Positions 1-64,000 of a DNA stretch of 64,000 nt are shown piece by piece. The stretch lies in the NCBI GenBank assembly GCA_013115135.1, contig JABANP010000017.1, positions 124,001 through 188,000 on the forward strand. Direction: 5' to 3'. Within the stretch, counting starts at the first letter, position 1. Each line of letters starts with the position of its first letter. Both the position numbers and the translations under genes were made by a program. This stretch comes from Perkinsus olseni (Eukaryota > Perkinsozoa > Perkinsida > Perkinsidae). The notes below the pieces were generated by a model. That model was not told the origin of the DNA and did not search any database. It worked only from the letters and a program-made list of their open reading frames with translations.

Positions 1-1449
1 GTTGTTAACATGATGACCGTAGTTGGTGTCGTTGGCCCTGTGGTATAGGGCTCTCAGGAAAGCCCGGCCGCAGCGGCTGTGGAAGCTCGTGGCTGCGAAG
101 GATAGTCTCCCCGCCAGCTTCGAGGCCTGGGTAGGGGTGATTGACGCTGACTGGAGGTGATCGTCGATGGTTTTGGTCAGCCGCTTGGCCCGATCCGGGC
201 AGATGTCGAGCGTGATGGAGTCGTCGTCAATCCTCACCAGTATACCTAGGAGCTTGCCTTCGGCGGAGGGCTCGAGCGACTTCTCCCGCTTAACCTCGAA
301 GCCCAAAAGCTCGTTCAGTCTGATGAAGATCTGGTAGCACAGAGCGGCCTGGTCCTTGTCGCATAAGGAGAAGTAGTCGTCCACGTAACTGAAGGCCAGG
401 CACTTGAACTCCGCCCGCATGATGGCCACGAGAGCTCTGGCCAGGCGGGTGTACTGCAACATGCTTGCCTTGCTGCCGAACGGTAAGGTGAGGTGTTGGA
501 AGAAGTTCCAAGTGCCGGTGTTGGGGTTGCGGAGGCGGACGTAGAGGACGTCGTAGTCGTCGCCGTGGACCGGTACCTGGCGGTATGCCTGCCGGTGGTC
601 GCCCTTCGCGATGACGTAGTGTCTTCTCAGCTTATGCTGCGAGTCGTGCTCCTTGCAGAGTTGTAGGGCGGCGATGAGGTTGTCGAGATTATCCAAGCGG
701 ATGAGCTCTGGGACCGACGTGAGGAGGTTCACCGACGAGGCCTTCATGTCGTCTATCTCCCGGATCTTGTCGCTCTCGCGCTTGGGGAACCTGGGGGAGT
801 AGAGCCAGCGCCCGTTGTGGTTGTGGTTGAGCTGTTGCTCGGTGAAGGGGCCTCGTAGTCGGTTGGTAGTGGTCTCGGCCAGGGCCTGTTGCCAGAGTGC
901 CTCGTCGAGCTCGTGATCGGAGTTCCCACCGTAGTGCCCCAGCTCAGCGCGCTGTTGGGAAGCACCACCGAGATCGGCCTCCTTGTCTACCGGCGGGTCG
1001 GCGTCCTTGGGCTCGTACAGGCCGTTGGTGGTGAGGGTACCGGTGATCCTCATGCCGTCGCAAAGGTCGTGGGGTAGTGCGGTGTCGCAGTGGCCTATAG
1101 TAGTGAGCATCTCAGAGAACAGCGGTAGGTTTACCTTCCTGAGTCTGTGCTGGGTGGCTTCGTCAGCGCCCTGGAGCAGCTCGGCTCTCAGCGCCTCGAT
1201 CTCTGGGGAGGTAGATCGCCTCTCCCAGAATCTGAGCCTCTCTGTGCGATAGTCGTTGAGGGCTTTGGAGTCGCCGATGGCATTAGCCTCCTTGATGGTC
1301 TTGGTGAGCGAGGGCTCCGGGGGGCGTCGAAGGGGTGGGCCGTCTGCTTGGCTTGGTCGATGTGTCTGGACCAGGGATCCGGGGGTTCCGGTGGTACGCT
1401 CGCCTTCGGCGTAGTAGATGTCGGAGTCGGTGATGCGGGGCCTCCGCAT
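1..1449 (-). CDS. Retroelement reverse transcriptase (pol), cut by window edge
   Basis: Open on the minus strand from about 1466 to the window edge; first ATG at 1449, 5 nt after the gag stop. About 483 residues are visible. RT blocks are clear: GDHRQAYRQVPV (motif A), LPFGSKAS (motif B), SYVDDYF (motif C, two catalytic Asp), then LGFEVKREKS and KLLGI. After the palm comes ASKLAGRLSFAA...GRAFLRALY, which resembles the RT-RNase H link of DIRS/tyrosine-recombinase retroelements. No aspartic protease is seen between Gag and RT, and Gag has a CCCH-type rather than CCHC finger; both favour a DIRS-like element over Ty3 or copia. That class call is inference: a tyrosine recombinase beyond the left edge would settle it. 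The frame is intact as far as visible. Confidence 0.8.
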   Translation of the reverse strand, partial: MRRPRITDSDIYYAEGERTTGTPGSLVQTHRPSQADGPPLRRPPEPSLTKTIKEANAIGDSKALNDYRTERLRFWERRSTSPEIEALRAELLQGADEATQHRLRKVNLPLFSEMLTTIGHCDTALPHDLCDGMRITGTLTTNGLYEPKDADPPVDKEADLGGASQQRAELGHYGGNSDHELDEALWQQALAETTTNRLRGPFTEQQLNHNHNGRWLYSPRFPKRESDKIREIDDMKASSVNLLTSVPELIRLDNLDNLIAALQLCKEHDSQHKLRRHYVIAKGDHRQAYRQVPVHGDDYDVLYVRLRNPNTGTWNFFQHLTLPFGSKASMLQYTRLARALVAIMRAEFKCLAFSYVDDYFSLCDKDQAALCYQIFIRLNELLGFEVKREKSLEPSAEGKLLGILVRIDDDSITLDICPDRAKRLTKTIDDHLQSASITPTQASKLAGRLSFAATSFHSRCGRAFLRALYHRANDTNYGHHVNN

Positions 1450-1454
1450 GACCG

Positions 1455-2047
1455 TCAATGTTGAGACTTAGATGTCGAGGGGGCGGCAGAGGTCGGTTTC
1501 TTCGCCGGATTGGGGTTGAGCAACACGTCCTCGCGGGAGGCTTTCCCCTTGTGCTGGGCGGCGCCGTGGTTGGAGTTGCGGCATATCCTGCACCGGTGGG
1601 AGTAGGGACAGTTTTTCCTGGTGCAACCTCCCGGCCCCTTGTTGTTAAAGTTGTTGCAGTAGTTGGCTGTAGACCTTTGGCCTCTGCCCGCTTTGCTGGC
1701 GTCGTTCTGTAGAAGTACCATTGCCTCGAGGTCGAGGGTGGAAGTCTCGTGGGAGATGTCAAAGTCGCTGTTGGTGACGCTTTTGACGGCCCACTTCTCT
1801 CTCACTAGTGCGTAATACTTAGCCGACAGGGTGGGGCTATGCTGCGCGGCCAGCTTGGTCAGGGCATTGCAGTAGTTTGCGCCGTCTGCCGGCTTCCAGA
1901 AACCCGCGAGGGTGTAGGCGGTTGCCAAGCACATGCCCCTGGTGGACACCGTCGAGGCGTAGCTGTCGGGTAGCGTCATACCGGTCATGGATATAGGGGT
2001 GAAGCGGCGTAGTGGTAGAAAGGGTATAGCACCCGGCTTACCGTCTT
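1455..2047 (-). pseudogene. gag, 3' part with zinc finger, cut off from its 5' part by an insertion
   Basis: C-terminal part of the retroelement Gag, upstream of and overlapping the open pol frame by a few bases. It carries a Cys/His cluster (CNNF...GGC...CPYSH then CRIC...H...H), a CCCH plus C2HH-like nucleic-acid binding knuckle like that in DIRS-type Gag proteins. The first ATG in this piece (1988) is probably internal: if the transposon at 2056-3246 and one target copy are removed, the frame runs on in phase from the 3247-3811 piece. So one gag gene was split by an insertion. Whether this piece is still translated is unknown. Confidence 0.7.
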
Positions 2048-3254
2048 CTTTAGCCCAGGGTGGCTGACGAAAAGATAGAAAATCGACTCTTTCTTTCGAG
2101 AAATTTCCGGAAGGAATAAAAGAAAAATAGTGGAAAAATAGGGAAAAATAGGAAAAAATAGGAAAATGACCGCCAGGTTGACTGAGGGTGGCCGAGAGAT
2201 TTTATTGCGCGCCACTCTCCGTCGGCAGCGTTGCGTTGGGCGCGCACTGAACATATTCGGGTTATTCATATTAGTATAATGTGAGCAATTGAGCTGAAGT
2301 ACCACTCGACTGCAGCTGTGAACTTCACACTGTGAAGTTCACAGGGCAAGGCGCGGGACTACCAGCGCAGCGCGCTAAATGTTATAGCCTATAGCACGGT
2401 AAGACCTTGACGGCAGCATATTCACAACAACACAGTAACATAGCAGCTTCATTCAGAACCGTAATACCGTGTCAAAATGCATCCATCGGAATTCGGTGAC
2501 CGGGTCAGGGACCTAGATCCGGTCACTGAATTTCGAGGGCCCCCGATTCTACGACGTATCTGACTTTCCGTATATACTCTGGAGCGGTACGGACTCTGTA
2601 CTGCTTGACGCCATAGGAGGCGCAGGGAGAGATTCCATTTCATCATCCGACCCTACCATCTCTGCACAGAGCTTCTCAGCCTGGACAGCAGGTAGTTGAT
2701 GATCATTTTCTCCTCTTGGATGGCCATCCCTGATTCCAGTCCTCAGATTGCTTCGCCGCAAAGCGAATGCGCCTCGCTGGCGTGACGGGTATGAGCTTCC
2801 CATTGATTTGCGTTGGGGAGCTCTTGACCGCAGCAGAAGAAGCAGGCTGCTACTAGCAGCAACAACGCCGTTGCTACAACGGCTAGGTGTTTCTCGCACG
2901 AAGCCGCAAGCTGGGCATGGCAACCTCTGACACCGTTTCTCACGTAACATTGATCGCGGTCGTACAATGGTCTAAGGGAGGCGTTCCTACCACTGGGCAC
3001 TGAAAACACGATATAGTATGCTGGACATACGGCATATGTTCAGCGCTATCCGGATAAGCCACTCACTATCGCTGAACCTGTGTGTTAAAATGCGCAGATC
3101 GCAATTACTCACCAATGTTACGGGGCGTATATTATTGGGCGAGCGAGATTTACATTTGGAAAGAAATAATGGACCCGCAAAAACTTCGAAATTTTCGGAA
3201 AATTTCGAGAAAAAAGATGAAAATTTTCAAATTTTCAGCCACCCTGCTTTAGCC
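2048..3254. mobile_element. Non-autonomous hAT-like DNA transposon with 8-bp target duplications
   Basis: The element proper is 2056-3246 (1191 bp). It has perfect 12-bp terminal inverted repeats, CAGGGTGGCTGA at 2056-2067 and TCAGCCACCCTG at 3235-3246. It is flanked by identical 8-bp direct repeats CTTTAGCC at 2048-2055 and 3247-3254. An 8-bp duplication and CAGGG-type ends are hallmarks of the hAT superfamily. Subterminal stretches (2085-2165 and 3165-3235) are A/T-rich with repeated GGAAAAATA and GAAAATTT-like words. No transposase was recognised; the longest internal frames (2549-2950 and 2743-3009, minus) have no known motif. It therefore looks like a MITE-like derivative moved by a transposase elsewhere. 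Confidence 0.88.
2317..2343. repeat. Perfect 27-bp palindrome
   Basis: Arm TGTGAACTTCACA (2317-2329), one spacer base, then its exact reverse complement TGTGAAGTTCACA (2331-2343). It lies about 260 bp inside the left end of the hAT-like element. A second, imperfect inverted repeat follows at about 2489-2533. It may be a hairpin, a protein site of the element, or the scar of a nested insertion. Confidence 0.75.
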
Positions 3255-3811
3255 TTGAACAGCTCCTTAAGTACGTCGCTTGGGGGTAGTAGGTCTCCCG
3301 ATGGGCAGCCGAAGGATTCTTGCAGGTTCTGAACCGCCGTTGCCAGTCTCTGGTCCCAGCCCTTCTCGGCCTTGCTGGTGTCCGCGTTCAGAAGCTGAGT
3401 CAGGATCTTGCCGAAGTCAGCTTCGGGGGTAGGCTCCGCTCTGTCGCCTGGGGGTTGGGGGGGTAGGTGTCCGTAACTGCCGCGCCGTGGTGACCTGGAG
3501 CGGCTTCTAGCCCTCGAAGGGGGCTCTCCCCATGCTCTGATCTTGGCCGCTAGGAGGGCGGCGGCCCTCGGTGGGATAGTCGGCACGAGCTCCTTGAGCG
3601 CGGTGGGTGAACCCATTTGTAGAAGCATCTCGCCGTCGACGTCGGCGAAGGAAGAGTCCACGGTGATGCTGCCGAGGAAGGTGAACTGCTTCAGCGCGTC
3701 TAGGACCTCCGCCGCGGTCGACTTACGGGTGACTCTAAGAGGTCCGCTTGGCGAGCCGCTGGGTCCATTGCTCGCTGAGCTGAAGGCGGGGGAGCCGTTT
3801 GGCTTGGTCAT
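3247..3811 (-). pseudogene. gag, 5' part of the interrupted retroelement gene
   Basis: Starts at ATG 3811 (MTKPNGSPAF) and is open for 188 native codons; the last six residues of the longer frame come from the transposon end. It has a Ser/Arg-rich stretch (SRARSRSRSPRR, about residues 99-110) and a Pro-rich linker. Codon 188 ends inside the target-site copy, and after excision the phase fits the 1455-2047 piece exactly. No conserved capsid motif was recognised; assignment to Gag rests on position and on continuity with the zinc-finger part. Confidence 0.65.
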
Positions 3812-4140
3812 GCGAAAAAGAAATAATGGTTGAGAGCTACAGCCGTCTACACCATGTTATGGCAACGGGCGAGTGATGAAACGGCGAGAAAGATATGGGG
3901 GCGCGCTCCCGTGGCGTGCTAGTCACTTCGTGTGCGAACACACGCCACGATTGAGATCACATCGCACGCCCACGACCGAAACGGCTGGAAGATGCTGCGC
4001 GTGACTGACCTATATCTATGACAGATATTCGAGAAGAGTAATTAAGTGTTAGAGTATTGCAACAATCAAATCATATAATATATGTTCATTCGTAGTGTCT
4101 ATCCAATCTTGCTTGTGTATTTCTCTCCAATGCCGAGTTC
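3812..4140. other. Retroelement 5' flank or leader; no gene seen
   Basis: Between the gag start and the decayed mannosidase. It should hold the retroelement leader and left terminal repeat, but no second copy is in the window to define the end. No convincing open frame. Confidence 0.35.
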
Positions 4141-5180
4141 GTCAAGCAACGACCAAGGGCAAGGAACACCGCACAAGGTGTTTGTGCGAATGTCTACGAG
4201 TTGATTCTAGTTGTAGTGATCAACTCTTCGACCCCACCTGGCGAACAGCACGAACGCAATCTCAGGGGAACTCTGATACCCGGTTCCATACAGAGACTAG
4301 ACAGCATCTACGCACCTGGCGGCGCCATCAATTTCACGTCACCGAGCAACGAGACTAGACCTCTCATGACCACTGAGCTGCATAGGATTGAAAAATCGGC
4401 AACAGCAGGCCAGGGAGAAACCTTGTCGTCGTCAGCTGTGACGGAAGAGTCCGGCAGCTCTTATGGGTGGCGCTGCAACGTTCATGGGTTCTACTACATG
4501 TGGTACCGCAGCAAGGAGAGGGATGGGGCCTGGGTCCACTGGAACCATCGACGGCTGCCGCATTGGGACCCGCAGACTGCGAAGAAGTACCAATCGCCGA
4601 TTGAGGAACTAATCGACAACCCACTCCAGTCAGAGTGCTTTGATTTCTTCGAAACAAAGATTATCTAATAATTAGTATTAATAATACTTATCCAACCATG
4701 GCCTCACGTAGCGACTTAGTCTGTATCATTAAGATATTCTCAAGACGAGCATGTTCCCGAGAATGACGATATTGGTTCATCCTTTTGGCCGCAGCTTGCA
4801 TATGCCCTATTCTTCGCTGGACCCTCAAGTCATCGCCTCTCATATGGAGATGATGAAGAGAGCGGGCATAGGCGTAGTTGTTGTGGGCTGGTACTGGCGT
4901 CATTGGCCAATCGACGACCGAATGTAACGGCGGGGACGTCGAACACCAGCTGTAACCCCAGTAGCAACAGAGATGCGCATCCCAACACGAGAGGGAAGCG
5001 GCTCATCTATGAGACGCTCTTCGGTCTCATCACACCCACAACGCTCGGGCTGCAGGTCGCGACCCCGTTTCGGTGCGTAGACACTTCGAGTACATTCATC
5101 AGCATTACGGAAGTCACCCGGCTCTTCACCGAGTCGCTAGTACACATGGTGGAGCACTCCTACCTCTGGCGTGAGTCACT
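4141..5180 (+). pseudogene. Decayed GH99 endo-alpha-mannosidase copy
   Basis: Parallels exons of the complete gene at 46949-49244. Exon 1 (open from about 4141 to 4600) keeps HGFYYMWYRSKERDGAW and WNHRRLPHWDP. The signal-anchor is lost and there is no ATG. A second exon (about 4735-4880) matches SQDEHVPENDDIGSS and HMEMMKRAGIGVVVVGW. A third (about 5055-5172) matches EYIHQHYGSHPALHRVASTH. Damage: a 4-nt insertion after the CAGCTTG word near 4800 shifts the frame, the exon with the HLEPYEG motif is nearly gone, and the catalytic NEWHEG exon is missing. It looks like a dead segmental duplicate; a transcribed fragment cannot be excluded. Confidence 0.72.
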
Positions 5181-5397
5181 GATACAGCGGGGCACGCCAT
5201 AGCACAACATCTAGCTGCACTATCCTCTTGTAGAAGGTGTGGTTGTAGAATACAGCCTGAGTAGATTGGGCTCATAGTGAACGAGATAAAGCAGATAGAA
5301 AGTGGAGCAGCTGAGAGAATGGGTTTATAATGCGAAGCTAGTATGAGCACAGCCTGATTGTGTCATGTAGGCAGTGCAGTTGCTCCGTTGCCTCGAC

Positions 5398-6809
5398 ATG
5401 CCAAGGCGAACGGCCAATAGGATAGCGCATCTCCTCGAGCACGAGACCCCATCGGTCGTGTACGGCCGACTGACGAGCGCCCAGAAAGCTCTCGTGGACG
5501 CCATCAGCTCCTCCGATGATGAGGAAGACCACTACGAAGGGGCCCAGCGTAAGTCACCTGGTAGAGAAGAAGTCGTCACCCTTCCCGTTTCAGCCGGCCG
5601 TGCCCGGGCTCGTCGCAGTTGGGTGAAAACACTTGACCGTGTCTGGGTCCGTGTCCACGCGCTTGCTTGGGTCATCGCCTGCGTTGTAATGATCTACTAT
5701 ACCAACTTTTTCCGAATTGTTTGGGAGCATCCCAGAGTGAGTTCCTCGCCCTTCCTCGATGAAAAGCTTTCTGCCGTGCATGCTACTTTAGGCCAATCGC
5801 GGTTGCCTCCTGATCGCCTTCGGGCTGCTAGGATGCAACATGCTGCTGCTGTTCTATCTAGGGGTCTACCTAGAAAGCATCAAGAAGATCGACATGCCAT
5901 GGGATGAGTGAGCTCCCACCAGCACTTCCCGTCCTCTCGATAGAAGCTTTCCTTATACATCGCGCTGTACATGCTACAGTCGGCACGCGTCTCAGCAGTG
6001 CTGAGTCAGCACAGATGGCACTCGGCCGTCACGCCAACTTATAGCAATAGGGGTCTTCAAAATTACATCACTCTCCAGGTGGCCCGGCCCTCTCAGTTTG
6101 AAGTCGTGAGCGTTCTCCTTGCGTCCCCAGTTACTGCACATTGTCACTTGACAATTCCGTTCAGCTCTGTGTCGCCGCCTAGCTGGCCTCGAGGTACATG
6201 CCGGCGCTGATACCGGTGATGTCTGGTATCGGTCTGCTCACCTTCGCCATGTTCCTAGTGGCCCTGCTGCCCGTCTTCGGCTGGTGGACTATCCTCATAC
6301 AATTCACCTTCTTCATGGCATTCGTCAGTGTTGGCAACCTCCTGCCGGGTAAACCAGAGGATGCGCCGGGTAAATTCAGTCGCACGTCATCGCCAGTACG
6401 GATATTGCATCTGAACGGCCACAGGCGTGCCCGCCCAAAGTTCTGGTCGAAAAAGTAGCAGTGAATCCTGGAGTCTTATTTTCCTGAGCGGGCATGCCTG
6501 TTGCTGCACTACCACGTAGAGCGGAAACTCTGCTGTTGATTCATTCCGCCGTGGAGCAGACCAAATGCGCCGTGAAAGACGGATGGTATACCAAGCCGCT
6601 CATGACAATAGCTAGTCCGAGCCATTCCTAGTGGGAATTTCCCACAGCGGATTGTCTTGCACTCACCCCGCTGGGAATCGAGCGGCCGATGCCGAGGTTC
6701 GTCCTTCCCCTCAGGTGGAGTCATCGGGAGCATCCTCACCTTCATCATCTTCATCGCTGCATTCTTCACCTCCAACTACATCCCTCATGAAGGCTATGCA
6801 CACTACTAG
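5398..6809 (+). CDS. TMEM128: TMEM128-like four-helix membrane protein, five exons
   Basis: Model: 5398-5548, 5594-5736, 5792-5907, 6194-6348, 6715-6809, giving 219 residues; every join is GT-AG and phases match. The N-terminus is cytosolic with a SSDDEED patch. Four hydrophobic segments follow: HALAWVIACVVMIYYT, LIAFGLLGCNMLLLFYLGVY, the segment around LIPVMSGIGLLTFAMFLVAL, and the last exon GSILTFIIFIAAFF. The order, the HPR...GCNMLLLFYLGVYLE stretch and the late pair of helices match the TMEM128 family of small ER-type membrane proteins of unknown function. ATG 5398 was chosen because the open frame above it has only a GTG. Introns are 45, 55, 286 and 366 nt. Confidence 0.75.
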
Positions 6810-6882
6810 CCCCCAATGCTGTCTGTGGTTCATGTCAAGTTGAGTTGCTCCAGTCAATGCTTATACCGCACCAGTAATTGTT

Positions 6883-9800
6883 ATGCGAGAACAACTCCCA
6901 CCACCGGCGGAGCGGAACACGGATTCAGCGGAAGCTCCATCGTAAGGACGAACTAAGCATCTCTTTCTCGGTCGCGCGACTCGCAACTTGAGAATTTGCG
7001 AGCCCCTGCAAGGATATCTTGTGCTGTGGCTAGATCGGAGACAGAGATCTGTCAAGACCGTGGCGTCATCGAGGTTCCCTCCTCGACCTTCGATGAGCTC
7101 CTGTCGAAGTTCCGGACCCTCGACCACGACTCCCAGATCAAGGTGAGGCGAGCCAGGGCCCTCGAGGGTCGAGACCGGAACCTACTGGATACCTATCAGA
7201 GACATTCACTTTGTGGGGTAGTTTTAATGGAATTCCAGCGAGTTGCATGACTGCGCTTAGCATAGGCCGACAGGCCTATCTTACTGGAAATATAGGTGAA
7301 CTACTTCACAACACACTGAGACGAATATATAACAGTTCTGTCTCGAACTGGCAGAGTCCACGCGGCTGCGGATTCGTCAGCGCTTAGTTACAACGGATGA
7401 GAGAGGCGATGCAGAGCAGGCGGCAGAATGCATCCCGAGAGGTGACCAGGCTCTTCTACTAGTCTTCTCCCGGCAACTGTCGGCAGGTCGCAGCGCTCGT
7501 GGCGTCGATGGTGCCGCACAACGATAACGCTTCCCAAATGAGGTGAGCTGCTTGACTACCGCGCAGAGGTCGACACCGTTTTTACCACATGCGCATGCTC
7601 GAAATGATAGCGGTCTATAGGGTACCAGCTCCGCTGAGTAGGATTGTCTGGCGAAATAAGATTCTTTTAAGCATGTGCAAATTGGCCCCAGGGTGAATCC
7701 GGAGCCCCATTGCCGGCGGACTCAACGCTCTCACCCACGCGTTCCCTACATTGTTCCCAACCGCTGTTCCGGTCCTTGCAAGGTTCACATGTGGACTGGA
7801 AACTATAGTTGAGGAGCACCGCAAGAAGATGGAAGATGTCGAGCGCAAAGTAAGCAGCTGATAGCGGGTTCTTCCCCAATCGCCATTCCGCCACAAAGCG
7901 GCGCCACCGAGGAAGTCTATAGCATTGGCATTCGCAAATCGGTGAGCAACAAGAGTGCAACGATGGGACTCAGGCCATAGGCGAGAATATATAAAAGGGA
8001 TTTTTTTCTCCTGCAGCGCCCTGAACACCAGGCCCAACTCTGATTTTCGGCGAAGCCACTTGATGTACAGATTCATTTTCAGTCGAGACGCGCCAGCCGC
8101 TTCGCGCGATCTGCAGAATATGTTTTGCTCAGTTGGAGGAGGAGAAGGTGCATCGTCTAGCCAGAGAGGAGGAGATCTACGCACTTAATACCAGGATAGC
8201 CGAATTAGGGTCGGAGAACGCCCAACTAAGTCGAGACGACGGACGCCGTGTATGTCCACATTCGGCAGCATGGACTCGACCATGGTGGTTCTGCGGTTCT
8301 CAGGCTTCAAGCGGGTCCATAGACGCTGGCTCAGTGGTAGCCACCACGATAGAAGAGATCAAACAGGACCGACAAATCATGGACAGCCAAATGGCGAGGA
8401 TAGCTCAGCGTGCTGATGCCCTGGAGGGCGAAAAGGAGCGGTGGCTTCTCGAAAGAGAACAACTGGAGAAGCGCGTCGATGAGCTCAGCGAAGAAAACGA
8501 GAAAAGAGGGGAGACGCGGAACGAAAACGTCGTCTTGAGGCGGACTTTGGCCGAGGCTGAGGAGAGGGCGGCGGATCTCCTATCGCGAGTTGCAGAACTG
8601 CAAGCAGAAAAGAGAGAGCTATTAAGAGAGAATGAGGACCTACGCCGTCAGCTCGACCGGCTGGTATCGGGATTGGCTTCGATCGTCGGATTCAAAGAGG
8701 GCGTATCCTGTGCGCGCTGCGAAGAATCTATGATGCGCTTGGAGGACTTGCTTTCTGCAGCCCATCAGCGAGGATTGAAGCCGCTGTCTTTGAGCCAGTC
8801 TCCGCCACCAATGGGGATTACCGAAGGTCCAAGCGCGAGCCTGGGCTCGGGTCCATCCTCAAGCCAGCAGAATGAAAGCGAAATCGATGCAGTTGTCGCC
8901 GAGCGGAACGCACTGGCCGAGCTCTCGTCTCGTCTCGAAGACCAACTCCGTGCTGCTTTGAATGGCAACCCCGTACCATACAGTGGTCCGAGAGGCCCCG
9001 AGGAGGATACCTCTCGCAAAGACGCGGAGGTGCATCGTCTAGAGAAAGAAAACGAAGAGCTGAGGGCAGCCTGTAGCTCACAGGAGGCCACAGTAGAGAG
9101 ACTAAAACTAGACCTGGTGGATGCGCGGGACCTCAGCGCTAGCCTGAACAACCAACTCCTCTGCGTCGGAAGATCGTCATCATCAACCGTCGGAAGTGGA
9201 ACGCCGTTATCGCAGGTGACCAAAAAAGCTTTCAAGTATGATATCAAATCGTCTCAGGGAGAGTCGTCACCATGCGGGACGGTGCAGCCACGCTCGCACA
9301 TTTATATCGAGAATGACGTACAGAACGAAGCCACTCCGCTGACACCTCATCGTCAACGGAGACGAAGGAGTAGGCAAGCTGAGCACTAAGTCTTCACCAC
9401 TCGGCTCAGGTTCGTCCGGTGGGATATACGGCCTGTTCGCGCGGGCGACAGGGAACACTCCCAGTAGGGACTCCGCGTCCAAGCAGATTCAAGACCTCCA
9501 GCGGATTGCGCAGGAGCTGACCATGCATGTGAGCCTTCGTACAATGAAGTCTGGATACTTCATTGACTGAAGCAATAATGGAAGCTTGTTCTTATGATGA
9601 CTATAATGTCGCCCATTGGAGATTCAGTTCGGACAGCATTTGTTACGATCAGGTGGAAGAGAAGGAAGAGACCATTTTTCACCTGCGGAGACTGTTGTCC
9701 GAGCACAAGGATTTCCTCGTGTCTGAGACATCTCCTAACCATGCAGCCATGCAGCCTTCAAGTGATTGCCCCGATACTATATAGTATCGCCATTATTTCC

Positions 9801-10092
9801 CTCTGGAATCCTTGCGAGTTGCGTTTATAGTGGAACTTGTTTGATCGCAACAGCATCCATCCACGTGTATTAGTTTAAACGCCAGTTTTACCCCGTCACC
9901 AGCTAGGAAATCAACGAGGAGCTTCGTGTTGCGTTATTCAATCAACCTGAGCCAGAACTAGCGGCAGTTCCATCTGTCATCAAGCATTCCTTTCCAGCTC
10001 CGTGCACACGGACAACCAACAGAGTGAATATCCTCTGCCATGGCACAGGGAAGGTCAGAGACGGATTTGTGTACCAACCTGTGCTAGAGTAG
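6883..10092 (+). CDS. Long coiled-coil protein, nine exons
   Basis: Model: 6883-6941, 7034-7142, 7388-7441, 7487-7542, 7783-7849, 8133-9369, 9410-9528, 9653-9718, 9907-10092, totalling 650 residues with consistent phases. From about residue 60 it is heptad-rich (VEEHRKKMEDVERKLEEEK, then long E/R/L stretches over the large exon), broken by a Ser/Pro-rich linker (SQSPPPMGITEG). The tail is globular (RVNILCHGTGKVRDGFVYQP). I do not recognise the family; a centrosomal, basal-body or golgin-like scaffold is possible. The donor at 9719 (GTGTCT) is the weakest join. The stop at 10090-10092 lies only 13 nt before the first in-frame GTG of the retrotransposon gag. Start ATG 6883 is the first in phase. 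Confidence 0.65.
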
Positions 10093-10105
10093 ATTTGGAA
10101 AGCAC

Positions 10106-11053
10106 GTGTGCTTGGAGGTACAGTTCGAGCCGGAGTCGTTACCTCACCTTGCTCGTCCCCAATTAGCTACTAGTCATGCTCCGTTGCTTGATCAGCTACA
10201 AGGATTGTTGGAAGCGTTCACTGCGTTGCTGGTTTTAGTAGTGAGAACCGCCAGGAAGAATGAAGCTCTTCGGCCACTCATCTCCCTTGGAATCAGTTCG
10301 GGTGCATTGGAAGGGGATGATGAGGCAAGAGGTCTATCCATTCTACCCCTGTATCTGGATAAGACTACCTATGCTATTTATAGAGAACTCCCGGCTACAT
10401 CCACGGCCACGTTATCAGAAGCTTTGACAGCTCTGGGTAAACAATTGAGACCCAGAACTGCGACCACTTGGTTGTCCTTCACCCACCAGAAGATGCATAG
10501 TCAGGAGCACCCGATGGACTTTGCAACGAGGTTACGTCATATGGCAGCTGACTTGATGCCTGGTCTCACAGTGAAGGAGCGCGACGAGCTTTGTACTCAC
10601 CAGTTCCTTGCCGGTATTCCGACAGAGTACGCTAGAGTTTTGTGTACGGATCCTACAAAGCTCAAGCTTTTTGAAGCAGCTCAACGTGTGCAGCAACTAC
10701 TCGGGTTAGATGAAGCACGATTGAGGAGCGATTCGGCTCCAGATGCCTCAGAATTACTGGGACTTGATGATCAAGAAGCGATTCCAAATGACAAGGGTCT
10801 TATGGATAATGATTTATCTACTTTGGTTACGGATCCAATGAGTTCAAGGGCAACTGTTTCTATGATTGGGAAGTCAAACTATCGTGGTAATAGTTTAATC
10901 ACTTGTCATCGTTGTGGACGTCTTGGTCATGTTGCGAAAGACTGTAGGATGCCAAGGACGATTGTGTGTCATCGATGTGGACAACGAGGTCATGTTCAGC
11001 GAGCCTGTCGAGCTACTGTTAAGCAGGGAAACGCCCAGGGGAAGACCGATTAG
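10106..11053 (+). CDS. gag: Retrotransposon Gag (5'-incomplete)
   Basis: 315 residues from a GTG; there is no in-frame ATG near the start, and the frame opens only at 10088, so the natural N-terminus is likely lost. The middle (FTHQKMHSQEHPMDFATRLR...LAGIPTEYARVL) resembles Ty3/Gypsy Gag capsid domains. Two zinc knuckles end it: CHRCGRLGHVAKDC and CHRCGQRGHVQRAC, each C-x2-C-x4-H-x4-C, which bind RNA. It stops at TAG 11051-11053, downstream of a slippery heptamer that would send a fraction of ribosomes into pol. Confidence 0.85.
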   Translation: MCLEVQFEPESLPHLARPQLATSHAPLLDQLQGLLEAFTALLVLVVRTARKNEALRPLISLGISSGALEGDDEARGLSILPLYLDKTTYAIYRELPATSTATLSEALTALGKQLRPRTATTWLSFTHQKMHSQEHPMDFATRLRHMAADLMPGLTVKERDELCTHQFLAGIPTEYARVLCTDPTKLKLFEAAQRVQQLLGLDEARLRSDSAPDASELLGLDDQEAIPNDKGLMDNDLSTLVTDPMSSRATVSMIGKSNYRGNSLITCHRCGRLGHVAKDCRMPRTIVCHRCGQRGHVQRACRATVKQGNAQGKTD

Positions 11054-14000
11054 GTCGAGCGGTAACTTCCCAGAACACTTTTCCATCATTATCAGTAGAT
11101 GGAAGTTCGACTACTATCCCTTGTATATATGTTCAAATTCTGGATGAACCCACCAAGGTCATGGTGGACTCTGGCTCGACGGTATCTTTACTACGTTATG
11201 GTGTTTTTGATAACGATATCCTACAACGTCACAAGGCCTGTGGGGTAAATTCGGTGCATTTAATGGCAGCAAACGGTCAACCATTGGAGGTTACGACTTG
11301 TGTACAACTACCGGTGCAGTTCTCGACTTTGACTAAGATAGTGAGGTTCTATGTGGTGAAAGACTTGTCAGTCCCAGGGATTCTTGGCCAGGACTTTCTA
11401 CGACAAACAGGTGCCGTGGTTGACTTTGCCAACGATGTCTTGAAGGTTGGCAATACAGAAATCTACTTGGTACCAGGTCATACCCAAATAGATGTATCTG
11501 AGGCTACTACCGGTATAGATCAGGTATCACGACCGAGTCAACCAATTTATGAAGATCGTCAGATCACGGTATGTCGGGCATCTTCGGGAAGGTTCGTGGT
11601 ATCGTGGCATTGGTCGTCTACACCTCCTACCAACTCGAAGGGCTTAGAACCATTCCTAACACGTTTAGACCAAGAACATCAACGACGGTTCCACGAACAA
11701 GTTGACTATTATGTAAAAGAGAAGATCATCGAGGAAGTTAGTCCTGACCAATTGCAAGCTTATGGTAAAGAATGTTTTTACTTGAAATGGTTCGCAGTTG
11801 TACAGAAGTCTACTTCTACCCCAGCACGGCCCATATGGGATTTTCGACCTATTAATGAAGCAGTCTATCATGGTCCGATGCGTCAACAACTTTTGGGCTA
11901 TATTCAACAACAGCTACGGTTAGGATCGACTCTGATAGCCTTTGATATAACCAAAGCCTTTTTGGCGATAGACTTATCGCCCGACCTTGGTAGATTTACC
12001 CTCTTTAAGTACCAATCGAGGACCTTCAAGCATCGGCGACTGGGGTTCGGAGTTTGCATAGCTCCGCACGGGCTAGAGATTTGCCTACGCCTACTATTCC
12101 AAGAACATGACCTGCATCGACGGCTTTATGAAGGCGGATGGTTGTTGGTGCAATATATGGATGATCTATTTTTGGTGGCGATGACCGATCATCCTACGAT
12201 GTCTCCGTCACAAGCGGCTAACTTGGTTATCAAGGTTTTGGCGATGGCATGCTTTACGGTTCAAACGAAGAAGACCCGTTACTTATGCTCTCTCCCAGAT
12301 CCGTCCTCCGTCATCACCATTGATTCGGGTGAAGTGATATCTCCTGTCGAAGAAGCGGTCCTCGTAGGCGTCACTTATAATAAGTCTATGGCTGAGGTTT
12401 GTTATGATAAAGAAGACTTGAGCATTGCATCGACTGGCTCTGATGCTCTGACGCTTCGACGGGTCTTGGCGGTTATATCTAAATTGCGTGATCCTTTGTT
12501 GCTCCGACCACTGACTTCCGTCGTTAACAATAATTTGAAGCGGATTATTGGTTCTTCTCCTCTTGGTTGGGATGACTCTGTTTCATCAGATGATTCTAAC
12601 CTATGGTTATCTAGGATCCAAAGGCTCGAAGAATTGAATAAGGTTGAGCCTTCTTATGCACTTGGGCTAGTACACTCTGGTGGTACTCTTTTGATATATG
12701 TTGATGCTTCTACAACAGGTTATGCGTGGTTGGCGTATTATGGTGGCGACAATGAGACCCTCTCCTACTTGGGAGGGGAGTATGGGTTATGGCCTGCTAA
12801 GCATCAAGGTAAGCATATAAATTACCTTGAGCTTCTAGCATCGGTCAAAGCTTGTAATTATGCCGATCAGCATTACATCAAGACCTTCAAGCCTAGTTGT
12901 ATTTATCATGTGGTAGACTCACAAGCCTGTTTCCGTCAACTGGTTTCCGGCCGTGCTCATCAGACTGCTCACAGCGCGGCACTCTGTCAGCGTCAACTGA
13001 GCTATCATGCCGAGCTCACGGGTGATCCTACTTGGAAGCATTACAATGTGGTACTGGTCCCGACTTCTATCAACGTAGCAGACCGAGGCACTCGACTTCA
13101 ACCTGTTTTAGACTATGTCCTATGCAATAGCGATGACTTAAATCCCGTGCATCTTCAAGAGTTTCTACCTCCTCGTGCTGTCGATCGCTCTATCTTAGAT
13201 GACCTCAAGAGTCGACTTAATCCTGCTACAGTCTCAACAACATCGTCTACAGAAAGGACTACTTCTGTATCACTGGTATGTGCGGTTAGGGGGTTTTCTA
13301 CAACGCACAGTAATTGGTTTGCTATATCGGACTTACGACGAGAGCAGCAGCAAGATCAAGTATGTCAAGCTATCAGAGATGGGTTACAGATCGCTGATAT
13401 AAAACCGTTTTTGTTGTCATCCTGTGATCCGGATGAAGTACGCTTGCTATGGAAATATCGAGCATCGTTGGATGTTCAGGATGGTTTGTTGGTACGTCGT
13501 TATGCTCCATTTCCTTATTATGGTGTGCTCAATATCCCTATTATCCCTGCCAGACTTCGGCAGCAGTTATTAATTCGGGTACATGAACGTGGACATTACG
13601 GTTCATCGAAGCTCTATGATCAACTGACCAGAATTAGTTTTTGGCCTACAATGAGGAGTGACTGTCTACAGTTTGTCAAGGCCTGTCCTATATGTTCTCT
13701 ACGACAAGGTCCTCCCCGTCCGGTACCTTTACGTTTGCATTATGCGACTCGTCCATGGCAGTTGGTATCAGTTGATGTATTGACGATTCAACGTCATAAG
13801 CTCCTAACATTATGCTGTCATTTCTCGAAATGGGCTTTCGTGATACCACTTCGAGATGAAACAGTCTCGTCTACGGTGACGGGATTGCTTAAGGTTTTCA
13901 ACCTCTTTGGACCACCAGACTGCCTTTTGGCTGACCGAGGGGTCAATTTTACACATCCTGCCTATGTTAAGGCTATGACTGATTTGGGGATTATGTTGCG

Positions 14001-14763
14001 ATATTCTTCGGTGGCCCATCCGGCTTCTAATGGCCAGGTGGAACGATTTCATCGAAGTTTACTGGACCGTATTCGATCTTATATTCTGGCGGTTCCTGGC
14101 GGAGATTGGTTCCGACATTTATCACAGTTGGTGTATCAATATAATACTGTTCGTCAGGATTCTATTGGTATTTCACCTTACGAAGCTATGTTTGGTCGCC
14201 CACCACACCAAGACTACATTCCATTTTTGGAAGGGGGTGATGGGCAGTCTCATCACGATGAAGTCCATGCGACCATCATCGATTATATTAATACCCAATT
14301 AGACCAAGCAAAAGCAGCCTATCGACGACAATATGACTTAAAGACTGATACGACTTATGACTTCCCCATTGGCTCCAACGTCCTTATCTATTTTGATACT
14401 GTCCGATCAAAAGTCCAGCCTCATTGGAAACGCGGTTTCCAAGTCTTATCCCGACTAAGTTTGACTAACTACCGTCTGCAGTCACTTGCCTCTGGACATA
14501 TATTTACCTGTCATGTGAATCGACTACGACTAGACCCTGCTCCTTCTGGTCCCAAGGAGTCTGTCCCGACAAGACCTATACGCTTACTATCTACACCGAC
14601 AAGTCCGGCTGCCAGGAGTTCGGATTGGTATCCTACTTTAGAAGAAGAAGAAGTTCTACCTACCGACCAAGCTCCTGATCGCCATCCAGTCAGAGACGCT
14701 CTCCACCGTGTATCCCGTTACGGGCGAATTATCCGTAAACCAGCAAGATATGGATATGATTGA
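11023..14763 (+). CDS. pol: Retrotransposon Pol: protease, RT, RNase H, integrase
   Basis: Open in the -1 frame from 11023; the first ATG is 11161, but the frame runs unbroken from the overlap with gag, so expression as a Gag-Pol fusion is likely. Protease: VDSGSTVSLL. RT: FDITKAFLAIDL (motif A), RLGFGVCIAPHG (B), VQYMDDLFLV (C, YMDD). RNase H: IYVDASTTGYAW and NYLELLASVKAC. Integrase: HERGHYGSS...CPICSLRQ zinc finger, then a DDE core with SVDVLT, LLADRGVNF and NGQVERFHRS. The C-terminal tail has a GPY/F-like basic module. About 1,246 codons without a stop, so this copy looks competent apart from its missing 5' end. Confidence 0.93.
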   Translation, partial: AGKRPGEDRLGRAVTSQNTFPSLSVDGSSTTIPCIYVQILDEPTKVMVDSGSTVSLLRYGVFDNDILQRHKACGVNSVHLMAANGQPLEVTTCVQLPVQFSTLTKIVRFYVVKDLSVPGILGQDFLRQTGAVVDFANDVLKVGNTEIYLVPGHTQIDVSEATTGIDQVSRPSQPIYEDRQITVCRASSGRFVVSWHWSSTPPTNSKGLEPFLTRLDQEHQRRFHEQVDYYVKEKIIEEVSPDQLQAYGKECFYLKWFAVVQKSTSTPARPIWDFRPINEAVYHGPMRQQLLGYIQQQLRLGSTLIAFDITKAFLAIDLSPDLGRFTLFKYQSRTFKHRRLGFGVCIAPHGLEICLRLLFQEHDLHRRLYEGGWLLVQYMDDLFLVAMTDHPTMSPSQAANLVIKVLAMACFTVQTKKTRYLCSLPDPSSVITIDSGEVISPVEEAVLVGVTYNKSMAEVCYDKEDLSIASTGSDALTLRRVLAVISKLRDPLLLRPLTSVVNNNLKRIIGSSPLGWDDSVSSDDSNLWLSRIQRLEELNKVEPSYALGLVHSGGTLLIYVDASTTGYAWLAYYGGDNETLSYLGGEYGLWPAKHQGKHINYLELLASVKACNYADQHYIKTFKPSCIYHVVDSQACFRQLVSGRAHQTAHSAALCQRQLSYHAELTGDPTWKHYNVVLVPTSINVADRGTRLQPVLDYVLCNSDDLNPVHLQEFLPPRAVDRSILDDLKSRLNPATVSTTSSTERTTSVSLVCAVRGFSTTHSNWFAISDLRREQQQDQVCQAIRDGLQIADIKPFLLSSCDPDEVRLLWKYRASLDVQDGLLVRRYAPFPYYGVLNIPIIPARLRQQLLIRVHERGHYGSSKLYDQLTRISFWPTMRSDCLQFVKACPICSLRQGPPRPVPLRLHYATRPWQLVSVDVLTIQRHKLLTLCCHFSKWAFVIPLRDETVSSTVTGLLKVFNLFGPPDCLLADRGVNFTHPAYVKAMTDLGIMLRYSSVAHPASNGQVERFHRSLLDRIRSYILAVPGGDWFRHLSQLVYQYNTVRQDSIGISPYEAMFGRPPHQDYIPFLEGGDGQSHHDEVHATIIDYINTQLDQAKAAYRRQYDLKTDTTYDFPIGSNVLIYFDTVRSKVQPHWKRGFQVLSRLSLTNYRLQSLASGHIFTCHVNRLRLDPAPSGPKESVPTRPIRLLSTPTSPAARSSDWYPTLEEEEVLPTDQAPDRHPVRDALHRVSRYGRIIRKPARYGYD
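11026..11071 (+). promoter_or_regulatory. -1 ribosomal frameshift signal between gag and pol
   Basis: GGGAAAC at 11026-11032 is read in the gag frame as G-GGA-AAC, the canonical X-XXY-YYZ heptamer. It lies in the 31-nt overlap between the pol-frame stop (11020-11022) and the gag stop (11051-11053). After a 6-nt spacer, GGGAAG (11039-11044) can pair with CTTCCC (11066-11071), with GACC/GGTC possible inside: a stem-loop at the standard distance. Slipping by -1 reads GGG AAA and enters the long pol frame. Confidence 0.85.
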
Positions 14764-15535
14764 CTCGACTCAGAGAGGGGGAGACTGTGGGAGAAACCGC
14801 AGTCCGCAATATGAACCCTCTCTGTGTCCGCTGTATCCCGTGTCCCCAGTAATCCTTGGAGACATCCATTGTGTTACCCATTTATTCCGCTTAAGTAATC
14901 GATTATCTATGTAGCTATATCCCATACATAAAACTAGACTAAGATAATATTCTTCCTATCCCGCTCCGCTGCGTATAGTTGTTACAGGGGACTTGCTAGC
15001 AGCTACAGGGGGGCGATTAACCATCTTGCGTCTGACCACATCGACGTCAGGGTCGAGTTTTCAATTAACGTTGCATGCCCGACTACAGTTCCGTCTCTCT
15101 CTTAATAAGGGTGTCTTACGGGAGTTCTTCTCCCCGTACCCTTCCGGAGGGAGAAGGAACACCACTCGGGTGTGATTACCCTTCTTTAATCCTGCGCCTT
15201 CTACTGACTGTAACGCGACACAATCCGCTTCAATACTGGCGATAACATCTAACGTTCGGAATGATACGATGGAGGTGGTACAGCGACCACTTCAAGAATG
15301 ATAAAGAGGTGTTTCGTGTACAACTACTCTGATGCCGAGTCATGCTAATGCGGGCAGGGCCTTGAAGACCCCGGCCTGGCAGCAAAAGGGAGGACGAATG
15401 ACGATGCTCGTCCTCGGCAAACTTCACAGAATTAAATATAAGAGTGAATGGGCAGAAATGAATTTTAAACGGATCAGTGCTTCCCTTCAATAATCATTAT
15501 CAACAACAACAATCTCGACGGGCCGCGTGGTGAAC
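14764..15535. other. 3' LTR and flank; no gene seen
   Basis: Holds the putative 3' LTR from 14786 and the junction with host DNA. GTACCCTTCCGGAGGGAG near 15136 contains a short inverted repeat. No convincing coding frame. Confidence 0.4.
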
Positions 15536-17109
15536 TCAGTCCTCGCAAGCGATGTCACTCGAGAATGAGGCGAACTGAGATTCGCTGGGCTGAAAAATGA
15601 CGAAAAGACTTTCATTCGATGACGCTTTGGTATTGCCTACCGCCGTGTCGATGCTCTCGATGTGCCTCGAACGCTTGCCCGTGTACGGGTTGACCGAGAC
15701 AGAGATAATCTCGTCGTCCGAGGAGGCCTCAGATTCATCAGCAGTAGGGTTGAAGCACTCGGGCAGAACGGTGGGGAGGAGAGTGACGTTATCGATCACG
15801 TAATCGACGCCCGGGAACGGACCTAGGACACGAGAAATGAATGAACACCTGGGCGTGTGTGTGAGTTCAACTAAGTCGTTCTGCCGACGCTGTTTGCGGA
15901 TTCTGCCGGAAGTTCTCAGATGTGTCCTACTCTCTTCTCTGAACGATCACCGGTTCGATAAATCCGGAGAAAAAATCTGAGTCTGAGTGGTTCGGCGTTG
16001 GACTCGAAACCCACCACACCAAGGCGACATAGAAAACAAAATCGACGTCGGAACCGACCTTGCAACGCGCCATCGGGGTTGACCAGAACTGTGCGCCATC
16101 CAACTTGCTTAGCCGCCTCGAGGTTCGCTGGCGAGTCGTCTACCAAAATGCAAGCGGATGGGTCGCTAACCCCGGCGATGTTCATGGCGATGCCTGAAAA
16201 CCTGGTCCGAAAAACAGCTGAGGCAAACGCTGGGCTTACGGTAGCACGGAGACTTCCTTTTCGTCTCGAAGTTGCACATCGCCGTGTCGATGACGTTCGG
16301 GGAGGAGGTCTCGAATGCCCAGAAAAGTTAGACAACGCAAACAGTGCTGCATCGGCCCGACGGTTAAAACCCACGTGGGGACACCTGAACGACACCACAC
16401 AGTGAGCGGAGTCGAGAGATCACCTTGGCGAGCGACTGCTAGGGTAGGCCTTATCGAGTTGGGGGATGTGTGGTATAAGAGAATGTGAGTGGATGATGAC
16501 CATCCTATCGAATAACTAGTTATTGAAAACCGAGAAAATGCCTTGACGCCTGACTGTTAGGTTGAGCGTTACTTTTGACTGCTTAAAAGACAAATTGGGG
16601 GATGTGTGGTATACAACAAGAGTGAATGATGATCATATAAATGAGCGATAGTCAGGTATCTGTATCTAGCTCAATCACTAAGCAGGAACATACGGGTGAT
16701 GTCTACCTAGACGGCAGATCATTTGTCTGACCGCCGAGTCGGGAGGAACGAGGTCTCGGAGCTCGCTGAGGGCATGGGTTTCGTCGAAGTATCGAGCAAT
16801 CTGACGTCGGATAAAATGAGCGGAGCGAAGCTCATACTCGATTTACTTCTGCATCGTCATCCTTCGCGATGTAGCCCTCTTCAATAAGACCCTTGACGCA
16901 GGTGCCGTACTTGGAGTAGAGAGAGTAACCCGCTGATGAATCCAGACCAAAACTGAAGCAGGGCAGCCGAAAGGTCCCGGGTTCGAGTCCCGGTAAGTGC
17001 ATCCTACTTCTGGTGAATATATTTTCCTATGTTCTGCGTTAACAAACGACCCACTTCTCGCCTGTCCTTCCAGTAGAGGGTGTCGTCGCAATCCAGGAAG
17101 AGCACCGGC
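15536..17109 (-). CDS. HAD-family phosphatase (pyrimidine 5'-nucleotidase/SDT1-like), six exons seen
   Basis: Exons in coding order: 17109-17008, 16952-16847, 16800-16707, 16384-16240, 16193-16059, 15822-15536; the first exon with the ATG is not identified. Motif I is VLFLDCDDTLYW (D-x-D-x-T, nucleophile Asp). The cap region reads YSKYGTCVKGLIEEGY and YFDETHALSELRDLVP. Motif II lies around WVLTVGPMQHCLRCL. Motif III has the basic KRKSPCY. Motif IV is ILVDDSPANLEAAKQVGW. This order fits the yeast SDT1 / plant 5'-nucleotidase branch, soluble enzymes that hydrolyse nucleoside monophosphates. An acidic tail of about 80 residues is extra. The GGGG run at 16298-16301 (CCCC in the gene) shifts the frame by one base inside a conserved stretch, probably a consensus error. 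Its first visible intron is an antisense tRNA-like sequence. Confidence 0.8.
16458..16640. repeat. Imperfect direct repeat inside a HAD-gene intron
   Basis: GGGGGATGTGTGGTATA occurs at about 16460 and again at about 16599. After a few differing bases, each is followed by GAGTG(G/A)ATGATGA(C/T)CAT. The copies are about 139 nt apart in the 322-nt intron 16385-16706. Confidence 0.6.
16953..17007 (-). other. 55-nt intron made of an antisense tRNA 3' half
   Basis: Intron of the HAD gene: donor GTAGGATG at 17007, acceptor TGCTTCAG ending at 16953; the phases of the flanking exons match (Asn codon AA|T). Read on the plus strand, 16971-17001 is AAGGTCCCGGGTTCGAGTCC and onward: a T-arm with all five stem pairs (CCGGG/CCCGG), a perfect B-box (GGTTCGAGTCC) and a seven-base acceptor-like strand. 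No 5' tRNA half is present nearby. It cannot be a functional tRNA; it looks like tRNA-derived DNA that became an intron. Confidence 0.7.
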
Positions 17110-18217
17110 CTGGCAACAATAACAAATATCAACTCCAACAGCGAACATGAACATACCACAACGCAGCAATATCATAAAAATATGATGGAAAAAGAAGTCT
17201 TAAATAGACTGCTGCTGCCTCTCGTCAATCACAGGAGAGCTCCCAGGATTGAATTTAACGTGTAAAAGACGACCCTTGAGAGCGTTCCTCGATGAACTCA
17301 AAAGAAGCCGTCTATTGAACACCCAGGGGGATCAAACAGGCAAGCACATATTCCTAACCCTCAACGATCTACATAATACAGGTCGCCGGGTTGTTTACTC
17401 TGACGAGCTTGAGGAGAGGTCTGCTGAGGAACACTCGCCGCAAATTGCGGCCCGCAATTTCCAGGAGAAACAGCGACAGATGACAAACACAATTTGAAGA
17501 TCGTCGTGGCCTCACCCTCCGCTGGTGTCCTCCGATAGACGACGACTCTTGCGAGATGGGGAAGTCGAGAAGGAAGGAGTTCTCATGCACAAGCAGTAAA
17601 TACAGAATTCTGATGAACATTCGTAACAACTCGACCGAGATCAGGAACGTCCTAGTCGTAGGAGCACCATCGATAGTAGGACCAGTCACCGACTAACGAC
17701 CACGATGACCCAGGAGGAGCCGATACATGAAAAGGGACAACTACGAGAATAGCTAACTCGTAAAGATCGATCAACTTCATATGTGTACGCATGCACATTG
17801 GCGCGGTGAACTCTGAACGGCTCTGCTAGCAACTTGCTCGTCTCCTCCGACTCGCACCAAGCTAAGAGAACGTTACCTCAATTTGAACATGTCAAGAACC
17901 AGAAGGAGAAAACGTTCTTTGAACTTTAGGTGGAAATTGCGTAAGCCACCCTCAACCAGCCCTGGCATGCCTCACTCCCGTCAAACGTTTACCGAAAAGA
18001 AGATTGATAACAACAAAACAGGGAGAAGTTGGGCAGGGCAAATCTCTTCGAGATGAACCCTCAGAAGGCGTGCCGATGATGATGATGCTGGTCGGCGACT
18101 AGTAATCATCATCATCGTCCTCGGCGACATGTTGCCATTTTTGCTGCATGAAAAATACAAGTGTACTCAATTACTGCTTAACATCGACTGAAATATCGTG
18201 CATGAACGTGGTAGCCT
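17110..18217. other. Intergenic; 5' exon of the HAD gene expected here
   Basis: The HAD gene needs an upstream ATG exon, which I could not place. Open frames at 17249-17497 (plus) and 17369-17689 (minus) have no recognisable motif or splice context. No repeat or RNA gene was recognised. Confidence 0.3.
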
Positions 18218-21200
18218 TTACATGTAAATGCGCTGACGTGCCTGCGAAAAAACTGCGTTGAGAAATAGCAAGATTGCAAGATTCTCACTTGAATGGGGTG
18301 CCGACAGGTAGGACAGTACTTCAGACGCGAAGAACAATCCGCGCAGAGGACATGACCTGGAGGAACCAGAACTCGGGTCGTCGGTGGTCGCGGGTTCGAT
18401 CCCCGGTGCCGTCATTTCCTTACCACAGGGAGAGAGCGACGTATTCCACATGTTCTCGAAGCAAACGATACATAAGGGATCGTTCAAGCCTGAGAATGGA
18501 AAAATGAATGAAAAAACTTCGCTCCGCTAGAAATCTCACCTTGACGAAGGCCAAGGCCGCTGCTACTGGTGTCAGCATCATTACTACGCTGCTGCTGCAA
18601 CTGACGCATGGCCAGCGCCAAATGAACCTACGATTCGAGGAACGTGTGGTATGAGAATAGATCGCGAATGCTTCATAACCACGATTGAGCTCCTCTCGAC
18701 ACTATCACAAACCGAATGCCCTCCTTTCGAAAGCAGAGGTTGTTCAACCCCTCATGAAAACAGGTTGTGGTCACGAAAGTAGCATAAAATTTCACACATA
18801 AGACGACGAATTTCCCGAAAGCCTCACAATCAACTGCATCGCAGAAGAAGAATAGCCGTAGCCTAGCCGACCTTCCTCGTAGCCTTGACAATAGTCGAGC
18901 AGACTCCCTCGAGCTCTTCCGAGGTCAGACCCTGCATGTCGTACTCGCCCATCAGTAGGCTCTTCGATCGCCTTGCCGCAAGCAACGACTGAGGAGAAGC
19001 ATGGATGACTAACTTCAGCGACGAACTCGTCACACTATGACAATCTCTTGCAGTCTTACGTAATCCGCGAGGCCTGCATCAGAGGACCTTACTAAGGAGT
19101 AATCGCAGGAGGAGAACGACCCGACACTTGCTAGAAATTCTTTCCTTCGGAGAATACCACCACGCCGCCTCCTTCCGTATCCTAGCTCGCACTCTGACGA
19201 TTATGAGTTTCCAAAAACTGCAGCGACTCCTGCTAGTTGAATCATTCCAGTGTCGTGAACACCGTGAACAGGACGAACGATTTTCCCGGACGCCCGCGCA
19301 CATCAACTAACTGCGTATTTTTTACCTCGGAGATCGACAAGTACTCCTCCTTCTGGGCATCATAATCCTTCACATAACGGTTACAGTCAGCCTGGTAGCA
19401 TAAATTTCAGCGATGACCTCCACGGCATACACCAAAGTGAAGCAAAGATACTCATGATTACCCTCAGTTGCTCCAGTCGGGCCCAAGATTCCTTCAGGCA
19501 CTCGCTAGACACCACCGCCTTCTCGCGAATCTCTGAACCGTTTCGAATTTGCACGCACGCGCAAGAAGATACGCTTGCCACCTACTGGTGATCTCCTCGA
19601 TGAGAGCGTCGCATGTCTCTACCGTCTTGTCCGCCAAGTCCACCGCGTTGTATCTACCTCGCCAGGGCGTCACCCGTCAACCGCCACCACGGCCGCGCTT
19701 CAACGCACGCGATTAGTGTTGTATTTTTCATTGGGAAAAGATCACAAGTCGATGAGAACCGAAGCGGCGATGGAAAAGGAGACAGACAGGTGTAAGTTCC
19801 GATCGGGCGAGCGAGAAGGTTCGGGGCGTGGCGAGATATTTCGTGGCGCGTGACGCTGTCTCCTGCAATCTTACACTTTCGTCGCGCTCTCTTCCTCCGT
19901 CGCAGCCCCATCAATGCTCCCATCATCTATCAAAAGGACATTCGGCATGTAGGAAATTCTCGCGCGCCACGAAATTCAGAAAACGCTCACCCGACTGCGA
20001 CACCATCCTGTCCACTTTCTGCATATCTTTGTCCACGGTCTGCGACGATCCGACCTGTCCTGAGCCTTCCAAGGCAGCCTGATAGCGAGTGAACGATCAA
20101 CGGGAGGATTGCTGTAATGCTCGGAGGGTGAAGTACACTTTTCTTCTTCCCACAGGAGACGATCTGTCAGTATGGAATCCACGGTCGAAGCGCGCGCTCC
20201 ACTAATGGATGATGATCCGAATCATCATCAGGCGTATAAATGTACGGCTTAGGCGTACGTACATTGCAAGCAAATTCTTCCCTTATGGCGTATGGCTCGA
20301 GGCCAGAAAGTCTAATTTTGACTGTGTAATGGGTGAATAATTCAGCCATAACACAGTCAAAACTTCCCTTAATTCACCGTGAATTGGGCGTATAAAACCT
20401 GATTAACTCTTCTCCGGGGCGTTAACTTCTGAAAGCCTGGATTGATCCCTGGACGATCGACGAAGGGGACGGATCCGAAGTTCAATTTTGTAGTACAAAG
20501 GACGCATCGAAAGTTATGCTATCCAAAAACGCTGGCAGAAAAATGGGTGAATTTCTCCGCCCCCACGATTTTACCTGTCTAACAGTCGCCTTCGACAACG
20601 CAGTAGCTAGCCTATCCGCGATGGCCTCAACCTCTTCCGGCGGTACTCCCTCTAGCTCCTCTCCTCGGTATCTTAATCATAAGTACATCCTCCGATCTCA
20701 TACCACTCCATCCCCACCTCTTCAACTCCTGCTGCAGCCGACTCAACTCGCTCTTACCGTGCAGAGTGCGCTGGCGACGGCGGATAAGCCGACACTCAAG
20801 GCTTTCAAACCTGACATCAAAACACGGCCCATCATATCAACACCTCCGATAGTGCACGCCCAGAGAAACCTATACGAATGCTCACAAGACACAGATTTTC
20901 AAACTTCTCGCCAATGGTCACCACAGGAGTACGGAGTCATTCTGAGTAGAGAGGATCCCTGCGTCTCTACCAAGGCCCACTGAACCACTTCAGCACCCAA
21001 CGGACCGTAATCGATCGGACGATCGATTTCGCAGTCGATCTCGAAGGTGCCTGCCACCCCTTCTCACCGTTTAACTTCCTCTATCACGGCTTCATGCGTA
21101 AGCTCGCACTTTTCCGTGTGAGAGGCGACCGCACTGCGAAGATCGCTGAGCGGAAAGATACGCCCCAGGCGTCGGGTTTGGTGTGGTACTCGAAAAGCTG

Positions 21201-22729
21201 TGCCGCGCTGTCCAGTCTTCGTCCAACTTCTTCTTCCACTTCAGAGTCTATCAGCCCGATCACACTGAAAGGAAATTCGTGTATGACCAGGATCGACCTA
21301 AGATACGCAATTCACGACAAAGGAAACCTTCCAACCGGGAGTAGCGTTCGGTATCTTTCAATAAAACTCGCATTAGAGCATGATTCTTCGCTATGAGCAC
21401 GCATCAACCTAAGATTCCCTCTCCCGAGACGCTAGTGTGAAATGCACTTCGCAAAGCTGATTTCTTATCGAGCCAATAGCGAGAAGAAGGAGTGCCGAAG
21501 GGATGGTCTCATTTTGATCAGAACGCAGGGCGAGTTGGCGCTTTTTCTCGTTTATGAAACAAATTCTATCGTTTTCGCCGTTCCAATTTCGCGAAGCAAA
21601 TTTTCGGCAAAACAGAACACTCCGTCTAAGATGGACGCAGCAGTAAGGATACCCTCCCGCCGGGTATCGGAATAATTCACCCATTTTCGCCCGCACCGTT
21701 TACCACGCTTCCTGCGGCAACTGACTCCACTCCTTTTGAGTCTTCCTTTCCGCCATCATAACCTTTTGTGATGAGGAAGAGGACGAATCGCCGTTACTAT
21801 TCTGAGTGTTCAGTCGGATGCCATTGTGACTAGCGTTCCCGGGGCCTGACGAACCAGACCACCTCAATGGAAGCGAGCACACAATATTCAATCTCGCTCC
21901 GATTCGCTTCGCCTGGAGAATGGCGTGCAGGCGTGCAGACTACAGTCACTCTGACGAGGGAGATGAGTGGGTTGGCTATGGTTACTTTAGCTAACCCCAC
22001 CACCCTTGGCAGCACGCGTGGCTCTCGACTTTCTTTCTTTTACAGAAAAAGGATTCGTGAAGCGTGAAGGCCATGCTTCCGTTGGCTCTGACTGTCGATG
22101 AGCCTCACACTAGCATGCTCATTCTCAACCCGATCTGTCAACGATGCAGACGGCTTTCATTCTAGCTGCTTAGGCAGGGTGCAAAAGCCCGGGAAATCTC
22201 GGCAATTTCTTCTCACGTCGAGAAAAGATCGATCAAGGGGAATTGCGCGATCACGTACTCTGATTGCCGCCTCGTGTGGATACTGTGCTGGAACTCGAAC
22301 TCTTTCCTGTAGCAGGACCCTGAGGGACAAGACAGAAGAATCTTAGGTTGATGCTGGCACCTTATAAAAAGATCTTCCCGCAGCCACAAGATACCTTCTA
22401 CAAGGAAAATGAATATTCGTGAATGTGACCACAGATTGATCACAAATTCAATATTCTATAGGAAACATCAGACCAAAGAACTACCCATTCGTCAGAAAGT
22501 ATCAGCTCGGAAGGGAGTTTTCAAATAATAGTATTAAAGTGGACATGTCGGACGCACGGTATCATCATTGCTCATCAACTTTCAGATCAGCATTGCAGCG
22601 GCACAAGACAAACGAAGAGATAATATTATATAGGGGATGACTATTATTCATTGAGATAATTACACCAAATAAAAAACTAATATTAAGATACACAAGTCAG
22701 CTCACCTCCGGGAGAACACTGTCGGCCAT
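18218..22729 (-). CDS. Many-exon protein with C-terminal C3HC4 RING (E3 ligase-like)
   Basis: Start ATG 22729 in a good context (ACCATGG), exon MADSVLPE to donor 22705. The 3' end is well resolved: 18627-18540, 18489-18424, 18356-18289, 18241-18218, all phase-consistent. They encode CIVCFENMWNTSLSPCGH, LCADCSSRLKYCPTCR and the end QARQRIYM: a C3HC4 RING closing a protein much as in LRSAM1 or MGRN-type ligases. Between them lie many short exons that I could list only in part, for example EVEEEVGRRLDSAAQLFEY (about 21150-21235), PPEEVEAIADRLATAL (about 20600), KTVETCDALIEEIT (about 19600), IRNGSEIREKAVVSSE (about 19530) and GLTSEELEGVCSTIVKATRK (about 18880). They are helical, partly coiled coil. 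A likely ubiquitin ligase; substrate unknown. That all pieces form one gene is inference. Confidence 0.5.
18357..18423 (-). other. 67-nt intron made of an antisense tRNA 3' half
   Basis: Splits the Gly codon of the RING motif PCGH: donor GTAAGG at 18423, acceptor TTCCTCCAG at 18357. Splicing it out gives a perfect C3HC4 RING; leaving it in breaks the motif. On the plus strand 18384-18415 reads as a tRNA T-arm with B-box GGTTCGATCCC and an acceptor-like tail GTGCCGTCA; four of five T-stem pairs form. No complete cloverleaf can be drawn. Same design as the intron at 16953-17007. Confidence 0.7.
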
Positions 22730-22796
22730 GGTATGATGCCTTTTGGGGTAGGTCAAAATCGGCAGATCGTCGATCCTAGCCGTCGGTGATATGCAG

Positions 22797-23326
22797 CTAA
22801 CTTGTCTGGTAACAGCCGTACAAGCGCTCAACATAGGAGACACGGGGATCGCCGCCGCGCCGACGAACAGGCACCCCGGCTGAGGGAGAATCTGACCATG
22901 GAACCCCTAGATAGACAGACGGCGGCAATACCGTAACTTTCGCTAATCGCATTTCATGATGACAGAAATCTCCGGCGCTGATCCGTAGGAAGAACTGTCT
23001 GCGGGAATAGTCGAACGCCACAAACTACTGCAACTTAAAACGTAGACGCACGAACGGAAATATCTACCATTTGCCAGCTTCGACCTAAGATACTCTCCTC
23101 TGGACCACAGCACTTACCACTCATTAACATGAACAATAAGTAACCTAGACCCACAATTTGATTTCTCCCTTTCGCCCAGTATCACCTGTCGCCTATCAAT
23201 ATCTCCGCTTCCTTGCGGCTGCTGCTGCTGTTGCTGGTGATGGGGCGCTACTGCAGTAGGCTGCGGACGAGTGTAGAGGGCACGACCAGCATTGGGGAAG
23301 GGTGAGGGAGGCGGGAAATAGTTCAT
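22797..23326 (-). CDS. Small unknown protein with poly-Gln/Pro N-terminus, two exons
   Basis: Exons 23326-23186 and 23024-22797, both phase 0, 122 residues. Exon 1 begins MNYFPPPSPFPNAGRALY and has a six-Gln run from CAG/CAA repeats; exon 2 has FDYSRRQFFLRISAGDFCHH. ATG 23326 is taken because the ATG 12 nt above it lies in a weaker context. No known domain. It sits head-to-tail with the next gene 68 nt downstream (ATG 22729), and a GTGCACGCGTGCAC motif lies about 110 nt upstream. Confidence 0.45.
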
Positions 23327-23770
23327 AATCTTTAACAAAACTCGCCTTTTCGACGCTCAACAACAAACTGCCAAGGCCATAGCAGAAACATCAATCTGGT
23401 GGATTGGTAGCGTAAAAGTTGGTATGAACAATTGTGCACGCGTGCACAACCAGGACGAAAACGGCGGCTTGATACGCCGCAGTGTGTGATAATGTACATC
23501 ACTTTACTACAGATAAAAGTGGGCATATGCCACCGGGAAATAATGGACTTATAAAAACGTGCACTACTGCGCGCTCCTCTACGAGAACTACGCCTGCGGT
23601 GATCATCCATACTGGGCGAATACGTCCCTGGAGTCGCAGAGTGAGGGAAAAGGTCAGATTTACAATAACAATGTAGCGGACATTTACTAGGCTGCAAACT
23701 AGCCCTGGAAATTGGCGCCGCTCGAACTGACCGTTTAGAGTACAAAATAAAATAAAACAAACAATCACGT

Positions 23771-23998
23771 ACATCACGTACTCGAAAACAGAGTGATGAT
23801 ATTAATAGGGAGAGCAAGATCGTGGGTTCGATCCCGGCATGATGCATTTAATACTGCCATAAAATTGCTCTCACGACCTCTCTACGCACACCACGTACTT
23901 GAAAACTGATACTAGCGGGAGAGCAAGGTCGTGGGTTCGATCCCGGCATGATGCATTTAATACTGCCATGAACTTGCTCCTACTACCTCTCTACACAG
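23771..23998. repeat. Tandem duplication carrying two tRNA-like T-arms
   Basis: Two copies of about 110-120 bp (about 23771-23889 and 23890-23998). Each holds CGTGGGTTCGATCCCGGCAT (B-box) followed by GATGCATTTAATACTGCCAT, then a stretch like the 3' end of the RING gene at 23957. On the minus strand each may act as an intron after the CPLCRE codons (GTAGTA...AGTATCAG), but that is not proven. Confidence 0.6.
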
Positions 23999-24338
23999 CG
24001 GGCACCTGTGCATATGCCGCTCCGACCCATCATCCGAACATCTCTCGAAACACTCGAGGAAGCATTTCTCGTGCAAACAATGTCCGCATGGCAGCTGGCG
24101 TAGCAAGTCTCCAACTTGAAATTGATCAAGACAGATCGCACAGCTCCTCCCTCGAAACTCGCTCGTCAAGGCCGTCAACTTCAAGCACTTAGTGTTGCTC
24201 TGGGCCCACTGTTCGAACTCTTCCTTGGCTTTGAAGTGGGCCACTCCCTTCTTTATAAGAGTAGATGAAGGCGAGGACCACCATGAGGACAAGGATGCTG
24301 CCCAGCGTGTAGGCGAGGATTTCGTCGAGGCTTGACAT
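23957..24338 (-). CDS. Membrane RING-H2 protein 1 of the tandem array
   Basis: ATG 24338 (MSSLDEILAYTLG) opens one hydrophobic helix (GSILVLMVVLAFIYSY). The RING is in another frame: CAICLDQF...LPCGHCLHEKCF...HRCPLCRE, with complete C3H2C3 ligands. Dropping one base in the CCC run at 24246-24248 joins the frames into helix, linker (HFKAKEEFEQWAQSN) and RING, the layout of its neighbours. So either a consensus error or a recent lesion. The family looks like ATL/RNF-type E3 ligases anchored in a membrane with the RING in the cytosol. The C-terminus is uncertain because of the duplicated tRNA-like segment. Confidence 0.6.
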
Positions 24339-25037
24339 TATAGTGAAAATAGCAGTTTCAAAATCTAGACATGTGAGCCGAGCTGAAGACGGGCAAAATT
24401 TCAAAATAAGATGAAACTAATTTCAGAGCTGAGAACGACTCACTTTCCGAATTACTTATGATTTTCTGCCAAAGGAACTCTTCTTTATACGGGACAGTTG
24501 TTCATGATCATCGCGAGATCGGTGGCGAACAACAGTGCTGTGAGAAATCCAGTGGTCGGGCGCTGATCGTAGGCAAGTATGAGTTGATGTGAGTATGCGT
24601 GCTGCTGCCGCTCCGAGGAAGAGAACAAGAGGACAAGGTGGCTCGGGCCTAGAGCTGCCACTTCAACCTGACGCAGAGCATAAGATACTCAAACGAGGCC
24701 CCAATCAAGGAACACTCAACACTCTAATTTGGTAGAAAAGTGGTATGCAAACAAACGTCGACCTGTGCGGGCGAAAAAATAGAAAAAAGAACTACTAAGA
24801 AAGCAAACAAGCGTGAGGAATTTCGAGCGCCCCTAATAAATATAACAGATGCCGCGTTGTTCAGAAAACCGACAAAATCTCATGAACTTGGCATAAACAT
24901 TTTCGCTAGCTCAACGACGTGCGTCGGCCGGGCGCTCGAAAGAAGTTATTTTCCGAGCAGTAGGGCTCGTAGTGACGACCGTTCGAATTCTACAGCCCAG
25001 CGACAAAGAGGGCAAGTCCGCCGAGCGCTCGAAAAAA

Positions 25038-25508
25038 CTATTTACCGAACAGTAGGGCTCCCAATGATGGGCGTTCGAATTCTACAGTGCAGCGGCAGAG
25101 AGGACAAGTCCGTCTGCTCGACCCCAAAGCTATCCACGACGACGCACAGTCTAGGTGATACACGTGGCCGCAGCTGAGGCGAACCATCATGTGGCCTGGG
25201 TCGTACTCGGAAAGGCAGATCGAACAGGTCCCTTGGCTTTGGGCTTCTATGTACAATCCCTCAGCGGTCTTGAAGCGACGCCGAGCGTACCGGACCGATA
25301 GAAATCTCAGAACACTCTTACCGTACATACGAACGACGACACCGGCCAGGAAAAAGCAGCTGGCAATGGCGATGACTAGAGCCAGCCTGACTGTGTCCGG
25401 TAGGTTTGTGAAACAGAATGTGAGAAGGGCGGCCGAGGCTGCTACGACCAGGCCGACATAGCAGGCGGAGGCCGCCTGACTCAACCGATGCTGACGACGG
25501 GAATCCAT
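25038..25508 (-). CDS. Membrane RING-H2 protein 2
   Basis: Intact 156-residue frame from ATG 25508. Two hydrophobic segments (about residues 15-33 and 41-60) are followed by a basic stretch (RYARRRFK) and a RING: CSICLSEYD...LSCGHVYHLDCA...CPLCRC. The ligand order Cys3-His2-Cys3 binds two zinc ions and recruits a ubiquitin-conjugating enzyme in this family. About 0.7 kb of noncoding DNA separates it from each neighbour, and all seven genes point the same way, as expected for tandem duplicates. Substrate unknown. Confidence 0.72.
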   Translation of the reverse strand: MDSRRQHRLSQAASACYVGLVVAASAALLTFCFTNLPDTVRLALVIAIASCFFLAGVVVRMYGKSVLRFLSVRYARRRFKTAEGLYIEAQSQGTCSICLSEYDPGHMMVRLSCGHVYHLDCASSWIALGSSRRTCPLCRCTVEFERPSLGALLFGK

Positions 25509-26461
25509 TCATAGACACCAATTGACGACAACTGACAAAATGTTACGCAGAAACTCCCTTCAATTTCTTAACTTACGAAAATTACTATTTACTAGCACTA
25601 ATTTTCATCCAACGAACGAAGTGCATTGTCTCAAACCGGAAGCAGAATTGAACCACGCCTGAAAACTCTGTCTGATTTTAGGAGCTTTAACCCGAAGTCT
25701 CGCGAACGAGGATGAGAAGTCCGTAACTTGTGTAGTACATCGACAATTACATTCTCGCGCATAAGACGTCAAAGTCGACCGCCACTGACGGGAAGAACGA
25801 CAAGAAAAACATCACAAAATTCGCTCGAGCTCATCCATCCCCGAATTTACGATTAACCACCTCCCTCGGTTTTTGATCGTTTTCATCCGAGGTACGCAGT
25901 CCGAAACCTCAAAGAAGCTGACCGAGGTCCGAAAATATAGACTGCGAAGCTGCGCCGGAGATGACAAGCCGTTAAGTTACCTACGAAATAAAAGATCTCA
26001 TTTTGAAAAAAAGCTCAGCGAGAGGACCTCCCGAGAGAACATCTCCACGGGAAAAGAAGACAAGTCCGAAAACGCCAACCCAACACGTCGCGAAAACCGA
26101 AATGGGAGTTTCCCAGGGGAAGGAAGTACTTCCGATGGCCGAAAAAGACCGAATAAAGACCGAAAATGTACACGGATCTCTCGAAATCATCGTCACGGAA
26201 GCCGACAGAACCGGCTATCGGCTAAGCGGAATGAGTTGTCCGGCTCATCGCCGAAGACGACTCGCTAATACTCACGATGGTGATGAAAGTGAAAAAAGTC
26301 TAAGGATACGCCTCCGAGTTAGCGTTCCGTATCTGCACGCATGCGCTAAATCTTCAGTGTGCGGAGGCGTATCTTTGTAGCAGATGCTCTGCTACTACTA
26401 CCTATGGTAAAAAGGCATTAATAACAATACTAGAGTACAGCAATCTCGAGGATCGTGAGAA

Positions 26462-26923
26462 CTACCGTGCCAAGCGAACACGGCAGACCGGGCATGCAGC
26501 CCGATTAGGCCTCACAGCGGCGCCCGTTTCCAACCACAGCGAGAAGCATTGGTCATGAAAGTGATGGTTGCATGAGAGGACGATAACAGAATCTCCATTA
26601 TCGGAGTCGTCCAGACAAATTGGGCATATCCCCGGGCTCGGAGAAGCAGCAGCGGCGACTGCGAACTTATCGGGAAGGCCCTCGGTCGAGGCCTTTGACC
26701 GTCTACTGGCGGCGAACCTACTAACCAGTAGGGTCGTCACCACGATGATGAGCAGGCTTAGGCCAGTAGCAGCGAGAGCTATCAAAGGCCAGGACGAGGG
26801 AGACAACGAAATGGAGGTGAGCATGGCGGCAGTGAGGGCGACGATAACCAGAGCGCAGAGGGTGTAGGCTGCCACGCGAAGCCTTCTCGAGGGAGTCGCA
26901 GCCATTAGGGATGAACGGAGCAT
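26462..26923 (-). CDS. Membrane RING-H2 protein 3
   Basis: Frame to the stop at 26462; ATG 26923 (MLRSSLMAATPS) is the first ATG, since the longer frame begins at a TTG. A second ATG is at 26905. Two hydrophobic helices (LCALVIVALTAAMLTSI and LIALAATGLSLLIIVVTTL) precede CPICLDDSDN...LSCNHHFHDQCF...CPVCRVRLAR. The residue after the first CG pair is Asn (CNHHFH), still a valid His ligand order. Intact; no intron needed. Confidence 0.68.
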   Translation of the reverse strand: MLRSSLMAATPSRRLRVAAYTLCALVIVALTAAMLTSISLSPSSWPLIALAATGLSLLIIVVTTLLVSRFAASRRSKASTEGLPDKFAVAAAASPSPGICPICLDDSDNGDSVIVLSCNHHFHDQCFSLWLETGAAVRPNRAACPVCRVRLAR

Positions 26924-27591
26924 CTCCCCTACGGAAAGAGAGGTGGGTTCGCCTGTGGAAGTGGCAACGCAACAGAGGACCACCGATAGCCTCCGAGACA
27001 AGCGTCCTGCGACGAGTCATAGAGAAAACGAAAACAACAGCAATATGTCTAGACACGTTTGGAATAGCTTTTACTTACCTTCAAGGACGCTCGCGTTCGA
27101 ACGAGAGCTTCTTGTCTTCAATTCCCTGCTCATCTGCTTCATCTGCAGCAGTAGCATCATTGATGACCTGCAAGGAAGGGCGAGTCGGGGAAAGAGCGGT
27201 AGTCACTATCGCCGGTGACACAATGACTCGGTAAACAAGAGACTGTAAACTGTACACACCGCGATAGTGATGATGATGAACAACAACAAGAATAATAAAT
27301 ATTAAATAGTAAAGAGCACGACCCTTCCGAAGTGAAGAAGGCCGGCCAGAACGATCATACCGTTGGCAAGGCAGCTAACAGCAGCTTCCCACTCGGCCAG
27401 GACTCATCAGCGACAGCTTCACAGAACAGTAAAAGCGTTTCCAATGGAACTACGAACGATCGTACCGCATCAGTGATGGCCATGAAACAGCTACCAATGA
27501 TGCGTATGATAGGTCACTCAAGGGAGCTGACGGAAACACTGCTGTTCGACGCACAACGACAAGGAGCCCGTGGTCAAGTGGGGGCCAGTAG

Positions 27592-28169
27592 TCACCAAAT
27601 CCGCATCAGCTGTGCGTTCTGTCTCGGGTCCCTCGGCCCGGTCGTCTCCCTTGGCCCAACTCGGCTGCGGCACATCGGGCACTTCCTCTCATTGAAAGTT
27701 GACGCTGTGAAACACTCTCGAAACAGTCTTCGTGAAACCGATGGCCACAGGGCAGTTCGAGAATAGCATCGCCTGGGTCGTATTCTGCCAGACAGATGGA
27801 ACAGCAACCGTGGCTGCTCTGAGCTGAGGCCTCTAAGTCATCCGGCGTCACCTGATACCGACTAGTCTTCTTCGAGACCCAGTCCCTGAACTCATCGCTG
27901 TGGTCCGGTTCCTTGTGCCACTCCAGCATCATCTCGTAGCGCGTGAAGGCAAGGATCGTGCAGGGAACCGCGACTCCCAGGATGGAGGCGTAGACCGCTA
28001 TGAGCAGCCACAGTAATGCACCGTGGCAGAAGAGGGCGAGCACAATGCCAATGACAACGACTATGATCAGCCAGGCCAGCCACAGCTTGAGGTACCCCCC
28101 TCGACCGAAGCTTCTAGCCAGCAATTCACCCCAGCCTGTATGTTGACCCGCTGGCCGCTCGGAATCCAT
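27592..28169 (-). CDS. Membrane RING-H2 protein 4, frame broken inside the RING
   Basis: ATG 28169 (MDSERPAGQ). Two helices (LWLAWLIIVVVIGIVLALF and LLWLLIAVYASILGVAV), a linker, then CSICLAEYDPG...LPCGHRFHEDCF. The last zinc pair (ERKCPMCRSRVG) is in the next frame; a single missing base near 27713-27721 separates them. The lesion is not in a long homopolymer, so a true pseudogene is more likely here than for some neighbours. Otherwise the same plan as RING 5 and 6. Confidence 0.55.
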
Positions 28170-28535
28170 GATGAACGGGAAAAACACGACCGGCCTGAGA
28201 CGACGGGGGTCACCTCCTGCACATCACGCAACAGAAATAACAATCTTTCTATTGAAACACTCTGAGACTAACCTAATACTTAAGATCTAAAATACCGGAT
28301 AAAATAGCCGCTCCTCCCACAGTCACATGCCGCAGTGCACAGCGGCCGACTTGGAAGAGGTTCGATTAGAAGAAGAGTTGAAATTATGACATGACGGTAG
28401 CGATAGTAGTGCAAGGAGTGCCCTCACTGAGTGCAGCAGAAAAATGAAATTTACGACCGAGGTCTCGAGGGGCCCTGTGGTCTTCACAACGACAAAGATT
28501 TAATCGCGAATGTTGAGACCGTGCAAGATCCACGC

Positions 28536-29208
28536 TCAATCATCAACACCACCATGAGCATCTTCGACGTCGTCCGAACCGGAATCAGGCTCCTCATCGA
28601 CACGACGAGCATTCGAACCGATCTCATAGGAGCCGTCAAGACGTCTTCGCGGTAGCTTCGGTCCCAGCGAGGCCCGACACAGCGGACACCGATGTTGAGC
28701 TGCCTTGCGTCCCTCGCGGCAAGCCATGGAAACACTCGCCGAAGCATGCAATGTGGAATGCGTGGCTGCACGGCAAGCTTCTGATTTCATCCCCAATTTC
28801 ATATTCGCTGAGACAAATAGCACAGCTTGCCTCCTCGCCGCCTTCCACTGCTTCCAGCCTCCTTTCCTCTGTGAACTGATGGACGGTCGTTTCCTTGTCG
28901 ACCCAGGCAACCCACTGAGTCTCGAAATCCTCCTCGACAGCGTCATTGGCGCGTTCCCGAATGCGTTCGCTTTCGCTAGCCTTGGCGTACCCCAGGATCG
29001 CCAGGGCCGGGACGACGATGATGACAAGACTGTAGCCAGCTGTGAGCGCTAGCATGACTACTGGCTTGTCGGAAAGGACGCTCCAGATGATCAGTACGGC
29101 CATGATAATACCGCAGAGACTGGCCCACCATATCCAAGCACAGCGATACCGTCGCTGGAAGGCGGGATGATTCGCGAGACGTCGGCAGCAGGAGCAAGAC
29201 AGTGCCAT
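28536..29208 (-). CDS. Membrane RING-H2 protein 5, frame broken inside the RING
   Basis: ATG 29208 (MALSCSCCRR). Two helices (about residues 26-45 and 51-72), a charged linker, then CAICLSEYEIGDE...LPCSHAFHIACF. The closing pair HRCPLCRASLGP and an acidic tail (EEPDSGSDDVEDAH) are one frame away, with the shift between about 28720 and 28735. Breakage at nearly the same RING position as in gene 4 is odd; an unseen mini-intron was sought but no GT-AG pair fits. Confidence 0.55.
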
Positions 29209-29399
29209 TGATGGACGAACAAAAGCTAGCTCATGGACAGTTCCGACATACTCTGTATCTTACGTGAGCAACCCCAAAGATACCACCCAACTCAACAACC
29301 AGTACTAGTAGCAACAGCGGCAACTGCCAGAAGAAACTCGAGGACGCGATACAAATCTTGGGGCGAATCATCGCTGCCCGATCTCAGACAAGAGCCTTT

Positions 29400-29630
29400 C
29401 TACGACCGACCACAACGACGACAGCGCCCAACGGTAGGAGCATTTAAGAACCTCCACCACACGCAGCCGCACTGGAAAAAATAATTTCCGCAGCCGCAAA
29501 CGAACAGAGCCGAACCTGGCCCGTTCAAGCGCCACCACGAAGCCTCTGGCAAGATCGCCGAAAGAAGTGCTGAACTATTAGCTCTGAGCAATACATTAGA
29601 AATACAGAAAGTTTGGACACCATCATCCAC
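29400..29630 (-). pseudogene. Possible RING-H2 remnant
   Basis: Minus-strand frame with LFVCGCGNYFFQCGCVWWRF...GRCRRCGRS. Spacing of Cys and aromatic residues echoes the L-x-x-C-x-H-x-F-H...C-x-x-C end of neighbouring RINGs, but the His ligands and the first Cys pair are missing. It lies between array members 5 and 6. A chance Cys-rich frame is possible. Confidence 0.25.
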
Positions 29631-29994
29631 CCGACTACTACCACACTTCCGGCAACTCGCCCGTGACAGTGATGAGTAGGGGGATATCCCAAAGGGGACC
29701 AGACAGCGACTAGATTACAGCGTGGCAGTCTACAATTACATCGGTGTTTTCACCGCGCCACAAAATCCCAAAGAACAGCAGCAGACCGGCCCCCTAGGGA
29801 CCGTCTAGTCTTATACAAATCATTTCTGATGGCATCCGAGAGGTCGGGGAGCAACGCAACCTGAGGCGGCCTGTGCGCAACTGGTGAGCACAGGACAGTG
29901 AAAAGCGATAGCCTCGACCTCCCTTAGGTGTCTCTTGAACATCGTAATAGTATACCAGATACCAGTAATAACAATAATAAATAAAGTACTCCTT

Positions 29995-30675
29995 CTAAAC
30001 ACTAACAGCAGTACTAGCTTCCGACACGCTGTGCGCACGGTTAACGGCAACATCACCATCAGCAACAGCATCTCCACCATTATCATGACGTTTGGGAAGA
30101 CTAGGACCCATTCGAACACGGCACAGCGGGCACTGATGGTACTCTAAGGACGGACTACAGGGAACTCTATTGAAGCATGCGTCGAAGCACTCAGTGTGAA
30201 ACTTATGACCGCATGGCAACACTCTGACGTTATCACCAACTTGAAAATCGTTAAGGCAAATAACACAACCACTGTTATCGCCTTCCTCCATGCAATCCTG
30301 AATGTCAGCATCGGCCAGCGTCTCAGTCTTCGTCTCCGAGGACACCCAAGACGACCACTCCTTCAGGAAAGTCTTTTCGTACTTCTCACGCTTCTTCTCA
30401 GCCGAGTGACTCTGTTCCACCACATACGCGATAACAACAATCAGCACCGGCGGAAGGATGGTGACGACGCAGCCGTAGCAAATGAGAACACCCGCCCGCA
30501 CCATTGATGCAATGCCGGGTTCCGCAGGCCACAACACGCACATCAGTACGAACGTCACTATCAAAAGCATGTAGACCCCCCAGGAGATAAGGTAGCGCTT
30601 CCGGGAGAAGGAGGGCTCTACAAAATGAAGTACTTTAGTGCAGCACAGGTTACGTGCATGACGATTAGTTGACAT
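29995..30675 (-). CDS. Membrane RING-H2 protein 6
   Basis: Intact frame to 29995. ATG 30675 (MSTNRHARNLCC) gives the N-terminal length of RING 5; the open frame continues upstream to other ATGs (30792/30795), so the start is not certain. Two helices (YMLLIVTFVLMCVLW and CVVTILPPVLIVVIAYVV), a charged linker, then CVICLNDFQVGD...LPCGHKFHTECF...HQCPLCRVRMG with all eight ligands. The tail is Ala/Val-rich. The clearest complete member of the array. Confidence 0.72.
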   Translation of the reverse strand: MSTNRHARNLCCTKVLHFVEPSFSRKRYLISWGVYMLLIVTFVLMCVLWPAEPGIASMVRAGVLICYGCVVTILPPVLIVVIAYVVEQSHSAEKKREKYEKTFLKEWSSWVSSETKTETLADADIQDCMEEGDNSGCVICLNDFQVGDNVRVLPCGHKFHTECFDACFNRVPCSPSLEYHQCPLCRVRMGPSLPKRHDNGGDAVADGDVAVNRAHSVSEASTAVSV

Positions 30676-31104
30676 CGTGAAAACTAAAACTGCGAAAGCA
30701 ATGACCAATGTTCGCCCTGACACAAGACATCGAAGACCGATCCGGCCGAAGAAACAATTATCATCAGTACAACACTCTCTTGAAGAGGCCATCATCGTCG
30801 TCGAGTAGTGTAAGAACATTAATATGAGGAAGTGTACAGGGGAATCGTTAACATGGTACGCGAACCCCTTCTTAGCTCGAGTGTTGTAGATCGAAGAGAA
30901 AGGTAGAATACAACAATGGGCTAAACGGTGGATGCGGACAGTAGCGATGGTGACACAACGACTTCTCATCGAGCTTCGCACAGACTTGCGAGAGAAAAAC
31001 TCGACGAATCAGAAAAGTCAAAGTCAACAACAGAACGCCCGCAGACAGAAACGTATGCTTATCAGGAATAACTACAACTGAAGCTGCTCAGAAGTAGAAA
31101 AGCT

Positions 31105-31631
31105 TTACACCACAGAAATCTCGTCCGACTCCTCAGGACCGACCAGCAGAGGCCCTAGATCACGACGACACAAAGGACACTTGTGGCACCGTCCCGGAGG
31201 AGGTAGCGTGGAGACGAAACAACCGTCGAAGCACCGAACGTGGAACATGTGCTTACACGGAAGGCCGCGGACTTGCTGACCAGGGAGGAAGTCGGAGAGG
31301 CATATCGCGCAGCTGCCCTCGTCCACACTCGTCACGTAGGTGTTGCTCTTCTGCCACTTCAGCCACTCGCCGCGGAACTCGCTCGGACTAGCCGTGCCCA
31401 TCTGTCTCCGCTCTTGCTTTGCCTTACGACGTGCGTACCAGCAAATGATGATGGGGGCGGTAGTAGGAGGAGGGCGAAGACGTAGACGAAAGAGATGAGG
31501 AGCCTCATGTTAGTGCCCGAGCTAGGGAAGAAGAAGATCCCCGCCGTAAACAGCAGCACTAGGACTATCCAACCAATCCAAACAGGTAGGTAGCGTCGAG
31601 AGAATGCCGGATGGCGGAATCGAGACAGCAT
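31105..31631 (-). CDS. Membrane RING-H2 protein 7
   Basis: ATG 31631 (MLSRFRHPAFSRRYLP) starts two helices (WIGWIVLVLLFTAGIFFF and LLISFVYVFALLLLPPP). The RING half (ICWYARRKAKQERRQ, CAICLSDFLPGQ...LPCKHMFHVRCF...CPLCRRDLG) is one frame away. Adding one C to the run at 31453-31457 (GGGGG on the plus strand) makes one protein with the second helix completed (LLLPPPIIICWY). I treat it as an intact gene with a likely consensus error. Confidence 0.62.
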
Positions 31632-31914
31632 TTGGTATCCGAAGGTGAAACGGTGGAAACTGCACTGCGAAGATTCCTCCTGCGAGAACAGCGAAGGAAG
31701 CCTGATGCGCGAGCTGCTTCTTCCGATTCACTGGAAGTGTTCAATAAACCAATTCTGAAACCCGGAGACGATTCTGGAACCACAATTTAGATGTAGAAAT
31801 CAATTCCAGAATCGATTCTCCAAATCAATTCAAGCGTAACTTTCTTCCGACTCTCTCACGTCTACCTAGAGGACGTGTGAACGACGAAGTCGGAATACAA
31901 TTAAAAGTCGAAAG

Positions 31915-31977
31915 AAATGCCCCGCCTGGAATTCGATCCGGCAGCCTCACAAAATCTTGCTCTCTTGCAGCTCCTCA
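31915..31977 (-). other. tRNA-like fragment upstream of the 32.0-kb gene
   Basis: Plus strand reads TGCCCCGCCTGGAATTCGAT..., then TTGCTCTCTTGCAG, a good 3' splice site, about 65 nt before the ATG at 32040. Antisense, it has a degenerate B-box (GGATCGAATTCC). It could be a 5'-UTR intron of the same kind as those at 16953 and 18357, but no donor is certain. Confidence 0.3.
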
Positions 31978-32039
31978 ATTATGTTCGGTGTCGACGGTTT
32001 CCACCATCCTGATCGCACACACAACCCTTTCAATCCACG

Positions 32040-33042
32040 ATGCTCCACCAGACGCTCATTCTCTCTGCCCTCGGCACCATCGCCGCCATCAAGCGTAGCA
32101 GCGGAGCCCAACAGCACCTCGTAAGTCCCTTGCTGTGCATCGATTTCCTACCGGTCGTCCGTCCACCCGGCAACCCCCTCGACGTCTGTTCGTTCCCTCT
32201 CAGCTCGCCGCCACCGACTCCTTGCTCGATGCCATTGAGAAGACTGAAGACGCCATTGACGACCAAATGCTGGTAAGGGTACTTGCATGCCAGCGAGTCG
32301 CAGGCAGCGACCTGGTACCCTCTGGACTGCTTTTCGAACGCCCGGCGCTCGTCCGCTCCCATCATGGGTCATGATGGAAGCAGACGAGGGCCGGGTGTCA
32401 TGATTCAAGACGACTCGGGTCGCTTCGCCGTGGCCTCACACTATCATTGAGTCTTCTGTATAACCGTTCAGCCCTGCGTCGCCCCAGTTGCTCATCTCAG
32501 GCCGTCGTCGAAAGCTCGCTTAACAGCGATAGACCTGCGCCGATCGATTTCGCCCAGCACATGTCGTCCCTCCTCGGCCAGCCTATGGCTCCCGTGGCGG
32601 TCTCCGAGTCCTCAGTAGACCCTCAGTCAAACCTGAGAGGTGCCCTTCCACGCCTCTATCGCTCCCCATTGACCAAAGTTCTTCAGGACCGTCAGTGAGA
32701 ACTCCGGACTCGGAGTCAGCCTGGATGTCACCAACATCGTCCTCTTCCTCGGGATGCTCCTCATCGGAGTCACTCTGGGCGTCGCTGCCGTAACAATTTG
32801 CAACAGCAATCGCGTTGTACTTCTTCCGAGTTTCAGGTGGCCTATCGCGAGAAGGTTATCGCTTGTTTGGAGTCTCTCCCACTTAGCAAGAAGTCGAGGA
32901 AGCTTTACATGAGTCGCCGCGAGGTAGCCCCCGATGGACCTAGCCGACTCTCCAAGTTTCCTTTCAGACATTCCGTAAGGCGGCCAACCCTCCCTTCTTG
33001 CAGCCAGCTCCGATGACCGAGTCTCCTGTTGAGAGCGCCTGA
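32040..33042 (+). CDS. Putative secreted/type I membrane protein, multi-exon
   Basis: Exon 1 (32040-32120) encodes a signal-peptide-like MLHQTLILSALGTIAAIKR; exon 2 (32204-32272) encodes LLDAIEKTEDAIDDQML; exon 3 begins 32500 (AVVESSLNSDRPAP). These are phase 0 with good splice signals. Later exons include a transmembrane segment (TNIVLFLGMLLIGVTLGVAAV, about 32720-32790) and a last exon from about 32970 ending AFRKAANPPF-like and PMTESPVESA, stop 33040-33042. The joins around the membrane segment are not resolved. Topology suggests a short lumenal or extracellular domain and cytosolic tail. No family recognised. Confidence 0.5.
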
Positions 33043-34252
33043 GTCTGCCTGCCGCCGCTGTGTCATAACCAGCGCGGTTCTATCATGCAAACATGATACC
33101 CTCTATACTGTTGCTTATGGACTCATGAAATCATGAGCCTCGAGGAAACTCGTTGTCTGAAAACTCAGATGTTTTTTGTTTCGAGTTTCCGTAGGCAGCC
33201 GGAGGAAACTACGATTGCACCGCTACGCACACATCCACTAGGAGAGTTCAACATCGTTACGATGAGGGAAAATTCGTTGAACATGAGTGAGGAATCACTG
33301 TACCGGAGAGCCTGACGCGTTGCCGCATTCGAACTGACTGATCATATTCACGGTCCAAACATCGTACCTCCACTAACAATGGGTCGTTCCGTGCAGTGGG
33401 GGGCCGTATCTCAGAATCCCAACTCGGTGCATCGACGAGGAGTTCGCCCCCTTCTACAGTTCAACTCGGCGCCCATGGCATAGGATCCAGGCTGTCCAGA
33501 GTCGTCTACAGTGGTTCGTGCGTTATATTCACAGTAATGGCATCAATACGTGAGCTGGGATAGCAAGGGAGACAGTCATTGTGACTGAGTCACAAAAGGA
33601 ATCATAGAGCGTCCGGCCTCGGGGAGAAGAGGGATGTGCCTGCCGACAGGTGTTTCAAGGTTCGCCTGTTAGGGACCGACTTACTAAGAACACAATATCC
33701 GACTTCCGCCGTATGGAATCCAATCTCTCGTGGGTGTGAATTCAAAGTCAAACCTCGACAGTACGGATTAGTCAGACTAGCATCATCGATGAATCTCTCT
33801 GTGAGGGATCAGTTTAGCCTGTTGAATAGGCCCTGTTCATCAAGCCAGGAATGTTGCTCTCAGAGCGAGGTCATCGTCAGCTAGGGGACTTCCTCTCCTC
33901 CCGGCGGAATACGCAGTCCAAATTCATTCATGAATTAGATGTCGATCTAATAACTACTCGAAATGACCCAAACTTACATTCTCATAAAATCTCATCAGAA
34001 TCTTACAATCTCATCAGCGCCTCAGCTCCTTATCGGAGGAGAGAATCTCGTCATCGACTCCTACAGATCAGATGAATGACCTCCAATCGCTGCCCGGCCG
34101 TTTAATCCGATCTCCACCATAAACCGCAAACAACTTGGCCGAAGATTTTGAGAAGACTCTTCAGCCTCGGCAGAACTTCGCCCAAGAGTTTAAGTTACCC
34201 CCTCGGATAAATATGCCAAATCCTGCTCCTCCGACTATCACAACGCAACACA
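33043..34252. other. Intergenic; holds one copy of a dispersed repeat
   Basis: No gene recognised. 33740-33890 matches 42890-43015 (separate entry). Short frames at 33133-33315 and 33636-33884 have no motif. Confidence 0.35.
33740..33890. repeat. Dispersed repeat, copy 1
   Basis: Shares GTGTGAA...GACAGTACGG...AGACTAGCATCA at its left and TTGCTCTCAGAG, one changed base, GAGGTCATCGTCA at its right with 42890-43015. The copy has about 25 extra bases in the middle. It could be a promoter-borne or mobile fragment; no ends or target duplications were found. Confidence 0.65.
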
Positions 34253-37024
34253 CTAGGCCCCAGCAAACAGTGAATTAAACGTCATGCCCCGGCAGAACTG
34301 AGGCGACCGAGGAGTTCCTTCACTCTGCCATTCCCATTGGAATCTAAGGTCGCCTCGAGCCTCTTCCAAGCTTCCCTTCAGCACGTCAGGAGGGACCTCG
34401 CTGCAAACTTGTGCCATCAACGACCGAAGAACTTCCTGTTTCGTAGTGAACACCATCGCAGACAACGCACAGCGAAGAATATCTTGCGTTTCTGCCGCTG
34501 TCGCCGTGGCCAGGAATCCTCCAGAAACCGCTAGCCCCAAAGCGTAACCTAGCAGCTCCGTCCCTCTGGTCTCGCAGGCCCTTCGAAACATCGCCAAGAA
34601 GATCATCTTCAACTCATCCTTCGACGGCCCGTCCTCTCCTCCAGACACCGCCACCGTCAGCTTGGTGTAGCACTGAGAGATCTCCCCCAAGGACCCTTCA
34701 TCAAGGAGCAACATCATCCTCTCTACAACACCCAGGGCCGAGGACGCAGCCGTCGGAGGGCCGCCATCTCGTCGCCACCGACTGAGTTCCTTCTCCGCCT
34801 TGGCCCGTGCGGCCGCATGCTCTAGCTGGGCCCGATTGGACTTCTCGAGTAACTCACAAACCCTCTGATACTCCCTATGAAGCTCATCATAGTTTTTCCG
34901 TAACTCCTCCAATTCCTTCTTAGACTCTGCCTTTTCTGTCTGTGCCTTGGCCGTGAGCACCGGCAAGACAATCGACTCCTCGACCGCCGACAAATTCTCC
35001 TTCTTCCCTCTAGACTTCGGCGTCACCTCAGCACCATCCACAAGTTCCCTCGCCAATCTTCGTATCTTCGGTGGGACTCCCAGGGCGTTCACAACATGAC
35101 AGCGCAGCCAGGGACGGACTGACGACACCTAGCGGAAAACCTATGCCGTGCGTTCCCGGCGTATCTTCTCACCTTGTCGATGATACTAGAGCCAACCCGA
35201 ACCATCACTTCAACTGCCACCTTCTGTGCCACCAGAGCCTGCCAAGTCGCAGAGGCCGCCGCCGGGTACTTCATCTCGGCGACGTCCGTAACAACCGGAA
35301 CAGCAACGCTGGACGGGAAGCCCACCAAGGCCGGCAGGAGTCGTTTAATAAGCAGTGACGAGGCCAGAGGCCCAGTAGAAGCTATCAACTCCCTAGCGAC
35401 CGTGGCAGCCGCCCGCGGAAGGGCCATCGGGGGACCCCTGTACGAGGGGTCCGCCAGCAAGTCCAGAACTAAGAAGGGATAGGGAATCTGCTGCACCTCG
35501 CCAGGGTGTCTGATGTCTCGAAGCTGGCCCTTCTCTCGCTGTTGTTTGACCACCAACTCCACGTACGTGATCAGAGACTCTCGAGCATCCCTCAGATGAT
35601 CGGCGAGTCGCCCCAGACCAGCAACCTGGTCATTCCCTCGCTTCACGCCAGACACAATTTGTGCTACTTTCCTGACCGCAACCTGACAGCTGGTCTGAAT
35701 CTCCGGGTCCTCACACGCCGCCAAGGGGTCGCCAATGGACGGCCTTTTACGTGCTCCCGCGTCAGGGCCGAGTCCTCGCTCAGGGGGCGGCGGTTTCAAC
35801 TTCCTTTCTTCCACTGTGTCATCTCTCGTCTCCAACTCCGTCGGGGCGAACCACGGCAGAAATCTTTCTAGCTCCTTCTCGACCGCCAAAGGGTATCCTG
35901 CGACCGGGGCCTTGATGATCACGCCGTCACCAGGCTCGGGAGTTGCACGCAGCAACCTAAGATACCCTCCAATTTTGTGGCGCGGTGACGATCGTACCCC
36001 AGCCAGCAAGCTCTCCAGAAACCTCCCCATCCCAACACTCTCGACCGCCGCTCGCACCCCCCTCTCAACCCCTTCAACCCGCCCGGCCAGTTCCGTCACC
36101 GCCCCGACCAACTCGTCCGTCGTACCCTCTCGGAGCTCTTCCCAATGGTCTTCCCTCTCCTCTGTCTCACACTCCACCTCAAGGGGAGTACGGTCGAGTT
36201 TCTGTCGACTCGCCTTCCGAACTTTTCCTACGATCTTCCGATACGCCAAGAGCGCTCAAACGGTGGCCTTCGCTGAGGATGGGGAGAAGGGCCTGGCCGC
36301 CCACCGGCAGCTCGACCGACGAGACAGCGACAGGGCGGCATGTCTCACCCCCAAGGGCCTTGTACGCTTCCCTCCACAGTTCTTCAAGGTCCTGCGCCCC
36401 TTCGATATTATTTTTCAGTTTTTCCATCAGTTCCGCCATCTCCTCACTCAGCTCAATCGCCCTTGTCCGACCTATTGCCAACAGCACAGCCCTTACAACC
36501 TCATGGGAGTCGCTTTCGGTCTGCGTGAACCGCAGCAACTCCAACACCACTTCCTCACGCGGAACATCAGCGGCCCCACCACCCAGCCTGACCCCCGCTG
36601 CTTCAATAACAGTCACGATACCCTCACCCGGTGCCCGCAGCCCCTCCCGTAACTCCGCCAACTCCGTCAAAGTCTCGCTCCACTCCTTCGAGAGAATGGT
36701 ACTCAATATCGCCTCCGACACATGCGCCGCTTTTATCGGAGAGCAAGCGTTGGTATCCGAAGGTTGATGCTGGGTCCAGTCGGTCGACAAAGACTGCCTC
36801 AACTCGGTATCACTAGTCCGCTCCGTCGGCCGCTCCCTCGAGCCAGAACCCTCCCCAGCTAGCCGGGTATTCTCCAATCCCGCCGTCCCAAACTCCACCG
36901 TAGCGTTCTCTGTCTCACTCGATTGAGTTTGGGCGAACCGGTCCTCAGACGTCCCCACCTCCGCTTCGCCAGATTCCACCTTCTCTCCGCCCCCGTCAAA
37001 GTCGAAGTCCAAGCCAAGAGGCAC
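34253..37024 (-). CDS. Large unknown protein with coiled coil, at least three exons
   Basis: Exons 37024-36349, 36254-35173 and 35128-34253; introns 94 and 44 nt, phases 1 and 0; about 877 residues from the visible start. 37024 is a GTG, so an earlier exon must exist; a candidate stretch (GHADQGCSDYSCTVSVEQLR) lies near 37050-37130. The protein starts acidic (GLDFDFDGGG), is mostly helical, and has a coiled coil in exon 3 (KAESKKELEELRKNYDELHR) followed by a helical domain (TKLTVAVSGGEDGPSKDELK). There is a GYLRLLRATPEPGD stretch mid-protein. I do not recognise it; a scaffold or transport factor is possible but not shown. Confidence 0.55.
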
Positions 37025-37340
37025 TAACCAGGGACTGATGGGAAGCCGGCTGCCCTGAGTTGCTCGACGGAGACGGTGCAGCTGTAGTCAGAGCAGCCCT
37101 GGTCGGCGTGTCCGATCTCCGCTGCGACGCCGGGCTGACGTACTTCGGCGGGTGGCTTCTCATTGGCCGAAATCACGCTGCCTCGATCGACCGATTAAAT
37201 TGACTCAACAAACGCCACCCAAATTAGAGGGAAACGTTAATGACTCTCGCGAGAAGACGACAAACTCTCAAGCTTCGAGCACCTGTAAACAACAGCGGAG
37301 CGAAGCGTCTCACAAATGACGAAAATCCTTTCCCTTTTCC

Positions 37341-39468
37341 CTACTTCTCCAAGCCGTCCTCCTGAATAAAGGTCTTCATCGCCCGCACAGCCGTGACCGC
37401 TCCCTCGATCGCCAGAGTGGCCGCCGACTGGAAGGACTCGATGTTGATCTTACCCTCAAGGCACAGATAGTTCAACTGAAAAGACAGTGAATTAACAAAT
37501 CTCTCGACCGTGATTTCGAAAGAATCTTGGAGCTGCGCATCCTGCACGCTTCAACCGTAGATATCCCAGCTGGAGTTACCTCCTTACGCCGCTGGTATAC
37601 CGCGACCGTCACAACAGCTCCGCCACAACCCTCCGACTCCGCGTGGTTCAGATCGACTATCGGACTCTGATTATTCACCAATCCTACCGTGCCTGAACAC
37701 ACAAAAACTCCCCAGGACGATTAAAGGTGGGCGAAAAATTCCGTTGACCAACTCACACAGGGAACGTACCTTGCGGTTCGAACAGACCATCGTAAAGACC
37801 AAAGCTAAACCGAAACATCGACCACCACACCCAGACTCCCTCCAAGAAGTGACCAGCGTACAACCTTCCTATGCCTACGCACTCGGCCATCCATACAAAA
37901 GCAGCTATCACTGAGCCCCGCAAGATTCCCTTTCGCAACAGCCCTGCCTTCCCCGCGACAAGCTAGTCCCTTCCCAGTACTACATGCTGCGAACATGTCC
38001 CTTATCGGTATACCAGCATCCACTAAGGCAGCTGCTGCAGCATTGGCACAAGCTGCCAAGGCTGAGCCGTCTTCCTGTAAGATGGTTAGGTGCACATCAA
38101 TACATGATTTGGGGAACCTGAGCAAATGAGATTGGAGAGGATAGGAACGGAATCGGTTAACGGGACGAGGGACGACTAGCACTACTACTCGACAATTTGC
38201 AATCAAGATCACATAGTAGAAGTAGCAAGAGTGACGATGTTGTTGAGTGTAGGCCTATCATGTCGCTTTCGAGGGAGCAGCACATCGCTCATCATAAGCA
38301 GGCATTGGGGCCGGCCGCTCGAGTCCAGAAGAAAAATTTTCCATTTTCGCTGAAAATTCCCAATCGATAATCGCAGATATGAGGGAAAATATTCTCGTTA
38401 ATTTTCATGGGTATGGATAGGCCGACCATAATACTTTACACTGATAAAAGATACGTCAACTGGGTTGACGGTGATAACGAGAGACCCTGTGCGAATGAAC
38501 AACGAGCCGCATTAGAGGTTCCCTTCAACCTAGCCACAGCTATTCATCCACCCTCCTTCCCCCTAGATTACATCTCGGTGAGAACTGCATCCTGTATGAT
38601 GCGTTGAAGCCATAGCTGCCTCTCTGTACTGTTGCGATCGCCTGTCGTGCGGCGTTTACGGTCGATAGTTGCGAAAGATGCGGTACGATAAATGACCTGA
38701 AAATACCCTTCTCGAATCGCGACGATACCCTAGGATGGGTCGTTACGTTGACGATAGCCTCTCCCTGTCTAGCCATGCTGCCAGCAGCTCGACCGACCGA
38801 GGCAGCTTGGAGAGGACGAGGTCCGAAGACATGCGCCACCACTTTCGTAAGGCCCTGAGAAAACGCGACTAACACAGTGACCGCTGGCAGGCGTGATGAG
38901 GGGGAAGAGTGGTACCGCTGCCAGTTGAGAGATCGTCATTCACGCTACCGACCGCGTTACGGCACCATAGAAGGCATGATCATCATAAAAGGTAGAGTAG
39001 AAATTTTCCCTGGAGTTGTCCGTGGTAGTGTGCTGCATGATTGGTCGAGAAATACGGTTGGTGTGGTATGAGACATAACCATACCGAAAATTGCCCCTCC
39101 ACAATACACATTATGTGCACCGTAATAACGAAGAAAATATACAAAAGTGAGGCCGCTGTGGTCACTGAAAGTGAGGTTCCACCCTGGGTCGAAAGGAAAT
39201 AAAAGATTCCTTCCACCTATTCCGACAAACCTGCGGCCACTCGGATAACGCATCGATAGACGACAGGAAACGATCGCATCAAAGGCCACAAAACCCACCC
39301 CTGCCCCTCCCCCTACTTCCTCTCCCCTGCTACTACCTGTTGCAATGTAGCACTGCCATCCGCGTTAGGCGCATCACCGATCTTCAAAGTGAGATATCGG
39401 ATCTCATTCGGCCGCCTACCGTCGAGTCGGAAGCCTTCGTAGGAGAGGAACTCCTGCCTTCTGGACAT
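37341..39468 (-). CDS. RRP41: Exosome core subunit RRP41 (EXOSC4), six exons
   Basis: Exons 39468-39337, 38854-38707, 38641-38572, 38117-37984, 37692-37580, 37475-37341: 243 residues, all phases consistent and the length typical. The RNase PH fold is plain: EGFRLDGRRPNEIR at the start, QGLTKVVAHVFGPRP, GDRNSTERQLWLQRI, then VHLTILQEDGSALAACANAA and ALVDAGIPIRDMFAAC. TVGLVNNQSPIVDLNHAES and IEGAVTAVRAMK close it. In other eukaryotes RRP41 pairs with RRP45 in the six-member ring of the RNA exosome, which feeds RNA to DIS3-type nucleases in nucleus and cytosol. Intron 1 (38855-39336) is the largest at 482 nt. Confidence 0.9.
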
Positions 39469-40106
39469 GTCAAGGAAATCTCTGACAATCGTAAACGACG
39501 TTATCGGTGTAGTTGAAGATGGAATCTCAGGTTGACCCTACTATACTTCTTTCAGTTCCCAGTGATAAGCAGAGGTTTTCCGCCATGACAGTGACAACGG
39601 ACAGGATACGCTCAACTTCGGTTGACTTCGGCCGTCGGAACTAGACAGGATATGGTACGCGGGATCTTCGCTGGTGGATGTTGATCCGTCCGACACTACC
39701 ACATTATGTGGTAGTAACTATTGTGGTCCACAGAGTGACGAAGGCTATGACGATGCGAGAAGCCGTCTTAAGCACTGGTTAACCTAAGATACTCGACGAG
39801 CGTTGCTGTCCTCGATTGTATCCTCCGGTGCGAAGAAGGAAATCTGTACTATATGGTTAACTTTGGAATATGGTGGAAGTATAGAACAGTTGCGGCGCGT
39901 CGGAGAGTTGCGAAAGGAGTGGTATCAGTGATTTTGCACGCATGCGCAAGCCGCGCAAGATTCGCATTTCCACTAGCCAAAGACGCGCGCTTTTAACTTT
40001 TTACTGTGCATGCTTCCCGTCTCGTCTAACCCTCGCAATGTGGCAGCTCAGGTCGAAGCATGCAAGATACATTATAGGTCAAGCTCTCCCACTTCTTCGT
40101 GAGGGC
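39469..40106. other. Divergent intergenic region
   Basis: Between RRP41 (minus) and the 40.1-kb gene (plus), so it should hold both promoters. TTTGCACGCATGCGCAAG at about 39932 contains an NRF1-like palindrome core (GCATGC within GCACGCATGCGCA). No gene seen. Confidence 0.35.
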
Positions 40107-41277
40107 ATGTTTCACTTCCTCTCGACAGAGGGCCTTTTTGTGTACTTGTTAATGCTGCCCAACTCGGCGCCATCAGCCTTCTTGGTGCCAACTACTACCA
40201 CAACAACCGTCCAAGCCCATGGTCTGTTAGGTGAGCCTTCTCTCTTCCTCCGAGGTCCAGCGGCGGCCGCAGCCTCCCTTCGCTTCAGGCTGGATCTCTT
40301 TTATTGTTCTCTTGTTAATCGGCGTTGGTGTGCTGTACTGGCATAACAAGAGTGACCGCAAAGCGCGGAAGAGCTCTCGGCTGGGGAGCCACTCGACGCC
40401 CCGTCGACCGACCAGGGTACTGAACCTTGACCGAGATCGAGGGAAGGGTTGCCTGATGCCTGGCTGCTTCAGGTCAGCGTCAGTCGTAGTCTCAGACGAG
40501 AAGTGGAGAGGGAGTCCCAATGCGTAGGTGTCGGGGCTCTCACTGTTGCTCACGAGCGTGCTGGTTATTGCCGCAGTTGTAGCATAAAATTGAGCAAACA
40601 ATTAGAAAGCAATCAATCAAAATCTGCTCGTTGAACTCTCAGTGGAACTATTTCCGCCTCGTCTCTGCAGCGATCGGGAGGCCGCCGTTGCCGCCAGTGA
40701 TGGTGTCTGGGGACACCTGGTCCGGTCTGCCCTCTGGTAGGAGGCCCTGGACCTATTCTGAGAGGAAGAGGAGTACGCTATCGGCGGAGAGGGTGAGCTG
40801 ACTCGGCTTTGGTTTCGCACGATTAAGGTGATGCCTATGGTGCAGGTGGCTGAGGTTACTGACGCTCTACTGGAAAATCGGCTAGGTAGTAGGAGGGAAG
40901 GGTTTCTAGACGGAAATGTGGTCTGGCAGAGGAATCCATGTTTCGTATGGAGATGGTCGGCGGTTCGATTCCTGACTTTCCTTTTTGTAGGTTCTGACTA
41001 TTCTTCCACCGCTTCCAACTGGGACAGTCAAAGTGGTGAGTTCATCCCTCGACCTTCTCGTCGGCCTGTTCAACACCCACCCCCGCCGATCTCGCGACAC
41101 TCGTGGGCCCCTAAACGGTGCGCTGCTCTCAGACGCTTCATGGAAGGCAGTGGCTGGGGACAAGCCCGAAGCGGTAGTACGGGCCACCAGTACGCCCGTC
41201 GTGCTAGGTTCGTTGCGTCTCTCCAGGTTGTGAAGCGGGCCGGCAGCGATGCCTCCACTGCCGTTGGGAGGTAGGCG
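40107..41277 (+). CDS. Putative type I membrane protein, multi-exon
   Basis: Exon 1 (ATG 40107 to 40230) encodes a hydrophobic MFHFLSTEGLFVYLLML leader and a Thr run. Exon 2 starts at 40289 after TTCGCTTCAG and encodes WISFIVLLLIGVGVLYW, then a basic tail (KSDRKARKSSR); phase 1 joins a Gly codon. A donor after GCLMPGCFR (about 40472) is likely. A later exon begins after TTTTTGTAG at 40990 (SDYSSTASNWDSQS), and the frame runs to about 41277 with Arg/Pro-rich sequence. Joins beyond exon 2 are uncertain. Same plan (leader, one helix, small tail) as the 32.0-kb gene, but no visible sequence likeness. Confidence 0.4.
40912..40981 (+). other. tRNA-like sequence ending at a 3' splice site
   Basis: 70 nt. 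GGAAA and TTTCC ends can pair; TGGTCTGGCAGAGG resembles an A-box; TCCAT/ATGGA forms a five-pair anticodon stem with loop GTTTCGT (T33, triplet TTC); GGTTCGATTCC is a perfect B-box. The T-stem and lower acceptor stem do not pair well, so it is probably a decayed or derived tRNA. The TTTTT that follows (40982-40987) would be both a Pol III stop and the pyrimidine tract of the 3' splice site TTTTTGTAG. Confidence 0.4.
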
Positions 41278-41716
41278 GGCACGCTAAGGCGGTCTTCACC
41301 CGCCGTCCCTCAGCTCGGCGGCCGCTGGCTCTCACAGCAAACGTCTGCACCCGATCTTCGCGAGGAAGCTGTCCCAAGAGCAAACCCCCGCTGTTAGCTC
41401 GAAGGATCGGAGTCAGAAGAAGGCTGATAAAGGTCCGATTGGCGCATCATCGGGCGTGGGCGGAGTTTCTGTTCTGTCTAGGGGAAGGCTCCAGCGAGTG
41501 AGCGCTGAAGGCCTGGCGTGGTCCGCACAGACGTTAGTCACAGAGACATAATTATCAGTTGTTTTTACCCAGTTTATTTTTGCGAAGTTTTGTCGGCTTT
41601 CGTGCTGCTGCTGCTGCTGCCGTGTGGCATGTCCACTGTGGAATGTTGTGAATCTTGACGATTCAGCCGACAGAGAGTTGGGTTGGGTGAGGGACTGATG
41701 ATCTCAGTTCGTCTGT

Positions 41717-41954
41717 ATGGCCGTTGCTTCTGAAGGAGGGAATTTTCCGGTCTTCGAGGCTTCCGGAAAGGAGGGGGAGTGCGCTGAGCCTGTTGGAGCT
41801 CACTGGTTGCCGGCGTTGGCGCATGGCGGAGCTACGGGAGGTGGACTCATTACCAAATGTGCGTCCACCAGGGATCGAACCGGGGTCATTCGGATGCACT
41901 CTGCCTTCCGGTGATCTAGCCGCTCGTGTGACTGTCTGGGGCGTTTCCTCTTAG
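41717..41954 (+). CDS. Possible small gene with a tRNA-like intron
   Basis: ATG 41717 opens MAVASEGGNFPVFEASGKEG... to 41858. If 41859-41919 (GTGCGTCC...GATCTAG, 61 nt) is an intron, exon 2 (41920-41954) ends SARVTVWGVSS, total 58 residues. The candidate intron contains an antisense T-arm (B-box as GGGATCGAACC). No homology recognised, so this rests only on frame, splice signals and likeness to the 16953 and 18357 introns. Confidence 0.25.
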
Positions 41955-42889
41955 GCCGAGTCAAGGAGTACTTCCTTGTCGAGGATGAGATGGGGTGAGA
42001 GGGTGGCACCGCTCCGCTCGGCACCGGCCGTTTCTCCTCGGGAATTTTCTCTAAGATGCCTTCTTTCCGAACCAAGTCTGAACTTGCCGTGGACTTGGGG
42101 AAAGGATGCCCCGACCGGCGCTTCCACCTGTGTTGTGCACGCATGCGCATAGACGGAGTTTGAAGGACCGGTGGCTCTCACAGGCAGTTGATTGGAATGT
42201 CTCCCGAGCCTGCCTGGCTAGATACGACGGGAAGACGAGTAACAAGTTGTCTGCCTTCCGCGGACGGGAGCTGCGAGGGAAGGACCTCGACTGTGGCGAC
42301 ATGCACGGGTAGAATTCGGGAAGAGATCGTTTCCTAGCGGGCCGGGGCTGAGTCCTCTCGAGATGGGCTCCGGGGTCGGACCGTAGCGACGCCGGGAGGT
42401 TGAGAGTTTTCTTTTGTCAGGTACGTTATCCTGAAGAAGCTGGATGAGGAAAAAACAACGGAATTGTTCGATTGCGTGAAGTAGTAGTTTCCCCTCAGTT
42501 TTCGCGAGCCCGTGTCAGGTACGTCGTGAGCGGCCCTGTGATAGACAAGGTGACCGTTTGGAATCATGACGAAATTCCCCTTCGGTCTGATGAGGTCCGA
42601 AGGCTCTGTCCATCATGCTGGGCTGCATCGCTGCTGCTCAGGCTCCTCAATGCTTCGCCTTGGCCCGGGCCATGGATGCCTTCGGCCAGGCAGCAGTCGA
42701 TACGACTTCGTCTGAGGTCGACGAGGAACTCGCCCGGGCATCATGAACGTCGCACGCATCAATTAGCTTTCCGCCACCTTGTATGTTGCGCAACAGGACA
42801 ACTTGAAGGATATGCCTGTATACTAATAGTACTGGAGTGAACGATGGGAGAATCCTGCGGAGCTCCGTCTGGTATTGGCGTCTTGTGTG

Positions 42890-43015
42890 CGTGAGTGTGA
42901 AGTTCAACGCCTACGACAGTACGGCTTAGGTAGACTAGCATCACCGACGTACCTTAGGCTCTTTTCATCATCAAGCCAAAGAACGTTGCTCTCAGAGAGA
43001 GGTCATCGTCATTGG
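42890..43015. repeat. Dispersed repeat, copy 2
   Basis: Counterpart of 33740-33890; ends about 85 bp before the ATG of the propeller-like gene at 43101. See copy 1 for the shared words. Confidence 0.65.
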
Positions 43016-43100
43016 CATCTTGTGGTACCTGCGTTCTGTACGCTCGGCCGTACGTTCGCGGCGAATCGTCTTCATTCTGTAGTTTTTTGCAAGCTTTATA

Positions 43101-44122
43101 ATGGCAACGCGAGTCGCGTCGCCCGGTGATCGGACGCTGTTGACAGTTCGCTCGATCGAGCGCAAGCTCCTCCTCGAGTTCCCCCTCTGGAGCTGATACT
43201 GTCGGTCTGGGCCTACGCCCGACCCGTCCTGACCAAGGCAGAGGTTGAACGGGTTTTCCACTGCACGAGTAGGGATCCGCAGGACATGGATCTCTTCAAG
43301 CGCCCTGACGGATCGGGACTGCTATACCTCTCCGAGCTTCCGGGAGGCTGGGGAGTTGGGGAGATCACGGACACCGGTCGTTGTGACGGCCAAGAACTTC
43401 GTATAACAGGGGAAGTCGATCTTGGTCGGGTCCCTTCCGCGTGTCTGGATCCTCGGGACGGCAGCATCATCTGCCTCTCCCAACAGGGACGAGTTTATAA
43501 GTGTTCCGATTGGGCAGCAGCGACCCCCGCAGCACCAGCGAAGTGGCAGCCGGTTCGAGACGGGAGGCGAATATCGAACTTCATGCACGACATTCTGTGT
43601 ACTAATGACGGCTCTCTTTGGGGTCTGGCCAAGCCGCGAACCTCAACTCTGCCGGGTCTCTATGCAATCTCGAGGACATCCCTCGACAGCAGGCCTCGTC
43701 GAGGCTCCCTCACCTCGCAGGAGGAATCCTTGGTTCACTGTATCGCCTACTCACCATCCCTCAATTGTGTGTTCGCCCTGCGTCCCCGGCTGGTCGAAGG
43801 CAAGTCCGTAGCGGAAGAGTTGGTACGGGTCGAGTCCGTTGGCGTTAGTGAGATCGACTGCACACCGTTGTACTCGTTCGAGCCCCTATGGAATCCGTGG
43901 TTCGACGTTGGATACCGTCTGGCCTTCATCACTGGTCGCTCGGAGTCTATGATCCCCCTGTTGTTTGTATTTGACCTGCATGCTCAGACTATCGTGTCCC
44001 GTTTGGCCCTTCCTAGTAGCTGTCCTCCTATTACTCGTATTTATACGGCCGACCCTCTCCGTATCTGGGGCGTCTCTGTGCGAGCTCGGGAAGTTCGAAA
44101 GATACGCCTATTGAGCAATTGA
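43101..44122 (+). CDS. Propeller-like repeat protein, paralogue 1
   Basis: ATG 43101 (MATRVASPGDRTLL). The frame shifts at the C-run 43181-43185; one more C gives FPPLELILSVWAYARPVLTK, which aligns with the SDIWYLLKPLLTGF region of the paralogues at 49488 and 53722 and makes 340 residues. Later blocks: DPRDGSIICLSQQGRVYKC, HDILCTNDGSLWGL, YSPSLNCVFAL, WFDVGYRLAFITG. Repeated short beta-strand motifs ending in aromatic-Gly pairs suggest a six-bladed or NHL-like propeller, but that is inference; no known family is certain. Single exon apart from the shift. Confidence 0.6.
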
Positions 44123-44269
44123 TACCTCTGCAGCCACAATCCGTTAATGACAGTGAAACCAGCTATGTGTTTAGATTTTCTGTGATAGTCTCGGTGTACC
44201 AGTGTTCTCTCAATTGAGGGGTGACAGGGAGATCGGAAAGTTCGGGTCGGTCCAGGCTTGTTCGGTGCC

Positions 44270-45196
44270 ATGTCGAGCGTCTTACTATGCGTCGTTCTAC
44301 TTGGCCGTGTGATGGGTATGGAGATGACGATCACGCCCATGGCCATTCCGGCAGTCACCGAAGATCGGAGCGCCGCCAATACTGCGCTCGGTGGTGTCGA
44401 GGAGTACCGTAATTTGACCCATCAGAACGGTACTCGCTTCTACTACGTGTATACTCCCAATACGACAACTCGCACCATCCTGTTCAACATCCACGGCTTG
44501 GGCGACTCATGTCACAACTTTCGCCATGCCAGCGGCCTTGTCGATCTGGCCGACGAGAATGGTCTGATGGTCGTGACCCCGTGTGGCCTGCCTAATGGCT
44601 TCTATCTCAACTCATTCAACGCAGGTGTGTGCTGTCAGACGAACAAGAAAATTGACGACTTCGGTTTTATCAAGGCCATTCTGTCCGAGATCAACTCCGA
44701 CAGCGTTCTGCCTGTCTTCTCTGCGGGGTTCAGCAACGGTGGGATGATGTCTGAAGGCCTTTTGTGTTTGGACGTGGTCACAAAAGCAGTCTCTGTCAGT
44801 GGCGTAGAGGTCCTTGAACCCGGCTCCGAGGGGGGTATCAAGGCGTGCACCGCGAACTTCACCGAACTCGAAGCGAGGGTTGCCAACGTTCACGGGACCG
44901 CTGATTTCCTCGTCCCTTATGGGGGCAACCGCTTGCTCGGATACCCACCAATCGAAGATGACATGAAAGCATGGTCATCCAGGCTGGGTTGCGACACCAA
45001 CTACACCGAGGTCCGGACTGACCAGGATTACAACTTCCTCGAGTATGAGGGTTGTCGGCAAAAGAGCTCTCGAGTTCTGCTGGTACGCCATAATGGCGGT
45101 GGGCATACGTGGCATGGGTCTGGTGATTTCGACACTCCTAAATTCGTGGTCGACTTTCTTGTTGGGAAAAGGGGAAGAGAATGTGTCGAGAGTTAG
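44270..45196 (+). CDS. Secreted alpha/beta-hydrolase, PHB-depolymerase/feruloyl-esterase type
   Basis: Intronless, 308 residues from ATG 44270 (the longer frame begins at a TTG). Signal peptide MSSVLLCVVLLGRVMG. Oxyanion region LFNIHGLGDSCHNF, nucleophile elbow FSAGFSNGGMMS (G-x-S-x-G), acid region HGTADFLVPYGG and catalytic His in NGGGHTWHG: a full Ser-Asp-His triad in the order of the LpqC/poly(3-hydroxybutyrate) depolymerase esterases. Several N-glycosylation sequons (NLT, NGT, NTT) fit passage through the ER. It would cleave an ester outside the cell or in a vacuole; substrate unknown. Lack of introns among intron-rich neighbours and a bacterial-type family hint at transfer from bacteria. 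Confidence 0.82.
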   Translation: MSSVLLCVVLLGRVMGMEMTITPMAIPAVTEDRSAANTALGGVEEYRNLTHQNGTRFYYVYTPNTTTRTILFNIHGLGDSCHNFRHASGLVDLADENGLMVVTPCGLPNGFYLNSFNAGVCCQTNKKIDDFGFIKAILSEINSDSVLPVFSAGFSNGGMMSEGLLCLDVVTKAVSVSGVEVLEPGSEGGIKACTANFTELEARVANVHGTADFLVPYGGNRLLGYPPIEDDMKAWSSRLGCDTNYTEVRTDQDYNFLEYEGCRQKSSRVLLVRHNGGGHTWHGSGDFDTPKFVVDFLVGKRGRECVES

Positions 45197-45639
45197 AGTG
45201 GATAAGTTGGAATACCTTGTTGAACATTCTTGAGACCTTCGGGAAGGACCATTGAATTCTGTGCAGTTAGTTCGAGATTTTTTGACGTCATATATTATTC
45301 ATCGCAATGCGGTTGTTTGTTGCATCACTTGCAGAGTGGTCGAGTTGTGTTCAGCAGTCAGTAACTGCCAGTCACCAAGTGACTTTCCATATGATCGGCC
45401 GGGTGAGTCGTAACTGGTGCAGTGACAACTGGAACAGGCTCGGGTTCCCACAGACTCAATCCTTTCATCCAAACAGCACTATCTCGCACAGTTTCAATCC
45501 GTACAGTGATACGTCATACAGTGACAGTTCGTACAGTTCCCAGTGATACAGTGTCATTCAGTACAGTATCCAAGGATACAGTGACATGTCGTACCCGACT
45601 AATGGGCGACCTGAGACTCAGGTCCTGAGTGCCAGAACT

Positions 45640-46735
45640 AGGCACTGTCACCAGTCACTAGACACTGTCGCCAGTCACCAGGCAGTAGGAATCAGGCGCT
45701 GTCACCAGGCACTAGACACTGTCACCTGTCACCAGTCACCAGTCACCAGTCACCAGGCACTAGACACCGTCACCAGTCACCAGGAACTAGACACAGTCAC
45801 CAGTCACTAGACACTGTCACCAGTCACCAGGCACTAGACACTAGGCACTAGGCACTGCCACCAGGTACTAGACACTGTCACCAGTCACCAGGCACTAGAC
45901 ACTGTCACCAGTCACCAGGCACTAGACACTAGGCACTGCCACCAGGTACTAGACACTGTCACCAGTCACTAGACACTGTCACCAGTCACTAGACACTGTC
46001 ACCACTCACCAGGCACTAGACTCAAGGCACTGTCACCAGGCACTAGACACTAGGCACTGTCACCAGTCACCAGGCACTAGACACTGTCACCAGTCACCAG
46101 GCACTAGACACTAGGCACTGTCACCAGTCACCAGGCACTAGACACTGTCACCAGTCACCAGGCACTAGATACTAGACTCAAGACACGGTCACCAGTCACT
46201 AGTCACCGGTCACTAGACACTGTCACCAGTCACTAGACGCTGTCACCAGTCACTAGACACTGTCACCAGTCACCAGGCACTAGACTCAAGGCACTGTCAC
46301 CAGGCACTAGACACTAGGCACTGTCACCAGTCACCAGGCACTAGACACTGTCACCAGTCACCAGGCACTAGATACTAGACTCAAGACACGGTCACCAGTC
46401 ACTAGTCACCGGTCACTAGACACTGTCACCAGTCACCAGTCACTAGTCACCGGGCACTATACATCTTCACCAGTCACCAGGCATTAGACAGTGTCTTACA
46501 CTGTCACCAGTCACCAGTCACCAGGTACTAGAAACTGTCATTTGTCACCGGACACTGGACATTGTCACCAGTCACCAGGCCCTAGACACTAGACACTGTC
46601 ACCACTCGCCAGGCGCCAGACACTAGGCACTGTCACCAATCATCAGTCCCCAGGCACGAGACATTGTCACCAGTCACTAGACACTGTCACCACTGGTGAC
46701 TCACTAGTCACCAGTCAGTAGGGCACCAGGCACAT
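45640..46735. repeat. Heptamer-based minisatellite of about 1.1 kb
   Basis: Built of 7-nt units of the pattern CAC-(C/T)-N-G-N: CACCAGT, CACCAGG, CACTAGA, CACTGTC, CACTAGG. They are joined into 28- and 35-nt higher-order repeats such as CACCAGGCACTAGACACTGT. Long blocks recur nearly unchanged (for example about 46010-46170 against 46262-46390). A looser zone of CAGTGA/TACAGT words leads in from about 45430. Seven is not a multiple of three and stops occur, so it is not coding. Confidence 0.92.
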
Positions 46736-46948
46736 TCAGCAGGTACTGGATCACTGCACAGCTAAGATGCTACCGATGATACGTGGACCTCATTCAGGTC
46801 CCCACCGTCATCTCAGGAGCTCACTAGGTAGCGCGGTCCAGCGCCTTCACCAAAAGCATTTGACAAGCCATCTAGTTGCAGTCATGCTAGCGACTCCTGC
46901 GAACTCAACTCACCCACCATGGGAGCCTGACGACTCGTTAGTAACGAG

Positions 46949-49244
46949 TCACGAAATCATCACACCATGGGAGGGCTTGAACATGCGTTCAGCCCACTGC
47001 CTGGTCTTGGTCAGATAGAACTCAGGATCAGTGCCGTAGCTCAGGTAGTTTCGAGACGGCCACTTCAGCGAAGCTACACTTGATTTGCCATCCACAGCGG
47101 GCTCGATATTAGTGCCCTCATGCCACTCGTTAAAGGACGTTATGGAGACCTGAGGATCAGCGACACCCGGACTCTCACGAGGATACCATTCCGAAAGTCT
47201 GACCATTTTCGGTTGCAGTTTGGCAGCCTCGGTGAACATATCATCGAAGTACCCTCCGCCGCGGCGATCACGGGTGTTGGCGTAGTTCCAGGGTCGTACT
47301 TCCACATCAATATAGCCTGGTCCCACCTGAAACTTCACAGGTTTGAGCGGGGCACTGCCGGTGCGATACCGAGGCAGACGAGGGCTCGGGTTCCGACGGA
47401 TCAGCGGTATCGGGGAGGACTCGTTCTCAGAAGTGCAAACAAGCCGAAGGAAAAATCATCCAACGAGCGACTGGGTGGCGGCCACCTGGCGAGTCACCGG
47501 TGGTGACCCTAACATCGCGGTTATCGAGGATTGCTCGACGAGCAACCGGCGACAGTAGTCCACGTGGCTTCTGAGCAGCAGTTTTCCAGACGAGAACCGA
47601 GTCACGCAATCAAAAGGCCATCACGCACTCACACTTGGTATGAAGTAGATGCCCTCCTCTTGAGCCACTCTATTCATGTGGGGCCAGTTGGAGGGAGTAC
47701 TGCCGTACACGAAGCCAGTGGCCGCGAAGTACGTATAGAAACCGTCTGGAAGGACAGTGAGGCTGATCGGTCGTCTCAGGGAACACGGCCAACATCCCAG
47801 AGGGGCCGGGAGAGACTGGGGCGCATGCTGCAGCCAAAGCGAAGCGTGACGGCACTGCGATTGACGCAATCTACATAATAGTTTCGCCATCACTGGCGCC
47901 TCCCCATGCTCACCGAATCCCGACTTCGCGTATGCAGCGTGTGTTGCTTCAACCCACAAAAAGATCGCCGTGCAGTCCAAGCCATCTTTACCGCGGACTG
48001 AGATATCTCCTGCTGGACTCAGCAGCCGCGCCCACTCCTCGGGTGAGTTGTGATAACTGTCGTAGATGTATCTACCCACGTTATTACGGGCGAGGACGGG
48101 AAATCCTCAACGCTAGCTGTTGTGCTCTGACGCGGCGTGCTGTGTAGGTGACTCACACCAGAGGAAGAAGCGCTCCACCATGTGTACTAGCAACTCGGTG
48201 AAGAGCCGGGTGACTTCCGTAATGCTGATGAATGTACTCGAAGTCTTTACGCACCGACACGGGGTCACGACCTGCAGCCCGAGCGTTGTGGGTGGCTGCA
48301 GCTAACGCATACCTTCGTACGGCTCGAGATGTATGGCGATTCTCATGCCGTGATCCCAGGCTGCATCTAGCAGCAAGCTCCCTATAAGATCAACGGTCTC
48401 ATTTCGACCGTCTAGAGCGGGGTCATGAAGGCCGGGAGGATACCTTGTGAATCATGGGCTGTGATGATTCGGTCGTGGATTGGCCAATAACGCCCGTACC
48501 AGCTCACAGCAACTACACCTATACCAGCTCTCTTCATCATCTCCATGTGAGTGGAGATGACTTGAGGTCCAGCGAGGAGTAGGGCCCAAGCTGCGGCCAA
48601 TAGGACGAACCAATATCGTCATTCTCGGGAACGTGCTCGTCTTGAGAATATCTAAATTATTAAGACTCAATCGCTGCGTGATGGGAGGAACCGAAAGCGC
48701 GCGGTAAGTATTTTTCAAAGACAATCTTCATTCTTGAAGGATTCACAGTATTCTGAATGGAGAGCGGCTCGTGGACTCATTCCCTTATCCGATTGCCAAT
48801 CGGCGATCGGTACTTCTTCGCAATCTGCGGGTCCCAATGCGGCAGCCGTCGATGGTTCCAGTGGGCCCAGGCCCCATCCCTCTCCTTGCTGCGGTACCAC
48901 ATGTAGTAGAACCCATGAACGTTGCAGCGCCACCCACAAGAGTTGTCAGTCTCGGCCGACTGGCCGGTAGTTGCCGATGTTTCAATCCAATGCTGCTCAG
49001 TGGTCATCGTGGGGAGTGTTGTCTCGTTGCTCGGTGACGTGGAACTGATGGCGCCACCACCTGCGTAGATGCTGTCTAGGCTCCGTATTGAGCCGGGCGT
49101 CAGGATCCCCCTGAGATTGCGCTCGTGTTGTTCGCTGGGTGGGGTCGAGGCGTTGAACACTAGGACTAGAACCACCATTGCATATGCGAGCGAGACGGCA
49201 CCGATGAGTAAAGGGAGAATGGATAGACATCTGGCGAGCCGCAT
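46949..49244 (-). CDS. MANEA: GH99 endo-alpha-1,2-mannosidase (MANEA-like), multi-exon
   Basis: ATG 49244; signal anchor LIGAVSLAYAMVVLVLVF marks a type II Golgi protein. Exon 1 holds HGFYYMWYRSKERDGAW and HWNHRRLPHWDP; the next ones DDIGSSYWPQLGPYSS and SWYPPGLHDP (rejoined by a 56-nt intron 48444-48499), HGMRIAIHLEPYEG, YIHQHYGSHPALHR, YIYDSYHNSPEEWARLL, DGFYTYFAATGFVYGS and VGPGYIDVEVRPWNYANTR. The last contains SITSFNEWHEGTNIEPA with the E-W-H-E pair of family 99. These enzymes trim glucosylated mannose from N-glycans in the Golgi. One C seems missing near 48566 (GG on the plus strand), shifting the frame at SSLD-P-QVIS; the exon 1/2 donor is unclear. Probably functional if the base is a consensus error. 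Confidence 0.82.
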
Positions 49245-49487
49245 CGTGAGCTGCAGGGTAGCATTTCGCTAAGGGGTGTAGCGCGGCACGCAGTGAGCAG
49301 ATCGAAGTAACTCTCCCAAAGATGAGTGGACTTGACGAAACACGATTCTTTCTGACGATACGTAACAAGGGAGTATCATGTTACATGGTGTAGTGAGAAA
49401 TCTGACGGCTAGCAATACTTAGTGCGGAAGGACTTCCGAGAATCCTATCCGGTAACCCGAACAGGGACCAAATATGATGAAGATGAA

Positions 49488-50474
49488 TCAAGCAAATATA
49501 GGATCGAGGCCAGCAACACAACGATCTCTCGTGATGAACCATAAACCGCCGTCGTTGCGGACAAAAAAGCGACAGAAATCCACTCGCGGAAGGGGCACGC
49601 GAGAACAAACGATCATCTTCCGGAGGTCAACTATGGACACGGTGAGCGTGTCCGAACCATCATAGTGGCCGACTATGAAGCACAGAGCCCTCCTGTTGTC
49701 GACGTCCACGTCGGCAGGGCAGAGGTCTAACATGGTCACCTCTCCTAGCACCTCTCCTCTACGCGAAATGGCGGAGAGCGCGGTGCCTCTCGCTCCGCCT
49801 GTCATTCGCTGCAAGACCAGGACTTGAGGTTCTTTCTCTCCTCCTTCATACACACACAGACCCCTTGCTGGGCGATCACCACAGTCTACGAAGGTGCTCG
49901 TTGACCCATCGGGGCCAATACGGATAACAGAAGCGCCGCCATACGATAGTCCATAGAAACAGCCGTCCAGAGAAGAGAACACGGGCTTGGAGAAACAGTC
50001 TGTAAATGTCCGCCGAGGCATCCATGAGGGGGGCAGGTGCCTTATAGTAGGATCAACGCCTGAGAACGACTTTCCCAACTCCCAATTCACGAATTTGCAT
50101 GAGCGTCCAGTGTTCTGTTCGATGGCGATGAGATTTCCTTGTTCAGAGTCAACAGCCAGGCAGAGCAGAAAGCCCACATCGAGGGCACAGTGCTCCACGG
50201 TAGCGCTATGAGCCCGAAGTTCGAGGACAACACATTCGCAGAGACTCGAGTATCGCAATACGAGGAGTCTGGAGCCATCCGGTACCCGGCAACAGGAAGA
50301 CGTTTGAATGCCGATGGCTAGAGTTGCGGGAGGGCCGAAACCTGTCAAGAGAGGCTTCAGCAGATACCAGATATCGGACATGCAGTCGGCTGGTAGGAGC
50401 ATTCCATATCGCGTCGCGAGTGTTTCGATAACGAGCAGGGACCGCAAGCGCTCGCTGGGGAATACGAGGGACAT
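49488..50474 (-). CDS. Propeller-like repeat protein, paralogue 2
   Basis: ATG 50474 (MSLVFPSERLRS); the frame above begins at a TTG after a possible splice site (CGCTCCTCAG), so an upstream exon is possible. 328 residues, intact. Shared with the 53722 gene: CMSDIW, DVGFLLCLAVD, GRSCKFVNWE, CFYGLSYGGASVIRIGPDGS, DRPARGLCVYEGGE, DVDNRRALCFIVG. Regular strand-turn repeats with Asp-Gly/Asn-Gly turns fit a beta-propeller. No signal peptide or helix, so likely soluble. Function unknown. Confidence 0.7.
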   Translation of the reverse strand: MSLVFPSERLRSLLVIETLATRYGMLLPADCMSDIWYLLKPLLTGFGPPATLAIGIQTSSCCRVPDGSRLLVLRYSSLCECVVLELRAHSATVEHCALDVGFLLCLAVDSEQGNLIAIEQNTGRSCKFVNWELGKSFSGVDPTIRHLPPSWMPRRTFTDCFSKPVFSSLDGCFYGLSYGGASVIRIGPDGSTSTFVDCGDRPARGLCVYEGGEKEPQVLVLQRMTGGARGTALSAISRRGEVLGEVTMLDLCPADVDVDNRRALCFIVGHYDGSDTLTVSIVDLRKMIVCSRVPLPRVDFCRFFVRNDGGLWFITRDRCVAGLDPIFA

Positions 50475-50486
50475 CTTGGCATTCAA

Positions 50487-52645
50487 TTGCTGAGGAGCGG
50501 GAGAGGGTCGATATGAGCGACAAAACTGCGTCTAACAAAAGCCCAACGGAGCAGATATCCTCAATAGGTGCCGAGCCTTAGCGGAAAGCCGCTTTCCAAA
50601 GCGTGATTCGGTGTAGCGAGGTCAGCTGCTGACCGTCAGCACTCTGAACTCAATAACCTTTTTCACTGGCAAGTAGTCAGGTCACTTTGCCTCATTTCAT
50701 CATGGCTTTATCCGCCTGAGAACCAATGCTGTCCGCGGGGAGGCATTGCCGCCTGACCGCTTGGCGGTTTTCCAGCGAGAGAGACAGTACGTAGCGATAT
50801 TTGATTTATGCCTCAGTGGCTGGCGCGCGCTAAAGATCATTCCGTTTCTCCTGTTCGACCCTGCACCGACTAATTAAGCCGCCGAGATGCATTAATCTCC
50901 TACGATCGATATTATTTGCATCAATGACTGCCACGCCCAGCGTTTTTCTCGAGTGGTGATGGGGGGAGCGGGGACTCACAACAGTGGCAATGCCAGTGTG
51001 GCATGGGAGTGAGGACTCTTCACCGAGGAGGTCCGCGTCGAGAACAGTGTCACTGCGGGCCGCAGTGTGGCACACTGCAACCCTGCGCACTAAGCCAGTA
51101 TGTCTCATACCGTATGATCACTGGGCTAGAAACTCTACCGCTGAAGCGCCAGCTCTATCACCAGTCAGTAACTTCCGTCTTTTCGAAGGCAGAATAGCGA
51201 CTCTCTTTGAGACAGGTGCGTGAAACTTTCACGCTTTCACGGTAAAAGCGCTGCTTAATCCAATGATCCCGAGGTCTGATGAGCGATGGTTGAGGCATCC
51301 CAGTACTACCTGCACCAAGCAGCCACTCTATGAAGAGGCGATGAATGTTATTAGAGCAGACTATATTGTTATACTCCGCCAATATGGACCGTGGCGGAAA
51401 TTCCCTTACATGAATTGCCATTCATGTAAACTCCTCCATGCCCACGGGCCGCTCTGGTATGCCTATAAAAGTTGGGGCTGTGGCTTATCAGTGGATGGAC
51501 GAATTTTGGGTCCGGTCATTGTTCGAGCCCTATACCGCCGCAAGACCTCTTACCTTGAGTCAAGCGTGTTGCACTCCAACAAGAAGATCGTGTTGTGTGA
51601 CTGGTGGCCAGGGTCCCTGACCACACAGCACACAAGATAGCTGTCCCCATATCTTAGCCTAGCGTCGCCCATTGAATGATGATTTACTCTTAATAACAGT
51701 CTCTTGAGATGTCCCTAGTACTTGGGTTGGCCATGACTGGTAACATGGTGGAGAACCCTGATGTGCTACGCTCCCTACGCGTCTTGCTGCTCGCTGAGTA
51801 TGCGGAAGCTCTACTATAATTCTCTCACGAAGCAGTGAGCTTGTTTTCTCAAGTGGTCCCCGTCTACTGAGTTGTATGTGGGTCGCAAGTTCTACTTTAT
51901 CTCACTACTAAATCGCTACTCATAAAGTGCTACTTATCTCACTGCGTATCTATTTCTCCTTCTAGTAATGGTTATCTTGAATGACGAAGACATTGGCAAA
52001 CCTATCGGATTATGTACACGACTGATGTGATGAATGGTCTTGGACGATACGGCCCTTGTGATTAGCGTCCCAGCATGGACACGGGTTTTATGTTGAGCTT
52101 GGGTCACGAGACATTTCGTCAGCGTATAATTTCGATCATATTGATAATGTGTGGTGTGGTTCGGTTAGGTTGATGTCACCCGACGATAACCGTGTTCTTG
52201 TATCTGGCTATTCTATTTACGGCATAGAGACCCTTCGGTTATCAGGGTGAGTTTCGAGATGTAACTTTCATCTAGGATCCCTGATACCTGTGGCTCTGTT
52301 ATCCATCTGCCTGGCACACACCAAAGGTTCGTTGGTTCAAACTTCGATGTGAGATCACCTCGCACAGTGGCTCGAGCTATGCAAGCTGATGGCGTCGTTT
52401 CTGAGGAAAGACTGCTTCTTTCAGGATTTTCGGGCTCCCGGTCCGGGATTCCCGGATGTCAGTTACCAGTCGACTCGACTGGCCTCCGATAAGAACCAGA
52501 TGTATCTTCGGAGCACTAGATAGTGTTACTCCATCGGTTTGGGGTTCGGTTGGATTTCGTCAACCTAACCGGGAAGCTGATGAGCATCTTCATTGTAGAG
52601 GGGCGATAAAAGATGTTAAAGGGGTCCAAGAAACCAGAAGTAGCC
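50487..52645. other. Long stretch with no convincing gene
   Basis: Frames such as 51263-51640 (plus, 125 codons) and 50830-51108 (minus) have no motif or splice context. Short imperfect inverted repeats occur (GTGAAACTTTCACGCTTTCAC near 51220). No transposon domain recognised. Confidence 0.4.
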
Positions 52646-52653
52646 GAGACTAG

Positions 52654-52926
52654 GTGGACGAGCTCGTCATCAGCCTGTCCACGTTGGCTGAGAATTGGGA
52701 AGCATTACTGGAGCTCCTGGAGGAACTCGAGCTGGAACGTAGGATGCGGTCCAGGACGAGCCAGGAATATAGAGAGTATAGGCAGTTGTGGGAGCTAAGG
52801 AGAAGTGAGTCATTTGAAAAGGTGCTCAGCAGAATTCGGCATGATCGAGAATTCCATCCAGGAGATATTGTCTGCCGATGGAGGCCAGTTGAGACTATGT
52901 TATGCTCTTCGTGGGACGGTCCGTGA
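52654..52926 (+). CDS. Possible coiled-coil exon
   Basis: Follows an acceptor-like CCGAGACTAG and encodes LAENWEALLELLEELELERR and RSRTSQEYREYRQLWELRR, a charged heptad-rich helix. It begins with GTG, so it would be an internal exon; neighbouring exons were not found. It may instead be a chance frame. Confidence 0.25.
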   Translation: MDELVISLSTLAENWEALLELLEELELERRMRSRTSQEYREYRQLWELRRSESFEKVLSRIRHDREFHPGDIVCRWRPVETMLCSSWDGP

Positions 52927-53721
52927 AAGATCTTGCGCTTTCTGGGTAAGACGATGGTGATCATAGCACTTCTGAAGGATCCTCGCATTAATTGAGGACT
53001 TGAAGTCAGTAGCACTGAAGCTGCCGCATTCTGCGGTGACTCGCGGGCTCTCACAGGGAATGGCGGTTCCCAATGTGAAACGCACGAAGGGAGATGAGAT
53101 CATAGGGATCAAATCTTCTGTGCGATCTGCGGGGACCGTTCGTTGATGATGCCTAATGAAGCTGTAACAGCTTCAGTAACAGTTCCCTACAGCGCCGGAA
53201 CGCTCTTCCTGAGCTGAAAGTCCCGAGCTTCTGAAACAGTGTGTCTCATCGCGGAACCTCCCGCATAGCTTTCAATACCTGCAGTGCAGCAGCAACGAAC
53301 GGCATCTGACATCAATCGTCTGCGATGTGGTGGCTATCGCTAAGAGTAAACTATTCCTCCTGCTTCAGTAGGATCCACGGCGCTTCCCGCACCTGACACT
53401 CAACTCAATAGACTTGGAACACTTGAAAACATGTCACTACTCAGGACCCATGTCATATGTGCGTCACGGCCCATGAATCATGGGCTATGACTCATGGCTA
53501 CTGCAACTTAGTCATCAAGAGACAGCAGCTGCCGATGAGGGCATGTTCTTTTCAGCCACCCACTGTGCATTGCGAGAGCTACAGGAAATACAATACCTAA
53601 TTGTTCAGCGGAGATCCGCCTCAACAGCGGCGAGTCTCACCAAGTTCGTCACGATAAGAAGAAAGTATCAGAAATCTCCTTGGAGTTTTTCGCGTCAAAA
53701 TCCGTGAGGCGTCAAAGATGC

Positions 53722-54681
53722 TTATATGTAAACGGGGTCCAACGCTTCCACATGACGGTCCTCAGTGATAATCCAAAGGCCCCCATCATTCCGAACGAAC
53801 ATCCGCAGCAAGGCAGCCTCGGGTAGAGACACACAGGTACGGACGGACCTCTGCTTGATGTCTATGACAAATGCGGCGAGGGTATCGAGACCGTCACAGT
53901 AGCCGACCGCGAAACACAAAGCCCTTCTGTTATCGACGTCCAAGTCACCGTTTGATAGGTCCAACTTAGTCACCTCACCGAGTGGCTCTCCGAGAATTGA
54001 GAATGCCGAGAGGGAGGAACTTATTGCCTTTTCTGAAACTCGCTGCAGAATCAGAATTTGAGTCGCTTGCTCTTCGCCCTCATACAAACACAAGGTCTGC
54101 GCTGGACGATCTGCAAAATCCAGGAAAGTGCTGATTGATCCATCAGGACCAATACGGATCACTGAGTCACCTCGCCATGATAGACCATAAAAACAGGCGT
54201 CCCGAGAGAAGACAGGGCGACTGATGTAACTAAGCAGGTTTTGCCAAGAAACTCGAGATGGTTGTAGCTCCGCCGCAGAAACGTTTTCCCCGCACTCCCA
54301 ATCTGTGAACCGGCATGACCGCCCCGTGTTCTGCTCGACGCAAACGAGACCTCCGGCTGGAAAGTCAACCGCCAGACATAGCAGGAACCCGACGTTCAGG
54401 TTGTGATGCCGTAAACTCTCCCCGGATTGTCGCACCTCGAGCAGCCCGCATTGGTAGCGTTTCCACCGTCTCAGTAGTAGAAGACCCGAGCCATCACGAC
54501 GCTTGTGGTAGGGAGAGGCCTGAACGCCGATGGCCACTTTCTCCGGTTCAGAAAAGGCTGTCAGACAAGGTCGGGCGAATTCCCAGATGTCCGAGACGCA
54601 GTCTACAGGTATGAGCGGTAGATAGTGCTTGGCCAAGGTTTCAACAACTGTGAGGCAACGAGAATACTCGCTGGGATACAT
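53722..54681 (-). CDS. Propeller-like repeat protein, paralogue 3
   Basis: ATG 54681 (MYPSEYSRCLTVVE); as in paralogue 2, the frame above starts at a TTG. 319 residues, intact. Shares CVSDIW, NVGFLLCLAVD, NTGRSCRFTDWECG, FYGLSWRGDSVIRIGPDGS, TLCLYEGEEQATQILILQR and DVDNRRALCFAVGYCDG. Closer to paralogue 2 than to the 43.1-kb gene. All three lie within 12 kb, one on the plus strand and two on minus, so the family spread by local duplication with inversion. Confidence 0.7.
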   Translation of the reverse strand: MYPSEYSRCLTVVETLAKHYLPLIPVDCVSDIWEFARPCLTAFSEPEKVAIGVQASPYHKRRDGSGLLLLRRWKRYQCGLLEVRQSGESLRHHNLNVGFLLCLAVDFPAGGLVCVEQNTGRSCRFTDWECGENVSAAELQPSRVSWQNLLSYISRPVFSRDACFYGLSWRGDSVIRIGPDGSISTFLDFADRPAQTLCLYEGEEQATQILILQRVSEKAISSSLSAFSILGEPLGEVTKLDLSNGDLDVDNRRALCFAVGYCDGLDTLAAFVIDIKQRSVRTCVSLPEAALLRMFVRNDGGLWIITEDRHVEALDPVYI

Positions 54682-54962
54682 AGAGAAAAGCAACGTCCTG
54701 CAATGGAAGAGGACTACTCACTTGATTCGTCAGTGGCTAGCTCAGTAACTCGAGGAGGAAATGTTGATTCTCAAGTGCAGTTACTATAGTACTGCTTGAC
54801 TGTCAAGCCTTGACACAATTTGGCCACCTACCCCCGCTGGGTTTCGCGCTATAACCATCACTTTGCATTGACAACACAGCAAGAGAGACTTCTGAGTAAT
54901 GATGACTGACAAACTAATAGCTTGTTACTAATGGATGAGGACTCAACAACAACAACGACACA

Positions 54963-57900
54963 TTAAGAAGACTCAATGGAAGAGCTGCGATCCACCACGG
55001 GATGATACTGTGGGAATCCCTCAGCCTTGGAAGCATCGTACAGCTTATTGTACTGGGGGTGGAAGGGCGACAGCGCTACAGCGACAAAATCAACCGGGAC
55101 TGTATCCGTCGGAACAATGGCCACCGGTATCTGATGGAGAATCTTCTGCTCATCGTGAAGCACCGCACGACCTACCGCTGAGAAAAGCCTGACTGTCACT
55201 TTGCGCCCACGACGCTCATCATTGGGATGCTCCCACTCGTAAACTGCCTGGCCGGTCCTGTAGGAAACTGACGCAGGCTTGGTTAATAAACTCAGCTCCT
55301 CCGTCATGTGAGGACTTTGCTGCCCCTTGTAGAAAGGCAAAGTTACATTGTAGAATCTGAGGGGCTGATGGAGGCTGCTGTGCATGCGCTCGACTTACAC
55401 TTGACATTCCTTGACGAATTTGGGAATATACACAGACAGGCTATTCTCCTTGATAGCAACAACAGTGCCAGTAGTGTAGTGAAGACTGTCTCTCGTGCGG
55501 AGATAAATACAGAAGAAAGTGATATCAAACTTCGTCTGAGCTTCACGACTCGACTTCTTCATCTCTGAGAGCCGTCATAGAGCGAAGACAGAACCACCAC
55601 GCAGTCTTACTGTTGCACTCCTCGCATTGTGCTTCGTGCTCCTGGGCCGTCATCTTCAGATTCCTCTTCTCGTTTGGTTGCAACTACACACGAATGATGA
55701 TGTAAGATTCTTAGAGTCGGACAGCGGATGCACGGGCCGGCACAAACGGCTTCGAATGATCTGCCTACTAGGATCTGCAGTTGACGATGTACCATAACAT
55801 CAGCATAACGTCGAATGGGAGAGGTGAAGTGAGTATAAAGTGGGAAGGCGAGGGCATAGTGAGACACGCTTCGACCATCTGACCCTTGTACACCGTATCT
55901 GCACGACAGCCATGTTCCGAGCATTCGGCGATCGATTTGAGTAGTTGCTGCTACTTGAGCGCAATGTGTAATGCTAACTTACTCCGCAGGTCGCATGGTC
56001 TTCATAACCATGTTCTCTATTGAGAGGCCTGCCTCAGGCGTGAGCTCCTTCTTGACGTTAGTCAGCGCCTTGAAAACCAGACCGCTATCCCCACCATCAC
56101 CAGCGCACCACACGGTCTTGGGTATACCTAAATCGAGCAGCATAAACAGAAACATCCGCAGGAAGGGATTTTGGTGTTACGCAAGTCTTCGAGCAGCAAC
56201 TTGGTGATCTTCTCGAAACCTTCCTTGATCGGTCTGTCGTGGTGTCGCAGCACCGCAATCTCTCTCATCTTCTCATCCTTATTGTTGGCAATGGCAGTAG
56301 CAACACAACGGTTGGCAGCCAGCATCAACTGTAGAAAAGATAGGGCTGAGCCGAGAATCGAACCCGGGACCTCGCGCACCCGAAGCGCGAATCATACCAC
56401 TAGACCACACAGCCACAATGCACAACCATCATCGCCCCAGGCCCCTCTCCCTCTTCACCTCTTCAATGAGCCAGTGACTCGGCGTGTGCGACTCCAAGCC
56501 GTACCCGATAGGCAGGTTGGTCTCTGGACCCATCTTAAACAAAAGCTTGTGCTTATCGATCTTCACCGAGCCGTCCGCAAAGCGATTCACTCGGACCTGG
56601 CACCAAGCACCAATCAACAACCATCAAACAGTTGACCAACTACTTTCTTGCAGACCGCGTAGAGCAGATGGAGATCACTCTCCACATCCTCCCAAGTATG
56701 GCCGTCGGTTACGGGCGGCCTGAGGGAGACACACTTCGAGCCTGGCCACCACCCGTCGCAATCACCTACTGTTGGGCCAGAGGTTTCCCATCAAGAACGT
56801 CCTGAACTTCATCGTAGTTGAATCGGCAGCACGATTTGATAGCAGATTTATAGAACTTCGGACCAGAGGCGCAAGTGAACTGAATGCACATGCGTAGAGA
56901 TCATACCAAAAATTTTCGCAAATCATGTACGTTATTGTCGTCATCGATGCCAATTATCCTTCCGGTATCAACATTGATTCGGAATGTAGCCGTGAAGGTG
57001 AGTTTATGCTCAGCCGGGTTCAGACTGCACAGCTTCGCACACAGCCCTTCCGGCAGCATCGGGAACATCTAAAAAGAATACACGGAAACTTCGCTTCGCT
57101 GCTATCGTGTGGAGGCCACTAGTGACCGATACTGAAGCCAGCGGTGAGATCATGGCCAGCGCACACCGCTGGCTTCCACAGACCGCACACAGTTGATTTG
57201 GGGGCGCGCGCGAATTCCAGGGATAGCGTCAGATACTCTTCGACGTACCCTGTGGCAAAGATAGACAGATGTACACCTCTTCTGAGCCTCCTGATCCACC
57301 GCTGACCCTGAGACGAACAAGTCAATCCGAGCTATTGTGAATCTTGCACGCTTCAACCTCAGATATTACCTTGCTTCACATAGTGAGCGACATCAGCGAT
57401 ATGAACCCCGATTTCAACCGTATTCTCGTCTACCACGTCAATGCTGACAGCATCATCCTGCAAGAGATACTCCCTCCAACCTCAAGCCAGCGTATCATAC
57501 CAGATCTCGAGCTGTCGCGGGGTCCACAGTAAAGATACGCTTCTTCGTGAGATCCCGTCTAGAACCCCCAGGCCGCATCTCTCTTCTGTACTCAGCCTCA
57601 GCATTGGCCACCATCCGGTCCACCTGATCATCACCCGATTCTTTCACGCTTCGCCACGAATCGGCCGAATCCCAACATACTAGGGTAAGATACAAAGGTC
57701 CGTCAGGAACGAAGTCAGAAATCTCCAAAAATGGTCATCAGAAACGAACACGTATGAGACGTTCCAGACTTCATCTCAATGTGAATACTCATTCCTACCG
57801 TAAGCTAGGGAAAAAGGGCCGTCCTCAGTACAGCTGTTATTTAGGAGTCCAGGCGAGTGTACAGAAAGAGCCCGGCGGGGTGCGATGAAGTTCTATCGCC

Positions 57901-60150
57901 GCAATGACGCTACTCTTTCCGAGCTCTACACAAAGGACACATTTCGAGAAAAGCTGTGGCGATATGAACCAAGCATGGTTGAGCGTAACGAAGTCGTCGG
58001 ACCATGATCATGAAAAGCAACAACTATTGCAATGCTCTAGCGATCGTATTCTTGTTCTAAGCCAGCCGAAGCCACTTCGCGGGGCTCTTCCTTGATATCA
58101 GTGCGATGAGAAATCTCCCAATACCGCGTACTACCTCGTCGTAGACTTGTCGGCTGAAGTCTGCAGCGTGGTGCTCGAGATTAGCCTCCTCAAGACAAGC
58201 CGCCGTCTCCGCGGCCAAGTCCCCAGCACTCCCGAAAGGCTTCCCAGCCAACCTGATACACTCGCATACTCATACCACACCTTTCCCAACTACTACCTCC
58301 CCAATGGCAACACCGAGTTGGTTCCCCATTTGAGCATCTGCACCGGGATCATCACTCGACCGTTCAGTGGGCCCGGCAGGCGCAGGACACGAGAGACAAC
58401 ATCATTAATCTACGATGAACACGCTCTTTCTTGTCTGTGATCCGGTAGACGAGTGGTATGAGACCCACCTGAATGAGCATCCAAGGCAATCTCTTATTCA
58501 TTGGCTTAGCTCGAATGAACTTGTCTCCCGGCTGCACCATGGAGGTGAGGGGATCGGCATCTGAAGCGCAGACCTCAGAAGCGATCCATTCAAGGCGGCG
58601 TCCAGATGCGAATGCCCTAGACAAGATACGCCTCATAGTGAAACGGTTACGATACCCAGAATATCTTAGCTCGATCCTAGGTAAGAACGAGAGAGGAAGA
58701 TTCACTCACACCATCTTCGCGCGATCACGAAGGCAACCGTTCGCCAAAACAAGTACACGTCTATGCGGCAACACGGCATCTTCCACTGTGTGACGGGCAT
58801 TTGCCGAAGAAGACTCCCGAGCTCCCCATGCGGATAGCTCAACCCCCTGTTATTATTACCAATAGCTCCATCCAGAGGATCTCCACCTCCTCCTGTCTTG
58901 TTAGCTTCTAACGTGCATACAAACCTATCATCACATCCCTCATTAACATGACAACAACAGCAGCAGCGTGTCCTCCTACGGATGCTTAGTCCAGCACTTC
59001 TTCGACACGTACACCACTACCGCCGTCCGGAAGCACTCGGTCGCTCTTTCTTTCGTGTCGTCATCAGACTCCTCCGAGCTCTCATGCATAACGGCGTCTT
59101 CGTCACGGCCCTCACACTTCGCCAAACGTCTGAGTCGCGCGCCACGAAATTACTGATCGGTTGGAGGATATCAAGTGCTCTCCATTAGAGAATAAACACC
59201 GTCAACCATGCGGTACCAACACGAAGAAGGATATTAACAACTGCCGGGATCGAACCCGGGACCTCGAAACCTACTTGATATCGGCTCTAGTGGGCACGAG
59301 ATCGTCCTCGTCACTGGATGAGGATGATGTACTGGAGCTACGCCCTCGAGCGTTGCCCTTCTTATTCTTATTAAAATCCTTGAATTCGGGTGCGATACGG
59401 ATCTGCATACCGCTCGCCTTCGATACCTGTTCAACGCGAGCTCAGGGAGTCAAAATCCGAAGTAGCTTCGGTGCATTTTCTCACTATGAACATAACTTTT
59501 TGGGGACAAGTTTATGCTACCACACCAACCACAACTCACTGGTACAAATACCGACAATTGGAGCGAACAGAGGGACGAGCATAGCGAATCGCCGACGAAA
59601 AGCAAACTGCGTAGGGTGATTTCGATGATATTCTCGCAGTGACTGATCGTCGAATGGTTTTGGGATAGCATTAACAATGATAAAGGGACCCAATTCGCCT
59701 TACCCATTGCTCCGGAGGGTTCAAACGCACCACCACTTCGTCTCCATGTATGGCTCTGTTGCGGTCGAATTTCCCTTTTATGAGAATGTCTACATTACTC
59801 TTACTGAGAAGGACATCACTCAGGAGTTATTCACAATTCGCCTTCGGCCTCCCAAAGCTTCCAATGAGCCCAGACGCTGTAGAAAACCCCCGCCGGGAAT
59901 GCCGTGCCCTTTCTACTCATCCACGTCTCTGGTTCGATCCGGTCTGACTCGTACAAATGCGTCGTTCGGGGTCTGTTGAACTACCTGATACGAGACGCGT
60001 TACTCGAACCCGATACCTCCCGGTGGTCAAACATGATCCTTGACCACCAGCCCACTTCCCCGTACTACTTGAAGAAGGCCCGAAATCAAGGACCCGTCTG
60101 CTAGACCTGCTTCAGCTTCCTCCCTGGTGATATACTCCGGGTACGGTAGA
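54963..60150 (-). CDS. DIS3L2: DIS3L2-like 3'-5' exoribonuclease (RNase II/R family), many exons
   Basis: Resolved exons upward from the stop at 54963: last exon, 55564-55399, 55683-55611, 55898-55769, 56328-55983, 56596-56459, 56719-56644, 56879-56770, 57068-56931, 57307-57249, 57457-57370, one ending 57501, and further ones to about 60150. RNB domain: [12 protein letters not shown] joined by a 44-nt intron to [27 protein letters not shown], then [25 protein letters not shown] and [20 protein letters not shown]. Upstream: [30 protein letters not shown] (cold-shock part), [13 protein letters not shown] and [14 protein letters not shown]. The [12 protein letters not shown] form and no visible PIN domain point to DIS3L2 rather than DIS3. 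It would degrade RNA 3' to 5', in DIS3L2 preferring uridylated ends. One C is missing at 56165-56167. The N-terminal ATG is uncertain (60580 possible). Confidence 0.82.
56343..56414 (-). tRNA. tRNA-Pro(CGG), nested in an intron of the DIS3L2-like gene
   Basis: 72 nt, same strand as the host gene. Acceptor GGCTGTG / CTCAGCC (one T-T mismatch), D-arm GGTCTAGTGGTATGAT (A-box), anticodon stem CGCGC/GCGCG with loop TTCGGGT giving anticodon CGG, and T-arm CCGGG-TTCGATT-CTCGG (B-box). Discriminator C. It lies in the 130-nt intron 56329-56458; 14 nt separate its end from the next exon, and the TTTT there (Pol III stop) is also the pyrimidine tract of the 3' splice site TCTTTTCTACAG. Confidence 0.9.
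59239..59268 (-). other. tRNA-like T-arm near a DIS3L2 exon end
   Basis: Minus strand: GAGGTCCCGGGTTCGATCCC then GGCAGTT. It follows the likely donor AA|GTAGGTTTCG after the exon ending TRADIK, so it lies in the intron, in sense. B-box good, T-stem only partly paired, no 5' half. Confidence 0.4.
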
Positions 60151-60675
60151 CGTGACATAGCCTCCAACAATCGGGAGATAATACAATTACTAAATCCGAT
60201 ACCAAAACATCCGCAACTCCTCCATCAGGTGAGAAGATATTGGACACTCCTGAGTCGCCTTCATGATTCCAAACGAAAAATAGAAAATTTCGAAATACTG
60301 ATGCACAGCACCGTATCGTCAATGAGTGAACCACTGAGAAATTATGAGTGTAATGGTATTATCGTCCTTCAGGTAAAGAAGACCCTCCTTACTACTACTC
60401 CCACGAGAACGTTTTATCCTCACTGAACACAACAATACCGACTACGTGAACTGTTCTTAGATGCTTCCCTTGATTCAATTGAATGACCATGTGTCTCATC
60501 AGGCGCCCTGGAGCGACCTGCCCTCTGTCGTCGCTTTCGGTCCAACGGAGGAACTGGACTCCCTGCAGACTAGTGAGCATCGGGAGGGCTGGTTGGTGAA
60601 CGATTACTGTGCCCGCCAGGCGTCAAAGAAACGACGGCGTCACCCTCGTCAAACGCGTAAATCTGCCCGGAAAAT

Positions 60676-60682
<7 letters not shown>

Positions 60683-60728
<46 letters not shown>

Positions 60729-60797
60729 GGGGTATTTTGAACCTGGGCCCTCGTGAAGATGAACCTAGCTCTCTCCCCACTGCACCATTATTCGTAT
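60683..60797 (-). repeat. tRNA-derived SINE-like element with (ATG)n tail
   Basis: On the minus strand: TGGTGCAGTGGGGAGAG (A-box-like), GCTAGGTTCATCTTCACGAG, CCCAGGTTCAAAATACC (B-box-like), CCGG, then about 14 ATG triplets (60684-60727; ATC/CAT on plus). A tRNA-like head with internal Pol III boxes about 40 nt apart plus a simple-repeat tail is the plan of a short SINE. Only one clear copy is in the window. Confidence 0.5.
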
Positions 60798-61427
60798 TAA
60801 ACTAGAAAAACGTATGAGCTCCACAAGCCTGAACGCAGCATACGATTGATACTCGCCCCATACCAGTCAAGCGCGAGGCGTCGAGACACCGCTTGAAGAG
60901 AGAGCCAGAAAGCTTCCCTATCGATTCAGACCCGCAAGAGCATCTTCCTCTATCACCCTCCGTGTAACATCGCGACAGCTCCGCGGCCGACTTCCTCGAA
61001 AAAAGTCAAACGTCGCTCGCCGAATCTTGCTACCTTGGAGTTCCTCAACGAAAAAGCGTGACCAGGAAAATGAGTTCATTCGAAAAGTGAGGCGCTAGAC
61101 AACGTAATTCGTCACCGCCCCTCTCCTGTGCCGTACGCTCTTTTCACTTGCTGGTTACTACTGCCCGTGCAAGGTCGGCGATTGCCATTTCCGGCACATA
61201 TAATCCCAACGGCCCTTTGTCGTGAACAAGGGAGCAATGCAACGATTCTGAAGTTTGGGATCGTCGCTTGAATTGAATTATGTGTGAAAAATGAAGTCCA
61301 GGATCTGTTCATAACGTGAGTAGGTCGTTGAACTAACTTTCCCATCACTCGTGGGCTGGTGGAAGCGATAAATCTGGGAAGGAATCAGTACGCTCAGTTT
61401 TCCCCATTTCAAAGTTAACTGCCCAAA
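60798..61427. other. Intergenic, upstream of inositol-phosphate synthase
   Basis: No gene recognised; should contain the promoter and leader of the gene at 61428. No TATA-like or other known site is certain. Confidence 0.35.
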
Positions 61428-62964
61428 ATGGCGGTCCATTGCCCCTCCTTCACTGTCGACTCGCCTAACGTAGTGTACACTGACACTCACATCGAGGCCT
61501 CCTACGACTACCACACCACCGACATCTCCCAGTCCAGCGACGGCCAATGGGTTGTCAAGCCAAGAACGGTCAAGTACAACTTCGAGACTGACAGAAGGGT
61601 GCCCAAGCTCGGTGTTATGCTGGTCGGTTGGGGCGGCAACAACGGTACCACTGTTACTGCCGGAATTTTGGCCAACAAGCACGCTGTGACTTGGGAGACC
61701 AAGGAAGGCGCCCAGCGCCCGAACTACTACGGTTCGGTTACTCAAGCCTCTGTCGTACGTCTCGGTAACGTTAACGGCAAGGAGGTGTACTCTCCTATGA
61801 ATAAGGTGGTCCCTATGGTCGACCCCAACGAAGTTGTGCTGGGCGGTTGGGACATCAGTGGTCTCAACATGCACGCTGCGATGAAGCGGGCGAAGGTCTT
61901 GCCGTACGACCTTCAGAGCAAGCTCAAACCGATGATGGAGAAGATGGTACCGTTGCCAGGAATCTATGACCCGGCTTTCATCGCGGCTAACCAGGAGGAC
62001 CGGGCTGATAATATCATGCCGAAGACGATGGCGAAGCGTGAACAGATAGATCGGGTCAAGAAGGACATTCGTGACTTCAAGGAGGCCAATGGTTGTGATA
62101 AGATTGTTGTTCTCTGGACGGCCAACACTGAGCGCTACGCTGACGTCATTCCCGGTGTTAACACGACCAAGGCTGAGCTGTTGGCCTCGGTGTCCCGTAA
62201 CGAGTCTGAGGTTGCTCCTAGCACTCTGTACTGTATCGCTTGCTTGGAGGAAGGCGTTCCCTTCGTGAACGGCTCACCCTCAGAATACTTACGTCCCTGG
62301 TCTCAAGGAGCTCGCTGAGAGTCTCCCGGGCGCGGTCATTGCTGGCGATGATTTCAAGTCCGGCCAGACCAAGATGAAGTCTGTTTTGGTCGACTTTCTG
62401 ATTGGCGCTGGTCTCAAGCCCACGTCCATCGTCAGCTACAATCACCTCGGCAACAATGACGGCAAGAACCTATCGGCCCCTCAGTGTTTCCGCTCGAAGG
62501 AGATTTCCAAGTCTGATGTTGTGAATGATATGGTGAACAGCAACGCCTTGTTGTACAACAAGGCTGAGCACCCCGACCACTGTGTTGTCATCAAGTACGT
62601 CCCCGCTGTTGGTGATTCTAAGCGCGCTATGGACGAGTACACTTCACAGATTTTCATGAACGGTCTCAACACTATCGTCATGCACAACACGTGCGAGGAC
62701 TCCCTTCTCGCCGCTCCTTTGATCATCGACCTCGTCCTCTTGGCCGAGCTGGTGACACGCATCAAGCTCGCCAAGGACGGAGAGGAACTTCGTGGGATGC
62801 ATCCCTTCGCTGTTATTCTGAGCTACTTGACGAAGGCCCCCTTGGTTCCCGATGGAACGCCGTGCATTAATTCGCTTGCCAAGCAGCGTGCTATGCTGGA
62901 GAATGTCCTGAAGGCCTGCGTTGGCCTGCCTCCTGACAACAACATGCTGCTGGAGTTCAAGTAG
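61428..62964 (+). CDS. INO1: Inositol-3-phosphate synthase
   Basis: ATG 61428 to TAG 62964; with one surplus base removed it is 511 residues, the usual length. It turns glucose 6-phosphate into 1D-myo-inositol 3-phosphate with NAD+, the first step to inositol lipids, in the cytosol. Motifs: [13 protein letters not shown] (NAD binding, about residue 68), [28 protein letters not shown], then [27 protein letters not shown] and [10 protein letters not shown], which line the active site. The frame shifts at CCC 62277-62279; dropping one C restores [11 protein letters not shown]. Such tight conservation on both sides argues for a consensus error, not decay. No introns, unlike most neighbours, and strong codon bias suggest high expression. 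Confidence 0.93.

Positions 62965-64000
<1,036 letters not shown>

Follow-up and report, generated by a model that had tools for sequence, protein, structure and literature searches.

Short introns carrying a tRNA-tail-like sequence in Perkinsus olseni

Two minus-strand introns with antisense tRNA-tail sequence

Members of the genus Perkinsus are unicellular and parasitize clams and oysters, and a 64,000-nucleotide stretch of Perkinsus olseni DNA, referred to here as the window, was analyzed. Two genes on its minus strand, one encoding a HAD-like protein and the other a RING protein, each possess a short intron occupied mostly by an antisense tRNA-like element. In the HAD-like gene, a coding stretch bearing the DCDDT motif (positions 17008 to 17117, the upper limit being the start of the reading and not a proven exon end) is followed by intron 1 (16953 to 17007; 55 nt) and the next exon (16847 to 16952). 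These features were placed using homologs and a splice model, and the intron also from the sequence itself. In the RING gene, intron 2 (18357 to 18423; 67 nt) separates the exons at 18424 to 18489 (CIVC...SPCG) and 18289 to 18356 (HVLCADC...CPTC), all placed using Pfam and the splice model, and the intron again also from the sequence. Both introns, which lie on the minus strand, were confirmed at the coordinates originally given, and removal of both proved to be required: if unspliced, the HAD frame meets a stop directly at the start of intron 1 (HQK*), and the RING frame stays open but is wrong downstream of intron 2. When spliced, the HAD gene reads KYIHQ-N-FGLDSSAGYSLYSKYG, and the stretch across the join, from PVLF to DETHAL, is identical in a P. 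olseni protein, and a protein derived from an MMETSP transcript also matches it, although with some changes. The spliced RING reading, CIVC..SPCG-HVLCADC..CPTC, matches Pfam zf-C3HC4_3 (1.9e-11). For length comparison, the same genes have element-free minus-strand introns of 46 and 46 nt (HAD; 16801 to 16846 and 16194 to 16239, from homologs and the splice model) and of 50 and 47 nt (RING; 18490 to 18539 and 18242 to 18288, modeled without a homolog).

Read in the tRNA sense, the elements lie on the plus strand, at 16969 to 17006 in intron 1 and 18382 to 18419 in intron 2, and both were recovered by the B-box and profile searches. Each has an exact B box (GGTTCGANNCC) on the strand opposite to the intron, at 16980 to 16990 and 18393 to 18403, respectively; the order in intron 1 is variable loop, T arm with the B box, acceptor strand, and trailer. 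The earlier claim that these introns consist of antisense tRNA 3′ halves stands for a reverse-complement T arm, acceptor strand, and trailer but not for a full half, as the tRNA-like part covers no more than ∼38 bp at the end of a tRNA gene, starting near position 42 and running into the trailer. As read from the sequence, five of five T-stem pairs are present in intron 1 and four of five in intron 2. No Rfam match was found at either intron.

A dispersed unit in the window and the genome

Additional copies are present in the window. A tandem pair on the plus strand (23814 to 23851, belonging to the subfamily GGCANNNTGCATTT, and 23923 to 23960) was recovered by the B-box, profile, and subfamily searches. 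On the minus strand, elements at 41855 to 41892 and 59230 to 59267 were found by the B-box and profile searches, and one with an altered B box, followed on the plus strand by a pyrimidine tract and AG, by the profile search (31913 to 31950). An exact B box in a weak surround (40962 to 40972, plus strand), detected in the B-box and profile searches, scored 17.1 bits, below the cut of 18. The sole complete tRNA gene found in the window, a tRNA-Pro(CGG) on the minus strand (56343 to 56414), may itself lie inside a predicted intron (56329 to 56458).

The window contains 7 exact places of GGTTCGANNCC among 28 matches with at most one mismatch, a total reached by 3 of 100 shuffles. With a profile derived from elements located elsewhere in the genome, 8 window sites reached 20 bits or more, one of them the real tRNA-Pro; the reversed window gave 0, and 10 Markov shuffles averaged 0.0. 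Chance T-arm matches were rejected on these window results together with the genome-wide pattern count given below. An ∼180-bp dispersed repeat between the HAD and RING genes was also rejected; it is without a profile match in the window.

Across 61.5 Mb, the pattern GGTTCGANNCC+N10+ATTT has 727 matches, some of them real tRNA genes, versus 4 backwards, and sampling suggests a family of ∼7,700 to 12,700 copies. The profile detects 8 window sites and, across 77,631 bp of off-center flanks, 16 more, a count that leaves out loci inside the window and duplicated regions; a larger flank set of 95,166 bp, which includes both, holds 21 elements (shuffles, 0.00). In 98 aligned elements, the conserved unit is ∼38 bp long with sharp edges, the information being limited to about −16 to +21 in a profile that is inflated at the columns fixed by the search (the B box and, for one search pattern, A73). 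No shared body or tail was found beyond this unit in the aligned elements or the subfamily listing. Conservation is much stronger in the B box than in neighboring columns, even among 24 elements chosen by the profile and not by an exact B box; 13, 10, and 1 of these have 0, 1, and 2 mismatches in the box, respectively, in a set whose profile cut favors good boxes.

The GGCANNNTGCATTT subfamily core, with up to 2 mismatches, has 146 near-identical copies (versus 0), which points to copying. According to the sequence listing, subfamily loci have ∼25 to 34 letters in common within unrelated flanks. Sharing of sequence by descent at unrelated positions was found for this subfamily only, whose members are not all shown to be intronic. 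Among the matches listed, 34 of 92 places have a neighbor within 2 of the 12 variable letters, compared to a mean of 12.3 and a maximum of 24 in 500 column shuffles of the same places; the 92 were drawn from 100 listed matches, leaving out 5 tandem-array copies and 3 second copies and keeping a few real tRNAs.

Intron models and homology-backed joins

The intron caller set comprised 138 elements, from which the removal of 8 real or near-real tRNA places left 130, and that of 13 duplicates or close neighbors left 117; 456 displaced control positions were taken around all 138. Intron models in the tRNA-sense orientation scoring above 25 were obtained for 26/117 elements versus 12/456 controls (p = 3.3e-11), and 37/117 elements scored above 20 (p = 1.4e-10). 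Antisense models scoring above 20 were obtained for 18/117 elements versus 34/456 controls (p = 0.0089), and above 25 there was no antisense excess over controls (4/117, p = 0.42; 5/130, p = 0.32). The enrichment of predicted introns is significant in the sense orientation and weaker in the antisense orientation. The expectation that the same kind of intron recurs genome-wide is supported, with antisense as the weaker orientation. Introns 1 and 2 are themselves antisense, opposite to the predominant orientation of the family.

With no length filter, the 26 sense models measure 43 to 149 nt (median, 56) and the 18 antisense models 43 to 156 nt (median, 63). Many element-bearing models fall at ∼43 to 70 nt, close to the element-free introns of the window genes (46, 46, 50, and 47 nt); 14 of the 26 sense models do not exceed 57 nt, the remaining models being longer with varying limits, and 9/26 sense and 8/18 antisense models exceed 70 nt. 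A first intron caller, since replaced, had placed 15 models on the motif strand and 21 on the opposite strand of 92 elements, compared to 25 models for 220 controls. The later caller returned 4 models on the whole window, with no usable length distribution.

Splice donors are enriched beside the element. After the removal of tRNA-Ile-core rows (14 and 13), GTAGGT is fused to the element in 65 rows, versus 44 in which TAGGT follows an A, C, or T, but these rows are not independent (one core occurs 10 times), so distinct cores were counted: 34 versus 32, where one in four is expected (p = 5.7e-6). The G before TAGGT could be partly inherited from tRNA sequence.

Homology backs seven joins, three sense and four antisense, which argues that element introns are spliced. 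A Pfam domain extends across the join in three sense models (L050, HATPase_c; L125, protein kinase; L047, eIF4E) and three antisense ones (L092, eIF3c; L103, UCH; and the window RING), and the seventh, the HAD join, rests on homologs. Among the 20 sequences compared to Pfam (19 of 45 models, partly picked because they were recognized, plus the window RING, so that their orientation ratio is meaningless), 13 had no match and one had weak coiled-coil matches only. Therefore, most intron models rest on the caller, whose coding scores are soft. Codon bias is weak.

No target-site duplication was found in 36 models (mean border run, 2.39 versus 2.22; standard deviation, 0.13), a set limited to sense models of ≤100 nt and antisense models of ≤70 nt, which dropped 5/31 and 13/23, respectively. 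No intronless close paralog that would reveal an empty site was found for three genes. More remote relatives, namely kinases and a single UCH gene (31 to 51% identity), are continuous across the join, which fits either gain or loss. The original suggestion that tRNA-derived DNA is turned into new introns gains from the family and its copy-like subfamily; as neither a target-site duplication nor an empty site in a close paralog was found, mobility and intron gain are steps that we infer.

Origin of the elements and competing explanations

The T-stem partners show no covariation, their columns being independent across elements, and all five pairs are present in 12/130 elements; the covariation control consisted of tRNAs of the same genome (34 of 67 predicted tRNAs, including many tRNA-Arg copies that are nearly identical). 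Because the partners do not covary, most elements cannot be recent copies of functional tRNAs, a conserved RNA hairpin was rejected, and the view of the elements as kept tRNA 3′ halves was not supported. An A box of at least 6 bits was found in 11/92 elements, versus 2, 3, and 3 in controls, leaving most copies without one. One of the 11, L061, resembles a real tRNA. Ordinary tRNA genes were rejected as the family, since ARAGORN called tRNAs at only 5 of 103 exact B-box places; in a first look at tRNA candidates, 63 of 7,618 were scored.

We give slightly better than even credence to introns 1 and 2 being members of a large, dispersed, tRNA-derived, introner-like family. Computed support comes from the genome-wide family, its sharp ∼38-bp unit, the enrichment of short-intron models, homology-backed joins in both orientations, and the subfamilies. 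The ancestor of the elements would be a tRNA gene, of which they retain the 3′ third together with the T-rich trailer, and a copy landing in an exon would be removed as a ready-made minimal intron. In the sense orientation, the T-run of the trailer and a nearby AG would form the 3′ splice site, with the donor just before, or overlapping, the AGGTC of the variable loop; in the antisense orientation, GACCTTYC, the reverse complement of GRAAGGTC, would give the pyrimidine tract. In either direction, the branch site may lie in the TTCGAA-like core of the B box, which is nearly palindromic; we infer these splicing roles of the T-run and B box. As a guess, copies might move when a Pol III transcript is reverse transcribed and integrated with no duplication of the target site. 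Tentatively, a self-spreading tRNA-tail family with a B box and a Pol III terminator might have made thousands of minimal introns, in both orientations and without target-site duplication, probably via RNA; both orientations would work because the T-run, the AGGTC complement, and the B-box core give signals on either strand.

The main rival, unlikely but deserving of weight, sees the unit as a DNA site to which a protein binds, most probably TFIIIC at an extended B box of the ETC type with a chromatin role. Such a site could stand anywhere in free noncoding DNA and would fill short introns because it is nearly their length. Independent columns, as in a binding site, sharp ∼38-bp limits, and the presence of both orientations agree with this, and a B box mostly lacking an A box recalls ETC sites in yeast and humans (PMC6950938). 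ETC sites likewise are B-box sequences without a Pol III gene, dispersed and also intronic, a likeness that rests here on sequence only (PMC6950938). In C. elegans, extra-TFIIIC sites show an excess in introns but have both boxes, and the 504 reported (PMC6950938) are far fewer than the thousands in Perkinsus, which mostly have the B box only. Moreover, the Perkinsus motif reaches from the variable loop to the trailer and forms introns, and a TFIIIC site does not account for the sense bias, for the T-run that continues into the splice acceptor, for a subfamily of nearly identical copies, or for the many element introns that barely exceed element-free ones in length.

An old tRNA-derived, SINE-like repeat, inserted into preexisting introns and intergenic DNA and followed by deletions that shrank the introns, is an improbable source. 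tRNA-derived SINEs possess a tRNA-like region with Pol III boxes, a body or tail, and target-site duplications. The elements share with them the Pol III B box, the tRNA-like region, and dispersed copies in both orientations but are ∼38 bp long, mostly without an A box, and without body, tail, or target-site duplications. The longer tRNA-like stretch in a few models (L003, L125, L133, and L136) and the models exceeding 70 nt suit such a repeat, whereas the 14 sense models of at most 57 nt leave <20 nt outside the element, little room for an older intron, and the B box is much better preserved than the columns beside it. A SINE-like insertion in the rice catalase gene was reportedly turned into an intron, a similar gain but a single case, unlike the genome-wide Perkinsus family.

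It is quite doubtful that the unit is a lineage-specific splicing signal, i.e., a branch-site and pyrimidine-tract module with a chance likeness to the B box, spread by selection or reverse splicing. The sense bias, the adjoining donors, the T-run before AG, and a core that reads alike on either strand would suit it, but the module is absent from four other examined introns of the HAD and RING genes, antisense introns exist, and the motif, with its acceptor-strand end and A73, exceeds the needs of a splice signal. That the elements are expressed as structured RNAs, such as tRNA halves of a split, permuted, or intronic kind, is hardly credible despite the tRNA-like sequence and the tRNA-Pro possibly within an intron, as the T stem is not kept and Rfam has no match at introns 1 and 2; split or permuted tRNAs were rejected by eye, the way in which 5′ halves were sought near these introns, and by the missing T stem.

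The preferred reading, a tRNA-derived, introner-like family, has partial parallels. Introners also share sequence among many introns of one genome, occur in aquatic hosts, and include short elements that each constitute an intron (medians by family, 30 to 654 nt); most families in a large introner survey are consistent with DNA transposition (PMC9860276), whereas the Perkinsus elements lack target-site duplications. The main text of this survey has no occurrence of tRNA, SINE, or Perkins (PMC9860276), and, as originally proposed, no tRNA-derived intron family is named in the introner literature examined. In Amoebophrya, a fellow alveolate with a similar mass spread of intronic elements, the introner elements have inverted repeats, direct repeats over exon borders, and noncanonical splice sites (PMC7789003), unlike the GT-AG Perkinsus models, which lack direct repeats. 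Dada DNA transposons of Perkinsus marinus, a species with many tRNA genes, are likewise mobile DNA tied to tRNA genes but were rejected as the source: full-length elements are far longer (4,666 to 10,979 bp), and the duplication TAGCTC, proposed for three of five P. marinus families, lies within the A box and not the T arm (PMC3706591).

The source of new introns is a long-standing question, and the Perkinsus lineage is close to introner-bearing dinoflagellates. The apparent occurrence of tRNA-tail-like pieces as whole short introns suggests that new introns have an origin not previously described. If this is true, intron gain from parts of tRNA genes would be a route of its own that is taken repeatedly, and its very short units could escape searches that look for long sequence shared among introns.

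The HAD and RING introns

Both introns lie on the minus strand exactly where they had been placed, at 16953-17007 (HAD gene) and 18357-18423 (RING gene), and both must be removed. Excision of the first joins KYIHQ to FGLDSSAGYSLYSKYG, the unspliced frame stopping at once; excision of the second restores PCGH, the unspliced reading losing frame, and the spliced RING product matches zf-C3HC4_3 (Pfam, 1.9e-11). Across the join the spliced HAD piece is identical to its match in Perkinsus olseni, FOZ61_005884 (83% over 98% of the query, one exon of which was in the wrong frame). It also matches a protein derived from an MMETSP transcript (species unstated) and one from P. marinus, the latter leaving the join uncovered. 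These matches place the organism in Perkinsus, near P. olseni. One HAD exon, near 16300 (minus strand), differs in frame from the P. olseni protein, through either an assembly error or a real lesion. Unspliced translation of the two introns gives the peptides TGTRTRDL, GLEPGTF, and PGIEPATT, peptides of the kind that tRNA-derived SINEs typically contribute to predicted proteomes when translated.

Between the two genes lies a dispersed ∼180-bp repeat (17654-17835) with 39 other scored matches (74 to 87% identity, some of them partial). Elsewhere in the window, at 10088-14763 (plus strand), the open frames of an LTR-type retroelement comprise a zinc-knuckle frame followed by a long one that matches reverse transcriptase, integrase, and Pao-type peptidase and, below threshold, aspartyl protease.

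A family of tRNA-tail-like elements

The kind of intron first noted is real and more extensive than reported. In the 61.5-Mb eukaryotic genome searched (968 contigs), GGTTCGANNCC followed by N10 and ATTT occurs at 727 places versus 4 for the backwards pattern, and GGTTCGANTCC with A ten bases later at 1014 versus 52, both counts taking in tandem copies as well as a number of genuine tRNA genes. ARAGORN tRNAs account for 5 of the 103 distinct exact B-box places in the fetched loci and the window. When aligned, the remaining 98 conform to AAAAATGCCGNNNSYGGRNTCGAACCCGGGACCTTYC (antisense), and information is confined to about −16 to +21; the B-box columns are fixed by the search, as is A73 for most rows. 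An element profile built without the window sequence and cut at 18 bits found 8 sites in the 64-kb window, of which one is the true tRNA-Pro. In off-centre flanks totalling 77,631 bp (duplicates and window overlaps removed) it found 16; a larger set of shuffled flanks gave 0.00. The B box is perfect in 13 of these 24 sites, with one mismatch in 10 and two in 1. Taken by itself, the window density suggests ∼7,700 elements per genome and the flank density ∼12,700, the higher figure possibly being too high because the flanks adjoin known elements. Two elements of one subfamily at 23814-23960 are tandemly duplicated (period, ∼109 bp).

The description of the introns as antisense tRNA 3′ halves holds for the likeness to a tRNA tail, but "half" is too strong. 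In 130 elements, real tRNAs excluded, the three free T-stem pairs match no more commonly than in shuffles, a result unchanged in the 117 left after removal of duplicates; all five pairs are present in 12/130. Pair 49-65 in the 98 aligned elements (antisense letters) is CG in 32, GG in 20, CC in 20, and GC in 9, where 29.2, 19.6, 17.4, and 11.7 are expected. Control tRNAs of the same genome, many of them near-identical copies and with G-U left uncounted apart from a few, pair at 31 to 33 of 34 readable stems per pair. Elements copied from a variety of functional tRNAs should have preserved this pairing, so these are not strict tRNA halves. Near-identical tRNA genes cluster on three contigs of this genome, for example tRNA-Ile(TAT) on C778 and tRNA-Arg(TCT) on C823 and C607.

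An upstream A box is rare, being present in 11/92 elements versus 2, 3, and 3 in controls; most elements have none and cannot at present be full Pol III genes. The main rival reading is that they are sites of the extra-TFIIIC (ETC) type, B boxes without a Pol III gene, which are treated in PMC6950938. More tRNA-like sequence lies upstream in a few longer intron models (loci L003, L125, L133, and L136). A complete tRNA-Pro(CGG) lies in the same orientation within a high-scoring 130-nt intron model at 56329-56458 (minus strand).

Elements as likely introns

Splice-site motifs peak beside the elements. Across 92 contexts in tRNA-sense orientation, GTRAG occurs 13 times in two bins directly upstream (−30 to −10; background, ∼1.6 per bin) and CTYAC 16 times in three bins directly downstream (+20 to +50; background, ∼1.4 per bin). 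An intron caller that demands a frame open for 25 codons or more on either side was applied to 117 nonduplicate elements and 456 displaced control positions. Above a score of 25, sense models were called for 26/117 elements (12/456 controls; p 3.3e-11) and antisense models for 4/117, not significantly above controls (12/456; p 0.42); above 20, the counts were 37/117 (34/456; p 1.4e-10) and 18/117 (34/456; p 0.0089). The signal is thus strong for sense elements and modest for antisense ones; antisense, the orientation of the HAD and RING introns, is the weaker of the two.

Protein homology was sought for 20 sequences with Pfam. Domains cross the join at three sense loci, L050 (HATPase_c), L125 (protein kinase, presumably CK2-alpha), and L047 (eIF4E), and at antisense loci L092 (eIF-3c_N), L103 (UCH), and the window RING gene; L066 had weak coiled-coil matches only, and 13 had no Pfam match. 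With the HAD gene, homology backs 7 joins: 3 in sense and 4 in antisense orientation, the latter including the HAD and RING introns themselves.

With no length filter, the 26 sense models span 43 to 149 nt (median 56; 14 at most 57) and the 18 antisense models 43 to 156 nt (median 63). Introns without an element in the HAD and RING genes measure 46, 46, 50, and 47 nt; P. marinus introns are 39 to 1622 bp, most under 100 (PMC3101222). The shortest models leave little space for anything else, which argues that, in that part of the models, the intron consists of the element.

Probable copying, proposed splicing, and precedent

A 25-letter subfamily pattern (≤2 mismatches) occurs at 146 places in the genome versus 0 backwards, and the listed loci, evident duplicates aside, have ∼34 nt in common and nothing further. 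A neighbor within 2 of 12 variable letters exists for 34/92 listed places, versus 12.3 expected (maximum of 24 in 500 shuffles). GTAGGT is fused to the element in 65 rows and another base precedes TAGGT in 44 (tRNA-Ile rows removed), or 34 versus 32 distinct cores (p 5.7e-6). No target-site duplication was found at element intron models, no second copy of the HAD/RING region among 40 scored matches, and no close intron-less paralog of three other element genes. Some distantly related genes, kinases and one UCH gene, run through the join without an intron, which fits either gain or loss.

A sense intron would consist of donor GT, (A)GGTC, the B box, the acceptor strand, CATTTTT, and YAG, a layout clear in L125, with the Pol III terminator T-run acting as the pyrimidine tract. 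In antisense, the complement of GRAAGGTC would supply GACCTTYC ahead of AG, as in the HAD intron. The branch site might, at a guess, lie in the TTCGAA-like core.

Among literature open without subscription, no introner work combining tRNA and B box was found. The one introner paper found to mention Perkinsus concerns Amoebophrya (PMC7789003), the main text of one introner survey is without tRNA, SINE, or Perkins (PMC9860276), and a 2023 dinoflagellate introner paper is cited in PMC11453091. The one paper found to bring together tRNA-derived SINEs and spliceosomal intron gain is on human and mouse, and wider searches gave nothing closer apart from the Dada paper. Confidence in the introner-like reading is lowered because the antisense signal is modest and the length argument covers part of the models; with a slight lean in its favor, the elements are best read as an introner-like family of tRNA-tail origin.
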